This document shows positions 1 to 64,000 of a DNA stretch of 64,000 bases, piece after piece. Every line of letters starts with the position of its first letter. The first letter of the stretch is position 1. The DNA lies in the NCBI GenBank assembly GCA_903848645.1, contig CAINGU010000048.1, positions 1 to 64,000 of the forward strand, written 5' to 3'. The position numbers and the translations under genes were made by a program. The notes below the pieces were generated by a model, which worked only from the letters and a program-made list of their open reading frames with translations, was not told the origin of the DNA and ran no database searches. The stretch is from an uncultured cyanobacterium (lineage in GTDB: Bacteria; Cyanobacteriota; Cyanobacteriia; Cyanobacteriales; Nostocaceae).

Positions 1-41
1 TCGTAATTACCTGTCCCACCGACTTCTAAAGTTTTACTCAT
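1..41 (-). CDS. possible start of a gene running off the left edge
   Basis: An ATG at 41-39 on the minus strand opens a frame (MSKTLEVGGTGNY) that stays open to the window edge. Only 13 residues are visible, so neither family nor reality can be settled. A second ATG lies a few bases upstream in another frame. The intergenic-looking sequence that follows to 356 is compatible with a divergent promoter region. Confidence 0.25.
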   Translation of the reverse strand, partial: MSKTLEVGGTGNY

Positions 42-356
42 TTTTTACTCATTCATTTTTCAAGGTTCAGAGTGAGTAAATACAAGTAACGCTATAATCA
101 GGGTTTGAGACTACTTAACAGGTTCAAGTCCTTTTATCCGCTTTTTTCTGTAACGGACTTTTAAGTATTTAAAATCGCTATATTTAATAAATTTAAAAGT
201 TAGTTTTGACTTGACATAGTTAGACTAACTTAGCATTGCAACTTTATTTATACTAAGTCTATATTAGCAGTGTTTACGATATTTAGCTTAGTAGTTTATG
301 TACTGTTGAGAAAATATAGATTGTTAGACGTAAGTGAATTTAGATAAACCAACACA
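42..356. other. intergenic region, AT-rich
   Basis: I see no gene here. The stretch is AT-rich and probably carries promoters for the small secreted protein gene at 357 and for the possible leftward gene at the edge. A GGTTCAAGTCC string near 120 resembles a tRNA T-arm, but no other tRNA arms surround it. Confidence 0.4.
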
Positions 357-710
357 ATGAACCATCTAAAACGATTATTCTTAACCACATTTATCACAAC
401 TGCTTGCATTGTTAGCACAGCTATACAAGCAAAAGCCGATAATTACCGTGCGGGGAAATTTACAATTACCATAAATGATCATAAAAACGGTGTAACCTAC
501 ATTGGTTGTGATCAAAAACGCCAGTGCATTAAATTACAAGATGGTACAAAATGGCGTGATCAGGGTTACAGGGGTATTACTTGGGAAAATGGTGACTATG
601 CTTACTCTGTTTCTTGGTTGGAAGGTTTAAATAATCAAATGTATTTGAATATTTATAACAAGAATAAACGAATATTACGTGAAAAAATGATACTTATTCA
701 AAGTTCATAA
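357..710 (+). CDS. small secreted hypothetical protein
   Basis: This 117-residue protein begins with a basic-hydrophobic segment ending at AIQAKA, a typical Sec signal peptide, so it is probably exported. The mature part is about 90 residues, with two cysteines close together (CDQKRQC) that could form a disulfide, and several Trp and Tyr residues. I do not recognise the family. It stands alone, with over 300 bp of non-coding sequence on each side. The function is unknown; a periplasmic or secreted role is inferred only from the leader. Confidence 0.6.
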   Translation: MNHLKRLFLTTFITTACIVSTAIQAKADNYRAGKFTITINDHKNGVTYIGCDQKRQCIKLQDGTKWRDQGYRGITWENGDYAYSVSWLEGLNNQMYLNIYNKNKRILREKMILIQSS

Positions 711-1050
711 TCTTCACTGAATTTTTGTTACAAAAAATATGTACTTAGCAATGAAAGTAAATAAAAAATAAACTAGGAAAGTATTTACAACTACGCTTGG
801 ATATGATTATTATCTTAACTGGTATATAAGTTGCTACATCAAGCAATAAAGCGGGTGTTAATAAAAAGACCATTTGTGGTTAAATAATCTGAGCTTAGAG
901 GGCTATAGGCAGACATTCTTCGGTTAAAGAGCGATAGCGCAGCGCTCCGTAGGAATCGCCCGCCAAGTTATCAAAGAAACATCAATAATTCCATCCCATT
1001 CTCCCTTGTTTCTTGAAAGTAAAGTCATACAAAATTAGGAAATTCTCAAA
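711..1050. other. intergenic region with a dispersed repeat
   Basis: No gene is seen. At 931-959 lies a short repeat (gcgatagcgcagcgctccgt and following bases) that recurs in inverted orientation and slightly different form near 63239-63272, so it is a dispersed palindromic repeat of the genome. The rest probably holds the leader of the multicopper oxidase gene. Confidence 0.45.
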
Positions 1051-3111
1051 ATGTCTCAGTACAAATGTCATTATCCAGACTTAATTAGAGCCTGGAAAAT
1101 GGTTGCTTTCACGGCCTTTGTATCGGTATTGATCATATTCTCGGCGCAACCTGTACAAGCAGCACCAGGAGAACGCATCTTTGAAAACCCCCCCGTGTTG
1201 GAACTCCACCAGCCAGCTATCCCAACTCCCAGAAGTCTAGCTAACCCCAAAACAAAGCCGGATGGCCAGGTTGAGTTCGATCTCAGCGTTCAATATACTA
1301 GTGGCGAAATCTACAATCCGACAACAAACAAAAATGACAAAGTAAACTTGCGTAGCTATGTTGGCACTGGTACTAGCACGGAAATACCTTATGTCGGACC
1401 GACCATCGAGGTCAAACCAGGCAACACCGTGCGAATCAACTTAAAAAACGAACTACCGCAGAGTTTTAGTCCTCGTTGCCAAGACTTACGTCAGCCAGGT
1501 AATGAGAATGAGCCTAATTGCAACAACCACAACCGCACGAATTTGCATTCCCATGGCTTATGGATCAGTCCGACAGGTAATAGTGACAATGTGCTGTCAG
1601 TCATTGATCCTACAGTTACCTTCCAATATGAATACAACATTCCTTCTGACCATCCTGCTGGCACATTTTGGTATCACCCCCATTTACATGGTTCAACGGC
1701 ACTCCAAGTAGCCAGTGGTCTGTCCGGCGCTCTCATCGTGCGCGGCAATCGCCTACCTAGTGAAAGTGCTAACGGCGACATTGACACCTTGCTAAATAAA
1801 GCCAATATCAAAGAACAAATCTTAGTTTTCCAGCAAATTCAATACGCCTGCCTCGACGATAACAACAATGTAAAGTGGGATTGTCAACCCACAGAGACCG
1901 GTGAAATCGAGTCTTACAAAGGATTGTTTAGCCCCAGATCCTGGACTGATTCTCAACGCTACACCAGTATCAACGGGCAGGTTCTGCCAACCTTCACAGC
2001 CGAATCCGGCAAAATTGAGCGATGGCGGATGATTCATGGGGGTGTACGCAACACCATCAACCTAGAGTTTCGCAAATTGGCAGATGGCGCACCTGATCTT
2101 GCCACTTATCTGAAAACTGGCAAAATTGACAGTTACAAAAAGGAATATTGTCCGAGTACCAATAAAACCCTCCCTTACCACATCATCGCCGATGACGGAC
2201 TAACCAGATCCGCCGCATGGGAAACCACATTAACTACCTTGCAGCCTGGCTACCGCAACGATGCCCTGGTGGTTTTTCCCGAAGTCGGTGGTTATTGTGT
2301 AGTTGATGCACAAGCCCCAGCGTCAGAAAGTGTCGGACGAGCGGAAGAGAAAAGTCAATTGTTGGGTTTCGTTAAGGTTAATGAAACACCAGAAATGCCA
2401 GTTACTTACATTGAAGACAAGCAAGAGTATGACATTCGCGGTTATCTGACAAATAAACTTGTTGATGCTGCTCGTCATCTCTCTATTCCTTCGATGGAGA
2501 AGAAGATTGTAAACGACCTGGAAAACGGGCTAAAACTTACAGCCTTTATGCCTCATCTTGATGTTAAAGATAGCGAAGTCAATGGCTATCAGGAATTGGC
2601 TTTTTCTATTGATTTTCCCAACTTTCAGGTCAGCAATAAAACGGTCGAGACATCAAAACCTGTTGATTATCAGGTTTACGATCATAAGCGTGTTGATCGG
2701 ACACTGACGCTAGGCAAAGTGGAGGAATGGACTTTGCAATCAAACGCCGCTGGACATCCGTTCCACATCCATGTGAATCCTTTCCAGATCGTCAAAATCC
2801 TTGATCCAAATGGTAAGGATGTTAGTAGAGCCGATGTGAAAGATGATTTCAGTGGAGCGATTGATCCAGAATATCGAGGACTGAAAGGCGTATGGAAAGA
2901 CACTATCTGGGTAAAAACTGTTACCAAAGATGTTGAAGGTGTGAAAAAAGAGTTACCCTACAAGATATTTATACGCACCCGTTACGAACGTTATATCGGT
3001 GACTTTGTGTTGCACTGCCATATTCTTGACCATGAAGACCAAGGCATGATGCAAAATGTCAGTATTGTCATTCCAAAACCTGTGGGCGTAAAAACTGCCA
3101 GTCACAGTTAA
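1051..3111 (+). CDS. exported multicopper oxidase
   Basis: The 686-residue protein starts with a signal peptide ending near PVQAAPG. All copper-binding motifs of the multicopper oxidase superfamily are visible: HSHG (His166, His168), HPHLHG (His209, His211, His213), HPFHIH (His569, His572, His574) and HCHILDH with a Met ligand (His655, Cys656, His657, His661, Met666). It should therefore hold a type 1 copper and a trinuclear centre and reduce O2 to water while oxidising a phenolic, metal or other substrate in the periplasm. The substrate cannot be read from sequence. The length is larger than compact CueO-type enzymes. It is a stand-alone gene and no copper chaperone lies next to it. Confidence 0.9.
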   Translation: MSQYKCHYPDLIRAWKMVAFTAFVSVLIIFSAQPVQAAPGERIFENPPVLELHQPAIPTPRSLANPKTKPDGQVEFDLSVQYTSGEIYNPTTNKNDKVNLRSYVGTGTSTEIPYVGPTIEVKPGNTVRINLKNELPQSFSPRCQDLRQPGNENEPNCNNHNRTNLHSHGLWISPTGNSDNVLSVIDPTVTFQYEYNIPSDHPAGTFWYHPHLHGSTALQVASGLSGALIVRGNRLPSESANGDIDTLLNKANIKEQILVFQQIQYACLDDNNNVKWDCQPTETGEIESYKGLFSPRSWTDSQRYTSINGQVLPTFTAESGKIERWRMIHGGVRNTINLEFRKLADGAPDLATYLKTGKIDSYKKEYCPSTNKTLPYHIIADDGLTRSAAWETTLTTLQPGYRNDALVVFPEVGGYCVVDAQAPASESVGRAEEKSQLLGFVKVNETPEMPVTYIEDKQEYDIRGYLTNKLVDAARHLSIPSMEKKIVNDLENGLKLTAFMPHLDVKDSEVNGYQELAFSIDFPNFQVSNKTVETSKPVDYQVYDHKRVDRTLTLGKVEEWTLQSNAAGHPFHIHVNPFQIVKILDPNGKDVSRADVKDDFSGAIDPEYRGLKGVWKDTIWVKTVTKDVEGVKKELPYKIFIRTRYERYIGDFVLHCHILDHEDQGMMQNVSIVIPKPVGVKTASHS

Positions 3112-3163
3112 ATAGGCGGTTCACAGCCAATACTTGTCGGTTAAGCTCAAACAATGAAATTAC

Positions 3164-3239
3164 GTAGGTTGGGTTGACGCAAGGAAACCCAACATTTATA
3201 AGCATTTATTGAGTTTTACTATCGTTTAACCCAACCTAC
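3164..3239. repeat. inverted repeat (GTAGGTTGGGTT type)
   Basis: A perfect 12-bp arm gtaggttgggtt (3164-3175) is repeated in inverse orientation as aacccaacctac (3228-3239). The loop contains another aacccaac. The unit lies between the multicopper oxidase stop and the next gene. It is probably a dispersed palindromic repeat and could act as a transcript-end hairpin. Confidence 0.6.
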
Positions 3240-3339
3240 ATTTCCTTAACCGAACAGTATTGAAACTTACTCACATTTCATGATCTTCATTGAAGTTTTG
3301 TAACAACAATTATTTATTCACTTTATCAGGAGGTTGGAT

Positions 3340-5285
3340 ATGTCTCAAGCAAATACATCAATTAATCATCATGTTGAAGACTACTTAAATTATTATTGTG
3401 AATTACCTCATTCTCCTAAATTCGCTATTTTACTCAAAGGTAAATGGGGGTCTGGTAAAACATGGTTTATAAATCAATATCGTGGAAAGCTAGAAGCAGA
3501 AGGAAAAAATCTTTATATGTCAGTCTATATGGAGTTAGTAAATATTCAGAAATAGAAGAATCCCTTTTTGAGCAATTAGATCCTATCTTTTCATATAAAG
3601 GTAGAGTATTAGTAGGAAAAATTCTAAAAGGAGCTTTAAAAGCCACGTTTAAAATTGATTTCAATCATGATGGTAAAGATGATGGAACGTTGAATTTTTC
3701 TATTCCAGATATAAACATTCCTGAAAAATTTAATGATTCTAACTTTGATCTTTTAATCTTTGATGATTTGGAACGTTGCAGCATAAAAATTGAAAATATT
3801 TTGGGATATATTAATAGCTTTGTAGAATCGCAGGATTTAAAAGTAGTCATAATTGCAAATGAAGATGAAATCAATACCAAACAAGAAGAATATAAAAGAA
3901 TAAAAGAAAAATTAATTGGTAAGACTTTTGAAATTTCTCCTGATTTTCTAGGGGCGTTCAATGACTTTATAAATCAAATAGAATACAATGATATCACAAA
4001 TATTTTACCGAATAATCTTACTCTGATTCAAGAATTATTTATAAAGGCAGAATGCAAAAATTTAAGATTTTTGAATCAAATCAGTTTAGATTTTAAAAGA
4101 ATATTTAGTATTTTACCACGAGAGGCACAGAAAAAATCGGATTTATTAGAAGAAATTTTACAATTATTAACAATTTTTTCAATTGAAATTTATAGTGCAA
4201 GACTCAAACCAGAAAATATTAGTCAATTATCAGAGAAAATAAGTAAAGAATTAGCATTGTCACGACCACAAAAAGATCATATAGATACTGATTTACAAGA
4301 AAATAATGCCAAAAAAGAAATTTTTAATAACTCATTTTTACAAATTTTTCAGAAATATGGTTATGTCAATTTAAGTTTAATTTCTAATAACCCTTTTCCC
4401 AGTTTATTATGGTGGGAACATTTTTTTGATAAAGGAATTGTAGATAAAGATACTTTAGAGAAATTAATGCCAAGTAGCAAATATTTTCAAGATGAAAATA
4501 CTCCTAATTGGCTGAAACTGTGGCACTATACTAGACATACAGATGAAGAGTTTGAAAAAATACTTAATCAAGTAGAGTCAGAATACAAAAAGAGAGAATT
4601 TGAAGATATTGGAATAATTAAACATATTACTGGATTGTTTTTAAAATTTTCTCATATTGGATTATATAGCAAAAGTAAGGAAGATATTATTGACGAAGCA
4701 AAACAATATATTGATGAATTAAAGATGTCTGGGAAGTTAGATATAAAATATCGTGACGATATATTTGGTGCTTATATGGGGCTTAGTTTTCAATGTAAAA
4801 ATGATCCAGAATTTAAAGAATTTGAGAATTATATTGTGCAATGTCAAGAAAAAGTAATGCTTCAAAATATATCTGATGAAGCAAACAAATTACTTAATAT
4901 TATGCAAAATGATATTAGTAAGTTCTGCTCCTTAATTTGTATGAATTTTTCAAGCTATTCAGAAGAACCATATAGTAGGTTTCCTATTTTTAAATATTTG
5001 TCTCCACAAAATTTTATGGAAACTGTTTTAAGGCTTCCTCATGAGAATAAATTCATTGTATTTTCTTCGTTACAAAAAAGATATGAATACAAAAATATTG
5101 TTGAACAATTAGTTGATGAATTGGATTTCCTGAAAGAGTTTCAAAAGTTATTCTTAGTAGAAGTTGCTCAAAGAAAAGGAAAAATAAGTGGATACATATT
5201 AAGTCTTTCAAACGAACAATATTTGCAAAAAATTATTAGTGATCTTGAACAAATAAAAAATGCTCCCCAGCAAAATAATACATAA
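3340..5285 (+). CDS. KAP-like P-loop NTPase, split by a -1 frameshift
   Basis: Start ATG 3340 has an excellent ribosome site (CAGGAGG, 6 bp upstream). The first frame carries a Walker A motif (GKWGSGKT) but stops at 3555. The frame one base back continues to 5285 with a Walker B (LLIFDDLERC) and a downstream NEDEI sensor-like segment. Joined at the A-AAA-AAT heptamer 3504-3510 the product would be about 648 residues. The Walker B form resembles KAP-family NTPases, whose members often have defence-like or membrane-linked roles, but I see no clear transmembrane insertion here. The gene is AT-rich compared with its neighbours, which hints at transfer. Either this is programmed -1 frameshifting or the gene is a recent pseudogene with one A lost. 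Confidence 0.65.
3504..3510 (+). promoter_or_regulatory. possible -1 slippery heptamer
   Basis: In the frame of the upstream part the sequence reads GGA-AAA-AAT, which gives the X-XXY-YYZ pattern A-AAA-AAT. A one-base backward slip at exactly this point moves ribosomes into the long downstream frame, reading AAA-AAA-TCT. The alternative is a simple loss of one A from an original A7 tract. I did not identify a clear stimulatory stem-loop downstream. Confidence 0.4.
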
Positions 5286-5344
5286 ATTCATAATATTTGA
5301 TAAAGAGACATAGACTTTTGCAAGATTACGAAAAATCCAGATGT

Positions 5345-5587
5345 GTAGGGGTTTAGCACTGCTCATTGGTGTCAACTTAACGTAAAACCCATAGCCCGTC
5401 TGGGAATGAATTCCCAGTCTAATAGCAAAAGTTGTCTTTTGATGACTAAATAACCCAGAAATTTTTGAGTAAACTTTAGTTTACTTTCGCTATTAGCCCG
5501 GAAATTCATTTCTGGGCGGGTTTGTCAGCCAACAGATAAGACATTTTTAGCCTAAGTTGACACCAATGAGCAGTGCTAAACCCCTAC
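5345..5587. mobile_element. MITE with perfect 35-bp terminal inverted repeats
   Basis: Bases 5345-5379 (starting gtaggggtttagcactgctc) are repeated as an exact reverse complement at 5553-5587, enclosing about 173 bp with no coding frame. Inside are further imperfect inverted segments (gcccgtctgggaatgaattc against gaaattcatttctgggcggg). TA dinucleotides sit at both outer ends, which would fit a TA target duplication of the IS630/Tc1 type, but this is inference. The element lies between the KAP-like gene and clpC, which converge on it. Confidence 0.75.
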
Positions 5588-5716
5588 CTATAGAATCAAA
5601 TGATTAAGCCATCTTGCGTCTTCGTGGTTCATTTATCCATATTCTTCCATAAAAAAAAGTGGGTTAACAATAAAGTCACCCACCAAATAAATTACCGATA
5701 TTGTAGAAATCCGTAA

Positions 5717-8170
5717 TTAACCAACATTAGTTAATAACAACTCACGGGTTTCCGATTTCCTGACCTTTACCTGGCCATCATCATCTACATCAACAATAGC
5801 CTTATCTCCATCTGCAATTTCCCCAGATAAGATCGCTTCAACCAAAGAATCTTCCAGTAGACGCATAATAGCACGGCGTAATGGTCTAGCACCATAGCTA
5901 GGGTCATAGCCTTCCTGTACAACCTTCTCTTTAAAGGCTTCAGTCACTTCTAAAGTGATGTCCTTATCTTTAAGACGACTAGCAACATCACGCAGCATGA
6001 TTTCAGCAATTTGCTTGACTTCATCTTTGTTGAGTTGAGTGAAGACGATAATATCATCAACACGGTTGAGGAATTCGGGACGGAAATATGCTTTGAGTTC
6101 TTCGTTAACTAAGTTACGAATCCGATGATAACTAGCGTCTGCTGCATTATCAAACTCAAACCCTAAGCTACTACCACCTTTTTCAATTACCTTAGAACCG
6201 ATATTAGAAGTCAAGATAATTAATGTATTCTTGAAATCTACTTTTCGACCTTTCGCATCCGTAAGATGACCGTCATCCAAGATTTGCAGCAGCATATTGA
6301 ATACGTCGGGATGCGCTTTTTCGATTTCGTCGAATAGCAACACTGTGTAAGGTTTGCGCCGCACAGCTTCCGTTAGTTGTCCGCCTTCGTCGTATCCTAC
6401 ATAACCTGGAGGTGAACCAATCAACTTAGAAACGTTGTGGCTTTCCATGTATTCGGACATATCCAAACGCACCATTGATTCTTCCGAACCGAAGAAGTAA
6501 GAAGCTAAAGCTTTAGCTAATTCAGTTTTACCGACACCAGTTGGTCCAGAGAAGATAAAACTAGCAATGGGACGATTAGGACTTTTTAAGCCGACACGGG
6601 CGCGACGAATGGCGCGGGAAACGGATGTAACTGCTTGTTCTTGACCGATGAGTCTTGTATGTAAGGTGTCTTCAAGATGTAAAAGTAACTCTGATTCAGA
6701 TTCAGTCAGCTTGTTAACGGGAACACCAGTCCAAGAAGCGACAATTTGAGCAATGTCTTCTTCGTTGACAAGGGGAGCGTTAACGGTTTCCTGGTTTTCT
6801 TCTAAATCCAGTCTGGCTTGAAGTGACAATTCTTGTATCCGCAATTTACCAGCTTTACTAAAATCTTGAACTCTAATGGCTTCAGATTTGGCTTTGGTAG
6901 CGGTGGTTAATTCCTTTTTGAGTTCCTTGTTATTCGCAATGTGCGAGTGACGTAAGCGCACGCGAGAACCAGCTTCATCAATCAAGTCAATGGCTTTGTC
7001 GGGTAGGAAGCGATCGCTAATGTAACGATCTGCCAATTCAGCCGCCGCAACTACCGCTTCATCAGTAATATTGACTTTATGGTGCTGTTCATAAGCACTG
7101 CGTAAACCATAGAGAATCTCAATGGTTTCTGCTACCGAGGGTTCACCGACCAAAATCGGCTGGAAACGGCGCTCTAGAGCCGCATCACGCTCAATATGTT
7201 GACGATATTCATCTAAGGTAGTCGCACCAATACACTGGAGTTCACCCCGTGCTAGAGCCGGTTTCAGGATATTAGCTGCATCTAAACCGCCTTCTGTGCC
7301 ACCTGCACCGACTAAAGTATGAATTTCATCAATCACTAAAATGATGTTACCTGCGGTGCGGACTTCCTCCATGATTTTTTTCAGGCGTTCCTCAAAGTCG
7401 CCACGGAAGCGAGTTCCAGCCACTACAGACCCCATATCCAAGCTAATTACTTGCTTGTCGAGGAGAACTTCGGGAACATCTTGATTGACAATGCGTTGCG
7501 CTAGACCTTCGGCGATCGCCGTTTTCCCAACCCCTGGTTCTCCAATCAAAACCGGGTTATTTTTGGTTCTACGACCGAGAATTTGCACAGTCCGTTCAAT
7601 TTCCTTCTGGCGACCAACTACGGGGTCTAGTCTGCCCTCCTGAGCCAATTTGGTGAGGTTTCTGCCAAACTCCTCGATAGATAGATTTTGATTGCGCTGG
7701 GAATTATTACCCCTACCACCAGCCACAACGGTTGTATCTTCGCCCAATCGGCTCATCACAGCCGAACGGATAACTGGTAAATCCACTCCTAGATTTTGTA
7801 ATACTTTGGCGGCGACTCCTTCCCCAGCCTCAGTTAAACCTAATAATAAGTGTTCAGTGTTTATGTAATTATGTCCAAGACCGTGAGCCTCTCGGAAAGA
7901 TTGCTCAAATAGGCTTTTTACTTTCGGGGTAAAAGGAATTTCCGGTGGGACAAACCCAGAACCCCGGCCAATTATTTTTTCTACTTCCCGACGGGCTTCT
8001 TTCAGGGTAACACCCAACTCAGCCAGCACCTTAGCAGCAACACCTGTTCCTTCTCCCATTAGACCCAGGAGAATTTGTTCTGTTCCTACAAAGTTGTGTC
8101 CCAGTCGTCGTGCTTCCTCCTGGGCTAACATAATTACCCTAATGGCTTCGGAAGTGAAGTGTTCAAACAT
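5717..8170 (-). CDS. clpC: ATP-dependent Clp protease ATP-binding subunit ClpC
   Basis: The 817-residue protein has the full ClpC plan: two N-terminal Clp repeats (about residues 1-145), a first AAA+ domain with [13 protein letters not shown] and the [13 protein letters not shown] Walker B region, a central UVR-like coiled segment (about 400-450), and a second AAA+ domain with [14 protein letters not shown]. ClpC unfolds substrates and feeds them to ClpP in the cytosol; in cyanobacteria it is the main essential Hsp100 and also takes part in chloroplast-type protein quality control. The start is the conserved [11 protein letters not shown]. It is monocistronic here, with about 245 bp of upstream leader. 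Confidence 0.97.
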
Positions 8171-8414
8171 AGCGGGTTCTTTCCCTCGTGCTGCTTGGAC
8201 TTTGGGTGAGATATAATTTCACCCTCATCTAAAGTTTCTTGTATTTTCTTAAAGATAATGTATCTTTATTTAAAGCTAAATGGCAGTAGTGACAGCCGTA
8301 AGTGACAAGGCGTAGTTGCCGTCATTCTCCAGATAATGGTGGATAATTAGCAATGATAGAGATTTTTTGCTCTTGAGTTGTTGATTTATTGCTAACTTCA
8401 TACGGGTATTAATT

Positions 8415-8711
8415 ATGATAGAACCTTCCGGTGGTAAAGACCAACAACATCCACTCTACAACCGCGATCGCCCCCTTATTGATATTTTACTCTCTCAAGA
8501 CGCAACGGACTACAATTTATCAGAATTAGCTAGACTAAAAATTCGTTATCAAGGTTTTCCGGGAGCGCGAGACATCCAAAGTAACTTAGATAAAGTTTTG
8601 CAACGCTGGGGTTTAACGGAAACTGAACTGTTTGCAAAAACCCGTCAAATCCATGATATAGGCGGAATTTACAAAAGTAGTGGCAAAAAAGATGAGCAGG
8701 ATTGGAATTAG
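8415..8711 (+). CDS. DUF3288-type conserved cyanobacterial protein
   Basis: This 98-residue soluble protein contains a KDQQHPLYNRDRPLID segment near the N-terminus that I associate with the cyanobacterial DUF3288 family; the function is unknown. It is transcribed divergently from clpC and ends tail to tail with the Mce gene, overlapping it by 4 bp. An alpha-helical middle (about residues 35-80) and a charged tail are visible. The family assignment is from memory of the motif, not from a search. Confidence 0.7.
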   Translation: MIEPSGGKDQQHPLYNRDRPLIDILLSQDATDYNLSELARLKIRYQGFPGARDIQSNLDKVLQRWGLTETELFAKTRQIHDIGGIYKSSGKKDEQDWN

Positions 8712-10168
8712 GGGTTGGGGACTGGGGACTGGGGACTGGGGATTGGGGATTGGGAAAAATTATCTGTCCCCTGTTTTTGATAATCTCGGAGTTGTTGTCG
8801 GAGTTTGTCTTGGGATGAATTGGGTGTTTCTGTGACTGGTTGGGGGGTTTCTTCTACTTTCTCCAATGTTTTAGGTGCGGGATTTATGACTAATGCTTGT
8901 TTTTGGGGAACAGGTGCGGTAATTACTACTTTTGGAGGATTAGCAGCAGCTTTGAGAGAATCTAAAGTAACAGCTACTTTAGTTTGTTCTTGTATGTCTT
9001 TGCTAGAAGAAACTAATTTACTCAGACCATTTACTAATCGCAGCACATTTTGACGGAACTTAGGATCGCCTGTTAATTCGTCTAAATCAGCGGTGATTTT
9101 TTGCGTATTTTCAAAGGTTGCTCTAGCTGAATCTAAAGTTTGTTGTAGTAAGACAATGTTTTTTGGATCATTTAAAGTTTTAGAAGCATCTTTTAAATTC
9201 GCAGAAGCTTCCGCTGCATTTGCAGACAGGGTTTCTAGATTGTTTAATAATTGCCCTTGGGTTAAGCGATTAATTGCAGGTGACAAACTAGTAACTGTTT
9301 GACGAAGTTGGTTACTAGTTTCCGTCATACTATTCAAAGCACCAACTAAAGAAGAACGATTAGTAGTGACAAGACTATCTAAGTTCGTTAGCAAACGACT
9401 TGCTTGTTTGGCTGTGACACTAAAGTCTTTAGCTGTTGTTCCTAATTGATCTGCTGTTTTCGTGGAGGTTGCAGTTAGTTGGGTTGTAGAGCGTTGTAAT
9501 GTGGCTGCTGTATTAGAAAATATGCCTAATTGTCCTTTGAAGGTTTTGCTCAAACCTTGTAAATCCTTAGTCAAGTCGGCGATATTTGCCGCAGCATTAG
9601 CTGAATTTTCTAAGGTTCGGTTAACATTTTTATAAAACTTTTCGTTACTATATTGAGCAGCGAAATTAGATGATTGACGAATTAGTTCATCAGCACTGAT
9701 GCCAATTTCACCTTTTAAGCGAGAACCATTACAAATAATCAGACTGGGATTACAGTCTTTATCTAAAGGTTTAGCAATTACCTTCCCAGTAGGTAAATCC
9801 CCCTTTGGGGTAATGTCAATAATATTTTCGCTAATTAATCCACTTTGATTGGCTTCAATGGTCGAATTACTGGGAATCGTTAAATCAGGTGAGTTAATTT
9901 GAATTTCTACATCAATGGCATTTGATCCAGCTTTTACACTGGTAATAGTCCCCACTTTCACCCCCCGAAAACGTACTGCTGCACCCTTTTGCATTCCCCC
10001 AGCGTTAGCGAATTCGACAACTGCTTGATAAGAACTTTGTCCAGGGGTGATTCTATTTAACCACAGTAAAATTACTCCAAATGCGCCTAACCCTAGCAGG
10101 AGCAACAATCCTACAGAGCCTTCTCTCCATGTACGTGCGGACGTGAAACTGCTAATTAGACCTCGCAT
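8708..10168 (-). CDS. MlaD/Mce-family lipid-transport protein
   Basis: The 486-residue protein has one N-terminal membrane anchor (about residues 18-36), then an MCE domain (about 42-120, with AAVRFRGVKVGTITSV). A long helical region rich in Ala, Thr and Asn follows (about 160-390), ending in a Pro/Ser-rich tail. MlaD-type proteins form periplasmic rings that move lipids between membranes together with an MlaE permease and MlaF ATPase. The gene directly follows the MlaF-like ATPase gene (74 bp gap), so the two are probably co-transcribed. No permease gene is present here. The last codons derive from a short tandem repeat, so the tail is probably not conserved. Confidence 0.88.
   Translation of the reverse strand: MRGLISSFTSARTWREGSVGLLLLLGLGAFGVILLWLNRITPGQSSYQAVVEFANAGGMQKGAAVRFRGVKVGTITSVKAGSNAIDVEIQINSPDLTIPSNSTIEANQSGLISENIIDITPKGDLPTGKVIAKPLDKDCNPSLIICNGSRLKGEIGISADELIRQSSNFAAQYSNEKFYKNVNRTLENSANAAANIADLTKDLQGLSKTFKGQLGIFSNTAATLQRSTTQLTATSTKTADQLGTTAKDFSVTAKQASRLLTNLDSLVTTNRSSLVGALNSMTETSNQLRQTVTSLSPAINRLTQGQLLNNLETLSANAAEASANLKDASKTLNDPKNIVLLQQTLDSARATFENTQKITADLDELTGDPKFRQNVLRLVNGLSKLVSSSKDIQEQTKVAVTLDSLKAAANPPKVVITAPVPQKQALVINPAPKTLEKVEETPQPVTETPNSSQDKLRQQLRDYQKQGTDNFSQSPIPSPQSPVPNP
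8711..8754. repeat. short tandem repeat (GGGGACT/GGGGATT)
   Basis: Seven-base units ggggact and ggggatt repeat about six times. The array lies within the 3' end of the Mce gene on the minus strand and encodes its proline-serine tail (PSPQSPVPNP). It is a short tandemly repeated repetitive sequence of the kind common in heterocystous cyanobacteria. Unit number could vary between strains and so alter the tail length. Confidence 0.75.
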
Positions 10169-10242
10169 TTATTCCTCCACTGATAGCGTTAGCGTAACAT
10201 AAGCCATAAAATTAAACTTAGTAATTTTCTTTAATTTGGTAC

Positions 10243-11034
10243 TTAACCGGCTACTTGAATCGGTCCATGTACACTTCCACTCATAAATTGTCTAATTAAA
10301 GGATTTTCTGTGTGATCTAAGGCAACTACTGTACCTTGCCATTGCACTTTTCCTTGATAAAGAAATACAATTTGGTCGCAGGTACGCCGAATGGTACTTT
10401 CTTGGTGAGTGACAATTGAGTATGTACTACAGACTCCTTGGGTATGTTGTAAACTGCGGATTAAGTCCTCAATTACCGTGGAGGCAATGGGGTCGAGTCC
10501 AGCCGTCGGTTCATCGTATAATAGAACCTCTGGGCTATCTGTGGGACGCTGAGGATTAGACATAATCGCTCGCGCAAAGCTGACTCTTTTTCGCATTCCT
10601 CCCGAAAGTTCCGACGGGTAAAGATGACTAATATCTGCTAAACCTACCATTTCTAATTTTTCATTGACAAGTTCACGAATATGCGATCGCTTTAATCGGG
10701 AATTTTGATAAAGTAAAAATCCGATGTTTTCTTCGACTGTCAAGGAGTCAAATAAGGCCGCTTGCTGAAATACCATGCCTATCCCCACAGGATCAGCAGC
10801 ATCTTCTATTAAACCTTCTCTGCGGACTCCTTGAATATAAATTTCTCCCTCGTCGGGTTTTAATAATCCAGCTATAATCCGCAAAACTGTTGACTTACCA
10901 GTACCCGAAGGTCCAATAATCCCTAATGATTGGCCTCGGTATATTTTTAAATCAACGTTATCTAAAACCTTGTTGTTCCCAAAAGTTTTAGAAATACCTC
11001 TTAATTCAATTAATGGTTCTAATAGTTCTGTCAT
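10243..11034 (-). CDS. MlaF-like ABC transporter ATPase
   Basis: The 263-residue ATPase shows Walker A GPSGTGKST (about residues 42-50), the signature LSGGMRKR and Walker B LLYDEPTAGLD. The MRKR form of the signature is typical of the MlaF/Ttg2A (Mkl) subfamily, which drives lipid transport with MlaE and MCE proteins. The MCE partner is encoded immediately downstream. In photosynthetic organisms the orthologous set corresponds to the TGD lipid importer. The permease subunit must be encoded elsewhere. Confidence 0.92.
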   Translation of the reverse strand: MTELLEPLIELRGISKTFGNNKVLDNVDLKIYRGQSLGIIGPSGTGKSTVLRIIAGLLKPDEGEIYIQGVRREGLIEDAADPVGIGMVFQQAALFDSLTVEENIGFLLYQNSRLKRSHIRELVNEKLEMVGLADISHLYPSELSGGMRKRVSFARAIMSNPQRPTDSPEVLLYDEPTAGLDPIASTVIEDLIRSLQHTQGVCSTYSIVTHQESTIRRTCDQIVFLYQGKVQWQGTVVALDHTENPLIRQFMSGSVHGPIQVAG

Positions 11035-11117
11035 TGCTAGTTGGTAATTGATTAAGCTATCACCTGTAACCTATAATATTTTGTAAATCCAGCCGATTTC
11101 TAATTTTACTAGAATTT

Positions 11118-11513
11118 ATGTCCCCTTATCCTAGTTTAGTGACTGTTTCCGCACTTATACTATACTTTGTCGTCACAATTAACGTTGGTAGAGCTAGATT
11201 TAAATATCAAGTCCCTGTACCGCAAACTACGGGAAATTCCGATTTTGAAAGGGTGCTAAGGGTGCAGCAAAATACCTTAGAACAACTAGCTTTATTTGTA
11301 CCCGCTTTATGGTTATTTTCTATTTACGTTGATCCTATTTGGGGTTCTGCACTGGGTGCAGCTTGGATAGTGGGAAGGATTGCTTACGCTTGGGGATATT
11401 ATATAGCCGCAGAAAAACGCGGTCCAGGTTTTGCGATTAGTTCTTTGAGTAGTATCGTGCTAATTCTTGGTTCGCTGGTTGGTATTATTTTATCTATGGT
11501 GAATCCCCAATAG
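11118..11513 (+). CDS. MAPEG-family membrane protein
   Basis: The 131-residue protein has about four hydrophobic segments and the MAPEG-type sequence RVLRVQQNTLEQLALFVPAL followed by GRIAYAWGYY. MAPEG proteins are membrane-associated enzymes of eicosanoid and glutathione metabolism in eukaryotes; bacterial members may be glutathione transferases. The substrate here is unknown. It is transcribed divergently from the MlaF-like gene with an 83-bp gap. Confidence 0.85.
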   Translation: MSPYPSLVTVSALILYFVVTINVGRARFKYQVPVPQTTGNSDFERVLRVQQNTLEQLALFVPALWLFSIYVDPIWGSALGAAWIVGRIAYAWGYYIAAEKRGPGFAISSLSSIVLILGSLVGIILSMVNPQ

Positions 11514-11693
11514 AATTTTACCGTGATTTTTTTTGCTGAGTGTTATTTTTTTAGTCAATAGCACTTAGCCGAAAATCCTGTACTTGGTTTGCTGAAACTG
11601 CTTCTGCTCGTATCAGCTTCATTTCCGCTTGAATCTCCGCAATTTTTTCCCAGTCTAGTCACTTGGGTGGATGCAACAAGCTGGTTAGGGAAG

Positions 11694-14141
11694 TCATGAA
11701 CCCCGTGTTACATAGAAAGGTTTAGCATGATTAAATACACCATAAGCACGCTGTTTCACCCAGTCCTCAATCAAAAACCAGATCAACGCATAAATCCAGA
11801 CAAATCCAGCCCAACCCCAGCCGATGGGAGTCATAAAGATCCCATACACTGCAAGTATGGTTGCCAGGAATTGAGTTACCAGGACGGCTGTTAGCAAAAT
11901 TTTCGCTGGTTTAATTGACCAAAAGGGACCCTTAGTGCGCGTCACGAAGATAGTGAGATGCCCAGCAATGGAGAGCTTTAGGTAAATTAATGTTTGCAGA
12001 ATACTGCGATCAAGGTGAAAATACCGTTCCCCCAAATACAACAGCCCAAAGGATTCAACCACCCCAGTTAGCCCCAGAATGGTTGCCAGACCCAGGATGA
12101 TGGGCATATTCCAGGTTTCAGGGCGATTGGCGGGACGGGTGTTATCGTAGGCAATGGAGATGATTGCACCATCATTCAACAATGCCAGCAGCACAATCAT
12201 GATGGCAGTGACGGGATAAAAGTTGTAGACCACAATGGAAAGGGTCATGAACAACAAAACCCGGATGGTTTCGGTGATCCGGTAAATAGCGTAATTGTTC
12301 ATCCGCTGAAAGATGCGACGGCTTTCTTGAATCGCCTCCACAATCACAGAAAGTCCAGGTGTAAGTAAAACAATATCGGCAGCCGCACGAGCAGCATCAG
12401 TAGCTCCAGAAACCGCAATCCCAGCATCAGCTTTTTTGAGAGCAGGGGCATCATTAACACCATCACCAGCCATACCCACCAGATGCCCCCGTTGCTGCAA
12501 GATATCCACTATGTGGTATTTGTGTTCCGGGAAGACTTGAGCAAATCCGGCAGCAGCTTCAATCGCATCGTTAACTTGTCCAACTTCGTGAGGTGCGGCT
12601 GCTTCTAGCAAACTGGCATCGAGGATGTCTCCCTTTAGTCCTAGTTGATGAGCAGTTTCACGAGCGATCGCTTGTTGATCTCCCGTCAACATTTTCAAGT
12701 CAATTCCCAGCTTTTTCACTGCCTGAATCATCAGTTGGGAGTCGCTGCGGGGTGGGTCAAATAGCGGTAACACGCCCAAAAACTGCCAGTTCTCACCATC
12801 GTCAGTCCGGGCAACCCCCAGGGATCTAAATCCGCGTTGGGCAAACTCGGCGATCGCCTTATCCACTTGTGACTGCACCTGAGCCACATTTTTGGAGAGT
12901 GCCAGAATCACTTGGGGCGCACCTTTTGTCACCTTAAAGTTATCGCCATCACTTTCAACGGTGGCTTCAGTCCGTTTCCCCACAGGGTCAAAGGGTTGGA
13001 AGTGGACAATTTGGTAAGCATCTAAAGGTTGATCTGGCTGCAAACCAGCGAGAATTGCCAGATCAATGGGGTCTTTGTCTTCATCACGGGAAGCAAGGGA
13101 CGCATTGAGGATCAGCGATTTTGGATCTGTATTGCCCACACAAAAAGGCTCTCCCAGAGTTAACTGGTTGAGAGTTAAAGTCCCCGTTTTATCGGAACAA
13201 AGAATATCAATGCCAGCCATCTCTTCAATAGCCGCCAACCGACTCACAATCGCTTGCTTTTTCGCCAGTTTTTGCGCTCCTACAGCCATTGTCACAGACA
13301 ACACCGTCGGCATGGCTACGGGAATGGAGGCAACCGTCAACACCAGTAAAAACCGCAGAGTAGTTAGCCAAGGATCACCCCGAAACAGCGTTACCACCAG
13401 CACCACTACCACCAGCAATAGGGCAATCATGATCAGGTAATCGCCGATTTTCAATACTGCTCGTTGAAAGTGGCTGACTGTCTGGGCAGATTCTACCAGG
13501 TGGGCAGTTTTGCCCATGTAAGTATTAATTCCAGTAGCATAGACAATGCCATCCAATTCTCCTTGCTTGAGGATAGAACTGGAGTACAGCACACTTCCCA
13601 CCTTACATTCTACGGGTAGTGATTCCCCCGTTAACGCCGATTGATCAACCTGTGCCGGATCGCCGGACAAAAACCGCACATCTGCGGGGACAATATCGCC
13701 TAGACGCAAGCGGATCAGGTCGCCAGGAACTATTTCGCGGGCAGGGATCTGCGTCCAGGTGTTGTCTCGTTTTACCCGTGCCTGAAGTGCCAATTTTGCC
13801 TTGAGAGCAGTGATCGCATTACCCGCTTGAAACTCTTCCCAAAAACCCACTACTCCGTTGCCAATTAGGAGTACCAAAATGATGCCAAAATTAACCCAGT
13901 CTCCAACTATTGCCGAAAGAATCACCGCCGCTTCGATCATCCAAGCGATCGGTCCCCAAAAGTGCGATAGGAACTGCATGATTGGGCTGACGGTCGTTTC
14001 CGGTAATTCGTTATAACCATCTTTTGATTGCCTTTGCAGTGCCTCTTTTTTGCTCAATCCCTGATTGGAAGTAGTCAGTTGCTTTTGTAGTGCTTCTAAC
14101 GATAGATGGGAAAGCCTTTCTTGATCGGTAGATACAGTCAT
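11694..14141 (-). CDS. plasma-membrane-type H+-ATPase (P-type, P3A)
   Basis: The 815-residue protein has an N-terminal cation-ATPase domain, the TGES actuator motif, the phosphorylated aspartate in CSDKTGTLT (Asp317), the MLTGDQ and GDGVNDAPAL hinge motifs and about ten membrane segments. The overall length, the short N-terminus and the segment ASIPVAMPTVLSVTMAVGA fit the P3A proton pumps rather than Ca2+ or K+ pumps. It would export protons at the expense of ATP. The gene ends an operon-like row after the HPF-like gene (21 bp gap), in a cluster of fermentative carbon-metabolism genes, so a role in pH homeostasis under acidifying or energy stress is plausible but inferred. Confidence 0.9.
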   Translation of the reverse strand: MTVSTDQERLSHLSLEALQKQLTTSNQGLSKKEALQRQSKDGYNELPETTVSPIMQFLSHFWGPIAWMIEAAVILSAIVGDWVNFGIILVLLIGNGVVGFWEEFQAGNAITALKAKLALQARVKRDNTWTQIPAREIVPGDLIRLRLGDIVPADVRFLSGDPAQVDQSALTGESLPVECKVGSVLYSSSILKQGELDGIVYATGINTYMGKTAHLVESAQTVSHFQRAVLKIGDYLIMIALLLVVVVLVVTLFRGDPWLTTLRFLLVLTVASIPVAMPTVLSVTMAVGAQKLAKKQAIVSRLAAIEEMAGIDILCSDKTGTLTLNQLTLGEPFCVGNTDPKSLILNASLASRDEDKDPIDLAILAGLQPDQPLDAYQIVHFQPFDPVGKRTEATVESDGDNFKVTKGAPQVILALSKNVAQVQSQVDKAIAEFAQRGFRSLGVARTDDGENWQFLGVLPLFDPPRSDSQLMIQAVKKLGIDLKMLTGDQQAIARETAHQLGLKGDILDASLLEAAAPHEVGQVNDAIEAAAGFAQVFPEHKYHIVDILQQRGHLVGMAGDGVNDAPALKKADAGIAVSGATDAARAAADIVLLTPGLSVIVEAIQESRRIFQRMNNYAIYRITETIRVLLFMTLSIVVYNFYPVTAIMIVLLALLNDGAIISIAYDNTRPANRPETWNMPIILGLATILGLTGVVESFGLLYLGERYFHLDRSILQTLIYLKLSIAGHLTIFVTRTKGPFWSIKPAKILLTAVLVTQFLATILAVYGIFMTPIGWGWAGFVWIYALIWFLIEDWVKQRAYGVFNHAKPFYVTRGS

Positions 14142-14162
14142 CTGTGACTCCTGACTCCTTTT

Positions 14163-14528
14163 TCAATGACTATTAATTGAGCTAGACAGAGGTGGGTCAG
14201 TTCTGTGATTTTCTTGGTGGTGCAGCCGTCCGAGAGTGCTATCAATCAATCTGGTCAATTTATCAGCAGCCCCATCAACAGCTTCGTCTAAGGTCGCTGC
14301 CTGATCTGTTACCGCGATGGGCTGGCGGCCTTTGAGGCGGGCTTCTATCATGCAGCGCATATCGTCATCGCCGCCCTTCTTATCGCTGTTCTCATCGCTC
14401 AGGTGAACATCAACGTGAGTGATGCTATCGCTGAATCGGCTCAGACTCTCTGCCACTACATCACTAACCTGATTGGCTAGTGCTTCGTGACCTTCGATGT
14501 TATGCCCGGTATGGATTTGGATTTGCAC
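14163..14528 (-). CDS. short HPF/RaiA-like ribosome-associated protein
   Basis: The 121-residue protein has the alpha/beta pattern of the S30AE/HPF family (IQIHTGHNIEGHEALANQV, then VDVHLSDENS, MIEARLKGRQPIAVTD and a final amphipathic helix). Such proteins bind the 30S decoding centre and inactivate ribosomes in stationary phase or the dark. It is the short form without the long-HPF C-terminal domain. It lies between the GH65 fusion gene (37 bp) and the proton pump gene (21 bp), so it is likely co-transcribed and stress-linked. HPF members that are not ribosome factors also exist. Confidence 0.75.
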   Translation of the reverse strand: MQIQIHTGHNIEGHEALANQVSDVVAESLSRFSDSITHVDVHLSDENSDKKGGDDDMRCMIEARLKGRQPIAVTDQAATLDEAVDGAADKLTRLIDSTLGRLHHQENHRTDPPLSSSINSH

Positions 14529-14565
14529 GATGTTCTCCCGTTGTAATTGTGATTGGCTTAATATT

Positions 14566-17550
14566 TCAGATGGAATGACTGAATAGAGTTTGTAAATTGG
14601 TCAGGTGAACGCCCATCAGATTGGGTAGAACAATATGAGCAGATCCGCCAAAGCGATCACTATGTCCGATTCCAATTGCCCACATACCTGCGGCGATGGC
14701 GGCTTCAACTCCAGCAGGGGCATCTTCAACCACTACACAGTGGGCGGGGTCAAGTCCTAACTGAGTAGCAGCGTAGAGAAATAAATCAGGGGCTGGTTTG
14801 GGGTGTTCAACACTGTAACCATCAGCAATTGCATCAACAAGATTAGCAATCCCTAACTTGGCGATCACGGTTCGGGCATTCTTGCTTGCAGAAGCGATCG
14901 CTATTTTTATTCCCGATTGCCTTAATTCTCCTAATAACTCAATTACACCGGGCAAAATATTTTGAGGTGTTAGACCTTGGATCGATTCGACATAGTAGCG
15001 ATTTTTGCGATCCATCATCTCTTGAAGTTCTACCTCTGAATAATTATGACTGCCAAGGATCAGCAGTAGTGATTCTCTTCTTGCTACGCCGCGCAGTGCT
15101 TCATTAGCCTGTCTATTAAAGGGTAACTTTTCTTCATCAGCTAATTTCTGCCAAGCCCGATAGTGAAATTCGGCAGTGTTCGTCAGCACCCCATCTAGGT
15201 CAAAAATGAACCCATGAATATCAGGTACTGGAGCAGGGGATAGATCGAAGCTATGGCAATTACCGCGCCATTGTAGTTTGAATTTGAGGCGAGTCCATGT
15301 CGGAGGAAGGTGGGGAGTGGCGACAGGTCCTGTGTCCGGCAATTGAATGCCCCCGAAGCCGAAGACCACGGCTTGCCAGACACCACCGGCTGAAGCCGCA
15401 TGAATACCTTCTTTTGTGTTACCGCGAGTATCTTCGAGATCGACTAAGGCTGCCTGCATAAAATGTTTATAGGCATCTGTTGTTGCCCCCAGATTAGCTG
15501 CAAGGATAGCGTGAATGGCGGGACACAAGGATGATCCATAAGTGATATCGGTGCGCTTAAAGTAGTAGTCCCAGTTCTTTTGCAGTCGCTCATGCCAATC
15601 AGGTAAAGCTTGCGTACCTCGCATCAGGTAGAGGAGCATTAGTACATCAGGTTGCTTAATCACCTGACAGTGATTAGTTTTTTCTATTCCTAGAACCGCT
15701 TGAATTGATTTATCGCGTGGCTCGTAGTTACTTAGGTCAATATCCTCAAGCTGAAAGAACCCGTCAAATTGTTCAATTAGCCCTGTTTCCCGATTGTATG
15801 GGATGTACATCTGCGTGGCGATCGCTTGGAATTGCCGTAAAACTTCTGGGGTAAGTTGCAGCTTTTGTGATAATTCCGCAGCCCGATCAGGAAACTTGTG
15901 TTGCAACCATTTGTATGTAGCAACAGCCTTTTCTAAATGCCACTGCACCATCCGATTGGTGAAGACATTGTTATTTACTTGCTCATGGTATTCATCGGCT
16001 CCCATTACCCCGCATAGTTCATATCGTTCCTGTTGAGCATTCCACTCCACTCGACTCATCCAGAATCTAGCAGTATCTAAGATAATTTCCGATCCATAGT
16101 CTCGCAGCCAAATGTCATCGCCGGTTGCTTGCGAGTATTGCCAGATGGCATAGGCAATGTCCGCACTAATGTGAATTTCCCGGTCGCGGCACCAAATACG
16201 CACAGCTTCGGCATAGGGATCGTTGAGAATTGACCATCGGGGGGTCATCTCATCTCCAGTAGCAGCACTTTCCCAGGCAAACATTGCCCCTGTATATCCA
16301 CTATGCGCTGCTTTACGTCTTGCTCCATCCAAAGTGTGATATCGGTAGGTTAGCAAGCTGCGGGCGATACCAGGTTGCGTCAAGGTGAAAAAGGGCAGGA
16401 TAAAAATTTCTGTATCCCAAAAGACGTGACCCCGGTAGCCTAAGCCCGAAAGCGTTTTGGCAGGAACGCTGACACGAGTATTGCTTGAGCATTCACCTAG
16501 AATGTGCGAAGAAGCACTAATGAAGATTTGAAATAGGTTGTATCGAACTGCCAACTGTGCTTTGCTATCTCCCTCAATCTCCACATCGCTTTGTTCCCAA
16601 ACTTCCTGCCAAGCTTCCTGATGTGCTTTAAGCAGCACCGCATAAGCCGGCAGTTCAACCAATTTAGCTTGAGCCGCCTGAAGGGGTAGATCCGCATCCT
16701 GTGACGTAAACAAAGTTACAACCTTGTCCACGCCTACGGTCTGTCCTGCTGTCACATTAAAGGAAATCATCAAAGTGGGAGTATCGAAAGTATTCGACAC
16801 CGGCAACGACACCAACGAGTCATTACCAATACCTTTGTGCGAGAGAATCGCAGTCATTTTAGCAGCTATGCCGAGTTCAATATGAGAACTGCGGGTACGC
16901 ATAAGTAGCCAAACTCCCTGCTCTATCTTGCCCCGATCTAGCTGTTCCCAGTGGTCAAAGCCTTGATTGTCAGGATAAGCATTGATGTGGGACTGAACCT
17001 CGATTTTCCAAGGGAAAGGTTGCGCCAACGTATCATTAACATTAATGGGTGTGATCTGGCATCGCAGTCCCAAAACCTGATGAACTGCCAAACTAGCAAA
17101 GCGTTCAAATCGTAGATCTAAGGTATTTCCAGTTGGGCTACGCCAGCGCACCGAACGACTCAGAACCCCGCAACGCAAGTCAAGCTGTCGTTCGTAGTGG
17201 ATAATTTCGCCGCTATCAAGTCCAAACCGTTCTCCGTTGACGACAATCACCAAGGACAACCAATCAGGACAATTTACTAGCTCGGTATAGACTCCAGATA
17301 CATCGTCATACACCCCATGTATTAAGGTGGCAGGTAAAGCCTGTGGGTAGCCCTCCTCAAAGCTGCCTCGCGTTCCTAAATAACCATTGCCAATCGTAAA
17401 GACGGTTTCTCTAGCACACAACTGCGCTGGATCAAAGTGAGGTTCGATCACCGTCCAGTCTGTGTAAAGCAAAGCATGGGAGCATGGCAGGCTATCCTCT
17501 GGGTCAAGGGCGGGCAGATTTATTTTTCCAATTGTATTGAAATCTAACAT
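14566..17550 (-). CDS. GH65 disaccharide phosphorylase fused to beta-phosphoglucomutase
   Basis: The 994-residue protein is a two-enzyme fusion. Residues about 1-765 form a glycoside hydrolase family 65 phosphorylase, with the catalytic Glu in GADEYHEQ (Glu520). Residues about 780-990 form a HAD beta-phosphoglucomutase with FDLDGVL (Asp784 and Asp786). Family 65 phosphorylases split maltose, trehalose, kojibiose or related sugars with phosphate to glucose plus beta-glucose 1-phosphate, which the second domain turns into glucose 6-phosphate. The fusion thus channels a disaccharide into glycolysis without ATP. The exact disaccharide cannot be read here; trehalose or maltose are candidates. It precedes the HPF-like and H+-ATPase genes. 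Confidence 0.92.
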   Translation of the reverse strand: MLDFNTIGKINLPALDPEDSLPCSHALLYTDWTVIEPHFDPAQLCARETVFTIGNGYLGTRGSFEEGYPQALPATLIHGVYDDVSGVYTELVNCPDWLSLVIVVNGERFGLDSGEIIHYERQLDLRCGVLSRSVRWRSPTGNTLDLRFERFASLAVHQVLGLRCQITPINVNDTLAQPFPWKIEVQSHINAYPDNQGFDHWEQLDRGKIEQGVWLLMRTRSSHIELGIAAKMTAILSHKGIGNDSLVSLPVSNTFDTPTLMISFNVTAGQTVGVDKVVTLFTSQDADLPLQAAQAKLVELPAYAVLLKAHQEAWQEVWEQSDVEIEGDSKAQLAVRYNLFQIFISASSHILGECSSNTRVSVPAKTLSGLGYRGHVFWDTEIFILPFFTLTQPGIARSLLTYRYHTLDGARRKAAHSGYTGAMFAWESAATGDEMTPRWSILNDPYAEAVRIWCRDREIHISADIAYAIWQYSQATGDDIWLRDYGSEIILDTARFWMSRVEWNAQQERYELCGVMGADEYHEQVNNNVFTNRMVQWHLEKAVATYKWLQHKFPDRAAELSQKLQLTPEVLRQFQAIATQMYIPYNRETGLIEQFDGFFQLEDIDLSNYEPRDKSIQAVLGIEKTNHCQVIKQPDVLMLLYLMRGTQALPDWHERLQKNWDYYFKRTDITYGSSLCPAIHAILAANLGATTDAYKHFMQAALVDLEDTRGNTKEGIHAASAGGVWQAVVFGFGGIQLPDTGPVATPHLPPTWTRLKFKLQWRGNCHSFDLSPAPVPDIHGFIFDLDGVLTNTAEFHYRAWQKLADEEKLPFNRQANEALRGVARRESLLLILGSHNYSEVELQEMMDRKNRYYVESIQGLTPQNILPGVIELLGELRQSGIKIAIASASKNARTVIAKLGIANLVDAIADGYSVEHPKPAPDLFLYAATQLGLDPAHCVVVEDAPAGVEAAIAAGMWAIGIGHSDRFGGSAHIVLPNLMGVHLTNLQTLFSHSI

Positions 17551-18020
17551 AGTGTTTCTATCAGAATATTGAATTAAATCTTCCAGTTACCAATAACAAA
17601 AACAAATAATTCTACCGCTCCTTTTATGGAGAAATAGGATTGCAATCTAATAGTTTAATAGCTCCATCTGCTCAAGATTCTGCGTCATCAAATATATCTC
17701 GAAATTCTTGTTTAAGTAGGTGCATTTTCTCTGTCTACGATGACTCCTACATATTTTCATTTTCCTTTCCTTTCAATAATTGAACGCAGATGGACGCAGA
17801 TAAACGCAGATAATTTTGTACTTCGTTAGACTAGGAAATTACTATATCTATTCCTCTATTAGGTTATTTCTTCTCGCTACACTATATTTCTCTGAAGCCT
17901 AATTATAATTAAATTTCTCCTAACCTTTACTCTATCTGGGGTTGGGTTGTTTTCTCGACAGAAATTCGTCTATCTACCTCTTTTGATTTGCTTATCCCAT
18001 CGCCGGTTTCCCTTGGTTGT
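17551..18020. other. intergenic region with a short direct repeat
   Basis: No gene is visible. Near 17787-17813 the sequence repeats cgcagat-type units (gaacgcagatggacgcagat and following), a dispersed simple repeat. The region probably contains the promoter for the GH65 fusion operon and the 3' end of the upstream phosphoketolase-aldolase transcript. Confidence 0.4.
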
Positions 18021-18644
18021 TTACACAAGCTTTTGGCAGTTGAGTATTTCATGAGAAACATTCCACAAAGCAATAATCGGCACGTCTGGGTGGTGGGGGT
18101 CGAAGGTGAAAATACTGATTGATGCTGTGCCAAGGGGGAAATGCTGCGCTTCATCCACTGCTAACCCGATCCAGCGTGTAGCTAAAACGCCACCGAATTG
18201 ACCGTGGGAAAAGAGAGCGATATTCCCGTCCATAATGCGAAGACGAGCGATGAGTCGATCAGCACGGACGGAAATTTGGGTGGGTATTTCACCGTGGGGA
18301 CAACCATCCCGAAAAACATTCCAGTCCGGGCGTTCTTTGCGAATATTCACGGATTGCTTTCCTTCGTAATCGCCATAGTCCCATTCGACCAGATCCGGTT
18401 CAATTTCCGGGACTTGATCCAGTCCGACCAAGGCACAGGTTTGTTGAGCGCGTTTGAGTGGGCTGGTCAGCACGTGAGAAAACTGGATATTCTGAAGGTG
18501 CTTGCCAAGTTCCCGTGCCTCGGACTCGCCGTTTGCAGTCAACGGAATATCCGTGCGACCTGTGTGCCGATGGTTTAACGCCCACTCGGTTTCGCTGTGC
18601 CGAATCAGGTAAAGGCGCAGGGGAGTAGATATACTTGTTTTCAT
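18021..18644 (-). CDS. histidine phosphatase family protein
   Basis: The 207-residue protein has the phosphohistidine motif LIRHSETEW (His16) near the N-terminus, RHS instead of the common RHG, and the second histidine in ALFSHGQFGG. This places it in the phosphoglycerate-mutase-like branch, where many members are sugar-phosphate phosphatases rather than mutases. Its start overlaps the aldolase stop by 4 bp (ATGA), which points to translational coupling. In this setting a phosphatase acting on a sugar phosphate of the same pathway is a reasonable guess. Confidence 0.85.
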   Translation of the reverse strand: MKTSISTPLRLYLIRHSETEWALNHRHTGRTDIPLTANGESEARELGKHLQNIQFSHVLTSPLKRAQQTCALVGLDQVPEIEPDLVEWDYGDYEGKQSVNIRKERPDWNVFRDGCPHGEIPTQISVRADRLIARLRIMDGNIALFSHGQFGGVLATRWIGLAVDEAQHFPLGTASISIFTFDPHHPDVPIIALWNVSHEILNCQKLV

Positions 18645-19669
18645 GCTCCCGTCTCCTCCATCCTGGCATTATATTCGCCCCGACGTGCTGCCCAATTGCA
18701 CTTAGCTCGATGCAACAAAACCTGCTGTGCTTTTGACACATTTGCTTCTTGTCCTTGCCAAAGCTCCAAAGCTGGTTGCTGGATAGCGCGACCGAAGGAA
18801 AACGCCAATGCCCAAGGTGAACGCAATTTAAATTTAAGATTCATGGCATTCAAACGAGCCGAGGCCAGTTCAGCAGATTGACCGCCCGACAAGAACGCAA
18901 TCCCCGGAACAGCAGCAGGGACAGCCCGCAACAGACGGTTCAGCGTGGCATCAGCCACCTCATCCACCGATGCTTGTTGAGAACAAGTCAACCCCGGAAG
19001 CACCATATTAGGCTTCAGGATCATGCCCTCCAACATCACCCGTTGTGTGTAGAGTTGGTTAAAGAGGGTTTGCAGGACTTCCTCTATCACCTCGCTGCAC
19101 CGTGAGAGGGTATGCACTCCGTCCATCAGCACTTCCGGCTCGACAATGGGAACTAATCCGGCTTCTTGGCACAACGCAGCATAGCGAGCTAAAGATTGGG
19201 CGTTAGCCTCGATGCAACCCCGGCTGGGAATATCAACGCCGATGGTAATCACCGCACGCCACTTAGCAAAACGAGCGCCCATTTGCAAATATTTCTGGAG
19301 GCGATCGCGCAATCCATCCAGACCTTCGGTAATCTTCTCTCCAGGATGACCCGCCATATCCTTAGCACCGATGTCAACTTTGATGCCGGGGATGATTCCC
19401 CCATTGATGATGGCTTTAATAAAGGGAATTCCATTTCTCTGCTGTTGGTGAATAGTTTCGTCGTAGAGGATCGCGCCACTGATGTACTCACCGAGACTGG
19501 GGGTGGTAATAATCAACTCTCGATAGGCGCGTCGGGCTTCTTCGGTCTGGGGAATGCCTAACTTTGCGAATCGTTTGTTACAGGTAGGATTGCTCTCATC
19601 CATTGCCAGCAGACCCTTATTGTCAGCAACAAGCATCTTCGCGGTTTCTATCAGCTTTTGAACATTCAT
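18641..19669 (-). CDS. class I fructose-bisphosphate aldolase
   Basis: From the ATG at 19669 (MNVQKLIETAKMLVADNKGL) the protein has 342 residues, the usual class I length. Family sequence is clear: LLAMDESNPTCNKRF, GGIIPGIKVDIGAK, the VEPEVLMDG stretch and FLSGGQS. The enzyme cleaves fructose 1,6-bisphosphate through a lysine Schiff base. A second in-frame ATG lies at 19684, and the frame stays open into the upstream gene, so the start is not certain. It sits between a SpoIIAA-like gene and the histidine phosphatase gene, downstream of phosphoketolase. Cyanobacteria usually rely on a class II aldolase, so this is an accessory, probably stress or fermentation, enzyme. Confidence 0.92.
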   Translation of the reverse strand: MNVQKLIETAKMLVADNKGLLAMDESNPTCNKRFAKLGIPQTEEARRAYRELIITTPSLGEYISGAILYDETIHQQQRNGIPFIKAIINGGIIPGIKVDIGAKDMAGHPGEKITEGLDGLRDRLQKYLQMGARFAKWRAVITIGVDIPSRGCIEANAQSLARYAALCQEAGLVPIVEPEVLMDGVHTLSRCSEVIEEVLQTLFNQLYTQRVMLEGMILKPNMVLPGLTCSQQASVDEVADATLNRLLRAVPAAVPGIAFLSGGQSAELASARLNAMNLKFKLRSPWALAFSFGRAIQQPALELWQGQEANVSKAQQVLLHRAKCNWAARRGEYNARMEETGA

Positions 19670-19707
19670 TTCGGGTTGTTCCATTTCCGGTTGCCAATTT
19701 TCCGCCG

Positions 19708-20067
19708 CTACACTTCGCCCAACCACTGCCGCGCTGCGGTGATGTTGGCATGATCGAAGTAGCGGATCGCCGCTTTTGTGAATGGTTTGGAGAGGGTAGC
19801 CATGACGTGTTCCCACTTGTTTTCCCCAACCATTGCCAGTCGATCAATATCGGCGTGTTCGAGACCGAACTTGATGTCCTCCCATAAAGTGCTGGCTTCC
19901 CAGCCGTGGAAGTCGGTCATGTCGAACAGCACCCCCAACTTGCCATGCTGCTCGATGAAGCTATCGAACTCCGGCACAAAGCTCTCGTAATCAGCTTTTA
20001 CCAGCGTGCCGCTGACGTGGACGACGAGAATCTTCCCGCCGTTTTCTTCCTTGAGTTGAATGGACAT
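19708..20067 (-). CDS. SpoIIAA-like (STAS-fold) protein
   Basis: The 119-residue protein matches the SpoIIAA-like family: a beta-strand start (ILVVHVSGTLVKADYESF), then LGVLFDMTDFHGWE and a helical end with KPFTKAAIRYFDH. Bacterial members are small cytosolic or membrane-peripheral STAS-fold proteins of unclear function, possibly lipid or anion binding. The gene lies 21 bp after phosphoketolase and just before the aldolase, so it is part of the same operon. Confidence 0.8.
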   Translation of the reverse strand: MSIQLKEENGGKILVVHVSGTLVKADYESFVPEFDSFIEQHGKLGVLFDMTDFHGWEASTLWEDIKFGLEHADIDRLAMVGENKWEHVMATLSKPFTKAAIRYFDHANITAARQWLGEV

Positions 20068-20088
20068 TCAAAACTCCTTTGCCTTATT

Positions 20089-22551
20089 TCAGGTCGGTAC
20101 AGGTGTTTTTCCTACCAACGGTTTCTCTATCGGTGTTGCACCCGCACTCCACTTCCAATTGCGGATTTCTGGCAAGTCTTCGCCGTGCTTGTCAATGTAA
20201 TGCTTATGCTCGATCAACTTGTCCTGCATCATCTCCTTGAGATAATCTCCCTGACTACCCAAATGCTGCAAACGATCCACCACGTCTTGCACCAGATGAA
20301 AGCGATCCAGGTCATTTTGCACCCTCATGTCAAAAGCCGTTGTGATCGTGCCTTCTTCCTTGTAACCCCGAACATGGAGATTGCGATTGGTACGGCGGTA
20401 GGTCAGCCGATGCACCAACCAGGGATATCCATGAAAGCCAAAGATGATATGCTTGTCTTTGGTGAAGAGTGAGTCGTAATCTGTTTCGCTCAGTCCGTGT
20501 GGGTGTTCGCTCTCGGATTGCAACTTCATCAGATCAACAACATTAATCACCCGAATTTTCAGATCCGGCAGATGTTCGCGCAGGATGGAAACGGCGGCTA
20601 AAATCTCTAGGGTCGGCGTATCTCCACAGCAAGCCATGACCACATCCGGCTCGGTATCCTGGTCGTTACTAGCCCATTGCCAGATGCCAATGCCTTCAGT
20701 GCAATGCAATATCGCCGCCTCCATAATCAGCCATTGTGGGAGCGGATGTTTGCCAGCAACTACCACATTCACGTAGTGTCGGCTGCGTAAACAGTGATCA
20801 AAAACCGATAGCAAACAATTTGCGTCTGGTGGCAGGTACACACGCACAATATCGGCTTTCTTGTTGATTACATGGTCGAGGAAACCGGGGTCTTGGTGCG
20901 TGAAGCCGTTATGATCCTGCTGCCAGACGTGGGAGGCAAGCAGATAGTTCAGCGATGCGATTTTCCGTCGCCAGGGCAGTTCCGATGTTACCTTCAGCCA
21001 TTTAGCGTGCTGGCTGAACATTGAATCAATGATGCGAATGAATGCCTCATAGCTGTTGAATAGTCCGTGCCGCCCAGTTAGCAAATAGCCTTCCAACCAA
21101 CCTTGGCACTGGTGTTCACTAAGCATTGAGTCCAGCACTTGTCCAGTGGGCGCGAGGAATTCATCATTTTTTTCTTCCCGTGCATCCCACTGACGATTAG
21201 TAACTTCAAACACCGCGCCTAAAAGATTCGAGAGTGTCTCATCGGGTCCGAAGATGCGGAAATTGCGCTGATTCAGCTTGACTACATCACGGAGGAATTT
21301 GCCCAGCACAAGGGTATCTTGACCGTCAACTGCACCAGGTGCAGGTACATATACCGCGTGGTCGCGGAAGTCTGGCATTTGCAGGTCGTGTAGTAGTATG
21401 CCGCCGTTGGCGTGGGGGTTTGCGCCCATGCGGCGATCGCCTTTCGGTGCTAGTTCAGCCAGTTCCGGCATGAGTCGGCCATCTTTATCAAACAGTTCTT
21501 CTGGCTTGTAGCTTTTCATCCAGCTTTCTAATTGCTGGAGATGATCGGGATGCTCGGAGTTCACCAGTAGCGGCACTTGATGCGATCTCGCTGTTCCTTC
21601 AATTTGCAGACCATCCACGACTTTGGGACCCGTCCATCCCTTGGGTGATTTCAGGACGATTACAGGCCAGCGTGGGCGAGTAGTATCGTTCTGGTTTCGC
21701 GCATTACTTTGGATTTGCCAAATGTCTGCGATCGCTTTGTCCAAGGTACTGGCCATAAGTTCGTGCATCTTTTCCGGTTCGTTACCTTCCACAAAGTAAG
21801 GTGTCCACCCGCAACCTCGGAGAAATTGTTCCAACTCCTCATGCTCGATGCGAGCCAAGACGGTTGGGTTGTTGATTTTGTAACCATTCAGATGCAGGAT
21901 TGGCAGCACAGCACCGTCGGTAATTGGGTTGAGTAACTTGTTGGACTGCCAAGCAGTCGCTAAGGGACCCGTCTCCGCTTCCCCGTCACCGATAACACAG
22001 GCAACGATCAGATCGGGATTGTCGAAGGCAGCGCCGAAAGCATGACTGAGGGAGTACCCCAATTCACCCCCTTCGTGAATTGACCCCGGTGTTGTCGGCG
22101 CAACGTGGCTGGAAATCCCTCCAGGAAATGAGAATTGTGTGAACAGCTTTCTCAACCCAGCTTCGTCCTGAGTGACGTTGGGATAAACTTCGCTCCAAGT
22201 TCCTTCGAGGTAAACGTTGCCCACAATTGCTGGGCCACCATGACCGGGTCCAGCGATGTAGAGCATATCTAGGTCATATTTCTTGATCACCCGATTCAAG
22301 TGTACGTAGATAAAGTTCTGTCCTGGTGTCGTCCCCCAGTGTCCAACTACCAGTGGTTTGACGTGGTAGAGTTTTAGAGGCTCTTTCAGCAATGGATTGT
22401 CGTAGAGATAAATTTGCCCAACTGACAGATAGTTGGCAGCACGCCAGTAGGCATCTATCTTGTGGAGTATTTCTGGGGAAAGAGTCTTTGTTTTTATGGT
22501 TGATTGCCCAATTTCTAAGCCTAATACGCTAGTCCGATCAATTGCTTTCAA
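20089..22551 (-). CDS. xfp: xylulose-5-phosphate/fructose-6-phosphate phosphoketolase
   Basis: The protein carries the phosphoketolase signatures [30 protein letters not shown] and the TPP site [14 protein letters not shown]. The enzyme splits xylulose 5-phosphate (and often fructose 6-phosphate) with phosphate to acetyl phosphate, the entry to acetate or acetyl-CoA. I chose the TTG at 22551 (GGGAAG upstream), giving 820 residues. The frame is open further to 22680, but that part is a palindromic intergenic repeat. It opens a minus-strand operon with the SpoIIAA-like, aldolase and phosphatase genes. Confidence 0.93.
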
Positions 22552-22603
22552 GGTTCTTCCCTTTTTATTAGGATTTATACCACGTCTATTTTGAGAGCCA
22601 TAG

Positions 22604-22843
22604 TTATTGAAAATAGTGGGAGCATCTTGCTCCCTGGTGATGAGTAGCGAGCAAGATGCTCGCATTACTCCAGGTTTCAACTTTGACAGGGTTTATATCT
22701 TTTATGACTGACAATTGTTGCCCAATATGAACGTAGCGAAAGAACCAGTAAATGCTTGAGCCTAAAGCCGCAATTCCCCCAATTGCAGACAGCAAACCGA
22801 TCCCTGATTTAAGATTGAGGTTGAGAGTTGGATCGAGAATCAC
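22604..22843 (-). CDS. small membrane protein, doubtful start
   Basis: The frame encodes a hydrophobic segment ([23 protein letters not shown]) followed by a short polar part. It stays open upstream to 22963 and there encodes one more likely membrane segment ([17 protein letters not shown]), but I find no good ATG or ribosome site there. The 3' end runs through a palindromic repeat. It may be a small two-helix membrane protein, or the remnant of one. I do not recognise the family. Confidence 0.35.
22618..22661. repeat. palindromic repeats upstream of xfp
   Basis: Two related palindromes follow each other: gggagcatcttgctccc (22618-22634) and gagcaagatgctc (22649-22661). They share the core gagcaagatgctc and can form alternative hairpins. 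They look like a dispersed intergenic repeat lying in the phosphoketolase leader. Confidence 0.6.
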
Positions 22844-23147
22844 AAACCCTAAAATCAGTCCAGAAACAATGGTTAAAACAAACTGTATCCAAATCCCAAC
22901 TTCACCCCAATGATTGCAGTAAACTAGCAGCTTGCTGCCTCTCTGAAGGATGAGATTTTGATTCTAGGTAGGTAGAGATTAAAATGGTTTATTTACTTAC
23001 GCCGCAGTGTACTAGTTTTATCCAGAAAAGTTCTAGAATGAAATAGTACAGGAGGAGTCAGGAGGTAGGGGCGCAGGGCCTGCGCCCAGTCAGGAGTCAG
23101 GAGGAAAAAGGAAGAAGGAATAAAAATTCCCAATTCCCAATTCCCCA

Positions 23148-24239
23148 TTACCCAACTAAATCGGGGAAAACTTCTTGGACAGCGGGATGTACAAGATGAT
23201 GATTTTGGACGTTTAAACCTTTTGCTAAGGCTGGGTTAAGGTCTAAGGCTTTAATGCCTAGTTTTGCTAACTGAACAGTATAGGGTAAGGTACTGTTATT
23301 GAGGGCTTGTGTTGATGTCCAAGGTACTGCTCCTGGCATATTAGGAACGCCATAATGTACCACTCCCTCATCAATGTATACTGGCTTAGTATGAGATGTG
23401 GGATATAATGTTTCTACGCAGCCACCTTGATCTACAGCGACATCTACAATTACTGAACCAGGACGCATTTGTTTAACTAATTCACGAGATACTAGAATAG
23501 GGGCTTTTTTACCAGGAATTAAAACTGCACCAATGAGTAAATCCGCGTCTTTGACGGCGGCTTCAATATGGGCGGAGTTGCTGTAAAGTAGTTCTACTCT
23601 CGAACCAAAGAGGGTTTCTAGGTAAGATAGGCGTTCCACGTTGACATCTAATATTTGCACTAATGCACCCATACCGATGGCAATTTTGGCCGCTTCTGTA
23701 CCCACTACACCACCACCTAAAATCACCACTTTCCCGGCTTTGACTCCCGGTATACCGCCTAAAAGTACGCCTCTTCCTCCTTGTTGACGTTCTAGGAATC
23801 TTGCGCCAAATTGGACGGCTAACCGACCAGCAACAATACTCATGGGGGTCAGCAAGGGGAGTCTATTTGCTCCTGGTTGTTCTACGGTTTCATAAGCGAT
23901 CGCACAAATGCCACAATCAATTAAATGTTCTGTTAATTGGCGATTGGCCGCTAAATGTAAATAAGTAAATAACAACTGTTCTTTTTGCAATAATTTATAC
24001 TCGCTTGCCAAAGGCTCTTTCACCTTGACAACTAACTCCCGATTCCAAGCAGAATCAGCAGTATTGACAATTTCTGCCCCAGCCTGGAGGTAATCTTCAT
24101 CAGTAAATCCCGCGCCAGTACCAGCTTCAGTTTCTACAAAAATATTATTACCGTTTTCTCGTAATACCCGGACACTAGAAGGACTTAACCCTACTCGAAA
24201 TTCTTGATCTTTAATTTCTTTGGGAACACCAATTTCCAT
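23148..24239 (-). CDS. ald: alanine dehydrogenase
   Basis: The 363-residue protein starts MEIGVPKEIKDQEFRVGLSP and contains the NAD-binding segment VVILGGGVVGTEAAKIAIGMGA and the family sequence VDVAVDQGGCVET. It interconverts L-alanine and pyruvate plus ammonium with NAD+. In heterocystous cyanobacteria alanine dehydrogenase takes part in alanine catabolism and supports diazotrophic growth. It is a single gene, with tandem-type simple repeats (aattcccaattcccc) just downstream of its stop. Confidence 0.95.
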   Translation of the reverse strand: MEIGVPKEIKDQEFRVGLSPSSVRVLRENGNNIFVETEAGTGAGFTDEDYLQAGAEIVNTADSAWNRELVVKVKEPLASEYKLLQKEQLLFTYLHLAANRQLTEHLIDCGICAIAYETVEQPGANRLPLLTPMSIVAGRLAVQFGARFLERQQGGRGVLLGGIPGVKAGKVVILGGGVVGTEAAKIAIGMGALVQILDVNVERLSYLETLFGSRVELLYSNSAHIEAAVKDADLLIGAVLIPGKKAPILVSRELVKQMRPGSVIVDVAVDQGGCVETLYPTSHTKPVYIDEGVVHYGVPNMPGAVPWTSTQALNNSTLPYTVQLAKLGIKALDLNPALAKGLNVQNHHLVHPAVQEVFPDLVG

Positions 24240-24264
24240 TGATAACCTCTTATATTTTATTGTT

Positions 24265-24756
24265 TCAGTCTAGAACTTTTCTAGATAAAATTAGTTCTTT
24301 AAACAACATTTTGACCGCTTTAACAGCTACCCGCATCCTGATCAATTTGACAGGTTTACCGGCTATTTTTTCGATATCAGCAAATTTACCCAAATTAACT
24401 GTAATGGGATTAGTGCGGCACTTAACAGGTTCAACCGCACTGAACACCCATAGCCACAACGCACGGCGACACAATGCTAATCCGCCAGAAACTTTTGATT
24501 TAGAAATGTCACCGCTTGATTCTTGAGAGGGAGCAACGCCCAAAGCCTTTTGGAATTTCCGCAGGGACAAATGTCTTTTTGTTGGTTGTCCTGATTTTCT
24601 ACCCTTCCGAATCTTGATAATGGGTTTACCATCCTCACCCAAATAATTTTCTAGTGGGAAAATTTGTAACAGAATTACGGCTTGCAAGCGATCGCCAAAA
24701 TTGAAGTTTTGGAAGACTTGGCGTTCTGCGAAATCTAGCAACGCAGACATGACCAA
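24265..24756 (-). pseudogene. transposase C-terminal remnant (IS110-like)
   Basis: The frame encodes 163 residues resembling the C-terminal half of cyanobacterial IS110-like transposases: a basic linker GKPIIKIRKGRKSGQPTKRH, then LRKFQKALGVAPSQES and a CRRALWLWVF segment. No N-terminal DEDD catalytic part is present upstream, so it is a remnant. It begins a 1.3-kb stretch of broken insertion sequences. The family call is from motif resemblance only. Confidence 0.5.
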
Positions 24757-24815
24757 AGCTAGACTCTAGGCGGAATATAGCCCAGGGCTTAAGTGAAGTT
24801 TGATATGTCCTAGGG

Positions 24816-25037
24816 TTAGAATAAAGTTAATTGATGATGGTTTAATCCCACGCAATCCCATTCTTTAGAAGCGTTACGAATTAATTTTTTAACAGCTTTT
24901 AATTCTGCTTGGAAATTAAATTCTTTACCCTCTAAATTCTTGGTGAATAACGCTTTATCGCAAGTTGCATCAAGGAAACATTCACCAGAGCAAAAAGTCA
25001 GGGGAAACGCATCTAATTTATTTTGACAAAATGTAAC
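24816..25037 (-). pseudogene. unidentified open frame without start codon
   Basis: A minus-strand frame of about 71 codons runs between stops and ends near 24816. It encodes a cysteine-containing stretch (LTFCSGECFLDATCDKALF) and a lysine-rich C-terminal helix (FQAELKAVKKLIRNASKEWD). It has no ATG or GTG start at its beginning, so it is probably a 3' gene fragment. I do not recognise it. Confidence 0.3.
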
Positions 25038-25192
25038 TTATATGAATGGATAAAAAGGATACTATTAGTAGCTTAATATCAATCTAAAAAATGTATGTGA
25101 AGAAAAATTGATGGTAAATTTGTTTCTATAAGAATCAATAAAATAAGATGAAGTGGTATTCTCAATTCATTTGAATAAGACAAAACCAGCAA

Positions 25193-25320
25193 ATGAAGCT
25201 ACCACCAAAAATCACAATTGCAGAGCATTTTCAAGATTTAGAAGACAAGAGAGTTGAACGTACAAAAAGCATAAATTAATTGATATAGTCACCATTGCAA
25301 TTTGTGCAGTGATTTGTGGG
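25193..25320 (+). pseudogene. ISAs1-type transposase N-terminal remnant
   Basis: From ATG 25193 the sequence encodes ITIAEHFQDLEDKRVERTK. After a one-base shift near 25268 it encodes HKLIDIVTIAICAVICGA. Together these match the N-terminus of ISAs1-family (H repeat-associated) transposases. The homology ends abruptly at about 25320, where an oppositely oriented IS1380-type fragment begins. Frameshifted and truncated, it is not functional. Confidence 0.6.
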
Positions 25321-25591
25321 GCTTTAAGTCTTCATAGCCCATGATCAAACCATAAATTCTCTGCGCGATGAGGTTTTCTACTGAATGTTCAATCCTATTT
25401 ACATCTCGGTAATCTTTAAAACATTGAGCCATGCGTGATGTAATTTTTCGTTTCAAGTCTAGCCCCGCAATTAAACTGAGTCCGGCATTTGATGTTACAG
25501 TCTCACTGTGAAAATTGACTACGATTGAACGTGACTTTGCTTGGTTAACTTTGAACTGTTCTGGTATACTATCTGTATTATTTGGGGTCAT
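25289..25591 (-). pseudogene. IS1380-type transposase N-terminal remnant
   Basis: The frame encodes an N-terminal transposase segment with SNAGLSLIAGLDLKRKITSR and NRIEHSVENLIAQRIYGLIM followed by GYEDL, typical of the IS1380 family. Homology stops after GYEDL at about 25324, at the junction with the ISAs1 fragment; the catalytic remainder is missing. It is a dead fragment left by rearrangement of two insertion sequences. Confidence 0.7.
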
Positions 25592-25626
25592 GCTTTAACT
25601 GCTGGAATATTTGTGCAATATAGATT

Positions 25627-25878
25627 TTGGCAGTTTTTGACCCCTATTTTCTCTTTCTTTGTGAGAAATCCGGGTTAAAAAAGGTTCAGTCTGTACTCAT
25701 TCCTTGCGTATTTGACAATGACCCAAGTTTGATAATTACCGTTGAGTCGAAATCAAAATTACTCAAAAATTATCAACCCTGCGGGAAGCTGGACGAGGTT
25801 TTGATTGATTTCCCTAACCAGCTTGTTGCATCTACACAAGTGGTTAGATTGGGGAAAAATTGTCAGTACCTTGACTAA
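25627..25878 (+). CDS. small hypothetical protein
   Basis: The frame would give up to 83 residues with a TTG start. The plausible protein part is the later segment (VQSVLIPCVFDNDPSLIITV to the end), which has a folded-domain composition. No ribosome site or ATG is convincing. It lies next to the insertion-sequence graveyard and may be a fragment. I do not recognise a family. Confidence 0.3.
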   Translation: MAVFDPYFLFLCEKSGLKKVQSVLIPCVFDNDPSLIITVESKSKLLKNYQPCGKLDEVLIDFPNQLVASTQVVRLGKNCQYLD

Positions 25879-26010
25879 TCCGCCAGTGTTATTACAATAG
25901 ATAAAGAATAATTAAAAATTGTTAAGTAGCAACCAACCCCTGACGGCAATTTAGTTGAAAAATCCCTGTAAATTTTTGTTTGCTAATTACGAAGAAAGGA
26001 ATCACTGATT

Positions 26011-26181
26011 ATGACACAACAACAACCAACTATTACCCCCAAATTAGAAGAACCTAAGTTTGGTTTTAATGAATATGCAGAGCGTCTAAATGGCAGAGCC
26101 GCTATGATTGGGTTTATTCTCATGGTGGTAATTGAATACGCTACTAATCAAGGTGTAATTGCATGGCTCGGTTTAAAGTAA
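26011..26181 (+). CDS. high-light-inducible protein (HLIP/Hli)
   Basis: This 56-residue protein has the chlorophyll-binding one-helix motif ERLNGRAAMIGF followed by the hydrophobic helix ILMVVIEYATNQG. HLIPs sit in the thylakoid membrane, bind chlorophyll and carotenoid and protect photosystem assembly under light and nutrient stress. The start ATG 26011 has an AGAAAGGA ribosome site upstream. A hairpin with T-rich tail follows the stop. Confidence 0.92.
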   Translation: MTQQQPTITPKLEEPKFGFNEYAERLNGRAAMIGFILMVVIEYATNQGVIAWLGLK

Positions 26182-26217
26182 ACTTTTCAATTTAAGGATA
26201 AGTTAACGATAAGAATT

Positions 26218-26252
26218 AAAACCAGCGGGGAGACTCGACTGGTTTTAGTTTT
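26218..26252 (+). terminator. probable rho-independent terminator after the HLIP gene
   Basis: AAAACCAG (26218-26225) pairs with CTGGTTTT (26239-26246) around a 13-base loop. A T-rich stretch (agttttataa) follows. It begins 36 bp after the HLIP stop codon. Confidence 0.55.
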
Positions 26253-26412
26253 ATAATTACCTTGAGGGTGTTAATTACCGTACTCCCTTTTTTACCCGTG
26301 GAAATTATAATTGTTTGTGCTATTATTTTGTCTTGATGAAACAGACAAGTTATAGTCAGGATATTTTGAGTAAATCTATACAAAACCTCTAAGTGGAAAT
26401 AAGTAAGCTGTG

Positions 26413-26706
26413 ATGAATGCTGTATTGCCTCGCTTTTTAAAGTCAACCTACCGCAAAGAACCTATCATCAGTGCATTGGTAACAATCGGTATAGTAGATG
26501 CTCTGATTGGTGGTTTGGATGATAGTTGGTCACTTTTCACTTTTGGTTTAGGAACAGCCGGAGTAGCTCTCGTCTTTAAATTATGGCGAATGCAGCAACG
26601 TCCCTCTTTACCAGAAGAACCTGTTGCTCAATATTATTTACCACCTCAGTCTTCTACTGCGCCCTTACCCGTGCTGAAGGTTGCTAAGAAAAAACCCCGT
26701 CAGTAA
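26413..26706 (+). CDS. small membrane protein, conserved-looking
   Basis: The 97-residue protein (ATG 26413; a GTG lies just before) has one or two hydrophobic segments (ALVTIGIVDALIGGL and WSLFTFGLGTAGVALVF) and a basic Pro-rich tail ending KVAKKKPRQ. I do not recognise a named family. It stands 9 bp before the WD40 gene, so the two are probably co-transcribed. Confidence 0.6.
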   Translation: MNAVLPRFLKSTYRKEPIISALVTIGIVDALIGGLDDSWSLFTFGLGTAGVALVFKLWRMQQRPSLPEEPVAQYYLPPQSSTAPLPVLKVAKKKPRQ

Positions 26707-26715
26707 TTATTAGCA

Positions 26716-27798
26716 ATGAAATTGTTAAATTTATTCCCGAAAGCCAGCAAAACTACGGGTGTTCAGCACAGAGACAAAAGCAAAATTCTGGTATTGATGG
26801 CATTTGTCGTTATATCTACTCAAATTGGGCAAGACTTTAAAATTAATCCTGCTCATGCTGCCAATGATATGATACCAAATGAAGTAGATAGAAATACCGT
26901 TACTGAACCTTTACTGCTGCATAGTTTTGTTGCCCATACAGGTATTGTCAAATCCCTTATTTTCAGTCCTAATGGGAAAATGCTGGTGAGTGGTGGGGGT
27001 GAAAATGAAGGTAAAATTAGCTTTTGGAATTTGCAAACTGGTAAGAATATCGGGAATATTGCCAGGGCGCATTCAGCGGCGGTAGAATCTATAGCGATGA
27101 GTCCAGATAACCAAACTTTTGTTAGTGCTGGAAGTGATAACAGAATTAATCTTTGGAATCTCAAAAACTTGGAGTTTAGTCGTTCTTTTGTCGGACATAC
27201 TAGCCAAGTTTTATCTTTAGTTGTAACTCCTGATAGTAAAATTCTCATTAGTGGTGGTTTAGATGGAATTCGTCTGTGGGATTTACGACAACAACGGCCA
27301 TTAGCGACATTAGTGCGTTTTGATAATATTATTTATACTTTAGCTATTAGTCCTGATGGGAAAACTTTAGCTAGTGGTGATTATAAAGGTGTGATTAAGC
27401 TGTGGAATTTGCGTAGTGGTAAATTGATTCAGCAGTTAAAGGGACATTCGCAAATAGTCACATCTTTGGCTTTTACACCTAATGGGGAAAAGTTGGTTAG
27501 TGGTAGCCGGGATAGTACAATTAAAGTCTGGAATATTAATACTGGTAAAGGAGTTTTGACGCTGAAGGGGCATAATAGTTGGGTAAATGCGATCGCTATT
27601 AATGCAGATGGTAAAACTCTCGCTAGTGGGGGTAGAGATGGGATTAAATTGTGGGATTTAACTACAGGTAAATTGCAAAAATCACTAGAATTATCAAGTG
27701 ATTGGGTGACTGCAATTGTTTTTAGTCCCGATGGTAAAACCCTTGCTAGTGGGGGATTTGATCGTAAAATCAATATTTGGAAACTTGGGAAAGATTGA
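26716..27798 (+). CDS. exported WD40-repeat protein
   Basis: The 360-residue protein has an N-terminal hydrophobic leader (ILVLMAFVVISTQIG). About seven WD40 repeats follow from residue 75, each with the HTSQVLSL-type and IKLWNLRSGK-type strands, which would form one complete beta-propeller. Such propellers are protein-interaction platforms and are numerous in filamentous cyanobacteria. No catalytic domain is attached. The leader suggests periplasmic or thylakoid-lumen location. Confidence 0.85.
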   Translation: MKLLNLFPKASKTTGVQHRDKSKILVLMAFVVISTQIGQDFKINPAHAANDMIPNEVDRNTVTEPLLLHSFVAHTGIVKSLIFSPNGKMLVSGGGENEGKISFWNLQTGKNIGNIARAHSAAVESIAMSPDNQTFVSAGSDNRINLWNLKNLEFSRSFVGHTSQVLSLVVTPDSKILISGGLDGIRLWDLRQQRPLATLVRFDNIIYTLAISPDGKTLASGDYKGVIKLWNLRSGKLIQQLKGHSQIVTSLAFTPNGEKLVSGSRDSTIKVWNINTGKGVLTLKGHNSWVNAIAINADGKTLASGGRDGIKLWDLTTGKLQKSLELSSDWVTAIVFSPDGKTLASGGFDRKINIWKLGKD

Positions 27799-27872
27799 AT
27801 TATTCACCATTGGTGAAAATTGAAGATTATCATATTTCATCTCCAAAATAATCACTTATACCGAATAAATCT

Positions 27873-28481
27873 ATGAAACTGCAAACTACTACCCAAGAAA
27901 TCAAAACATTTAAAGCCTATTATACCCCAGAAGAATATTTAGAACTAGAAGAAAAAGCTGATGATAAAAATGAATATAGAGATGGAGAAATTATATCTAT
28001 GACTGGTGGAACAACAAATCATAATAAACTAGCAGGTAATTTTTATATCTGTTTGAATTTAGGATTAAATGATTTAGACTATGAAATTTATATTGGTGAT
28101 GTAAAATTGTGGATACCACGCTATCGGGAATTTACTTATCCTGATGTCATGGTAATTGAGGGTCAACCCGTTTATTACAGCACAAACACCACAACAGTTA
28201 CTAATCCTTTGTTAATTGTGGAAGTTTTATCTAAATTTACAAAAGATGATGACCGTGGTGATAAATTCCTTTATTATCGCTCAATTCTCGAATTTAAAGA
28301 ATATATTCTCATTGACCAAACTAAATATTATGTAATGCAGTATGTCAAAACTTCTGAAAATCAATGGATTTTGACAGAGTACGAAACAGAAGATGCTATG
28401 ATAAATCTTGCATCAATTAATGTAGAGTTATCTTTAAAGCAATTATATAAAAAAGTCAATTTCTCTGAAAATATGGAATAG
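27873..28481 (+). CDS. Uma2 family protein (PD-(D/E)XK-like)
   Basis: The 202-residue protein has the Uma2 pattern: YTPEEYLELEEKADDKNEYRDGEI, the catalytic-type segment TYPDVMVIEG, then LLIVEVLSKFTKDDDRGDKF and KEYILIDQ. The family has a restriction-endonuclease-like fold and is greatly expanded in cyanobacteria; its function is unknown. It is a complete copy, in contrast to the truncated copy at 57738. Confidence 0.9.
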   Translation: MKLQTTTQEIKTFKAYYTPEEYLELEEKADDKNEYRDGEIISMTGGTTNHNKLAGNFYICLNLGLNDLDYEIYIGDVKLWIPRYREFTYPDVMVIEGQPVYYSTNTTTVTNPLLIVEVLSKFTKDDDRGDKFLYYRSILEFKEYILIDQTKYYVMQYVKTSENQWILTEYETEDAMINLASINVELSLKQLYKKVNFSENME

Positions 28482-28512
28482 AAAAGTTATATTTTGCAAT
28501 AGCAATCCTCAA

Positions 28513-29508
28513 TTATTTTTCCCTGCTATTTTGAGAGTTTTTAGGCTGGAATTTTAGATATGTTCCTCCCAATCCTTCTACAATTATTCTTGTATTAGCA
28601 GCCATCATTTTTTGATAGGTTTCTCCGTCACTTCCCGGTTCACCTAATCCATTAATATACAGTGGTCTGTGAAAAACCTTTACTTTTGCTTCTTTAGCTA
28701 TAGGTGCGAGTAAATTAGATTTGGTGGTTGTATCTGCAAAAATTGTTGGTACTTGAGCTTTTTGAATATCTCTAGCAAAATTTTGGACTTTTGTATCTGT
28801 CAGATTTTCTATATTTTTTACATTTAATAAACTCCCTGGATAGGGAATATCATAAGCCTTGACATAATAAATCATGGCTGTATGTGCTGTAATTAACTTA
28901 CGATTTTTAGCGGGAATACTAGCTAATCTTAACTTAATCCAATTATTGATTTGATTGATTTCTTGAGTTACTTTTTTGGTGTTTCTATTATACAAATTTT
29001 TATTTTCTGGGATTAATTTGATAAGATTAGTATTAATTATCTTTACTATTTGAATAGTATTATTAGGATTATTCCAAACATGGGGTTCTGTGATTTGTTT
29101 AATTTTGATAGGATTTGTAACAGCATCTTGAGCAACAGCAATTTTTGGTTGAGAGTTTTCAATCGCTTTAATAATTTTCATTAAACCTGGTTCAAAATTA
29201 TAACCATGATATAAAACCAAATTAGCACTTTCAATAGCTTGACTATCTTCTGGTATGGGTTTATAAGTTAAGGGATTTATCCCAGGAGGAATTAAACAAA
29301 TAAGATTAATTGTATCTCCAGCAACTTGTTTTGTTAAATCGCAAATTACGCTATTAGTTGCTACTACTAAGGGTAAATTATTATTAATATTTCTATTACT
29401 GGGATTATATGTTGTCCTAATATTTTTATTTCCACATCCAAATAATCCCACCATTAAACCTAAAATAGTAGTTTTGAATAAATGTGTAGATAGTTTTTTG
29501 TCCAGCAT
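28513..29508 (-). CDS. metal ABC transporter substrate-binding lipoprotein
   Basis: The 331-residue protein has a lipoprotein-type leader (LMVGLFGCGNK, Cys25), then the cluster A-I fold of Zn/Mn-binding proteins: SVICDLTKQVAGDTINL, LIPPGINPLTYKPIPEDSQ, the His of PHVWNNPNN, LITAHTAMIYY and IFADTTTKSN. It would bind Zn2+ or Mn2+ in the periplasm for an ABC importer. The usual His-rich loop of ZnuA is absent, and one usual ligand region reads PLTYKP where a His is common. No permease or ATPase gene is adjacent. Confidence 0.82.
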   Translation of the reverse strand: MLDKKLSTHLFKTTILGLMVGLFGCGNKNIRTTYNPSNRNINNNLPLVVATNSVICDLTKQVAGDTINLICLIPPGINPLTYKPIPEDSQAIESANLVLYHGYNFEPGLMKIIKAIENSQPKIAVAQDAVTNPIKIKQITEPHVWNNPNNTIQIVKIINTNLIKLIPENKNLYNRNTKKVTQEINQINNWIKLRLASIPAKNRKLITAHTAMIYYVKAYDIPYPGSLLNVKNIENLTDTKVQNFARDIQKAQVPTIFADTTTKSNLLAPIAKEAKVKVFHRPLYINGLGEPGSDGETYQKMMAANTRIIVEGLGGTYLKFQPKNSQNSREK

Positions 29509-29605
29509 AATTTATGGTGATTTATGAATATATTAAAAAGTCAATAATTTAAACCTGCTAATATTTATAAATATATAGGACTAATATTTGATTTTTGAAA
29601 TATAC

Positions 29606-29660
29606 GTAGGGTGGGCAATGCCCACCAAAACCCCCCTACGGTGGGCATTGCCCACCCTAC
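29606..29660. repeat. perfect inverted repeat (GTAGGGTGGGCAATGCCCACC)
   Basis: The 21-bp arm at 29606-29626 is exactly reverse-complemented at 29640-29660, with a 13-base loop, and each arm is itself partly palindromic (tgggcaatgccca). A variant lies at 47257-47311. It is a dispersed palindromic repeat in the 270-bp gap between two minus-strand genes. Confidence 0.75.
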
Positions 29661-29778
29661 ACTACTTAAAATTTTATGGCTACGCCACGCAAGCTATCAA
29701 ATATCATTTATGATTCCTATATAAAGTAATAAAGACACAGCAAGTCTGTGTCTCCAAAACATTGATCATTCTAATTTC

Positions 29779-30042
29779 TTAAATGCCAGTCATAGGTAAC
29801 TTACCTTGTAACATTTGTGAATTAGCCTGAACACAGTAAGGGCAATTACAACCAATTTGTCGTATAATCGGATTTGTGGTGTTATTCATTTGCTGTGTAG
29901 CTATATCAAGATTTGCTTGAGCAGATGTCACCACAATAGCAGGTGTAGCTTTGAATTTAGCAGCCTGTGCTGGATTAACTGCTAATAGCAGAGATGCTAA
30001 AAACGCGGGAAAAGCAAACGAAATTAGTTTGACTATCTTCAT
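29779..30042 (-). CDS. small secreted protein with CNCPYC motif
   Basis: The 87-residue protein has a clear signal peptide (ending NPAQAAK, cleavage about residue 28). A short mature part ends with GCNCPYCVQANSQMLQGKLP. The C-x-C-x2-C cluster could bind metal or take part in thiol chemistry. I do not recognise the family. It is a single gene between the metal-binding lipoprotein and MurT-like genes. Confidence 0.65.
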   Translation of the reverse strand: MKIVKLISFAFPAFLASLLLAVNPAQAAKFKATPAIVVTSAQANLDIATQQMNNTTNPIIRQIGCNCPYCVQANSQMLQGKLPMTGI

Positions 30043-30096
30043 AATTCACACATAAATACCGCTACTAATACAGCATAGCTAATTATTAGTCAATTG

Positions 30097-31440
30097 TCAG
30101 AGGATTTTTCTACCAGTCAATACTTCGCGCACTTCCAGCATGGCTGAATAAGTGGGGAGAATGTGTAAAGTTTCATTTGCGGGTGTATGCTCTAGAGCAG
30201 TAGTGATCGCTTGGTGCAAATTTGACTCTACAATCAGGTTAATATTACTCTCTACAGACTCTTGACTATAACGCAGACGTAAAGCCATATCATACACGCG
30301 ATCGCCACTCACCACCAAAGTTCCACCCCGCGCTACTAACTTTTCTGTATCCACATCCCAGATCCATGATACATCAGTACCATCAGGGGTTCGATCATTC
30401 AACACCAATAAAGTAGTTTTGTCGGTACTTTGAGTAACGACACGAATAGTTTCATTTGTGCCTACGGGATTTTTTGATAATAAGATTCTCACCTTTTTTC
30501 CATCAATAACTAAATCCTCTGCCCGACCAAAAGCAGCTTGAAAATTATTAATTCCATCTCTGATACTAACTTCATCAACTCCTAATTCTTTTGCTGCTGT
30601 GGCTGCGGCTAAAGTATTATATTTATTGTACAAACCAACAAGAATCTGTGACCATTCTTGACTTAATAATGCGGGTTGACTTTTAGTAAATCCACAACTA
30701 GGACAAGTAAAATCTCCCAAATGGGATAAATAAACCCCTTGATAATCTAAAGCATGACCACAGCTAGGACAATAAATAGAATCAACAGCGTGAGGAATTG
30801 CTTCTAAATAATTTTCCGGTTCATTTAAACCAAAGAATAAAACCTTTTGTGGTAACTGTTGACCTAAATATGATAAAGTTGGATCATCGGCATTGGGAAT
30901 AACTACAGTTGTTTCCGGTAAAGTAGCAATAACCTTTGTCCACCGCTTACTAATACTATCTACTTCCCCATATCTATCAAGTTGGTCACGGAAGAGATTT
31001 AAACAGAGAATAATCCGAGGTTGTAGCGGTTTTAAAACCTTGGGAACTATATTTTCATCAACTTCCAAAATTGCATAATCTACATTAAGATTTCCGAGCA
31101 GATTAGCATTGTCTATTAAAGCCGTTGCTAAACCATTTTCGAGATTTGCACCTGTAGAATTATGGGCAATACGAAAACCCTTTCGTTCTAAAATAGTGCA
31201 TAGTAGTAAAGCAGTAGTAGTTTTCCCATTCGTCCCCGCAATGAGAATTACCCCATTTTTAACTTGCTGACTCAATAACTCCAAAATGCGGGGTTCTATG
31301 CGTCGCGCAATAGAACCTGGTAAGACACTAGCTGCACCAAGACGCAGTGACCTCACCAAAAAAGTTACACCTTTTGCCATTGATACAGCAAAACCCAAGC
31401 GAAGTCTATCTATAACCTTTATTTTCTTACCCACAGTCAT
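30097..31440 (-). CDS. MurT-like Mur ligase family protein
   Basis: The 447-residue protein has a Mur ligase ATP site (GTNGKTTTALLLCTI), a central domain with a four-cysteine zinc ribbon (CPSCGHALD and CPSCGFTK) and a C-terminal DUF1727 domain (VLNDRTPDGTDVSWIWDVD). This is the architecture of MurT, which with the glutaminase GatD amidates lipid II D-glutamate in Gram-positive bacteria. No gatD gene is adjacent here. In cyanobacteria the substrate is not established to my knowledge. Confidence 0.85.
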   Translation of the reverse strand: MTVGKKIKVIDRLRLGFAVSMAKGVTFLVRSLRLGAASVLPGSIARRIEPRILELLSQQVKNGVILIAGTNGKTTTALLLCTILERKGFRIAHNSTGANLENGLATALIDNANLLGNLNVDYAILEVDENIVPKVLKPLQPRIILCLNLFRDQLDRYGEVDSISKRWTKVIATLPETTVVIPNADDPTLSYLGQQLPQKVLFFGLNEPENYLEAIPHAVDSIYCPSCGHALDYQGVYLSHLGDFTCPSCGFTKSQPALLSQEWSQILVGLYNKYNTLAAATAAKELGVDEVSIRDGINNFQAAFGRAEDLVIDGKKVRILLSKNPVGTNETIRVVTQSTDKTTLLVLNDRTPDGTDVSWIWDVDTEKLVARGGTLVVSGDRVYDMALRLRYSQESVESNINLIVESNLHQAITTALEHTPANETLHILPTYSAMLEVREVLTGRKIL

Positions 31441-31490
31441 AATTTATTAATAACCTGTAATTGCAAATCAAAAATTGCAAGTTCAACTAA

Positions 31491-31585
31491 CTATAGCAAT
31501 CCTAAGATATTCATATCTGTTTTCCTCTTCCTCTGCGCTCTCTGCGTCTGGAGCGGTTCGTTATTGTAAAAAAGGATTGCTATAG
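31491..31585. repeat. inverted repeat with 69-bp loop
   Basis: The arm ctatagcaatcct (31491-31503) is exactly reverse-complemented by aggattgctatag (31573-31585). No coding frame lies within. It resembles a small MITE or dispersed palindromic unit in the gap between the divergent MurT-like and thioredoxin-fold genes. Confidence 0.55.
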
Positions 31586-31756
31586 AAAAGATAACATCAA
31601 AAAGAGAACAGTCCAACGGACAAATAATTTTTTCCAGAAAACACCATGTAAAGGTTATCTTAAAAAATAGTGCGTGCGTGTGATTATTATCCAAACCAGT
31701 TAACATCAGTTCAGCACAAACTTAGGAAAATAGTAGCAAAGACAAGGTTTCTGTTA

Positions 31757-32350
31757 ATGAATAGCATAAAGTGGCTTCTTTTACAAACTCAAATAATGAC
31801 TAATGGTCGTCGGTTAGTGTCAAAATGCTTATTGCTGCTTGTTTGCCTATTCGTAATTAGTATGCAGCCGGCATTAGCAGGAATTAAAGATGACAGATAT
31901 GATGGCAATATTTTTGTAATTTATGCTGGTAATGGCTCTCTAGTTCCTTCCAAAGAAACACTAGCGCAGACATTAGCCCAACATAAACCAGCGATAGTGA
32001 CATTTTACACTGATGATAGTAGCGATTGCAAAAAATATGCCCCGGTTGTTTCCGAAATGCAAGCATTCTATGGCCGCGCAACAGAAATCATTCCTATCAG
32101 CGTTGATACTATTTTAGCTGACAAGACATACCAACCCACAGAACCAGCATATTATTATGGAGGAAGTGTTCCTCAAGTTGTAGTTTTTGATCAGTCAGGT
32201 AAAGTAGTCTTGAATAAAAAAGGTCAAGTCCCTTTTGAAGAAATAGACGACAAATTGAGAGAAGTATTTGATTTATTACCCCGCACTGAGTCAGTCGAGT
32301 TAAAAAGACGTTCACCTAGAGAATTCAGTAGTCAATTAGAAGATCAATAA
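31757..32350 (+). CDS. thioredoxin-fold thylakoid/periplasmic protein
   Basis: From ATG 31757 the protein has about 197 residues; another ATG at 31796 is also possible. A leader with a hydrophobic stretch (LLLLVCLFVISMQPALAG) precedes a thioredoxin-like domain with ALAQHKPAIVTFYTDDSSDCKK and YYGGSVPQVVVFDQ. Only one cysteine of the usual CxxC is present, so it is probably not a disulfide reductase. Related cyanobacterial proteins are annotated as thylakoid photosystem I accumulation factors; I only infer that link. Confidence 0.7.
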   Translation: MNSIKWLLLQTQIMTNGRRLVSKCLLLLVCLFVISMQPALAGIKDDRYDGNIFVIYAGNGSLVPSKETLAQTLAQHKPAIVTFYTDDSSDCKKYAPVVSEMQAFYGRATEIIPISVDTILADKTYQPTEPAYYYGGSVPQVVVFDQSGKVVLNKKGQVPFEEIDDKLREVFDLLPRTESVELKRRSPREFSSQLEDQ

Positions 32351-32433
32351 ACATATCTAATCCCAACTTGATGAGAAGCCGAACAGAATCATGAAATCCA
32401 TGAATTCATCCCTCTTTATCCGCGTTTATCTGC

Positions 32434-32504
32434 GGTCAACCGATTTTGGATTTACGTTAGCGAAGCGTACGCAGCGCAGCGAGTATTTTGGATTTTGGAT
32501 TGAC
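32434..32504. repeat. dispersed repeat, inverse copy of 41209-41275
   Basis: The stretch containing tttacgttagcgaagcgtac and gcagcgcagcgagtattttg is, apart from small differences, the reverse complement of 41209-41275. It is one of several copies of a palindrome-rich intergenic repeat in this window. No coding content is seen. Confidence 0.7.
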
Positions 32505-32685
32505 TCCACCAAACAAGTGTAGAGCTTGAAAATTTTGGATTTTGGATTGACAATTTTTCCGTGCTGAAGGACGGGGCTTGTACCAAATTTTTTTAATCTA
32601 AAATCTAAAATCTAAAATTCCCGGTCAATAATTCTGGAAATCTGATTCTATACAGCTTCATCTTAATTTGGGATTAGACATCTTT

Positions 32686-32930
32686 GAAAAATAAATTACC
32701 CAATTTTGTGGGATGGGCATCCTGCCCGTCCTTCCCCCCTGGTATGATGATGTCGCGCAAAGATGCAAATGTATGAATCAGGATTTTGAGGATTAAAGGA
32801 TCAACAGGATTAAGAATGATTTTTCCTGCTGCTCTTCAAAATTCTCAAATCTTGTAAATCCTGATTCATACAACGATTCCTGCTGTTATAAGGTACATAT
32901 AGCGGGCAAGATGCCCGCACCACAAGAGTT
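32686..32930. repeat. dispersed repeat split by a nested palindrome
   Basis: Bases 32686-32733 and about 32898-32925 match, in order, the two halves of the contiguous repeat at 45823-45902 (aaataaattacccaatttt, gggatgggcatcctgcccgt, then agcgggcaagatgcccgcac). Between them lie about 165 extra bases. These contain a perfect 17-bp inverted repeat (tgtatgaatcaggattt at 32770-32786 and its complement at 32856-32872). The rest of the gap 32351-32979 holds other repeats and no gene. Confidence 0.65.
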
Positions 32931-32979
32931 TCATTATTCAAGGTTGTACCTCATTTCTGCGAAATATGCTGTAAACAAT

Positions 32980-35238
32980 TTACGCTTCAATTACTACTCG
33001 CAGATTACCCCGTTTTTTAGCAACTCGACAAGCGGTAGTGCTACCAACTCGTTCAAATTCCAAATCTAAAATTGTCCCTCCCACACGCAAATTATGAAAA
33101 GATAAACTATTAATTGATTCTGGTAAAGCTGGGTCAATAATTCGTAAACAATTATTTTGTGCGTCCGGGACTAGGTTCACCATCATTTGCAATAATTGAA
33201 AAATGCTCCCAGTCGCCCAAGCTTGGGGACTACAAGCAACGGGATACTGGACAGGAGTATTATCACCGTTCATTTCATAGCCGCAAAATAGTTCTGGAGG
33301 GCGTTGATAGGGTTGTTTACTGGTCATATTGAATAACCCTTGAAATAATTCCAGGGATTGATCAATTAAACCAAGCGATCGCAATCCCATCGCCGTCATA
33401 GAATTATCATGAGGCCAAACAGAACCAGTATGATAACCCATAGGATTATAAGCAGGTGACAAACTACTTAAAGTTCTAATTCCCCAACCATTAAACATAT
33501 CAGGCGCTAGTAACCTTTCAGCCACACTATAGGCTTTGGTAGACATAAATATCCCCAAACTTAAACAATGACCAGGATTAGAGCTAATACTATCTACTGG
33601 TTTACCCTCTCCATCTAAAGCCAAAGCACAGAAATCTTCATCTTCTAACCAAAAATCCTGGTTAAACTTAGCCTTGAGTTGTCTAGCTTCCGTTTGCCAA
33701 AGTTCTGCCAAATCTGGACGTTGTTTGATTTTAGCAATTTCTGCGAGGCGGTTTTTCGCTGCATAGACATAAGCTTGCACCTCACACAGAGAAATGGGAC
33801 CTGTAGCTAATTCGCCTTTGCGGTTGACAATACAATCACCGGAATCTTTCCAACCTTGATTAATCAGACCACCTTTAGATTTACGAGCATAGCTAAGATA
33901 GCCAGTTTCATGGAGTTGACGATCAATCCAACCCATAGCCGCTAAGGCATTTGGCCATAGTGCTTCTAAGGTTTCTTGGTCATGAGTCCAACTGTAGTAT
34001 TCAGCATACAACATTAACCACAGAGGAGTCGCATCAACCGTACCGTAATAGGGTGTATGGGGAATTTCTTGACATCTTGCCATTTCCCCCAACCGCAATT
34101 CGTGTAAAATTTTACCTGGTTCTTCTTCTCTCCAAATATTATCAGTTTGACCTTGATACTCTGCCAATAGCATGAGAGTTTCTTTGGCAATTTGGGAGTT
34201 TAACATCAAGGTTTGGGAAGCGGTAATAATGGAATCGCGCCCAAACAAAGTGGAAAACCAAGGCACACCAGCAGAAACAGTTTTATGCTTGCCAAAAGAC
34301 TGAAGTAGCAAATATATATCTTGTTCAGCCCGCGAAATGACTCGATTAAAAATACTTTTATCGGAGCTAATGCGGGTAATTTGCTGTAACCAATTTTGCT
34401 GCTCCATTAATTCAGCCGCTTTAGCCTGTGCTAAAGTAGAGGCAGCACTCATAGCAGAAATAGACTGATTATCAGTGAACATATTCAGCCGATAACCTAG
34501 CTTTTTAGTTTCATGAGCCGCTAATTCTAGCCGCCAAATTGCTGTATAGCCATGAAAATGATGTGGTAGCAAATGCTGAAATTGAATCAGAGACTCCATA
34601 ATCGAACCATCTAAACCCTGATATGCAAGGATGAGAGATTCTTCTTTATGAGGTTGATTGGATAAAGATGCAACAGCATCAGATATTGGTTCAGCTAGGT
34701 GTAAAACTCTACCCCGGTTTTGTCTGTGATGTCCTCTAACTTCAAATAAGTCTACAAAATCAGCGTCAAAACTCAGACTAACTTCAAAACTGATGCTGGT
34801 GGTATTGTAATTAGTAACTTCTATTTCTTCAAATAGTGCGCCATTAAGGACAATTTCTCGACGAATACCCACGGTATCAGCTTGAAAAAGATTCTCTAAA
34901 TCAGGATTAGTACATAAAACCGAGAGAGCAAATCCTTTATCAGCATTGCTACTCAATAATATAGGCGATCGCCCTTCAATTTGTAACTCCAAACGACTCA
35001 AAAAACGGGTATCACGGCAAAACATCCCCATACTAGGAGTGCTACCATAAAGGTAACAGCCGGAAATATTCCCCATCGTATCTGTCACCAAGAATAAATC
35101 ATCATCTTTGACTGTGATAGTTGGCTGAGGTCTTTGACTGACAACACAAGGCCATGAAGTCTCTGTTTCGTCTGCGGGAATAAAAGTTCTGCCGTCTAGG
35201 ACAATTTTTTCCGGGGTGGTCAGTGTATCCGGTGTCAT
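32980..35238 (-). CDS. amylo-alpha-1,6-glucosidase-type glycogen debranching protein
   Basis: The 752-residue protein has an N-terminal glycogen-debranching domain (about residues 35-235, with LVTDTMGNISGCYLYG and MGMFCRDTRFLSRLEL). A C-terminal (alpha/alpha)6 amylo-alpha-1,6-glucosidase domain follows, with AGVPWFSTLFGRDSIITA, SGDCIVNRKGELATGPISL and GSVWPHDNSMTAMGL. Such proteins act on alpha-1,6-linked glucans or related sugars in the cytosol. The gene is not clustered with other glycogen genes, and the real substrate is open. Confidence 0.9.
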   Translation of the reverse strand: MTPDTLTTPEKIVLDGRTFIPADETETSWPCVVSQRPQPTITVKDDDLFLVTDTMGNISGCYLYGSTPSMGMFCRDTRFLSRLELQIEGRSPILLSSNADKGFALSVLCTNPDLENLFQADTVGIRREIVLNGALFEEIEVTNYNTTSISFEVSLSFDADFVDLFEVRGHHRQNRGRVLHLAEPISDAVASLSNQPHKEESLILAYQGLDGSIMESLIQFQHLLPHHFHGYTAIWRLELAAHETKKLGYRLNMFTDNQSISAMSAASTLAQAKAAELMEQQNWLQQITRISSDKSIFNRVISRAEQDIYLLLQSFGKHKTVSAGVPWFSTLFGRDSIITASQTLMLNSQIAKETLMLLAEYQGQTDNIWREEEPGKILHELRLGEMARCQEIPHTPYYGTVDATPLWLMLYAEYYSWTHDQETLEALWPNALAAMGWIDRQLHETGYLSYARKSKGGLINQGWKDSGDCIVNRKGELATGPISLCEVQAYVYAAKNRLAEIAKIKQRPDLAELWQTEARQLKAKFNQDFWLEDEDFCALALDGEGKPVDSISSNPGHCLSLGIFMSTKAYSVAERLLAPDMFNGWGIRTLSSLSPAYNPMGYHTGSVWPHDNSMTAMGLRSLGLIDQSLELFQGLFNMTSKQPYQRPPELFCGYEMNGDNTPVQYPVACSPQAWATGSIFQLLQMMVNLVPDAQNNCLRIIDPALPESINSLSFHNLRVGGTILDLEFERVGSTTACRVAKKRGNLRVVIEA

Positions 35239-35576
35239 TAGCTTGCACTTACCTATACAGGTATAAATTTGCTCAATTTGATGCGGTGAAAAACGGAAAG
35301 TAATTAAATCTACAACAATGAATTTCTATCAATGTATACCTTATCAATGAGAAGTCAAGGTTGAAAAATAGCTATTTTTGAAGAGTTTATTCCTTGCTAA
35401 ACATTGAGAGGTGCTAGAGGTAGAGAATACTTACTCAGAGATTAAATTTTAGGAGATTAGAAAAAGGTGGATAAGAAATACCCACCCCCAAAAGAGTTAC
35501 AGCAGATTGCTGGTAAATGAAATTCAAAATCTTGATCAAAAACAAAAAATGGCTTTAGTCATCCGCTGTACTTTAT
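35239..35576. other. intergenic region without recognised content
   Basis: I see no gene or strong repeat. The left part should hold the promoter of the debranching gene, and the right part is downstream of the DUF427 gene. Confidence 0.4.
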
Positions 35577-36071
35577 TTACCACCACATAGTTCCTGGTTC
35601 ACCTTTAAATGGGCCAACAATATCAGTAGTAATCCATCCTCCGTAAAAATCACCTGTTTGGGCTTTAACTAATTCATCATTCACATAGCAAGCATCCATT
35701 AAACTGGCATAAAAACTGTAATATTCTTGAATTGAGCTAAAATTAGGACTGGGCTGAATATATCGCCAAGCAGCATTATTTATGTATTTATCTCCTACGG
35801 AAATATCATAATATTGACACCAACCTTTCCATTCACACCAAGTTTTTTTAGGTGTGGCTATCAAATATTCTAATTGAATATCTTCAGCAGGAATGTAATA
35901 AACTGGAGGATGACTTGTTTCTAAAACTCTTTTAGCTTGATGTGTTTCGGCTAAAACAATCCCATTACAAATTACTTTCAGATGTTTGTTGGTATCTTCT
36001 AAAATTGCGGGACGGGGATAGTCCCAAACTGATTCTTGTCCTGGTTGCGGGGGGATAGGATTTGGTTTCAT
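35577..36071 (-). CDS. DUF427 domain protein
   Basis: The 164-residue protein shows the DUF427 pattern: ESVWDYPRPAILEDTNKHLK, VYYIPAEDIQLEYL and AWRYIQPSPNF. The fold is a small beta-tent; the function is unknown. It lies 25 bp after the EgtD gene and is likely co-transcribed with the ergothioneine-type pair. Whether it takes part in that pathway is not known to me. Confidence 0.85.
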   Translation of the reverse strand: MKPNPIPPQPGQESVWDYPRPAILEDTNKHLKVICNGIVLAETHQAKRVLETSHPPVYYIPAEDIQLEYLIATPKKTWCEWKGWCQYYDISVGDKYINNAAWRYIQPSPNFSSIQEYYSFYASLMDACYVNDELVKAQTGDFYGGWITTDIVGPFKGEPGTMWW

Positions 36072-36096
36072 GGTTAGTAATTATTCTTTTTTTAAA

Positions 36097-37074
36097 TTAT
36101 ACAACTTGACAAAGAATCAATCCAAACCACTGTTGTTCATCTGTCCAAGTTTTCACAGTTTTTAATCCTTTACTTTGCAATTGTGTTTCCATAGTTGCTA
36201 AATCAAACTTACGAGAAATTTCTGTAAGGATACTTTCTCCGACTTCAAAGGAAATCTTTAAATCCAATGTTTCTAAAGATATACAATGATTTTGTTGACA
36301 ATGTAAATACATTTCAATTTGATTATCAATTTGATTATAAATCGCTTGATGTTTAAACAAATTGATATCAAAATTACCTTGAAAACGCCAATTCAAATGA
36401 GAAAGCATATTCAAATTAAAAGCAGCAGTAACTTCTTGACTGTCGTTATATGCTGCTTCTAAAATATCCTGGGGTTTTTGTAAATCAATACCCAGCAAAA
36501 AGTAATCTCCCGGTTGTAAAGTTTGAGAAACTTGAGTTAAGAAAATAGCACATTCTTCTTGATTAAAATTCCCTAGAGAACTTCCCAGAAAAAACAACAT
36601 CCGCGACTGTAAATAATTAGATTCTAGATGAACTAAAGCTTGTTCATAAGTTCCTAATAATCCATGAATAGAGAAATTAGGATATTTTTCCTGTAGCTGT
36701 AATACACTATCTTTAAGAATTCCTCCACTGACATCAATAGGAAGATATTTACAGGAATCAGCAATTTTTTGATAAGCATCTAATAACAGCCGAGTTTTAG
36801 TAGAACTACCACTACCTAATTCTATTAATTCACAACAACCTGTAATTTCGACAATTTCATCAGCATATTGTTGTAAAATCCAGGCTTCTGTACGAGTCGG
36901 ATAGTATTCTGGTAACTCACAAATTTTTTCAAATAATAGAGAACCATGATCATCATAAAAATACTTGGGAGATAAAGTTTTAGGAGTTTGACTTAATCCC
37001 TGAATTACATCTTTTCCATCATCACGCAATTCTTGATAATGATGATCTAAAATTGTTAAAGGTTGAGCAATCAT
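36097..37074 (-). CDS. egtD: L-histidine N(alpha)-methyltransferase EgtD
   Basis: The 325-residue protein has the EgtD pattern: GLSQTPKTLSPKYFYDDHGS, LPEYYPTRTEAWILQQYADE, the SAM site LIELGSGSSTKTRLLL and FFLGSSLGNF. EgtD trimethylates the alpha-amino group of histidine to hercynine, the first step of ergothioneine synthesis. It follows the OvoA-like sulfoxide synthase gene (106 bp gap holding an inverted repeat) and precedes DUF427. Confidence 0.93.
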   Translation of the reverse strand: MIAQPLTILDHHYQELRDDGKDVIQGLSQTPKTLSPKYFYDDHGSLLFEKICELPEYYPTRTEAWILQQYADEIVEITGCCELIELGSGSSTKTRLLLDAYQKIADSCKYLPIDVSGGILKDSVLQLQEKYPNFSIHGLLGTYEQALVHLESNYLQSRMLFFLGSSLGNFNQEECAIFLTQVSQTLQPGDYFLLGIDLQKPQDILEAAYNDSQEVTAAFNLNMLSHLNWRFQGNFDINLFKHQAIYNQIDNQIEMYLHCQQNHCISLETLDLKISFEVGESILTEISRKFDLATMETQLQSKGLKTVKTWTDEQQWFGLILCQVV

Positions 37075-37111
37075 TTTCTAAATCCTCTCTGTTGACTTTG
37101 GGACTCATAAA

Positions 37112-37167
37112 ATCCCCGACTTCTTTTTTTATCAATAAATTACTAATTGATATCAGAAGTCGGGGAT
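37112..37167. repeat. inverted repeat between the sulfoxide synthase and egtD genes
   Basis: Atccccgacttct (37112-37124) is exactly reverse-complemented by agaagtcggggat (37155-37167), enclosing 30 AT-rich bases. On the minus strand it follows the sulfoxide synthase stop by 13 bp, so it may reduce readthrough into egtD or stabilise the upstream message. Confidence 0.6.
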
Positions 37168-37180
37168 ATTTATGTTATGT

Positions 37181-38569
37181 TTAATCCAAACTTTCAGCAA
37201 TTCTAAAACCGACGTGCTGATAGAAATAAGGACGAAACCAGTTACGATAACATCGTAAAGCCATTGTACCATTCGTTGCCCAAGAACCACCCAGCATCAT
37301 AAAATGTTTATCATCAAAAAAAGGTGCAGATTGATCTTCATAAAGATGATGAGTTTTAAATCCTGGTAAGGGTTTGAATGTTTCCCCTAACCATTCCCAG
37401 ACATTACCCCGTAAGTCAGAAAGTCCAGATTTATTATTATCTGCAAACATTCCTATAGGAGTTGGAGAAATAAATTTTAAGTTGAGATTATAGTTATTTG
37501 CTAAACTAGAATCTTCAGATATTTTTAGGGCTTGATTCCATTCCGCTTCTGTCATTAACCGAGTATTTTTACCTTTCCACCGACAAAATGCCATGGCTTC
37601 ATAGTGGTTAACTTCCACTGGCCAATCTAAAGGTAAATCTAGTTCATCAAATGTGGCACGATAGCGATAATTATTTTCTTGGTATATCCAAAATTTAGGA
37701 TGTTGGACATTGTAGAGTTGTTTCCATTCCCAAGATTCAGCATTCCAATAATTTGCATTATTATAACCACCAGCTTGAACAAATTCTAAAAATTCTCCGT
37801 TAGTGATCAGATATTGACTAGCTAAAAATGGTTTGACTGCAACTTCTAAATTACCATATTCACTATCCCAAGCAAAAGTTAAATCATCTTCAGCCTTGCC
37901 CAATTTTACTACACCACCGGGAATTTCTCGCATTTGATTATGAGGAATTTCTCCATTAGTCGGTGCATAATTCCATCCTTGGGGACGTTTTAACTTCTCA
38001 ATGGGTAATTGACGCAGCAGCATGGAAGAGGTTTCTATGTGAATGCGACTATGTTCTATTCCCATTAATAAAGCCCACAGAGGATGTTGTTGATGAATGG
38101 GTAAATTCAGGGGAGTTTTATGAATGATTGCTGTAATTTCTTCTTTAGCTTTATCTCGATATTCCCAGACTTTTTTAACATCAGGCCAGTTAATTCCTTG
38201 GATAGCTGCATCTAGTTCTGCGGGTGTTTCTGGATCAACTCCGATTTCAAAAAGAGTTTCATATTGGGGATTGATCCGATTTTTTAATAAACCAACATCA
38301 ATTAATTTGTTGATGTAAAAAACAGCCGAGTGTCCAAGATAGAAGATTAACGCATTTCTTAAAGAATCAGGATTTAGATAAAATGTTTCCTCTCCCAGCA
38401 AACTCTTCATGAGAGTTTCTTCTAGTTCCCAGGAATTTTCAAAGTAGTTGAGTAGTTCTTTTGAACTGCAATTATTAAGTTGGGGAATATGAGCATCTGT
38501 CATTTTCTTAACCTTGGGAATTGTTGTATAATCTGGATTAATTAACTTTTGTAAAGAGAGTGATAGCAT
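37181..38569 (-). CDS. OvoA-like iron-dependent sulfoxide synthase (EgtB role likely)
   Basis: The 462-residue protein has a DinB-like N-terminal domain with the iron ligands His80 (FYLGHSAVFYINKL) and His173/His177 (GIEHSRIHIE), then an FGE-sulfatase domain (about 225-460). The sequence around the ligands and EIGVDPETPAELD resembles OvoA, which makes 5-histidylcysteine sulfoxide, more than classical EgtB. It lacks the C-terminal methyltransferase domain of bacterial OvoA. Placed with EgtD, it probably joins hercynine to cysteine or glutamylcysteine. Published work on cyanobacteria described OvoA-derived enzymes that took over the EgtB role. A second start (MTDAH, residue 23) is possible. Confidence 0.85.
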   Translation of the reverse strand: MLSLSLQKLINPDYTTIPKVKKMTDAHIPQLNNCSSKELLNYFENSWELEETLMKSLLGEETFYLNPDSLRNALIFYLGHSAVFYINKLIDVGLLKNRINPQYETLFEIGVDPETPAELDAAIQGINWPDVKKVWEYRDKAKEEITAIIHKTPLNLPIHQQHPLWALLMGIEHSRIHIETSSMLLRQLPIEKLKRPQGWNYAPTNGEIPHNQMREIPGGVVKLGKAEDDLTFAWDSEYGNLEVAVKPFLASQYLITNGEFLEFVQAGGYNNANYWNAESWEWKQLYNVQHPKFWIYQENNYRYRATFDELDLPLDWPVEVNHYEAMAFCRWKGKNTRLMTEAEWNQALKISEDSSLANNYNLNLKFISPTPIGMFADNNKSGLSDLRGNVWEWLGETFKPLPGFKTHHLYEDQSAPFFDDKHFMMLGGSWATNGTMALRCYRNWFRPYFYQHVGFRIAESLD

Positions 38570-39003
38570 AATCTTGGCATTGAGAAAAATTTTATCTGAG
38601 TGATGAACACTTACAGAAGTTTTTTCCCGGAATTACAGGTTTTATCGGTTATTAGTGATGATTTTGGACAGCTATATATAGTTAAATAGCTTATATTGGG
38701 ACTATTTTTTGATTTTTAAGTAAAATTTAATATTTTTCGCAAAATGGCAAAAAACGGGATTCCTATATTTACAAAAGATAAATATCAACAATCTTTTTGG
38801 GTTAATCTAAAATAAGGATGAATAAGGATGTGAATTTATAAAAATGCCCAGTTTTTTGAGCAAATTCGTTAGGCTTAGACATTAACCCCTGCTATGGTAT
38901 TTTGGCGTTAGTAACAATCAAAGCTATATTGAGGTTACAAAATAGATAAATGTTCTTGCTACTGGTAATGGATAAGGGCAATAAGTAATATGTGTTTAAT
39001 GAT
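38570..39003. other. intergenic region between divergent genes
   Basis: No gene is seen. The AT-rich stretch separates the leftward sulfoxide synthase gene from the rightward histidine kinase gene and probably holds both promoters. Confidence 0.4.
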
Positions 39004-39058
39004 CACTGACCACTGACCACTGACCACTGACCACTGACTAATGACTAATGACTAATGA
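39004..39058. repeat. tandem heptanucleotide repeat ending in a start codon
   Basis: Five units of cactgac (39004-39038) are followed by three related units taatgac, the last running into the ATG of the histidine kinase gene at 39055. Such heptamer arrays are typical of heterocystous cyanobacteria. Its position leaves no standard ribosome site directly before the start. Confidence 0.85.
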
Positions 39059-41043
39059 GTATTTCCACTTCCGTGCTGAGTGATTTACTAAACTCACTCC
39101 CCCATCTGCGACCCCAGTTATATTTTAAGGCTTCACTAACCGCGCTCTCCCATGCGATGGAAGATCAAGTTTTAGCAGCTAATTTAGACCGTCCCTTGAT
39201 CATTGCTAGTTTTCAAAAGGAGCGATTTTACCGTCAAGAAGCCCATCGCTATCAACGACTTGCGGAAAAAAGTAATCAAATATATGTATTATCTGCACCG
39301 GAAACGGAGTTTGCTAATAGCTCAGAATACTATGAAAAAGTCGCTTTTGAGGCTGATGACGCTTTAACTCAAGAATGGCATTTGCTAGTATTGGCTGAAA
39401 ACTATGCTACTTGCTTGATATGCCGAGAAAGCCTGAGTTCTCTGTCCAAAAATAAAGATATCCCAGAGATGATCCCTAGTTTGGATATGGATACAGCGCG
39501 AAGATTTGAGGGAATTTGGACATCGGAAAAAGGGGTATGCTTAAAAGCAGCACAACTTTTATTAGATAGAATTCAGGTTTATCGGCCGGATTTAGCGGGT
39601 AAAGTGGCTGAAGTGAAGCAGCGATTTAAGATTGAGGAATCCATAAATAAGTCAAAAGTTAATTCCATTCATGAATATGCTGGTGATATTGATACTGATC
39701 CATTTGTGCAGAGGTTGGTGACATATCTGCAAGCTAGTCAGTATAAGCTGCATAAAGCCTATCGTTCCATTGCGGCTCAAGCTCGGAAAGAACGGTTGGT
39801 AAATTCCATTAGTACAGCAATTAGGCGATCGCTTGATCCACGGGAAATTCTCCAAGTTGCGGCTCAGGAATTGGGACAACACTTAGAAGCCTGTCGTTGT
39901 CTGATTTATCGCGCCCAAGCTACAGATGCGAAAGCCATAATTGAACATGAATTTTTGAACTCTAATGTTACATCTGTACTGGGGCAAAGTTGGGAGTTAG
40001 AAAATAATCCGCTATTTCAGCAGGTACTAAGACAGCTTGAGGGCGTATGTGTAGACGATACCCTGGTAGACTATAAGGTCAAGAAATCACCAGCCTTATC
40101 GTCAATTGTCAAGCAGTTTAGCGTGCGTTCTTGGTTAATCGAACCTGTATTATATCAAGGGCGACTATTGGGAATTGTGGAGTTACACTATTGCTATTTT
40201 CCCACTCATGAATGGCAATCTGGGGAGTTAGACTTAGTGAAAGCCATAGCTACCCAAATTGGTGCAGCCCTGATTCAAGCGGAATCTTTTGCCAATTTAG
40301 AAGAATTAAATCAGCAACTAGAAGCTTTAGACCGCACCCGGAGTAATTTAATTGCCATTACTGGCCACGAACTCCGCACCCCCCTATCTACCATTCAAGT
40401 TTGTTTAGAAAGCTTGGCTACCGAACCGGATATGCCTTGGGAATTACAACAGATCATGCTGAGTACAGCCCTTTCCGACTCCGAAAGAATGCGGAAACTG
40501 GTACAGGACTTTTTAACCCTTTCTAACTTAGAAAGTGGCCGGGTAGAATGGCATCCTGAATCATTAACCATCCAAGAATGTGTAGATTTATCCCTCAGTC
40601 GCTTACGGACACGTTCTAGCCAAGAAAAGATTCCCCAAATCAAAACTCAAATTTCCGCAAGCTTACCTTTAGTCAGGGCTGACGGTGATTGGTTAGTGGA
40701 GGTAATCGCCAAACTTGTCGATAATGCTTGTAAATTTACTCCCTCTTCAGGAGAGATTACTATTAAAGCCATTACCAATGGCCAGGAGATGCTAGAAGTC
40801 ACCGTAGCTGACACAGGGCGAGGAATTGAACCCAATCGCCTAGAAATCGTTTTTGACCGCTTTTACCAAGAAGAAGGGGCATTACGCCGGACTACAGGGG
40901 GAACTGGATTGGGTTTAGCAATTTGTCGGCAAATTGTCAACGGCTGGGACGGGAAAATTTGGGCAGAATCCACAGGTAAGGATCAAGGCAGTCAATTTCA
41001 TTTTACAATTCCTATTGTCCAAGGCAGCCAGGAAAATAATTGA
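39055..41043 (+). CDS. DICT-GAF hybrid sensor histidine kinase
   Basis: The 662-residue protein begins with a DICT domain (about residues 15-160, with PLIIASFQKERFYRQEAHRY), then a linker helix, a GAF domain (about 255-405, with LEACRCLIYRAQ and LLGIVELHYC), a HisKA domain (GHELRTPLS, phosphorylated His438) and an HATPase domain (NACKFTPSSG, DTGRGI, GGTGLGL). It lacks a receiver domain and membrane segments, so it is a soluble kinase. No response regulator gene is adjacent. The GAF contains no obvious bilin-binding Cys in the canonical place that I can assign. Confidence 0.9.
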   Translation: MSISTSVLSDLLNSLPHLRPQLYFKASLTALSHAMEDQVLAANLDRPLIIASFQKERFYRQEAHRYQRLAEKSNQIYVLSAPETEFANSSEYYEKVAFEADDALTQEWHLLVLAENYATCLICRESLSSLSKNKDIPEMIPSLDMDTARRFEGIWTSEKGVCLKAAQLLLDRIQVYRPDLAGKVAEVKQRFKIEESINKSKVNSIHEYAGDIDTDPFVQRLVTYLQASQYKLHKAYRSIAAQARKERLVNSISTAIRRSLDPREILQVAAQELGQHLEACRCLIYRAQATDAKAIIEHEFLNSNVTSVLGQSWELENNPLFQQVLRQLEGVCVDDTLVDYKVKKSPALSSIVKQFSVRSWLIEPVLYQGRLLGIVELHYCYFPTHEWQSGELDLVKAIATQIGAALIQAESFANLEELNQQLEALDRTRSNLIAITGHELRTPLSTIQVCLESLATEPDMPWELQQIMLSTALSDSERMRKLVQDFLTLSNLESGRVEWHPESLTIQECVDLSLSRLRTRSSQEKIPQIKTQISASLPLVRADGDWLVEVIAKLVDNACKFTPSSGEITIKAITNGQEMLEVTVADTGRGIEPNRLEIVFDRFYQEEGALRRTTGGTGLGLAICRQIVNGWDGKIWAESTGKDQGSQFHFTIPIVQGSQENN

Positions 41044-41208
41044 CAACCAATGACCGAAAGATTTTAGATTTTGGATTTTAGATTGGGAATTTTCGGTACA
41101 GGTTCCCCACCCCTTCAGGGCGAAATTAATCCAAAATACTCGCTGCGCTGCGTAGGCTTCGCTAACGCCAATCTAAAATCCTCAAGCTGCACACTTTAGG
41201 GTGGATTA

Positions 41209-41275
41209 AATCCAAAATCCAAAATACTCGCTGCGCTGCGTACGCTTCGCTAACGCAAATCCAAAATCCGTTGAC
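41209..41275. repeat. dispersed repeat, inverse copy of 32434-32504
   Basis: The stretch with aatccaaaatccaaaatact followed by cgctgcgctgcgtacgcttc matches the reverse complement of 32434-32504. A second partial copy of the core lies just upstream at about 41120-41168. The gap 41044-41368 otherwise holds the psaD leader. Confidence 0.7.
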
Positions 41276-41368
41276 CAATCACTAAAAACTGTTACAGTCT
41301 ATAACGCGATCGCAACATAAGTCGAGTTCCAATGTTAGTATGCCGTAAAAACCTACAAGAGACAGTTT

Positions 41369-41785
41369 ATGGCAACGTTGACTGGAAAAACCCCAATCTT
41401 TGGTGGCAGCACTGGCGGACTACTCACAAAAGCTGATGTAGAAGAAAAGTACGCTATCACCTGGACAAGCCCTAAAGAGCAAGTCTTTGAAATGCCCACT
41501 GGTGGCGCTGCTAAAATGGTGAAAGGCGAAAACCTACTTTACATTGCTCGCAAAGAGTACGGTATTGCTTTAGGCGCACAACTTCGCAAATTCAAAATCA
41601 CCGACTACAAGGTTTACCGGATTCTTCCAGCCGGCGAAACTACCCTAATTCACCCTGCTGATGGTGTGTTCCCAGAAAAGGTAAATGCTGGACGTTCCAT
41701 GGTGCGTCACGTACCTCGCAGAATTGGTCAAAACCCCAACCCCGCACAAATTAAATTCAGCGGTAAAGCTACTCACGACGCTTAA
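41369..41785 (+). CDS. psaD: photosystem I reaction centre subunit II (PsaD)
   Basis: The 138-residue protein matches PsaD through its length: [58 protein letters not shown] and the basic end [18 protein letters not shown]. PsaD is a stromal-side subunit that docks ferredoxin and stabilises PsaC. It lies upstream of trpE, an arrangement I have seen in other cyanobacteria. Confidence 0.98.
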
Positions 41786-41891
41786 TCGTTAGGTAATGGG
41801 TAATGGGGAATGGGGAAAAACTTACCCAATTACCCATTACTAAAAGCTCGTTGTTAATTTTTAATTTTTAATTGTCAATTTTTAATTATTT

Positions 41892-43403
41892 ATGATTTTT
41901 CCCGATTTCGACCAGTTTCAAAAGCTTGCTGTCCAAGGTAATTTTGTGCCAGTGTATCAGGAATGGATAGCCGACCTGGATACACCTGTATCTGCTTGGT
42001 ATAAAGTTTGTGCAGATCAACCTTATAGCTTTTTGTTGGAATCGGTGGAAGGTGGCGAAACCGTAGGCCGTTATAGTTTATTGGGTTGTGATCCGTTGTG
42101 GATTTTGGAAGCCAGGGGGGATAAAACTACCCAAACCTATCGAGATGGTAATCAACAAGTTTTTACAGGTGATCCGTTTACAGTTCTATCTGAATGTTTA
42201 GCACCTTATCACCCAGTAAAATTACCAGAATTACCTTCAGGAATTGGCGGTTTATTTGGGTTTTGGGGCTATGAATTAATAAATTGGATTGAGCCGCGTG
42301 TGCCAATTCATCCTCAAGATGAGCGAAATATCCCTGATGGGTTATGGATGCAGGTAGACCAGCTATTGGTTTTTGACCAGGTAAAACGGAAAATTTGGGC
42401 GATCGCCTACGCAGATTTACGGGATACAGCAGGTTTAGAAGTAGCATATCAAAAGGCGTGCGATCGCATTCAGAAAATGGTAGAGAAGCTATCTTTGCCC
42501 CTAGCACCAGAAAAGACCAAATTAGCTTGGACAGCCCCAGGAAACAAGCCTAAAGCGGGAATAGAGGACTATACCAGCAACTTTACCCAGACAGAATTTT
42601 GCGCTAGTGTGGAAAAAGCCAAAGCACATATCAAAGCTGGTGATATTTTCCAAGTCGTTATTTCTCAACGCTTATCCACAGAATATACAGGTAATCCCTT
42701 CGCCTTGTATCGTTCTTTGCGGCAAATTAATCCTTCGCCTTACATGGCTTATTTTAACTTCCAAGACTGGCAAATTATCGGTTCTAGTCCCGAAGTCATG
42801 GTTAAAGCCGAATGTAATGATGAGGGGGAAATTATCGCTACAGTCCGTCCCATTGCGGGAACTCGACCCAGAGGGAAGACAACAAAGGAAGATGCAGCTT
42901 TAGCTGCTGATTTACTTCAAGACCCCAAGGAACTCGCCGAACACGTCATGTTAGTAGATTTAGGACGCAATGATTTGGGGCGGGTGTGCAGCAGCGGTAG
43001 TGTTAAGGTTGATGAATTAATGATAGTTGAACGCTATTCTCATGTGATGCACATTGTTAGTAATGTGGTGGGTAAGTTAGCACCGGGTAAAACTGCGTGG
43101 GATTTACTTAAAGCGTGCTTTCCCGCGGGGACTGTCAGCGGTGCGCCAAAAATCCGCGCTATGGAAATTATCAATGAGTTAGAACCGAGTCGTCGGGGTG
43201 TGTATTCTGGTGTGTATGGATATTATGATTTTGAAGGACAATTGAATAGTGCGATCGCTATCAGAACTATGGTATTACATAATCAGACGGTAACAGTCCA
43301 AGCTGGTGCAGGTTTGGTGGCTGATTCTGACCCAGAAAAGGAATATGAAGAAACTCTGAATAAAGCTAGAGGTTTATTAGAAGCAATTCGTTGTTTGCGA
43401 TAA
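41892..43403 (+). CDS. trpE: anthranilate synthase component I
   Basis: The 503-residue protein has the N-terminal tryptophan-feedback motif FLLESVEGGETVGRYSLLG and the catalytic half with GDIFQVVISQRL, GSSPEVMVKAE, VRPIAGTRPRGKT, LVDLGRNDLGRV and the final GAGLVADSDPEKEYEE. It forms anthranilate from chorismate and ammonia or glutamine (with TrpG), the first step of tryptophan synthesis. No trpG follows. It starts 106 bp after psaD; simple repeats (ttaatttttaattttt) fill the gap. Confidence 0.96.
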   Translation: MIFPDFDQFQKLAVQGNFVPVYQEWIADLDTPVSAWYKVCADQPYSFLLESVEGGETVGRYSLLGCDPLWILEARGDKTTQTYRDGNQQVFTGDPFTVLSECLAPYHPVKLPELPSGIGGLFGFWGYELINWIEPRVPIHPQDERNIPDGLWMQVDQLLVFDQVKRKIWAIAYADLRDTAGLEVAYQKACDRIQKMVEKLSLPLAPEKTKLAWTAPGNKPKAGIEDYTSNFTQTEFCASVEKAKAHIKAGDIFQVVISQRLSTEYTGNPFALYRSLRQINPSPYMAYFNFQDWQIIGSSPEVMVKAECNDEGEIIATVRPIAGTRPRGKTTKEDAALAADLLQDPKELAEHVMLVDLGRNDLGRVCSSGSVKVDELMIVERYSHVMHIVSNVVGKLAPGKTAWDLLKACFPAGTVSGAPKIRAMEIINELEPSRRGVYSGVYGYYDFEGQLNSAIAIRTMVLHNQTVTVQAGAGLVADSDPEKEYEETLNKARGLLEAIRCLR

Positions 43404-43471
43404 ACTGGTATAACTTCAATCCAATCTAAAAAATAGAGAGTAAAATGGGAATAATAAACAAGCTCTTATAA

Positions 43472-43774
43472 ATGAATATAGCCGCTCAACAACTACTTAA
43501 CTTAACAGGAAAAACTCATTCAGAAGTCTTAATAATTCTCAGTAACCAAGGATTTGAATTTAAAACGCAAACTCAAGGGGGCTATGAAACATTTCAGCAT
43601 CCAGATGGTAGCCAAATTCATATTCGACCAAAGGGGGAAATTGTCCGCACAGGTCCTAGAATTAAAGCAGTTGATGGCAAATCTTATCGTCGTCGCTACA
43701 ATCAATATGGAGAGCAGATAGAATTTGTTTCTGGAGCTAATACTCATAATACTGGAGAAATTGTAAATCTATGA
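43472..43774 (+). CDS. putative small toxin, polymorphic-toxin C-terminus-like
   Basis: The 100-residue protein has a helical N-terminus and a basic C-terminal part (FQHPDGSQIHIRPKGEIVRT, then KSYRRRYNQYGE and HNTGEIVNL). This resembles nuclease-type C-terminal toxin domains that read GPR-K-DGK-YR-RY...HNTGE in polymorphic toxins. Here it stands alone, without a secretion or repeat region. Its stop overlaps the next start by 4 bp (ATGA), the usual layout of toxin and immunity or antitoxin. The catalytic activity is inferred from the motif only. Confidence 0.55.
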   Translation: MNIAAQQLLNLTGKTHSEVLIILSNQGFEFKTQTQGGYETFQHPDGSQIHIRPKGEIVRTGPRIKAVDGKSYRRRYNQYGEQIEFVSGANTHNTGEIVNL

Positions 43775-44178
43775 CAACAACAATTGCACCAACCCTCACT
43801 ACTTTTCTCGAAGATTTAAAAAGTGCTGACTTAGTTGGTATTTCTTTAAATCCTCAAAATATGGGATTACGTCTTGATTTTACTTTCGGTCCTGAAGCTG
43901 ATGATGTAGCTATTGAATTTTACCAAATTATTCACCTAGTTTTTTCCCAACCTGTAAATGTAGATGATGAAGATATCTGTTTTTGGGTAGGAGAAGTTGA
44001 ACTCAAAAAAATTGAAGATAATATCCAGAAATTTTTATCTACATCCTATCCATTTATCAATCAAACTGGAATAATTAACACTAATTTACAATCGCTAATT
44101 TATTTTCATTTAGAAGGAGACATTTGTTTAGAGATTGTTTGTAGAAGTTACAAAACCTTCCAACAAGTCAAAAATTAA
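43771..44178 (+). CDS. putative immunity/antitoxin protein
   Basis: The 135-residue acidic protein (TFGPEADDVAIEFYQIIHLV, VNVDDEDICFWVGEVELK) begins inside the stop codon of the toxin-like gene. I do not recognise its family. Acidic charge, size and 4-bp coupling fit a cognate immunity protein for the basic upstream protein. The 3' end converges with a broken HicB-like gene. Confidence 0.5.
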   Translation: MTTTIAPTLTTFLEDLKSADLVGISLNPQNMGLRLDFTFGPEADDVAIEFYQIIHLVFSQPVNVDDEDICFWVGEVELKKIEDNIQKFLSTSYPFINQTGIINTNLQSLIYFHLEGDICLEIVCRSYKTFQQVKN

Positions 44179-44362
44179 ATATGTAGATAAATCAACTGAG
44201 GACGATTTTGCTTATCAGGATAATGACAATGAACGGCATCTTTAATCAATTCTCGCAGTTCTGGAAGACTATCAGCTTGGGTAAATATTGATTAACTGCT
44301 TTAGCAATATAACCACCTTCATAATCTTCTTCCACCAAAAAAATAATTTCTTCTATGTTCAT
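44175..44362 (-). pseudogene. frameshifted HicB-like small gene
   Basis: From ATG 44362 the frame reads MNIEEIIFLVEEDYEGGYIA and then leaves register near 44290. After a one-base shift it reads SIFTQADSLPELRELIKDAV and HCHYPDKQNRPQ to the stop at 44175. The two parts together match the HicB-like antitoxin family of about 65 residues. One base has been lost (near the AAT-CAA join), so the gene is probably inactive. Confidence 0.6.
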
Positions 44363-44446
44363 ACACCGTAACCCACCACTTACTATCAATACCAAATTTT
44401 TAGTAATACAATTCTAAACAATCCAGAGTGGGATTATCAAGCAATT

Positions 44447-44566
44447 TCAAGCAGTACCTACCGTAGCAACTAAACGATGTTCACGGTCAGCAGCAAATTC
44501 TAGACAAGCTCTAATATCATTTTCTGTTAATTCAGGAAAATCCTCTAATATCTCTGCATAAGACAT
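44447..44566 (-). pseudogene. DUF433-type antitoxin remnant
   Basis: The 39-residue frame (MSYAEILEDFPELTENDIRA and on) matches the C-terminal half of DUF433 proteins, which are antitoxin-like partners of PIN-like DUF5615 toxins. The N-terminal half is missing: a stop lies just upstream in frame, near the feoA stop. No intact toxin gene follows. The surrounding 44363-44610 looks like decayed gene material. Confidence 0.5.
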
Positions 44567-44610
44567 ACCATAAAAATCACAATTTAAACAAAAGTTAATA
44601 ATTCATATTT

Positions 44611-44862
44611 TCACCCCTCAATCACCCGCACATAAATAGCCCGTGCTATTTCCCGATCTATAGTCATAGATAAATCACCACATTTAATCACAAAAGTCGG
44701 AAATTGCTGCTCTACAGTAATCGTATTCCCTGTTTTAATTCCCATTAATATCAGCTTTTTTCTAATTGTCTCATCCTGACTTTGACAAACAGTAACTATC
44801 CCACAATCACCTGATTTTAGCAATTCTAATGAACAACCCATAATACTAAAAGGAATAAACAT
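44611..44862 (-). CDS. feoA: FeoA-domain protein of the nif cluster
   Basis: The 83-residue protein has an SH3-like FeoA fold signature (KLILMGIKTGNTITVEQQFP, then REIARAIYVRV). FeoA domains assist FeoB ferrous iron uptake, and free copies occur at the end of cyanobacterial nif clusters. It lies 110 bp after fdxH. A role in iron supply for nitrogenase is inferred from position. No feoB is present here. Confidence 0.8.
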   Translation of the reverse strand: MFIPFSIMGCSLELLKSGDCGIVTVCQSQDETIRKKLILMGIKTGNTITVEQQFPTFVIKCGDLSMTIDREIARAIYVRVIEG

Positions 44863-44972
44863 TGTATTATCAAAATAAAAAGCGAAAATTGAAATGATGA
44901 AAGATGATAAACATCCTCCATCATTGTTAAAATTAGAGGGTTCAGCAATGCTAAACCCCTACAGATATTGTA

Positions 44973-45272
44973 TTAAGCAAGATAAGGTTCTTGGTGGGTT
45001 TTGATTGTGCAGTTAGAACGGGGGTAGGTAACACACAATAAAGCGAATCCTTTGCCCATTTGCTCATCATCTAGGAAGACTTGATCATCTTGATTGACTT
45101 CACCTTCAACAATCTTACCTACACAGCTAGAGCAAGAACCAGAGTGACAGGAGAAAGGTAATTCAATCCCAGCTTCTTCTGCTCCTTCAAGAATTGTGGT
45201 GTCTTCGTCAATTTCAACTGTGGTATCAAAACCTTCTTTTTTGCTGATTAATCTTACTTGATAGGCTGCCAT
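44973..45272 (-). CDS. fdxH: heterocyst-type [2Fe-2S] ferredoxin FdxH
   Basis: The 99-residue plant-type ferredoxin has the cluster ligands Cys42, Cys47, Cys50 and Cys80 ([10 protein letters not shown]). Two adjacent lysines (Lys11 and Lys12 counting Met) match the positions known in FdxH to favour electron transfer to nitrogenase reductase. It donates electrons to NifH in heterocysts. It lies 105 bp downstream of the HesB-like gene at the end of the nif operon. Confidence 0.95.
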
Positions 45273-45377
45273 TTGATAATTCTCCTCAAACGTGAATGAA
45301 GTGAGTTTTTGAGTTAGTTAAGTTTCCCCGGCTGAGTTCAAAATTGAAAATGAAAGGCTTATTTTTTGAACTTTGAA

Positions 45378-45746
45378 CTATTGGCCGCAAGGTACACCAG
45401 TGGGAGTACCATCATTGGTTTTAAAAGATTTACCGCAACCGCAGGTATCAGTTGCATTGGGATTGGAAAACTTGAAACCGCTGTCCATTACTCCCTCAAC
45501 AAAATCAACTACCACACCTGCTAATAACGGCGCACTTTTAGCATCAACGTAAATCAACACATTTCCTTGTTGAGTTACGACATCATCAGGTTGGGGCTTA
45601 CTGGTAATTTCGATGCCATACTCGTAGCCACTGCAACCACCGTCTTTAACGGAGATGCGGACACCCTTTTTAGCGTCTTCGGTTGCAGAACCTTTTAAAA
45701 ATGCCCACAGACGAAATTCAGCCTTTTCTGTTAAAGTAACAGTCAT
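45378..45746 (-). CDS. hesB: HesB/IscA-type iron-sulfur assembly protein
   Basis: The 122-residue A-type carrier has the three conserved cysteines Cys38, Cys102 and Cys104 (DGGCSGYEYG and DTCGCGKSF). Such proteins accept or pass iron-sulfur clusters. In heterocystous cyanobacteria hesB follows hesA in the nif region, as here. A palindromic repeat at 45823-45902 fills the gap after hesA. Confidence 0.93.
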   Translation of the reverse strand: MTVTLTEKAEFRLWAFLKGSATEDAKKGVRISVKDGGCSGYEYGIEITSKPQPDDVVTQQGNVLIYVDAKSAPLLAGVVVDFVEGVMDSGFKFSNPNATDTCGCGKSFKTNDGTPTGVPCGQ

Positions 45747-45822
45747 TTTGTTTCCTATTCTGTAGCGAATATTCTGATTTGGGATGTGGATTTTGAAAAA
45801 CTTGGTACTTTAGGGATCACCA

Positions 45823-45902
45823 AAAAATAAATTACCCAATTTGGTGGGATGGGCATCCTGCCCGTCCTTAATGATTAGCGGGCAAGATGCCCGCACCACA
45901 AG
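45823..45902. repeat. dispersed palindromic repeat, intact copy
   Basis: The stretch joins two palindromes, gatgggcatcctgcccgtc and agcgggcaagatgcccgc, after a lead sequence aaaaaataaattacccaatt. The same order is found at 32686-32930 but interrupted by about 165 bases. It lies in the hesA-hesB gap. Confidence 0.7.
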
Positions 45903-45932
45903 ATTTTGGGTATTGTTTTTATTGGAAGTCCC

Positions 45933-46715
45933 TTAGACCGTTGCAGTTTGAGATTGGGAATATCTCCAAGGCGCAGTATTACCGCATACTGAACAATTGC
46001 GATCGCGGTGAGAACGGCGTTTAGCAAATTCCATTCGGTTCAAATCAATCGTCAGCAACTCTGACAACAGCGGTTGACTAAAACCAGTAATCAGCTTCAC
46101 AGCTTCCAACGCAGTCAAACAAGCCAAAGTCCCAGAAACAGCTCCCAGCACAGAAAAACCGCGCCGATCCCAATCAGGCTTTTCTGGAAACAGACAGGAT
46201 AAACAAGGCGTAACACCAGGAATAATCGTGGTGAGGTAAGCCTCCATTCCATCCATAGCCGCCTCTACCATGGGCTTGCGCCAGCGCACACAGGCTGCAT
46301 TTAACAAATTGCGTTCCGTGAAATTATGAGCGCAATCTAAAGCCATATCCGCCGACTGCACCAACTCATCCACATTTTCGGCAGTAATGTAATCGTGAAT
46401 TACATCCACTTGGACATCGGGATTGATAGCTTTGAGTGTTTCTTGGGCTTTAAATACTCTAGGTTTACCCACCCAGTCATCAGTCATCAAAACCTGACGA
46501 TTCATATCATCCAGCCGCAAATCTCCACCCCGGACTAGGATTAGCCGCCCAACGCCCGCTACTGCTAGGTAAAGCGCCGCCGTACCACCTAATCCACCCA
46601 CACCCGACACCAAAACAGTCGCTGATTTCAGGCGCTTTTGAGCTAATTCGCCAAAATTAGGAAGCATCATTTGACGACTATAGCGTTCCAATTCGGTAGG
46701 CGTTAGGTTGATCAC
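45933..46715 (-). CDS. hesA: HesA, ThiF/MoeB-like E1 protein
   Basis: The 260-residue protein has the adenylation site VSGVGGLGGTAALYLAVAGV and the RQVLMTDDWVGKPR segment of ThiF/MoeB-type enzymes, with zinc cysteine pairs CLSC (middle) and CSVC (end). HesA is encoded in nif clusters and has been linked to molybdenum handling or cofactor assembly. It starts 10 bp after nifW. Confidence 0.93.
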   Translation of the reverse strand: MINLTPTELERYSRQMMLPNFGELAQKRLKSATVLVSGVGGLGGTAALYLAVAGVGRLILVRGGDLRLDDMNRQVLMTDDWVGKPRVFKAQETLKAINPDVQVDVIHDYITAENVDELVQSADMALDCAHNFTERNLLNAACVRWRKPMVEAAMDGMEAYLTTIIPGVTPCLSCLFPEKPDWDRRGFSVLGAVSGTLACLTALEAVKLITGFSQPLLSELLTIDLNRMEFAKRRSHRDRNCSVCGNTAPWRYSQSQTATV

Positions 46716-46725
46716 TTTTTAACTC

Positions 46726-47043
46726 CTAATCTGAGGTGATTTCTGTGAGGGTAACTACATTTTTTCGCTTATCATTAAATACCTTGAACAGCTTTTGTTC
46801 ATGGGGTGTAGATTCTATAAACACCTGATAAGCTTGTTGCAAAGCAGTGCAATATTTCTCTAATCTTTCTTCGTCACTTATCTGGGGATAACTATCATCA
46901 ATTTGACTCATGAACTGAGAAAACTTTTTCAAAATATGTAAACGATTGACATTTACAAATTTTTGGTCATAGGGCAGTTTAAAGAAGATAAAAAATTCTT
47001 CTGCATCTACTAACTTCTTGAATTCATCAATATTGGTACTCAT
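46726..47043 (-). CDS. nifW: nitrogenase-stabilizing/protective protein NifW
   Basis: The 105-residue protein shows the NifW pattern: EFKKLVDAEEFFIFFKLPYD, LHILKKFSQFM and YQVFIESTPHEQKLFKVF. NifW binds the MoFe protein and is thought to protect or help mature it. Its start overlaps the DUF683 gene stop by 4 bp. Confidence 0.92.
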   Translation of the reverse strand: MSTNIDEFKKLVDAEEFFIFFKLPYDQKFVNVNRLHILKKFSQFMSQIDDSYPQISDEERLEKYCTALQQAYQVFIESTPHEQKLFKVFNDKRKNVVTLTEITSD

Positions 47044-47240
47044 TTAGAATTCTCCATTTTTTTGAGTTGTTGCTTGAGTCCATCTAACTGACAGTAGATT
47101 TCATAAGTTGCAGCAGCAACATCCATCAGTTTTTCGTAGTCTGTGGGCAATCCTTCCGCTAAATCATGCAGATCCATTTTCATTTGACCTGCTTTGCTAT
47201 TTAGCTTTTTAATCTTGGTTGTAATTTCCTCAATTGTCAT
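47040..47240 (-). CDS. DUF683 nif-cluster protein
   Basis: The 66-residue helical protein (MTIEEITTKIKKLNSKAGQM, LHDLAEGLPTDYEKLMDVA) is the DUF683 protein usually found between the NifX-associated gene and nifW in cyanobacteria. It overlaps nifW by 4 bp. Its function is unknown. Confidence 0.88.
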   Translation of the reverse strand: MTIEEITTKIKKLNSKAGQMKMDLHDLAEGLPTDYEKLMDVAAATYEIYCQLDGLKQQLKKMENSK

Positions 47241-47256
47241 TGCTTATTAGTTATTA

Positions 47257-47311
47257 GTAGGGTGGGCAATGCCGACCGTAAAGAAATCATTGTGGGCAAT
47301 GCCCACCCTAC
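47257..47311. repeat. inverted repeat between two nif genes
   Basis: Gtagggtgggcaatgc (from 47257) and the terminal tgggcaatgcccaccctac (to 47311) form an imperfect hairpin, a variant of the perfect repeat at 29606-29660. On the minus strand it lies just after the DUF269 gene stop. Confidence 0.65.
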
Positions 47312-47312
47312 A

Positions 47313-47789
47313 TTAAAGATTTCCGACTTCGGGAAAATGCTTGGCTAAATCAATGCCTTTTTCCACAAACTTTGTGCCTTCTTCGTCTAATTTCTCGAAG
47401 GAATCAAAACCAAAACGATGGGCATCACGTAAGGTTTTTACAGTTAATAATAAGCGTCCAGAAAATATTAAAGCCCAGCCAAAACCCTCATGTCCTAATT
47501 CCACAACCACATTAGAAATGAGTCCGGTTTCCTTTTCAATACTGGATGCTATAGCCCTAAAAAAGGCATTTATTCGGGAAAGAGTTGCGGGATCAATTTC
47601 ACCTTCTACGGAAATTTCCCGTTTCTTTTGTTTAGTAACAATATAAGGTTTGAGGATTAATTCATCAGTCCAACTCCGGTAAAAACCATAACTATCTTGC
47701 GCCCGGATTTGTTGAACTAATGATTTATGGAAAGGAGTTAAAACTACCTCTGAATTGTTACCAGTTCCATTCACATCATTTGTACTCAT
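47313..47789 (-). CDS. NifX-associated protein (DUF269)
   Basis: The 158-residue protein has the DUF269 pattern: FHKSLVQQIRAQDSYGFYRS, DPATLSRINAFFRAIA and ISNVVVELGHEGFGWALIFS. It is always coded next to nifX and overlaps it by 4 bp here. Its role in cofactor assembly is inferred from this linkage. Confidence 0.9.
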   Translation of the reverse strand: MSTNDVNGTGNNSEVVLTPFHKSLVQQIRAQDSYGFYRSWTDELILKPYIVTKQKKREISVEGEIDPATLSRINAFFRAIASSIEKETGLISNVVVELGHEGFGWALIFSGRLLLTVKTLRDAHRFGFDSFEKLDEEGTKFVEKGIDLAKHFPEVGNL

Positions 47790-48205
47790 AATGTTGCTTC
47801 GTTTTCAAGTTCTTCAGCAAAACTAAGTTTTTTCTGTCCTAAAGCTTTCCGCAACCAAGGTGGAGGATTACCCTTGAGAGTTTTGACTAATTTGTTGAGA
47901 ATATCCTCAATCTTTTCCTCTTCAGATTTAGCCTTAACTGGGGTTACACTCTTCTTAATTAAACGAGCGGCTGCACTACCACCAATAGCGACGACATAAA
48001 CAATAGTGCAATCATTCAGGGCTTGCAGTTTGGGGGTAATTTTATCTTCATTACCATCTTCCTTCAAATCACCTTCAAATTTGAGGGTTTCTATGAATTC
48101 ATATCCGTTATCGGAAATTTCATAAACATCAATTTCCTTAGCCCAACCAAAGTGAGCATTAACATGAATTCGGTCAGTTGTAGTAAAAGCAATTTTCACT
48201 TTCAT
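47786..48205 (-). CDS. nifX: NifX, nitrogenase cofactor carrier
   Basis: The 139-residue protein starts MKVKIAFTTTDRIHVNAHFG, the NifX/NifB-C/NafY domain start, and ends in a basic Pro-containing tail (LKGNPPPWLRKALGQKK). NifX binds FeMo-co precursors passed between NifB and NifEN. It follows nifN by about 150 bp and overlaps the DUF269 gene. Confidence 0.93.
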   Translation of the reverse strand: MKVKIAFTTTDRIHVNAHFGWAKEIDVYEISDNGYEFIETLKFEGDLKEDGNEDKITPKLQALNDCTIVYVVAIGGSAAARLIKKSVTPVKAKSEEEKIEDILNKLVKTLKGNPPPWLRKALGQKKLSFAEELENEATL

Positions 48206-48356
48206 TTGTCCTTTGTTTGAACACGGATTAAACGGATTTGAGGATTACACGGATTTAAGAATTACAATGTTTTCTATTACCGTGTTGTTTGATGTTTCTC
48301 ATTTTCTCGTTCTCATACTCTGTATAGGAATAAATTTTCTAAGACTCGTTGGGTTT

Positions 48357-49688
48357 CTATTCCTGATTAATTACTGATGACCATTGGTTCATCATGGATG
48401 ATTCTTCTTGTTCTATGAATAGGTTTCCCATACCGAAGAGAAGCTCGATAGTACCGCGATAGCCTACTTTGGTAAATAGACCATTTCCTAACCGGTCATA
48501 GATGGGAATACCTAAGCGATAGAGAGGAATTGAGAGGCGTTTAGAGATGGTATTCACGTGGGAATTACCAATCAATAAATCAGAACCTTGCGCTAAGTTT
48601 TCAAAATCCTCTAAATCACCAATGGTGACATTATTGATAGGAAGTAGTTCAAGCAATGGGGAACGAGTTGTGGTGACAGCATTGTGAATTTCTGCCCCCA
48701 TTGATTGCAAAAATCCCACCATTGTCCACAACAAATCTGGTTCTAAAGCTAAAGATACTCGTTTGGAACTAAAATAAAAGTGAGTATCTAACATTGCATC
48801 TTGCAATTGACGACGTTGACGGCGATATTTTTCAGGAACAGGATTTCCACTTAATAAAGATAACTTTTGTAGAAATTGATCTACAGGTTCTAATCCTGTT
48901 AAATCTCTAAATACTTGATAGTTAGTTCCAAAGCGTTCCTCTAAAATTTTCGCCGCCCCCAACATACTTTCACCTAATGCTAAGGTAAAAGCTGAACTAC
49001 CTAAAGAACGTAATTCTTTTAAAGTTGTGCCACTAGCAGTTATAGCAGTATAACCATCTTCCAAATGTCCATCTAAGGAAGCTCCCAAGTCAGGAACAAA
49101 TATTGGTTCTAGACCAAAAGCTGTTACCATTTCTCGAATTTCTTGGACATCTCCAGGAGTGAGGGCAGCACCAGCTAAAATGGTGATTTGTTCTGGTTTA
49201 ATTCCCCCTGCTTTGGGAATTTCTTTAACAATACTTTCTACCGCAACTGCAAAACCGTCTTGTAATGCACCTTTAAAATCGGGAGTAGGAGCAAAAATGA
49301 TGGCTAAATGATTAAGTTCAGGATGACGTTCTCGAATATCTTTCAAGAACATTTCAATATCATCACCTCTAGTTTCTGTTAACCCAGTGGTACACAAACC
49401 AATAATTTCCGGTTGTACCTTTTCCACTAAGGTGAGAATAGCTTGTTCAACATTTTCCTCACCACCCAAAATAGTAGTAACTTCCGTCATTGCAGTAGTA
49501 GCAAGAGGAATTGCTTCCCGAAAATGTCGAACCAAAACCACTTTTGCAAACGCCGTACAACCCTGAGAACCATGAAACAAAGGCATAGTTCCCTTCAAAC
49601 CCAAAAAAGCCAAAGAAGCACCTAAAGCCTGACTTTGTTTGAGGGGGTTTACAGTCAGAGACTTTTCTGGAACAATTGCGATCGCCAT
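48357..49688 (-). CDS. nifN: nitrogenase cofactor scaffold subunit NifN
   Basis: The 443-residue protein is nitrogenase-like: VNPLKQSQALGASLAFLGLK, FHGSQGCTAFAKVVLVRHFR, MTEVTTILGGEENV and GLCTTGLTETRGDD. With NifE it forms the scaffold on which the FeMo cofactor is finished. The Cys in GSQGCTAF corresponds to the retained cluster ligand. It is encoded 151 bp after nifE. Confidence 0.95.
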   Translation of the reverse strand: MAIAIVPEKSLTVNPLKQSQALGASLAFLGLKGTMPLFHGSQGCTAFAKVVLVRHFREAIPLATTAMTEVTTILGGEENVEQAILTLVEKVQPEIIGLCTTGLTETRGDDIEMFLKDIRERHPELNHLAIIFAPTPDFKGALQDGFAVAVESIVKEIPKAGGIKPEQITILAGAALTPGDVQEIREMVTAFGLEPIFVPDLGASLDGHLEDGYTAITASGTTLKELRSLGSSAFTLALGESMLGAAKILEERFGTNYQVFRDLTGLEPVDQFLQKLSLLSGNPVPEKYRRQRRQLQDAMLDTHFYFSSKRVSLALEPDLLWTMVGFLQSMGAEIHNAVTTTRSPLLELLPINNVTIGDLEDFENLAQGSDLLIGNSHVNTISKRLSIPLYRLGIPIYDRLGNGLFTKVGYRGTIELLFGMGNLFIEQEESSMMNQWSSVINQE

Positions 49689-49733
49689 AAATTAATCTTT
49701 CATAAATTATAAACTTCTGAACATCTAAAAATC

Positions 49734-49787
49734 TTGTGGGATGGGCTTCTAGCCCGTCCAAGGGCAGGCAGGATGCCTACCCCACAA
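49734..49787. repeat. palindromic repeat between nifE and nifN
   Basis: Ttgtgggatgggcttctagc at the left and gatgcctaccccacaa at the right form nested imperfect hairpins. It is one more member of the genome's gatgggc...gcccatc repeats. Confidence 0.55.
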
Positions 49788-49839
49788 AAATTAACAAGAT
49801 ATTTCTTCCTTTGCGTCTTTGCGCCTTTGCGTGAGACAC

Positions 49840-51207
49840 TTATTCCCAAGGAGCAGGCTTACGAATTTGCTCCCAAACTGGGCTATATAGAGCCTCAGTC
49901 AACTCCCGCGCCATTTCCACCATGCCCACATAACCAGCATAGGGATGATGACGTTCTTGGTTAATATCTAAAAAGGGAACTCTCGCTTTGAGAGCAGTAT
50001 ATTGATTTCTGCCGCCAGCAATAAGCATATCTGCGTTAGTTTCTTCAATTAATTTTAGGAGTTCTGTAGCGTTCCCCTTCTCCAACATAATCCCATCATT
50101 ACCCAACAAATTTTTGATTTTTGCTTTATCTTCTTCTGTACTTTTGCGCGTACTTGTGGCCACAACTTCAATCCCCAAATCCTTCGCAGCGGAAATAATT
50201 GACCAACTTTTCACACCACCAGTATAGAGAACAACGCGCTTGCCTTTCAACTTGGCTCGATAGGGAGCAAGGGCAATATCTAAAGCCGCAGTTTCTTCAG
50301 CAATTAACTTTTCTGTGCGTTCCTGCAAATCAGCATCACCTAATTTAGCAGCTACAGTTCGCAGACAACGGTTAATATCTTTAATTCCGTAAAATGACTC
50401 TTCAATGTAAGGAATTTCATAACGTTCCTGCATTTTTCGCGCCATATTTAATAACGCCCGTGAGCAAATCATCACATTTAATTTCGCCCGGTGAGCATAA
50501 CGCACTTCTTCATAACGAGCATCACCAGTAATTTTTGATAAAACCCGAATTCCTAACTTCTCAAATAAAGGTAAAACCCCCCACATTTCCCCAGCAATAT
50601 TGTATTCACCTATTAAATTAATATCATAAGGTGTGGTATATTCAGGTTCAGCAGTTCCCACTACATATTCTAGTAAAGCTTCACCACCAAAGCGATTACC
50701 TAAGTTTTTACTGCCAATAAATCCGGGAGCAATGACAGGAATTACCGGAGTACCAATTTTTTCCGCTGCTACCTTACAAACTGCATCAATATCATCACCA
50801 ATTAAGGCTGTAACGCAAGTAGCATAAACAAAAATAGCCGCAGGTTGATAGCGTTCTTTGAGTTCTAAAATCGCCTTATAAAGCTTTTTCTCACCACCGA
50901 AAATTACATCATTTTCACCCACGTCGGTAGTAAAACCTGTTTTATAAAGCATTGGGCCAGAAGACAAACTACCACGACTTCCCCAGGAATTTCCAGCGCA
51001 GGCAATGGGACCATGTACCAAGTGAGCAGCATCAGTAATTGGCACTAAAGCAATCATCGCTCCATCAAAGGCACAACCACCTTGAGCCGCACCGGGTTGG
51101 GCTTGTTGGGTGCAAGATTTGTTTTTCTTTTCTCCCTGTTTCTTTTGATTATGTTCGCATCCTGATTCACTCAGCAATTCGTTAATTTTACTTTGGGTGA
51201 CTTTCAT
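49840..51207 (-). CDS. nifE: nitrogenase cofactor scaffold subunit NifE
   Basis: The 455-residue protein has conserved cluster-ligand cysteines in QGGCAFDGA (Cys45), [10 protein letters not shown] (about Cys70) and [12 protein letters not shown], and a Cys-containing N-terminus. It pairs with NifN as FeMo-co scaffold. An unusually long gap of 681 bp separates it from nifK, which suggests its own promoter or processing site. Confidence 0.95.
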
Positions 51208-51888
51208 TTTTATTCTGGTGCTAGATGGAGTTTACTACCATGACAAATCTTGCTTAAAATCTATCATCAAGATGATGATTTTTACAAAAATATTTCAAAT
51301 TAATAAAAATTATTTGTGGAACTATTTACAGCATTATTTATTTCTTGCTTTCTGCCTATAGGGGAAAGATAATAGATGCTTGCTGTAATAGTGAATAAGT
51401 GAGAAATATCTCACAAATAATTTAGGATTACCACAGGATATAACAAATATAATAATTCTAATTCCCCGAAAATAACCAAGTTTTTATACTTAGTTTGGAT
51501 TGATTTTTAGATTTTCTGCAAAATCTGATTAACTTAATATTTACACAGATAAACTTTCAAAAAAGATATGTATTTATCTGTATTTTCTAGGGGTGGGGTT
51601 TTCATAACATTTGGTTTTGTCAGCAGAAATAGAAAAATTGTCTGATAGCGTAGCGTGGCGCAAGCCATATCAGGATGTCCAGGATTAAAGGATTAACAGG
51701 ATGAAAAGAGGGATTTTATCACCAATTACCAGGAACTTATTTGAAAATTCATCCGTCGGATAGATGAAAGGAACAAAGAGCATCGGCTAAGAACTGGAGA
51801 TAGGGGATGGGATTTTAGCTAAATTGCCTAAGTCCCAACCCCCTTTGTCTATTTTTCAGGATAGGGAAACCCCACCCTCCACACATTC
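51208..51888. other. nifK-nifE intergenic region
   Basis: The 681-bp gap contains no coding frame that I can support. It is AT-rich near nifE and holds a dispersed repeat at about 51638-51703 (tctgatagcgtagcgtggcg, then gccatatcaggatgtccagg) whose relative lies at 60326-60380 inside the nifD element. A nifE promoter is likely here, but I could not pin an NtcA or -10 site. Confidence 0.45.
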
Positions 51889-53424
51889 TTAACGAATTAA
51901 GTCGTAGGAAATGTCGGTCTTACCAGCAACATTGGTGCTGCGGTCAATTTCTTCAAATACTGTGTTAACAATCCAGTTCAACAGGTTGATGATACCTTTG
52001 TAACCAACTGTTGCGTAACGGTGGTAGTGGTGACGATCCATGATAGGATAACCAATTCTGACCAAAGGTACACCACAATCGCGCCACAGGTACTTACCGT
52101 AAGAGTTACCAATCAATAGGTCTACGGGTTCGGTGAACAACAAGGAGCGTAAGTGCCACAAGTCTTTACCACCCCAGATTTTAGCGGACTTACCGAAGGC
52201 GCTAGAATCTAACAATGCTTGCAATTCTTTCTCGAATACGTCATTGGTGTTGTGAACCAAGATGTGTACTGGTTCAGCACCCATTTCCAACATGAAACCA
52301 ACTACGCTGTAAACTAAGTCAGGATCACCGTAGATAGCGAAACGCTTACCATGTAACCAAGCATGGGAGTCGGTCATTGCGTCAACTGCACGACCACGTT
52401 CGATTTCTAACTCTTCAGGGATAGCCTTACCAGTTAATTCGCTGAGTTTCATTAAGAACTCGTCAGTTCCCTTGATACCCCAAGGACGAGCAACACAAAC
52501 GTCTTGCTTCCATTCCTTAGCGATGTATTCACGGGTTTTGGTGGTGGAGTAAGCTTGGAGAGCAACAGTAGCCTTAGCGTTGATGGAATCTGCTGCGTCT
52601 TCTAGCTTTGTACCACCTGGGTACATATTGTACTCACCATCACAAGGGGAGTCAACATAATCACTGTTGTCAGATAAAACAGTGTAGTCAATACCCATTA
52701 AGGAAGCAATCCGCTTGATTTCGCGGTTGTTTTCTACGTAGGTATCAAAACCAGGAATGAAGTTGATTTTACCGTTGCTCTTAGCTTTTTTCTTACCTTC
52801 TGTCAAGGTAGAAAGAATTCCCTTCATCATGTTGTCGTAACCGGTGATGTGAGAACCAACGAAGCTAGGTGTGTGAGCAAAAGGGACGGGGAAATCTACA
52901 GGAACTGAACCAGCTTCTTTAGCATTACCGATAAATGACTGTAAGTCATCACCGATAACTTCTGCCATACAGGTGGTGCAGACAGCGATCATCTTAGGAT
53001 TGTATAGTTTGTAGGAGTTAGCCAAACCATCAATCATGTTTTGCAAACCACCGAACACAGCAGCATCTTCTGTCATGGAAGAAGAAACGCCGGAGAATGG
53101 TTCTTTGTAGTGACGGGTTAAGTGGGTACGGAAGTAAGCAACGCAACCTTGAGAACCTTGAACGAAGGGAAGTGTACCTTCAAAACCTACAGCCGCAAAC
53201 ATAGCGCCTAAAGGTTGACAACCCTTAGCTGGGTTAACGGTTAAAGCTGTCCGTTCAAAGTTCTTTTCCCGGTATTCCCAGCTTTTTGTCCATTCGGAAA
53301 CTCGTTGTACTTCTTCAGGGGTGTGGCCGTTTTCAAACTGTTTCTTGTTTTCAAACAGTTGTTGGTATTCTGGCTGGTGGAATAGCTCAACGTGGTCCTG
53401 AATATTATTGGGATCTTGAGGCAT
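51889..53424 (-). CDS. nifK: nitrogenase MoFe protein beta subunit NifK
   Basis: From ATG 53424 ([24 protein letters not shown] ribosome site 8 bp before) the protein has 511 residues. P-cluster ligands are visible at Cys69 ([10 protein letters not shown]), Cys94 (GSQGCVAYF) and Cys152 ([13 protein letters not shown]). It forms the alpha2-beta2 MoFe protein with NifD. The frame stays open upstream to 53490, but the inner start fits family length and the ribosome site. It follows the 3' end of nifD by 187 bp. Confidence 0.97.
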
Positions 53425-53555
53425 TTCTATATCTCCAAGCTTGCTGTGTATGATGTTTGCGTTCGGTGGAGAGTGGGGAATGTGCCTCAAAATTCAGAAT
53501 GCAAAATCCAGAACTTTGAATTTTCAATTTTGAATTTTGACTTCCCTACTCCCCC

Positions 53556-53572
53556 CTGGGGCTAAACCCCAG
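53556..53572. repeat. hairpin in the nifD-nifK gap
   Basis: Ctgggg ctaaa ccccag forms a perfect 6-bp stem with a 5-base loop. On the transcript it lies 40 bases after the nifD stop and may stabilise message ends or modulate NifD/NifK ratio. Confidence 0.5.
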
Positions 53573-53611
53573 ACTTTTCATATCCGGCCAGGGTTGCCCC
53601 TAATCTGTTTC

Positions 53612-53758
53612 TTAGACTGCTGCTGTAGCTCTTAATGCTTTCTTTGCAGACTTGTTCCAGGGAGCGCCGATTAATCCCCAGGTTGGGCTGTTGAGCGCTA
53701 AATCCATGTCACGAGCGAAGATTGCGAATCCGTCGTAACCGTGGTAAGGACCGGAGTA
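53612..53758 (-). CDS. nifD: nifD 3' fragment (MoFe alpha subunit C-terminus)
   Basis: The last 48 codons of nifD are present: [20 protein letters not shown] and the tail to the stop at 53612-53614. Upstream of the Tyr-Ser codons the frame reads unrelated residues (QQYK) and soon a stop, so the gene is cut here. In intact NifD the preceding residues are normally HSWD. The break point equals the known insertion site of the nifD excision element. The rest of nifD is not in the window. Confidence 0.95.
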
Positions 53759-53762
53759 TTTA
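53752..53762. other. nifD element recombination site, nifK-side copy
   Basis: On the minus strand the 11 bases read TAAATACTCCG. The direct repeat described for the Anabaena nifD element is GGATTACTCCG. The core TACTCCG (and the next G) is kept, and 8 of 11 positions match. This marks the nifK-proximal junction between nifD and the element. Confidence 0.8.
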
Positions 53763-53791
53763 TATTGCTGGTTTAATAGCTTTTAACTTCG

Positions 53792-53836
53792 CTATGTTTG
53801 CAGTGAGCAATGTCAGGGATGAACTATGTTTGCAGT
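53792..53836. repeat. 13-bp direct repeat between the recombination site and xisA
   Basis: Ctatgtttgcagt occurs at 53792-53804 and again at 53824-53836, 32 bp apart (about three helix turns), in the 155 bp between the nifD junction and xisA. It could be a binding site pair for a recombinase accessory factor or xisA regulator; that is inference. Confidence 0.55.
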
Positions 53837-53913
53837 TAACTCATTTATTTTTAGTCTAAATATAGTCTCAAAGATTAAGAATAAGTCTCACGCAAAGGCG
53901 CAAAGGAAGGATT

Positions 53914-55215
53914 ATGAAAGAAGAGCTATTATGGGAATTGGAGCGGGTAAATCTGCGTTTGAAGTCTGCAAAGGCTAGGGTGACTATTCGAGAATCCAAT
54001 GGATGTCTGCAATTACGGGCAACTTTACCTATTAAGCCGGGAGATGAGGATTTCAGGGGAACGGGGAAAAAACAATACAATCTCAGTTTGAATATTCCTG
54101 CCAATTTACCAGGTTTGAAAACTGCCCAGGAGGAGGCTTATGAGTTGGGTAAGTTAATTGCTAGAAAGAGTTTTGTTTGGAATGATAAATATTTAGGAAA
54201 TGAAGGAATTAAAAAGGAGTTAATAACTATTGGTGAGTTATTAGCAAGGTTTGAAGAAGAATATTTTAAAACCCACAAACGCACGACTAAAAGTGAACAT
54301 ACTTTTTTCTATTATTTTTCTCGAATTAAGCGTTATACAAATGCTGATGATTTAGCAATTGGGGAAGTTTTGATTAATGCGATTGATAAAATAGATAAGG
54401 AATGGGCTAAATATAATGCTGTGAGGGCTATTTCTGTTTTTTGTCAACTTTTTAAAGTTGAGATTAATTTAACTAATTATTCTAAAGTTCCTGAAAGTAA
54501 TTCTCGCAATGTTCCTACAGATAAGGACATAGTTACGGGATTTTACAAGTTTGATGAATATTTGCATAATCGAGGTAAGCAAGTTAATCAAGATGTCAAA
54601 GATAGTTGGCAACTTTGGCGTTGGACTTATGGAATGTTGGCGGTTTTTGGTTTACGTCCCCGTGAACTTTTTGTTAATCCTCATATTGATTGGTGGTTAA
54701 GTGATGAAAATACAGATTTAACGTGGAAGGTTGATAAAGATTGTAAAACTGGTGAACGGGAAGCTTTACCTTTATATAAGGAATGGATTGATGAATTTGA
54801 TTTAAGAAATCCTAAGTATTTGGAAATGTTGGCTATAGCAATTAGTAAAAAAGACCAAAATAATCATGCAGAAATCACGGCTTTAATTCAAAGGGTGAGT
54901 TGGTGGTTTAGAAAAATTGGTTTAGATTTTAAACCCTATGATTTACGTCATGGTTGGGCAATTCGAGCGCATATTTTGGGAGTTCCTATTAAGGCTGCGG
55001 CGGATAATTTGGGTCATAGTGTGCAGATTCACACGAAAACTTATCAACGTTGGTTTTCTTTGGATATGCGGAAGTTGGCAATTAATCAGGCTTTGAGTAA
55101 ACGGAATGAGGTGGAGTTGATTAAGGATGAAAATACAGGGTTGAAAATGGAGAATGAAAGGTTGAAGATTGAGGTGGAGAAGTTAAGGATGGAAATGGTT
55201 TATAAACGGAGTTAA
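53914..55215 (+). CDS. xisA: XisA-type site-specific recombinase
   Basis: The 433-residue tyrosine recombinase has the catalytic set Arg248/Arg250 (GLRPRELF), Tyr342-x-x-Arg345 (YDLRHGW), His368 (NLGHS) and nucleophile Tyr377 (KTYQRW). A Tyr replaces the usual His in the H-x-x-R box, a known trait of XisA and XisC. A charged C-terminal coiled coil (about 395-430) follows. The ribosome site AAGGAAGG precedes ATG 53914. It should excise the nifD element in differentiating heterocysts. It is transcribed away from the nifK-side junction. Confidence 0.93.
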   Translation: MKEELLWELERVNLRLKSAKARVTIRESNGCLQLRATLPIKPGDEDFRGTGKKQYNLSLNIPANLPGLKTAQEEAYELGKLIARKSFVWNDKYLGNEGIKKELITIGELLARFEEEYFKTHKRTTKSEHTFFYYFSRIKRYTNADDLAIGEVLINAIDKIDKEWAKYNAVRAISVFCQLFKVEINLTNYSKVPESNSRNVPTDKDIVTGFYKFDEYLHNRGKQVNQDVKDSWQLWRWTYGMLAVFGLRPRELFVNPHIDWWLSDENTDLTWKVDKDCKTGEREALPLYKEWIDEFDLRNPKYLEMLAIAISKKDQNNHAEITALIQRVSWWFRKIGLDFKPYDLRHGWAIRAHILGVPIKAAADNLGHSVQIHTKTYQRWFSLDMRKLAINQALSKRNEVELIKDENTGLKMENERLKIEVEKLRMEMVYKRS

Positions 55216-55328
55216 GTTTGGTTAATCAAGAATCTCATTTTTGTGTGATGTGGTACAATCAATCGGTGAGCAATTATCAAAATATTTATGCAAGCTGCTG
55301 ACAACAGAAGAAACCAGGAGGTCAGTTT

Positions 55329-55604
55329 ATGGAAAGTATGAAGATTAAGACGCACGTTGGTAATGATAAAATTCTCAAAATTGAACTTCCTGATGAATTT
55401 GCCAATGAAGAAATAGAAATAGTAATTGTATTTCAACGTATTGCAGAAAAATCATTACAATCTGCAAGTAAAACACCAGAAGAATTAGGATATTCTCGTA
55501 GATTTTTGGAAGAAGTAATAGGTAGTTGGGAAGGTGAGCCGCTTGAACGTCCAGAACAGCTTCATTTTGAAGAACGGGAGGAAATTCAATGGCCTATCTC
55601 TTAG
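55329..55604 (+). CDS. antitoxin-like small protein
   Basis: The 91-residue acidic protein has a short beta-rich N-terminus (KILKIELPDEFANEEIEIVI) and a charged tail (GEPLERPEQLHFEEREEIQ), typical of antitoxins that pair with VapC PIN toxins in cyanobacteria. An overlapping gene downstream begins like VapC but is cut short. AAACCAGGAGG precedes the start. Confidence 0.65.
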   Translation: MESMKIKTHVGNDKILKIELPDEFANEEIEIVIVFQRIAEKSLQSASKTPEELGYSRRFLEEVIGSWEGEPLERPEQLHFEEREEIQWPIS

Positions 55605-55699
55605 ATACAAATGCTTGTATTCAAATTCTCAATTCAAAAAATTCCATAGTAGAACTTCAGCAACTTAATCAGATAATTCAAAGACACCTTATGATATAA
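55589..55699 (+). pseudogene. truncated VapC PIN-domain toxin
   Basis: From ATG 55589 the frame reads MAYLLDTNACIQILNSKNS, the exact start of VapC PIN toxins with the first catalytic Asp. It diverges after about 24 residues and stops at 55699. The remaining catalytic acids are missing, so the toxin is dead. It overlaps the antitoxin gene by 16 bp. Confidence 0.75.
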
Positions 55700-55768
55700 T
55701 TGGTGATTAAACAGGTTAAAGAAAATCATTTATTCCAGTAATAACATCAAAAAGTCGGAGATTAGTAT

Positions 55769-56593
55769 ATGGAAAGCGGATACATATACGCGCTTAAGAA
55801 TAAATCCTTTTGTGAGTATTTAATCAAGATTGGTAGAACAACTCGAAAACCTGAGATTCGATCAAAAGAATTTTATTCTGGTAGTTCGGGAGTTCCTGAA
55901 CCTTTTGATATTGCTTTTGCTTGTCAAGTTTGTGATTGCGTGATAGCTGAGAAAACAATACACCAAAAATTGAAAACTTACAGAAACAATAACAACAGAG
56001 AGTTCTTTACTATTTCTATTGAAGTTGCCAAGAAAATTATTATTGATGTTTGTGAGGAAATTAATAAATCGTCTGGATATTCTCAGGAAAACATAATAAT
56101 TATTGATTACCAAAAAAATGATAATAATGATGAAGGTGTATCTTCAGAATATCAACATCAACTAATTTCCAAATCGTCTCAAGTTGTTAAATTTAGTTTA
56201 AATCAACTAAGTTTATCTCCAGCTTATACAAGTTCTTTGAGTGTAGAACAAAAACAAAGAATAGAAATTGTTGCAGAAATATTTAAAGATTTTATTCCTA
56301 GAAATATAGATGACTGGATTCTTGATTTTACTCGTGATTCTGACCCAGAAATAGAAATTTTAATATGGGAAAATATTGCTAAAGCTTTCCTAAAAGTTAG
56401 TGAAGTTAGATATCTGAGTGAAGAACAGAAAAAAGAAGCTCTAAAATTATTATTCAGTAGGTCTATGATTTCCGCAAGTAAAGTCTTGGAAGAGACTAAA
56501 CTAAAAACGTTCTCTAAAAAAGTTGCCAAGGAAATATTGCGTGGATATGAGATAAATCCCATACCAATTGCAGTGTACAAACCCAATTCTTAA
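55769..56593 (+). CDS. T5orf172 (GIY-YIG-like) domain protein
   Basis: The 274-residue protein begins with a T5orf172 domain: SGYIYALKNKSFCEYLIKIG, RTTRKPEIRSKEFYSGSSGV and the KTIHQKL and REFFTIS segments. This group belongs to the GIY-YIG nuclease superfamily and is frequent in phages and mobile DNA. The C-terminal half (about 140-270) is helical and unrecognised. It lies 20 bp before the AAA ATPase gene, so the two probably form an operon. Confidence 0.75.
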   Translation: MESGYIYALKNKSFCEYLIKIGRTTRKPEIRSKEFYSGSSGVPEPFDIAFACQVCDCVIAEKTIHQKLKTYRNNNNREFFTISIEVAKKIIIDVCEEINKSSGYSQENIIIIDYQKNDNNDEGVSSEYQHQLISKSSQVVKFSLNQLSLSPAYTSSLSVEQKQRIEIVAEIFKDFIPRNIDDWILDFTRDSDPEIEILIWENIAKAFLKVSEVRYLSEEQKKEALKLLFSRSMISASKVLEETKLKTFSKKVAKEILRGYEINPIPIAVYKPNS

Positions 56594-56613
56594 TTATTGT
56601 GATCTATAAAAAT

Positions 56614-57741
56614 ATGCTAGAAAAACTAATACTTCATAATTTCAAAAGCCATAAATCTACAGAACTTAATTTCGATAATTCCCGATTACATGGAATTGTA
56701 GGAAAAAACAGTGCTGGTAAAACATCTGTTTTACAGGCTTTACATAGTCTATCCATGCTTACTTATTCATCATCTACACAAATATTTAAAAATGAAAATT
56801 TACCTCAATTTATTACAACAATGGGTGAAAAAAAGATGTCTATAACGGCGAGTGGTTATTGGCAAGATAATATTAGGAAAAAGTGGAAATTTTTCTACAG
56901 TATTGAAGAGGAGAAAACTTATAATTACAATTATACCATAATATTAAGTATAGATGGACATCAATATAATTGGGATCAAGATCCACGTTTTAGAGATATA
57001 TCCAAGATTCCTCAATCTTTAAAAAATACTATCTATTTAAAATTAATTGCCAGCAACCTTGCCAAAGCAGCTTACAGTGAAGAAATTACACCGAGAGTTG
57101 AGTTTGATGGTTCATTATTAGCACCAACCTTAGATTTTTTGCGTGATGAAGCTCCAGATAAATTTCAACTAATAGAAGAAAAGCTGAGTCGAATTGTCCC
57201 AAATGTCCGTAAAGTTGGCATCAAGCGAGCAAAAGTTCCAGTCATTCGCAAACGTTTAATCGAAGTAGATGGTAAATCTATTTCCTATGAAGAAACTCAA
57301 GAAATGACAGGACAAGAAGTTATATTAGACATGAATACAGGTGAACGTATTCCAGCCCATGCAATTAGCGAAGGAACAATGTTAACTTTAGGATTATTAA
57401 CTGTATTAATGAATCCTAATCAACCTAATTTAGTTTTATTAGATGATGTGGAACAGGGACTTCATCCTCAAGCACAACGTGAGTTAATGACTGTTTTTAA
57501 AGAAATCATTGCCGAAAATCCCAACCTGCAAATTATTTTCTCTACTCATTCCCCTTATATTATTGATGCACTTGCTCCTTCTCAAGTTCACATCTTAAAT
57601 AACAGTAAATCAGGTTTCACAATTGCTAAACGTTTGGATGAACATCCTGATGTAGAATGGGCAAAGGAAACTTTAACAACTGGTGAATTTTGGGATGCTG
57701 AAGGTGAAGATTGGGTGCTAGAAGGAGAAGTTAGTGATTGA
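56614..57741 (+). CDS. OLD-like AAA ATPase
   Basis: The 375-residue protein (ATG 56614) has Walker A GKNSAGKTS (about residues 30-38), a long insert, the signature-like AISEGTMLTLGLLTVL, Walker B LVLLDDVEQGLHP and the sensor segment IIFSTHSPYIIDAL. It is an SMC/OLD-type ATPase without a visible TOPRIM domain. Such stand-alone ATPases often occur in defence modules with a nuclease partner, here possibly the T5orf172 protein. The role is inferred. Confidence 0.8.
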   Translation: MLEKLILHNFKSHKSTELNFDNSRLHGIVGKNSAGKTSVLQALHSLSMLTYSSSTQIFKNENLPQFITTMGEKKMSITASGYWQDNIRKKWKFFYSIEEEKTYNYNYTIILSIDGHQYNWDQDPRFRDISKIPQSLKNTIYLKLIASNLAKAAYSEEITPRVEFDGSLLAPTLDFLRDEAPDKFQLIEEKLSRIVPNVRKVGIKRAKVPVIRKRLIEVDGKSISYEETQEMTGQEVILDMNTGERIPAHAISEGTMLTLGLLTVLMNPNQPNLVLLDDVEQGLHPQAQRELMTVFKEIIAENPNLQIIFSTHSPYIIDALAPSQVHILNNSKSGFTIAKRLDEHPDVEWAKETLTTGEFWDAEGEDWVLEGEVSD

Positions 57742-58043
57742 GTTTATTTAATGCCCGCAAATTTATCCAAAATCCTAAATTAATTATTGAAGTTCTTTCT
57801 CCTGGTACAAGCGGTAGAGATAGAGGAGAAAAATTCAGATATTATTTAACAATACCCAGTTTACAAGAATACATCTTAATTGATTCTGAAAAAATCTCCG
57901 TTGAAAGCTATTGTCGAAAAGAAGGAAGAATGTGGCTTTATTATCCCTACAATACTGGAGACATCATCACCCTATCAAGCATTGAATTTGAATTTCCGAT
58001 AGAAATGCTTTATGATGGTGTGGGATTGGAAACAGAAACATAA
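57738..58043 (+). pseudogene. truncated Uma2-family fragment
   Basis: The frame gives the C-terminal half of a Uma2 protein (KLIIEVLSPGTSGRDRGEKF, LQEYILIDSEKISVE) without the N-terminal half. It starts at a TTG overlapping the ATPase stop. It could be translated by coupling, but the missing N-terminal segment suggests a remnant. Confidence 0.6.
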
Positions 58044-58104
58044 AATCACATTTCCCAAATAAATCTGATTAATGTCTGCTAAAATTTAATACCTTATTAA
58101 AATT

Positions 58105-58683
58105 ATGGCAAAGCGCAAAAAAAGCAATCTTCAATGGATTAAAGAAACCCTAGAATTAAAACCTGATCATCACTGGGAAGGTCCTGATGATTATAAGATT
58201 TTTGTAGCTGGGAGAGGTGCGGTTCGCTTTAATGTTCCCCAAAATTGGGTATTTGAACCACAGGAAAAATCTTTCAAGTTCATGGATAAAAAACCACCTA
58301 ATGATGATTGTTGTTTAGAGGTATCTTACAATCATTTACCTTCTAATGACTGGACATTGTTTCCCCTCAAAAACACTTTAAAAAAAATCATGGAAGATGA
58401 TAGCCGTGATGTCATTGAAAGGGGAGAAGTGATTACTGTTAAGCGACAAACAGCCAAAATTATGTGGTGTGAAATTAAATTTATTGATACTCAAACAGAA
58501 CCCAGGGAAGCTTTTTCGCGGACTTGTGTGGGTTTAGGTTCAAATATTCAATGTTTGATTACTTTTGATTATTGGGCAGATCAAGCAGAGCAATTAATAC
58601 CGATTTGGGATGAAGTTATGCGGAGTTTGACACTAGGATTATATATCAGAGATCCGAGAACTGGTTTAGCTTTCCCAGATTAA
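58105..58683 (+). CDS. conserved-looking hypothetical protein
   Basis: The 192-residue soluble protein (LQWIKETLELKPDHHWEGPD, RGAVRFNVPQNWVFEP, LYIRDPRTGLAFPD) is well formed, but I do not recognise a family. Part of its C-terminus is duplicated as a fragment at 60417-60476. It has no membrane segment. Gene order gives no clear hint of function. Confidence 0.6.
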   Translation: MAKRKKSNLQWIKETLELKPDHHWEGPDDYKIFVAGRGAVRFNVPQNWVFEPQEKSFKFMDKKPPNDDCCLEVSYNHLPSNDWTLFPLKNTLKKIMEDDSRDVIERGEVITVKRQTAKIMWCEIKFIDTQTEPREAFSRTCVGLGSNIQCLITFDYWADQAEQLIPIWDEVMRSLTLGLYIRDPRTGLAFPD

Positions 58684-58743
58684 GTAAGTGGGCGTTAAAA
58701 AATATAATATAAACCTAACCCCCCAACCCCCTTCCCTACCTCT

Positions 58744-58776
58744 CCGCTTCCCTCTCCTCTTAGGAGAGGGAAGCGG
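58744..58776. repeat. perfect 15-bp hairpin
   Basis: CCGCTTCCCTCTCCT (58744-58758) pairs fully with AGGAGAGGGAAGCGG (58762-58776) around a 3-base loop. Similar but weaker CT-rich arms follow to about 58880. It lies downstream of the hypothetical gene and may act as a terminator or repeat. Confidence 0.7.
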
Positions 58777-59078
58777 AAAGACTTTTGTTAGCTGGAAGGG
58801 GGAGTCAAAGCCTCTCCAGTATTAAGAGTTATTCCTTTTCCCTCTCCTTGTAGGAGAGGTTTGGAGAGAGGTTTTATATTTAATTGTGCCAAGCTACTTA
58901 AAATGCCGATAAAATAACCTCGGCTTGAGTTTTTGCATTACAAGTGGAGGTTGTTGATTTGACAGTAGGTAATGCGGATTTGGGTTAATTGTGGATTTTT
59001 GTGAAGATTATTGCCAATATTTTAGGTACACTAGAAGCGACAAAGCAACCTATTACAAAGATTAGTAATTCAATATTC

Positions 59079-59594
59079 ATGGCAAATCCCACCGCAACTC
59101 TTGAAACTTCCCTTGGTACTATTACTCTTGAGCTATTCACCGATGTTATGCCCATAACGGCGGGAAATTTCATCAAATTGGCCAAAAGTGGGTTTTATGA
59201 TGGTCTGCATTTCCACCGTGTAATTAAAAACTTCATGGTGCAGTTTGGTTGTCCTCACAGTAAAGATCCTAGCTCTCCTCGTGCGGGTACAGGCAATAGT
59301 CCCGATGGTTGCATTCAAGATGAGCATCCCGAAGACGGGAAACTTTCTAACGAACCAGGAACTGTATCTATGGCCAATACGGGGGCCCCTAATAGTGGCA
59401 GTTGCCAGTTCTTCATCAATACTGTCCACAACGACTACTTGGATTGGTTCACACCCAGTCCATCTAAGCATCCTGTTTTCGGTCGGGTTACTGAAGGGAT
59501 GGATGTATTGAAAGCCATTGAAACCACACCAACCGGACCTGGCGATCGCCCCAAAACACCTGTTAAAATGATCAAAGTGACTATCAACGAATAA
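59079..59594 (+). CDS. cyclophilin-type peptidyl-prolyl isomerase
   Basis: From ATG 59079 the protein has 171 residues with full cyclophilin motifs: [35 protein letters not shown] and [14 protein letters not shown]. It would catalyse cis-trans isomerisation of prolyl bonds in the cytosol. The frame is open to 58989, but the inner start is preferred. A housekeeping-type gene inside the nifD element is unusual. Confidence 0.92.
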
Positions 59595-59699
59595 AATCAA
59601 GGATTAGTGCGGAGGTTTCTCCGCACACCGTTATCTTCAGGCACAATCCCATGTTTTTCATTAAATAATTTCATACAAAAACTAATCCGATAAAACAAA

Positions 59700-60275
59700 C
59701 TAACCTTGAGTTTCTTCTTCAGTAAAAATAGGAGGCCATAATTCAGAAACAGCTAATTCCCAACCTGGAAAGAGTTCTGGTAAAGTTAAAATATCGCCAT
59801 TATTTAAAATAGTTGGTTCACCTTGATGACGATAAACTGTTACAGTTTCTTCATCAGGATCAATTACAATTCCAATAATTGCACCCAAATTAATAAAATT
59901 GAGAATTTTAGTAACTAAAGGTTTAATTCTATCACTTTGAGATTTAATTTCTACTACTAAATCTGGCACAAGTTCCCCAAAATAACGGGGACTTTGACGT
60001 AACCTTGCAGCCCGCACAAAAGAAACATCTGGTGCGGTGAGATTGCTATCAGGTAAAATAAAACCACCAGCAGAATCAAATACTCTTCCTAAACGACGAG
60101 GATAAACCCAGTTAGCTAATAGTCGGCTAAAAAGAATACCAACTTCACTAGATACGATATCTGATGGACCCACGATAGAAATTCTCCCGTTTGTTAACTC
60201 AACATCATAATCTAAACCGGCTTCACTAAAAGCGGTTTGCACTTGTTCTACATCTTTAATTGTCATAATTAACAT
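59700..60275 (-). CDS. Uma2 family protein
   Basis: The 191-residue protein has the Uma2 pattern: NLTAPDVSFVRAARL, PDLVVEIKSQSDRIKPLVTK and IGIVIDPDEETVTVYRHQGE. The family has a PD-(D/E)XK-like fold of unknown function. It is convergent with the cyclophilin gene and complete, unlike the copy at 57738. Confidence 0.88.
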   Translation of the reverse strand: MLIMTIKDVEQVQTAFSEAGLDYDVELTNGRISIVGPSDIVSSEVGILFSRLLANWVYPRRLGRVFDSAGGFILPDSNLTAPDVSFVRAARLRQSPRYFGELVPDLVVEIKSQSDRIKPLVTKILNFINLGAIIGIVIDPDEETVTVYRHQGEPTILNNGDILTLPELFPGWELAVSELWPPIFTEEETQG

Positions 60276-60325
60276 AAAATCATCCTCCTAATATACAGAA
60301 TTTAGTTAACTAATATTTTACACCA

Positions 60326-60380
60326 TTTGTCTGATAGCGTAGCGTTGGGCAAGCCATATCAGGATATCCAGAATTTTAGG
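60326..60380. repeat. dispersed repeat shared with the nifK-nifE gap
   Basis: The stretch with tttgtctgatagcgtagcgt and aagccatatcaggatatcca is closely similar to 51638-51690. Copies inside and outside the element show that the repeat family spreads independently of it. Confidence 0.6.
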
Positions 60381-60416
60381 ATTTATTTACCCTTATTGTT
60401 ATACGATTGCCCGTAG

Positions 60417-60476
60417 AGTTTGATATTGGGATTATATATTAGAGATCCTAGCACCGGTTTAGTTTTCCCTGATTGA
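60417..60476 (+). pseudogene. duplicated gene tail of the 58105 gene
   Basis: Twenty codons (SLILGLYIRDPSTGLVFPD plus stop) match the last twenty of the gene at 58105-58683, with 16 of 19 residues identical. Nothing upstream matches. It is a leftover of a former paralogue. The gap 60276-60584 otherwise holds repeats and the kinase leader. Confidence 0.75.
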
Positions 60477-60584
60477 AGTCCGTAGATATAATATGGATGA
60501 GGGAAAATGATATCAAGGAAAGTTGCATTGCTACTGAATTCGTGATTCAAATCCCAGTTAACCAGTCAAGGGAAAACAAAAATC

Positions 60585-61871
60585 ATGATTTCAGCCGCAG
60601 GGGATATTGACAAGCATCAAGAAACAGAAGAAGCTCTCAGAGATTCTCAAATAGAATTACTAGCGTTGTTCAATGCTATCCAGGATGTAATTCTGGTTGT
60701 CAGTGCAGAGGGAAGATACTTAAAAGTTGCCCCTAGTAGCGCCCCTTCATTATACAAGCCCTCTGAGGAAATACTCGGAAAAACTATACACGAGGTTTTA
60801 CCTTCCGCTTTTGCTGATTATTGCTACGATTGTATTCAGAAGACACTCGCTACCAAGAAAACTGTCACAATAGAATATAGCTTACCTATTGATGATCAGG
60901 AAGTTTGGTTTGAGGCTAGTATTGCACCTATGGGAGAGAATAATGTAGTTATCGTAGCGAGAGATATTAATGATCGCAAACGTCTAGAAGATCAATTACG
61001 TCAACAAGCAGAAGATTTAGCACAAACTCTTCAAGAACTTAAACGTACCCAAGCCCAGATGATTCATTCAGAAAAAATGTCAAGTTTGGGACAATTGGTA
61101 GCAGGAGTAGCTCACGAAATTAATAACCCTGTAAATTTTATTCATGGTAATATTACTCCTCTCCATGAATATATTCAAGACCTTTTAAGATTAATTGAAT
61201 TATATCAAAAATACGACGTTGACAATCACCCAGAAATTCAGGAACTTATAGATGAGATTGATTTGGAATATATCAAAGAAGATTTACCAAAAACTCTTAA
61301 TTCTATGAATGTTGGTACTGAGCGAATTCGGCAAATTGTTCTATCTCTGCGGAGTTTTTCTCGCATGGATGAAGCAGATTTTAAAGAGGTGGATATTCAC
61401 GCAGGCATTAATAGCACATTAATGATTTTAAAACGTCGTCTTCAAGATATTGAAGTGATTACAGACTATGGTAAATTACCTTTGGTAGAATGCTACGCTG
61501 GAGAACTTAATCAGGTATTTATGAATATTCTGGTAAATGGGATTGATGCTATAGAACAACGAAATTCTCAACTGACATTAGCAGAAATTCAAGCCAATCC
61601 TGGAAAGATTCACGTGCGAACTGAGCTAGTTAATTCTCAGTGGCTAGAAATAGCGATCGCAGATAACGGAATCGGTATGAATGAGCAAGTTCAAAAACAG
61701 ATGATGAATCCATTTTTCACCACTAAACCTGTTGGGAAAGGAACGGGTTTAGGAATGTCTATCAGTTATCAAATCATCACGGAAAGACATAGAGGGAAAC
61801 TACATTGTCACTCAATTCCCGGTAAAGGGACAGAGTTTGTTATTCAAATTCCTATTCATCAAGGAAAATAG
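60585..61871 (+). CDS. PAS-domain sensor histidine kinase
   Basis: The 428-residue protein has a PAS domain (about residues 20-130, with FNAIQDVILVVSAEGRYLKV) and a coiled linker. A HisKA domain follows with AGVAHEINNPVNF (phosphorylated His177), then an HATPase domain with NILVNGIDAIEQ, DNGIGM and GKGTGLGMSISYQI. It has no membrane segment and no receiver domain. No response regulator gene is adjacent. This kinase type is abundant in filamentous cyanobacteria. Confidence 0.9.
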   Translation: MISAAGDIDKHQETEEALRDSQIELLALFNAIQDVILVVSAEGRYLKVAPSSAPSLYKPSEEILGKTIHEVLPSAFADYCYDCIQKTLATKKTVTIEYSLPIDDQEVWFEASIAPMGENNVVIVARDINDRKRLEDQLRQQAEDLAQTLQELKRTQAQMIHSEKMSSLGQLVAGVAHEINNPVNFIHGNITPLHEYIQDLLRLIELYQKYDVDNHPEIQELIDEIDLEYIKEDLPKTLNSMNVGTERIRQIVLSLRSFSRMDEADFKEVDIHAGINSTLMILKRRLQDIEVITDYGKLPLVECYAGELNQVFMNILVNGIDAIEQRNSQLTLAEIQANPGKIHVRTELVNSQWLEIAIADNGIGMNEQVQKQMMNPFFTTKPVGKGTGLGMSISYQIITERHRGKLHCHSIPGKGTEFVIQIPIHQGK

Positions 61872-62049
61872 AGCAAAATTTTATTAATTGTAGTATTTGT
61901 CAGAAATGGCTAACGCCTCCCGTCAGGGATACAGGATATCCAGGATTTTAGGATTTACAGGATGTAATTGATTATTTTTTCAACTTATGTTATGTATCCA
62001 ATATATCTGTAATCAGCTTTATCCAAAATTGAATGGAGTTTATATATCT

Positions 62050-63135
62050 ATGATAAACCAACAAAATACCAGTAATAAAGTTATTCAAGAACTACAAAAC
62101 CAAGTTAGCGAAAAAATCATCGCTTCTTTTGATATGGTTGCACAAGATAGAAGTAATTATTTTACTAAAAATCCTTATCAACATCAAAGACCTTCCATAG
62201 AATCAGCTAATTCAATTGTCAATGGCTATGCAAAACGGAATGGAGGGATATCAGTAGCAGCTAATTTAGTACCAGGTCTATTGGGAATATTAGCAGTTGC
62301 TCCAGAAATTATCACAGTCATGCGAAACCAAATTGCCATGATTTATGATGTGGGTGTAGCTTATGACAAGCAGCAATATTTAAACAAAGAACTATTAGCA
62401 GGTGTCTTGATTTCTTCATTGGGTACAAGATTAATTACCCCCGGCATAAATGCAGTAGCAAATAGAGTTATTATTGCTCAAGGTAGTAAAATTATCGCTA
62501 GAAAAGTAAGCACGCCAATATTTCAAGACATGGCTCGTTGGATAGCAGGAAAATATGCTCAACAGGTATTGAAATCAAGTGTTAGTAAATATTTACCTGT
62601 AGTTGGTTCTACTGCTATGGGTTTATGGTCAGCCTATTCAACTAAACAAGTAGGTAATAAGTCTATTCAAATATTTGAAAAAGAAATTGAGATATTAGAT
62701 GAGACTCAATCATTAAGTGAATCTAGCATTGAATATACTGATAATCTTTTTCCTACATCTGACATAGAAGTAAATAATATAACAGGAGAAAGACTAGAAT
62801 TATTAAAGATTAAAACTCTGATTAATTTAATGAAAGTTGATGGTAGTATTGAGCCTCAAGAGAAAGAATATCTCAAGACGATTATTACTAATGCTAATTT
62901 AACATCGGCAGAAATTCAGGAAATCAAAAATTTATTATCTTGTCAAAAAATAGAAGTAGATTATTCATTAATAGCTAAATATCCCGATGATGCTTTAGGT
63001 TTATTAATTGATTTAATCGCACTTGCAAAGCGTGATGGTGATTTTCACATAACGGAAAAAATGTACATTAAGCAAGTGGGAAAGTTAATGGGATTTTCTG
63101 AGGTAGATGTTGCAGAACTGATGTTAGCTTATTAA
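62050..63135 (+). CDS. EcsC/TerB-like protein
   Basis: From ATG 62050 the protein has about 361 residues. The N-terminal half has hydrophobic segments with SVAANLVPGLLGILAVAPEI and LITPGINAVANRVIIA, resembling EcsC-type proteins. The C-terminal half (about 240-361) is an acidic helical TerB-like domain (LINLMKVDGSIEPQEKEYLK). It may be membrane-associated. Function is unknown; TerB-like domains occur in stress and defence contexts. Confidence 0.6.
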   Translation: MINQQNTSNKVIQELQNQVSEKIIASFDMVAQDRSNYFTKNPYQHQRPSIESANSIVNGYAKRNGGISVAANLVPGLLGILAVAPEIITVMRNQIAMIYDVGVAYDKQQYLNKELLAGVLISSLGTRLITPGINAVANRVIIAQGSKIIARKVSTPIFQDMARWIAGKYAQQVLKSSVSKYLPVVGSTAMGLWSAYSTKQVGNKSIQIFEKEIEILDETQSLSESSIEYTDNLFPTSDIEVNNITGERLELLKIKTLINLMKVDGSIEPQEKEYLKTIITNANLTSAEIQEIKNLLSCQKIEVDYSLIAKYPDDALGLLIDLIALAKRDGDFHITEKMYIKQVGKLMGFSEVDVAELMLAY

Positions 63136-63324
63136 AACTTCAGTAGGGTGCATCAGACAGATAACCTAGTAAAAAAAGATAAATTAAAAATCTGACGTAC
63201 CCTAAAGTTATAAAATAATACAAACCTTAAACATTAATGATAGCGATTCCTACGGAGCGCTTGCGCTATCGCACTTTCCCAAATATTCAATGATAAAATC
63301 AAGAAAACTCAAGATAATTTACCA

Positions 63325-63573
63325 ATGACAACTACACTAGTTAAACCGTCCCAATTACTACCTGAAGGAATCTGCATCAAGCATATCAACAACCTCATGC
63401 TATTCAAATTTACCGATAAGCTAGGTGAACGGATGCAAGAACTGCTTGATAAAAACAAACTGAATACCCTTACCCCAGAGGAAGCAATAGAATTAGAGGC
63501 TATAGGGGAACTTGACGACATCTTCAGTTATATTAACGCTGCTGTTGCTGCTCAAGACCATGCCCATTCCTAA
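63325..63573 (+). CDS. small partner protein of HNH nuclease
   Basis: The 82-residue acidic, helical protein (LGERMQELLDKNKLNTLTPE, IGELDDIFSYINAAVAAQ) ends 14 bp inside the following HNH gene. This coupling and size recall an antitoxin or regulatory partner. I do not recognise a named family. A palindromic repeat (63239-63272) lies upstream. Confidence 0.6.
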   Translation: MTTTLVKPSQLLPEGICIKHINNLMLFKFTDKLGERMQELLDKNKLNTLTPEEAIELEAIGELDDIFSYINAAVAAQDHAHS

Positions 63574-64000
63574 AACTCTTTATCAGCAGGTCAGACAACG
63601 CGCTCAATGTCGCTGCGAATACTGTCACTACCCTGAACTTCTCAGCACAGCACCTCTTTCTATTGACCATTTGCAACCTCAATCTCTGGGAGGTACGGAT
63701 AATTTCGATAATCTTGCTCTGGCCTGTCGTCGTTGCAATGAAAGACGCTACAACTTTACTACTGGTATTAATCCTGATACGGGAAAAGAAACTCCCTTGT
63801 TTAATCCCCGTCAGCAAATCTGGTCTGAACACTTCATCTGGAAATCTGACGGCTTATGTATTATTGGTACTACTCCTACGGGACGTGCAACCTGCGAACG
63901 TCTTGATCTAAATGATGAACGTCGTGGAGAAAAATTCATTCAGAAATCTCGACAACGATGGGTTGAAAGTGGTCTACATCCTCCTGAAGATGATCCACAA
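63560..64000 (+). CDS. HNH endonuclease (runs off the right edge)
   Basis: From ATG 63560 the frame is open to the window end (147 codons). It has the HNH core: CRCEYCHYPE (zinc Cys pair), LSIDHLQPQSLGGTDNFDNL (catalytic Asp-His) and LACRRCNERR (second Cys pair). Such free-standing HNH proteins are common in cyanobacteria and mobile DNA. The start overlaps the small partner gene by 14 bp. Confidence 0.85.
   Translation, partial: MPIPKTLYQQVRQRAQCRCEYCHYPELLSTAPLSIDHLQPQSLGGTDNFDNLALACRRCNERRYNFTTGINPDTGKETPLFNPRQQIWSEHFIWKSDGLCIIGTTPTGRATCERLDLNDERRGEKFIQKSRQRWVESGLHPPEDDPQ

Follow-up and report, generated by a model that had tools for sequence, protein, structure and literature searches.

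An XisA-type element of the 'nifD 1355' variant interrupts nifD in a cyanobacterial genome and is expected to be excised in heterocysts

Heterocyst-forming cyanobacteria are well known to have nifD split by an XisA-carrying element. In the window (the whole stretch of 64,000 nucleotides analysed here) and its continuation on the same contig, we identified a nifD element of 10,571 bp that ends at contig position C48:64329. About 10.2 kb of it falls within the window, in agreement with the initial annotation, which had placed at least 10.2 kb there. With a probability of about 0.95, we interpret it as an XisA-type interruption element in its vegetative state that is expected to excise in heterocysts. 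The anatomy of the element, the in-frame join of nifD, the lack of any other nifD over the family cut-off, an intact recombinase under selection, and conservation across the genus and the family were all computed here. The element is one more member of a well-described kind, its site and layout being those of the common 'nifD 1355' variant. Its features are collected in Table 1.

Table 1. Features of the nifD region and of the element cargo within the window
Feature	Position	Strand	Remarks
nifK	51889..53424	-	open; start is the ATG inside a longer ORF (51889-53490); named by eye
3' nifD part (48 codons + stop)	53612..53758	-	ORF and nifD match
Core TACTCCG, xisA-proximal copy	53752..53758	-	distal copy at C48:64323-64329, outside the window
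Leader, 155 bp, core to xisA	53759..53913	+	without the 39-codon N-terminal extension of part of the relatives
xisA, 433-aa tyrosine recombinase, intact	53914..55215	+	phage integrase match, conserved residues, dN/dS
91-aa ORF, cargo, no family	55329..55604	+	
T5orf172/MUG113 protein, cargo	55769..56593	+	PADLOC PDC-S57
AAA ATPase (AAA_21/AAA_15), cargo	56599..57741	+	matches in 10/80 loci
101-aa ORF, cargo	57738..58043	+	shorter form of a 192-aa Uma2-like ORF in L035
192-aa conserved protein, cargo, predicted PsbP/Mog1-like fold	58105..58683	+	only copy found in the genome
Cyclophilin-type peptidyl-prolyl isomerase, cargo	59079..59594	+	ORF opens at 58989; start by comparison with L029
Uma2-family protein, cargo	59700..60275	-	
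PAS-domain sensor histidine kinase, cargo	60585..61871	+	
TerB-match protein with sub-cut-off EcsC match, cargo	61987..63135	+	
82-aa ORF, cargo	63325..63573	+	
HNH endonuclease, cargo	63557..64000	+	continues to C48:64006

Both parts of nifD were open, in one orientation and on one contig. The 3' part (147 bp; the last 48 codons and the stop) opens with TACTCCG(G) and lies upstream of nifK, as first annotated. Extending the contig, the check proposed at that stage, located the 5' part in the same orientation (C48:64323-65685, minus strand), starting 323 bases beyond the window end. A total of 1356 bp of nifD precede the core, which begins at nifD base 1357, so that the gene is split into two co-oriented parts within 1355 ± 2 bp. 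A direct repeat, TACTCCG, occurs at the two element ends, once in each part, with the copies 10,571 bp apart, and joining the parts at this core restored the frame and yielded a NifD of 500 aa, confirming the interruption of nifD by an xisA-carrying element. Chance is no concern, since the pieces complement each other as portions of a single gene, with matching register and orientation.

The sequence GGATTACTCCG was exact at the 5'-nifD end only and had no match with up to one mismatch within the window. The xisA end reads TAAATACTCCG, with changes at three of the four bases that precede the core. Of the 11-bp repeat of the initial annotation, only the 7 bp TACTCCG are therefore shared exactly. 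The joined form, GGATTACTCCGG, had 0 matches in the assembly, which fits the expectation for an unexcised genome. Two observations had been named that would overturn the interpretation, and neither was made. A 5' nifD part does lie downstream of the window, and as to a complete nifD elsewhere, a search of this genome, rated 99.99% complete, returned no further nifD above the family cut-off of 653.55; next came a NifE-type homologue (340 bits), followed by weaker matches.

With the assembly a draft in 119 contigs, the split might be suspected to be an assembly artefact, a chimera of two loci. However, nifD was split at the same place in 15 of 16 genomes of the genus (whole in one), four of the split genomes consisting of 1-2 contigs, and in the independent assemblies L029-L033 an xisA 94-98% identical to ours adjoined the 3' nifD part. 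On the recurrence in 15 of the 16 genomes we reject a chimera, to which we assign a very low probability. Together with the 1355-variant site and layout, it also supports the original assignment to the programmed-rearrangement layout of heterocystous cyanobacteria.

Of 81 loci, the window among them, 75 had a proximal junction that could be placed, and in all 75 the 3' nifD part with TACTCCGG lay within 1.2 kb of xisA; no placement was possible for the remaining 6. That the distal TACTCCG is invariant follows by construction, because the search pattern itself contained TACTCCG. The xisA-proximal arm is conserved, with a mean of 0.76 at -30 to -8 and 0.76 at -75 to -31; with the former no more conserved than the latter, we claim no distinct arm site as an extended binding site.

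The ATG of xisA stands 155 bp from the core, the distance given by the initial annotation, on the strand opposite to nifD. Judged by an identity of 93-98% to its counterparts at the seven closest loci, the product is an XisA-type tyrosine recombinase inside the element, near one end. An integrase match was found, and the Pfam match stays below its cut-off. R248, Y342, R345, H368 and Y377 were present in 81/81 XisA proteins, and dN/dS was 0.05-0.13 against 11 relatives chosen from 80. Some relatives have a 39-aa N-terminal extension that the XisA here lacks, and its leader is also different; both could affect how the gene is expressed or how active the enzyme is. The shortness of the exact repeat, 7 bp, also counts against the excision reading. 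These missing parts could be taken to mean that the tail-less XisA is dead and the element no longer excisable, leaving nifD broken and nitrogen fixation lost. Against this, the tail motif was unmatched in 54/81 XisA proteins (a few of those 54 with close variants), while the XisA body was open in all 81; the body is likewise intact and constrained here, the two nifD parts join in frame, and nifB, fdxN, nifS, nifU, nifK, nifE and nifN, ORFs named by eye, are open. On the open frames and the dN/dS values we reject a decayed element, and we consider a loss of excision very improbable.

In the excision reading that we favour, vegetative cells would carry nifD split after 1356 bp. The gene for XisA lies immediately within the element end next to nifK and points away from nifK. 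Judging from its family, XisA would act on these cores during heterocyst differentiation, recombining the two directly repeated copies of TACTCCG. A 10.57-kb circle would be released and nifD rejoined in frame, with predicted junctions GGATTACTCCGG in the rejoined gene and AAATACTCCGA in the circle. The neighbouring nifH element would be excised likewise by a second recombinase of the XisA family, and the hupL element by XisC.

In the same operon, nifH is split by a second element, of 7,378 bp, and the split gene contained CCGTGAAG repeats and an XisA/C-type recombinase, as expected of an nifH1 (XisG) element. The initial annotation held that the nif operon is intact only after excision; this stands for the nifD join but was incomplete, since with nifH also split two excisions are needed for nifHDK. 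A third element of about 11.7 kb splits hupL and is of the hupL (XisC) kind, with an XisC-type recombinase inside and CACAGCAGTTATATGG repeats, exact at the hupL 5' side and over the last 12 bases at the recombinase side.

The nifD element variant at position 1355 described by Hilton, Meeks and Zehr 2016 (PMC4874684) shares with ours the insertion point, direct repeats, variable cargo, and a recombinase gene near the nifK end on the strand opposite nifD; ours differs in an exact repeat of no more than 7 bp and in a cargo set of its own. The hypothetical protein in 17 elements and the ATPase in six reported in that paper may correspond to our 192-aa gene and AAA gene. Anabaena sp. 90 (PMC3542288) is reported to share the nifD split (1356 + 147 bp), a hupL element and the second nifH split place (153 + 273 = 426 bp); its own nif-operon elements measure 20.7, 5.9 and 80 kb, and nifH holds two of the three. 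In the account of Nodularia spumigena CCY9414 (PMC3610870), nifD, nifH1 (XisG) and hupL (XisC) are likewise all interrupted, with CCGTGAAG at nifH1, the hupL repeat CACAGCAGTTATATGG on the 5' side, and unequal nifD repeats whose xisA-near copy is changed (one base there, three of eleven here); sizes and cargo differ, ours being 10.6, 7.4 and ~11.7 kb. The nifD element of Anabaena PCC 7120, given as 11,268 bp (PMC1079853), is similar in size, with xisA inside and most cargo on one strand read away from xisA, but the scanned cargo of our element gave no Pfam match to a cytochrome P450 (cyp110).

The cargo is a mosaic, and xisA was the sole gene common to all 21 complete elements compared. In the nifD element PADLOC returned T5orf172/PDC-S57, a HEC-01A/AriA-like AAA protein and, less strongly, a PtuB-like HNH protein; its matches in the nifH element, to type II R-M and a UG14 reverse transcriptase, were strong. 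From these matches we claim no defence island.

The 192-aa cargo gene was present in 119/145 family genomes, nearly always in single copy. Structure prediction with AF2 gave a mean pLDDT of 76.5 (four other models, 60-66). The best Foldseek matches of the predicted structure (35 at E ≤0.001; query TM 0.36-0.59; sequence identity 6-19%) included PsbP/CyanoP, Mog1, DcrB, LpqN and Eag-type chaperones. Pfam gave no match at E ≤1, including to the PsbP family, and a PDB sequence search with the 192-aa profile gave nothing better than E 0.24 (three ribosomal S2 chains, E 0.24-0.29), so the model suggests resemblance to the PsbP/CyanoP/Mog1/DcrB fold, not membership. No signal peptide was evident by eye. 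Among the open-access literature matches listed, no title or abstract described such a 192-aa gene.

The element may be purely selfish, with random cargo and the 192-aa gene there by chance or drift, a reading we consider evenly balanced. It agrees with the mosaic cargo, with the lack of the gene in 8 of the 21 complete elements, and with 9 genomes that carry this xisA without the gene and 17 that have neither. Against it, the gene was present in the other 13 complete elements; it lay within 40 kb of xisA in 28/33 near-closed genomes with both on one contig, downstream on the same strand in 27 of these 28; its dN/dS was 0.05-0.11 against 9 chosen relatives; and of 46 genomes that lack this xisA, 29 have retained it. 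These 29 genomes also rule out an element-specific gene. A tree of 29 element rows and 14 chromosomal rows (one of the former, L035, although labelled 'element', sits past the distal junction with nifD) requires the gene to have changed place 9 times (bootstrap 8-9), 3 of these changes being forced by starred branches; the shuffled mean was 12.1, with 16-21 of 500 shuffles as low, so the tree does not fix how often or in which direction the gene moved.

It is conceivable, though we hold it rather unlikely, that the nifD element goes beyond selfish DNA and is where a Nostocales gene that is single-copy and under strong constraint, the 192-aa gene with its predicted PsbP/Mog1-like fold, normally resides. 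Excision in heterocysts would remove the only chromosomal copy, so vegetative selection on the 192-aa gene would help retain the element. On this reading, many element-free strains hold the gene somewhere else. Heterocysts shut photosystem II down, and if the PsbP-like fold meant that the gene serves a photosystem, the element would relieve heterocysts of a photosynthesis gene.

The genome described here, with its three elements, is a further member of a well-described set, and calls for caution in that vegetative genomes of this genus have nifD and nifH in fragments. Whether such elements bring an advantage is called a mystery by Hilton et al. (PMC4874684), and the linkage of a conserved 192-aa gene to the element offers a concrete candidate benefit.

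A NifD model searched against the genome to which the window belongs (119 contigs totalling 5.41 Mb, with a completeness rating of 99.99%) returned five matches (Table). The initial annotation had placed the window's end inside an element interrupting nifD, and the sequence bore this out: the final NifD codons lie next to nifK, and the ATG of xisA stands 155 bp from the core, as first read. The 5' nifD part expected past the window was found on the same contig (C48), and no further nifD match reached the cut-off, the remaining three matches being homologues under it. Reading beyond the window located the TACTCCG core at both ends of an element of 10,571 bp, and joining the two nifD parts at the core yielded a 500-aa NifD. 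The 12-mer predicted for rejoined nifD had no match in the assembly.

Features of the nifD element and of related loci. C37, C42 and C48 are contigs of the window's genome; positions up to 64,000 on C48 are window positions.
Feature	Contig or locus	Positions	Strand	Remark
Last 48 NifD codons and stop	C48	53612-53758	-	nifK next
3' nifD part, model match	C48	53657-53767		model positions 430-466
Core, proximal (xisA side)	C48	53752-53758		TACTCCG
Stretch between core and xisA	C48	53759-53913		leader and N-terminal extension of part of the xisA relatives missing
xisA	C48	53914-55215	+	
Uma2-like ORF	C48	57738-58043		101 aa; L035 version longer, 192 aa
192-aa gene	C48	58105-58683	+	
Core, distal (5' nifD side)	C48	64323-64329		TACTCCG
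5' nifD part	C48	64324-65640		model positions 1-434; sole match above cut-off
nifH element	C48 (L009/L010)	66291-73676		directly beyond the window
nifH core CCGTGAAG	C48	66291-66298; 73669-73676		copies 7,378 bp apart
Second nifH match	C37 (L013)	117592-118413		unsplit, full-length, above NifH cut-off
hupL element	C42 (L021, L011)	50788-62527		~11.7 kb; XisC-type recombinase
hupL repeat CACAGCAGTTATATGG	C42	50788; 62516		last 12 bases at second position
Cargo block past distal nifD junction	L035	13043-17593		Dolichospermum sp. UHCC 0259

Within the genus, nifD was split at the same place in 15 of 16 genomes (the window's counted) and whole in one; in five of the 16, the first nifD piece already ended near model position 285-301. 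Across the family, 122 of 145 genomes matched the window's XisA, 99 of them at ≥73% identity, a level taken as nifD-type by threshold rather than case by case. The nifD 3' part with TACTCCGG lay ≤1.2 kb from xisA at 75 of 81 loci, the other six not being placeable. The four bases ahead of the core were GGAT at 53 of the 75 placed loci and different at 22; the window has TAAA.

PHROGs integrase models identify the window's XisA (433 aa) as a tyrosine recombinase, as does a Pfam match that falls below the curated cut-off. We compared it with the best 80 of 96 loci (n = 81). The recombinase body was open over 425-449 codons and R248, Y342, R345, H368 and Y377 were kept in all 81; the catalytic role of particular residues among these is assumed by analogy with the family. 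Pairwise dN/dS against 11 relatives picked from the 80 was 0.05-0.13. Tyrosine replaces histidine in XisA, XisC and XisG according to the N. spumigena paper (PMC3610870). A strict motif for a 39-residue N-terminal extension matched 27/81 proteins. Of the other 54, the window's included, a few had close variants; the rest either had no extension or carried one that was not in frame or had no start. In many strains the internal Met is therefore the probable translation start. At many other loci the extension was lost or out of frame and the body still open, and the recombinases of the nifH and hupL elements carry, by eye, a similar N-terminal stretch.

The nifH gene of the same operon is also split, and its joined parts encode a 289-aa NifH. 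The recombinase of this element belongs to the XisA family (50% identical to XisA), and the element's cargo includes a type II R-M pair and a UG14 (DRT) reverse transcriptase. On C42, the recombinase adjoining the split hupL is 49% identical to XisA, and some cargo proteins there are presumably DUF4157-like. Elements in nifD, nifH1 and hupL are covered by Hilton et al. 2016 (PMC4874684) and by papers on Anabaena sp. 90 (PMC3542288), cyp110 (PMC1079853), N. spumigena (PMC3610870), WA102 and cyanolichen Nostoc. These papers describe the same nifD, nifH and hupL trio in N. spumigena (PMC3610870) and in Anabaena sp. 90, the latter with one extra nifH element (PMC3542288), cite nifH1 rearrangement activity as demonstrated (PMC3610870), and report RNA-Seq confirmation of nifD and fdxN element excision in Nostoc sp. 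N6 (cyanolichen Nostoc paper).

From xisA to the far end, the nifD element carries a 91-aa ORF, a T5orf172 protein, an AAA ATPase, a short Uma2-like ORF, the 192-aa protein, a cyclophilin, a Uma2 protein, a PAS histidine kinase, a TerB/EcsC-like protein, an 82-aa ORF and an HNH endonuclease. This cargo is a mosaic: across 80 xisA loci, many shortened by the available flank, the AAA ATPase was matched at 10, the 192-aa gene at 30 and the T5orf172 protein at none. Among 21 complete elements (window counted), xisA was present in 21, the 192-aa gene in 13 and the next family in 5. The 192-aa gene lay on the xisA strand in all 13; L095, an element locus outside the 21, has it on the opposite strand. 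At L035, a Uma2 / 192-aa gene / cyclophilin / Uma2 block lies past the distal nifD junction, and the adjoining nifD part is itself shortened; the cargo therefore seems to have moved into a second nifD element.

The 192-aa gene was strongly associated with the element. It occurred in 119 of 145 family genomes, as a single match in 116 of them and in the window's genome. Gene and XisA (≥73%) were both present in 90 genomes, the gene only in 29, XisA only in 9 and neither in 17 (Fisher p 1e-4, treating as independent genomes that are not). Both lay on one contig in 67 of the 90, ≤40 kb apart in 62; in the remaining 23 they were on separate contigs, where distance cannot be judged. Among the 33 genomes of ≤10 contigs in which gene and xisA share a contig, 28 pairs were ≤40 kb apart, 27 of them on the same strand with the 192-aa gene downstream of xisA. 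In one of the five exceptions (G064), the gene lies 71 kb off, yet between its two nifD parts. nifD was whole in 24 of the 29 gene-only genomes. Seven of the 29 had gene and nifD match on one contig, six at ~160 kb to 1.25 Mb; in the seventh (G068), the gene lies between two nifD parts without this XisA, therefore in another kind of nifD element, and the case may be similar to L035. Fourteen chromosomal copies were sampled, 12 from genomes without this XisA and 2 from genomes with it; these included two groups of three with common neighbours and one further copy sharing one side of the first group, while seven had no adjacent gene family in common with another copy.

The 192-aa gene gave dN/dS values of 0.05-0.11 against nine chosen relatives, and mean column identity of the protein was 89% over 29 members. 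No match was found in Pfam, NCBIfam, PHROGs or PADLOC. The best AlphaFold2 model had a mean pLDDT of 76.5 (others 60-66), and the solved structures nearest to it were PsbP/CyanoP/Mog1/DcrB-like. Normal growth and nitrogen fixation of element-free strains are reported by Hilton et al. (PMC4874684) and in PMC1079853, and would count against an essential role of the 192-aa gene if the elements concerned carried it. We hypothesize that the gene may benefit the host, or may explain the persistence of the element.
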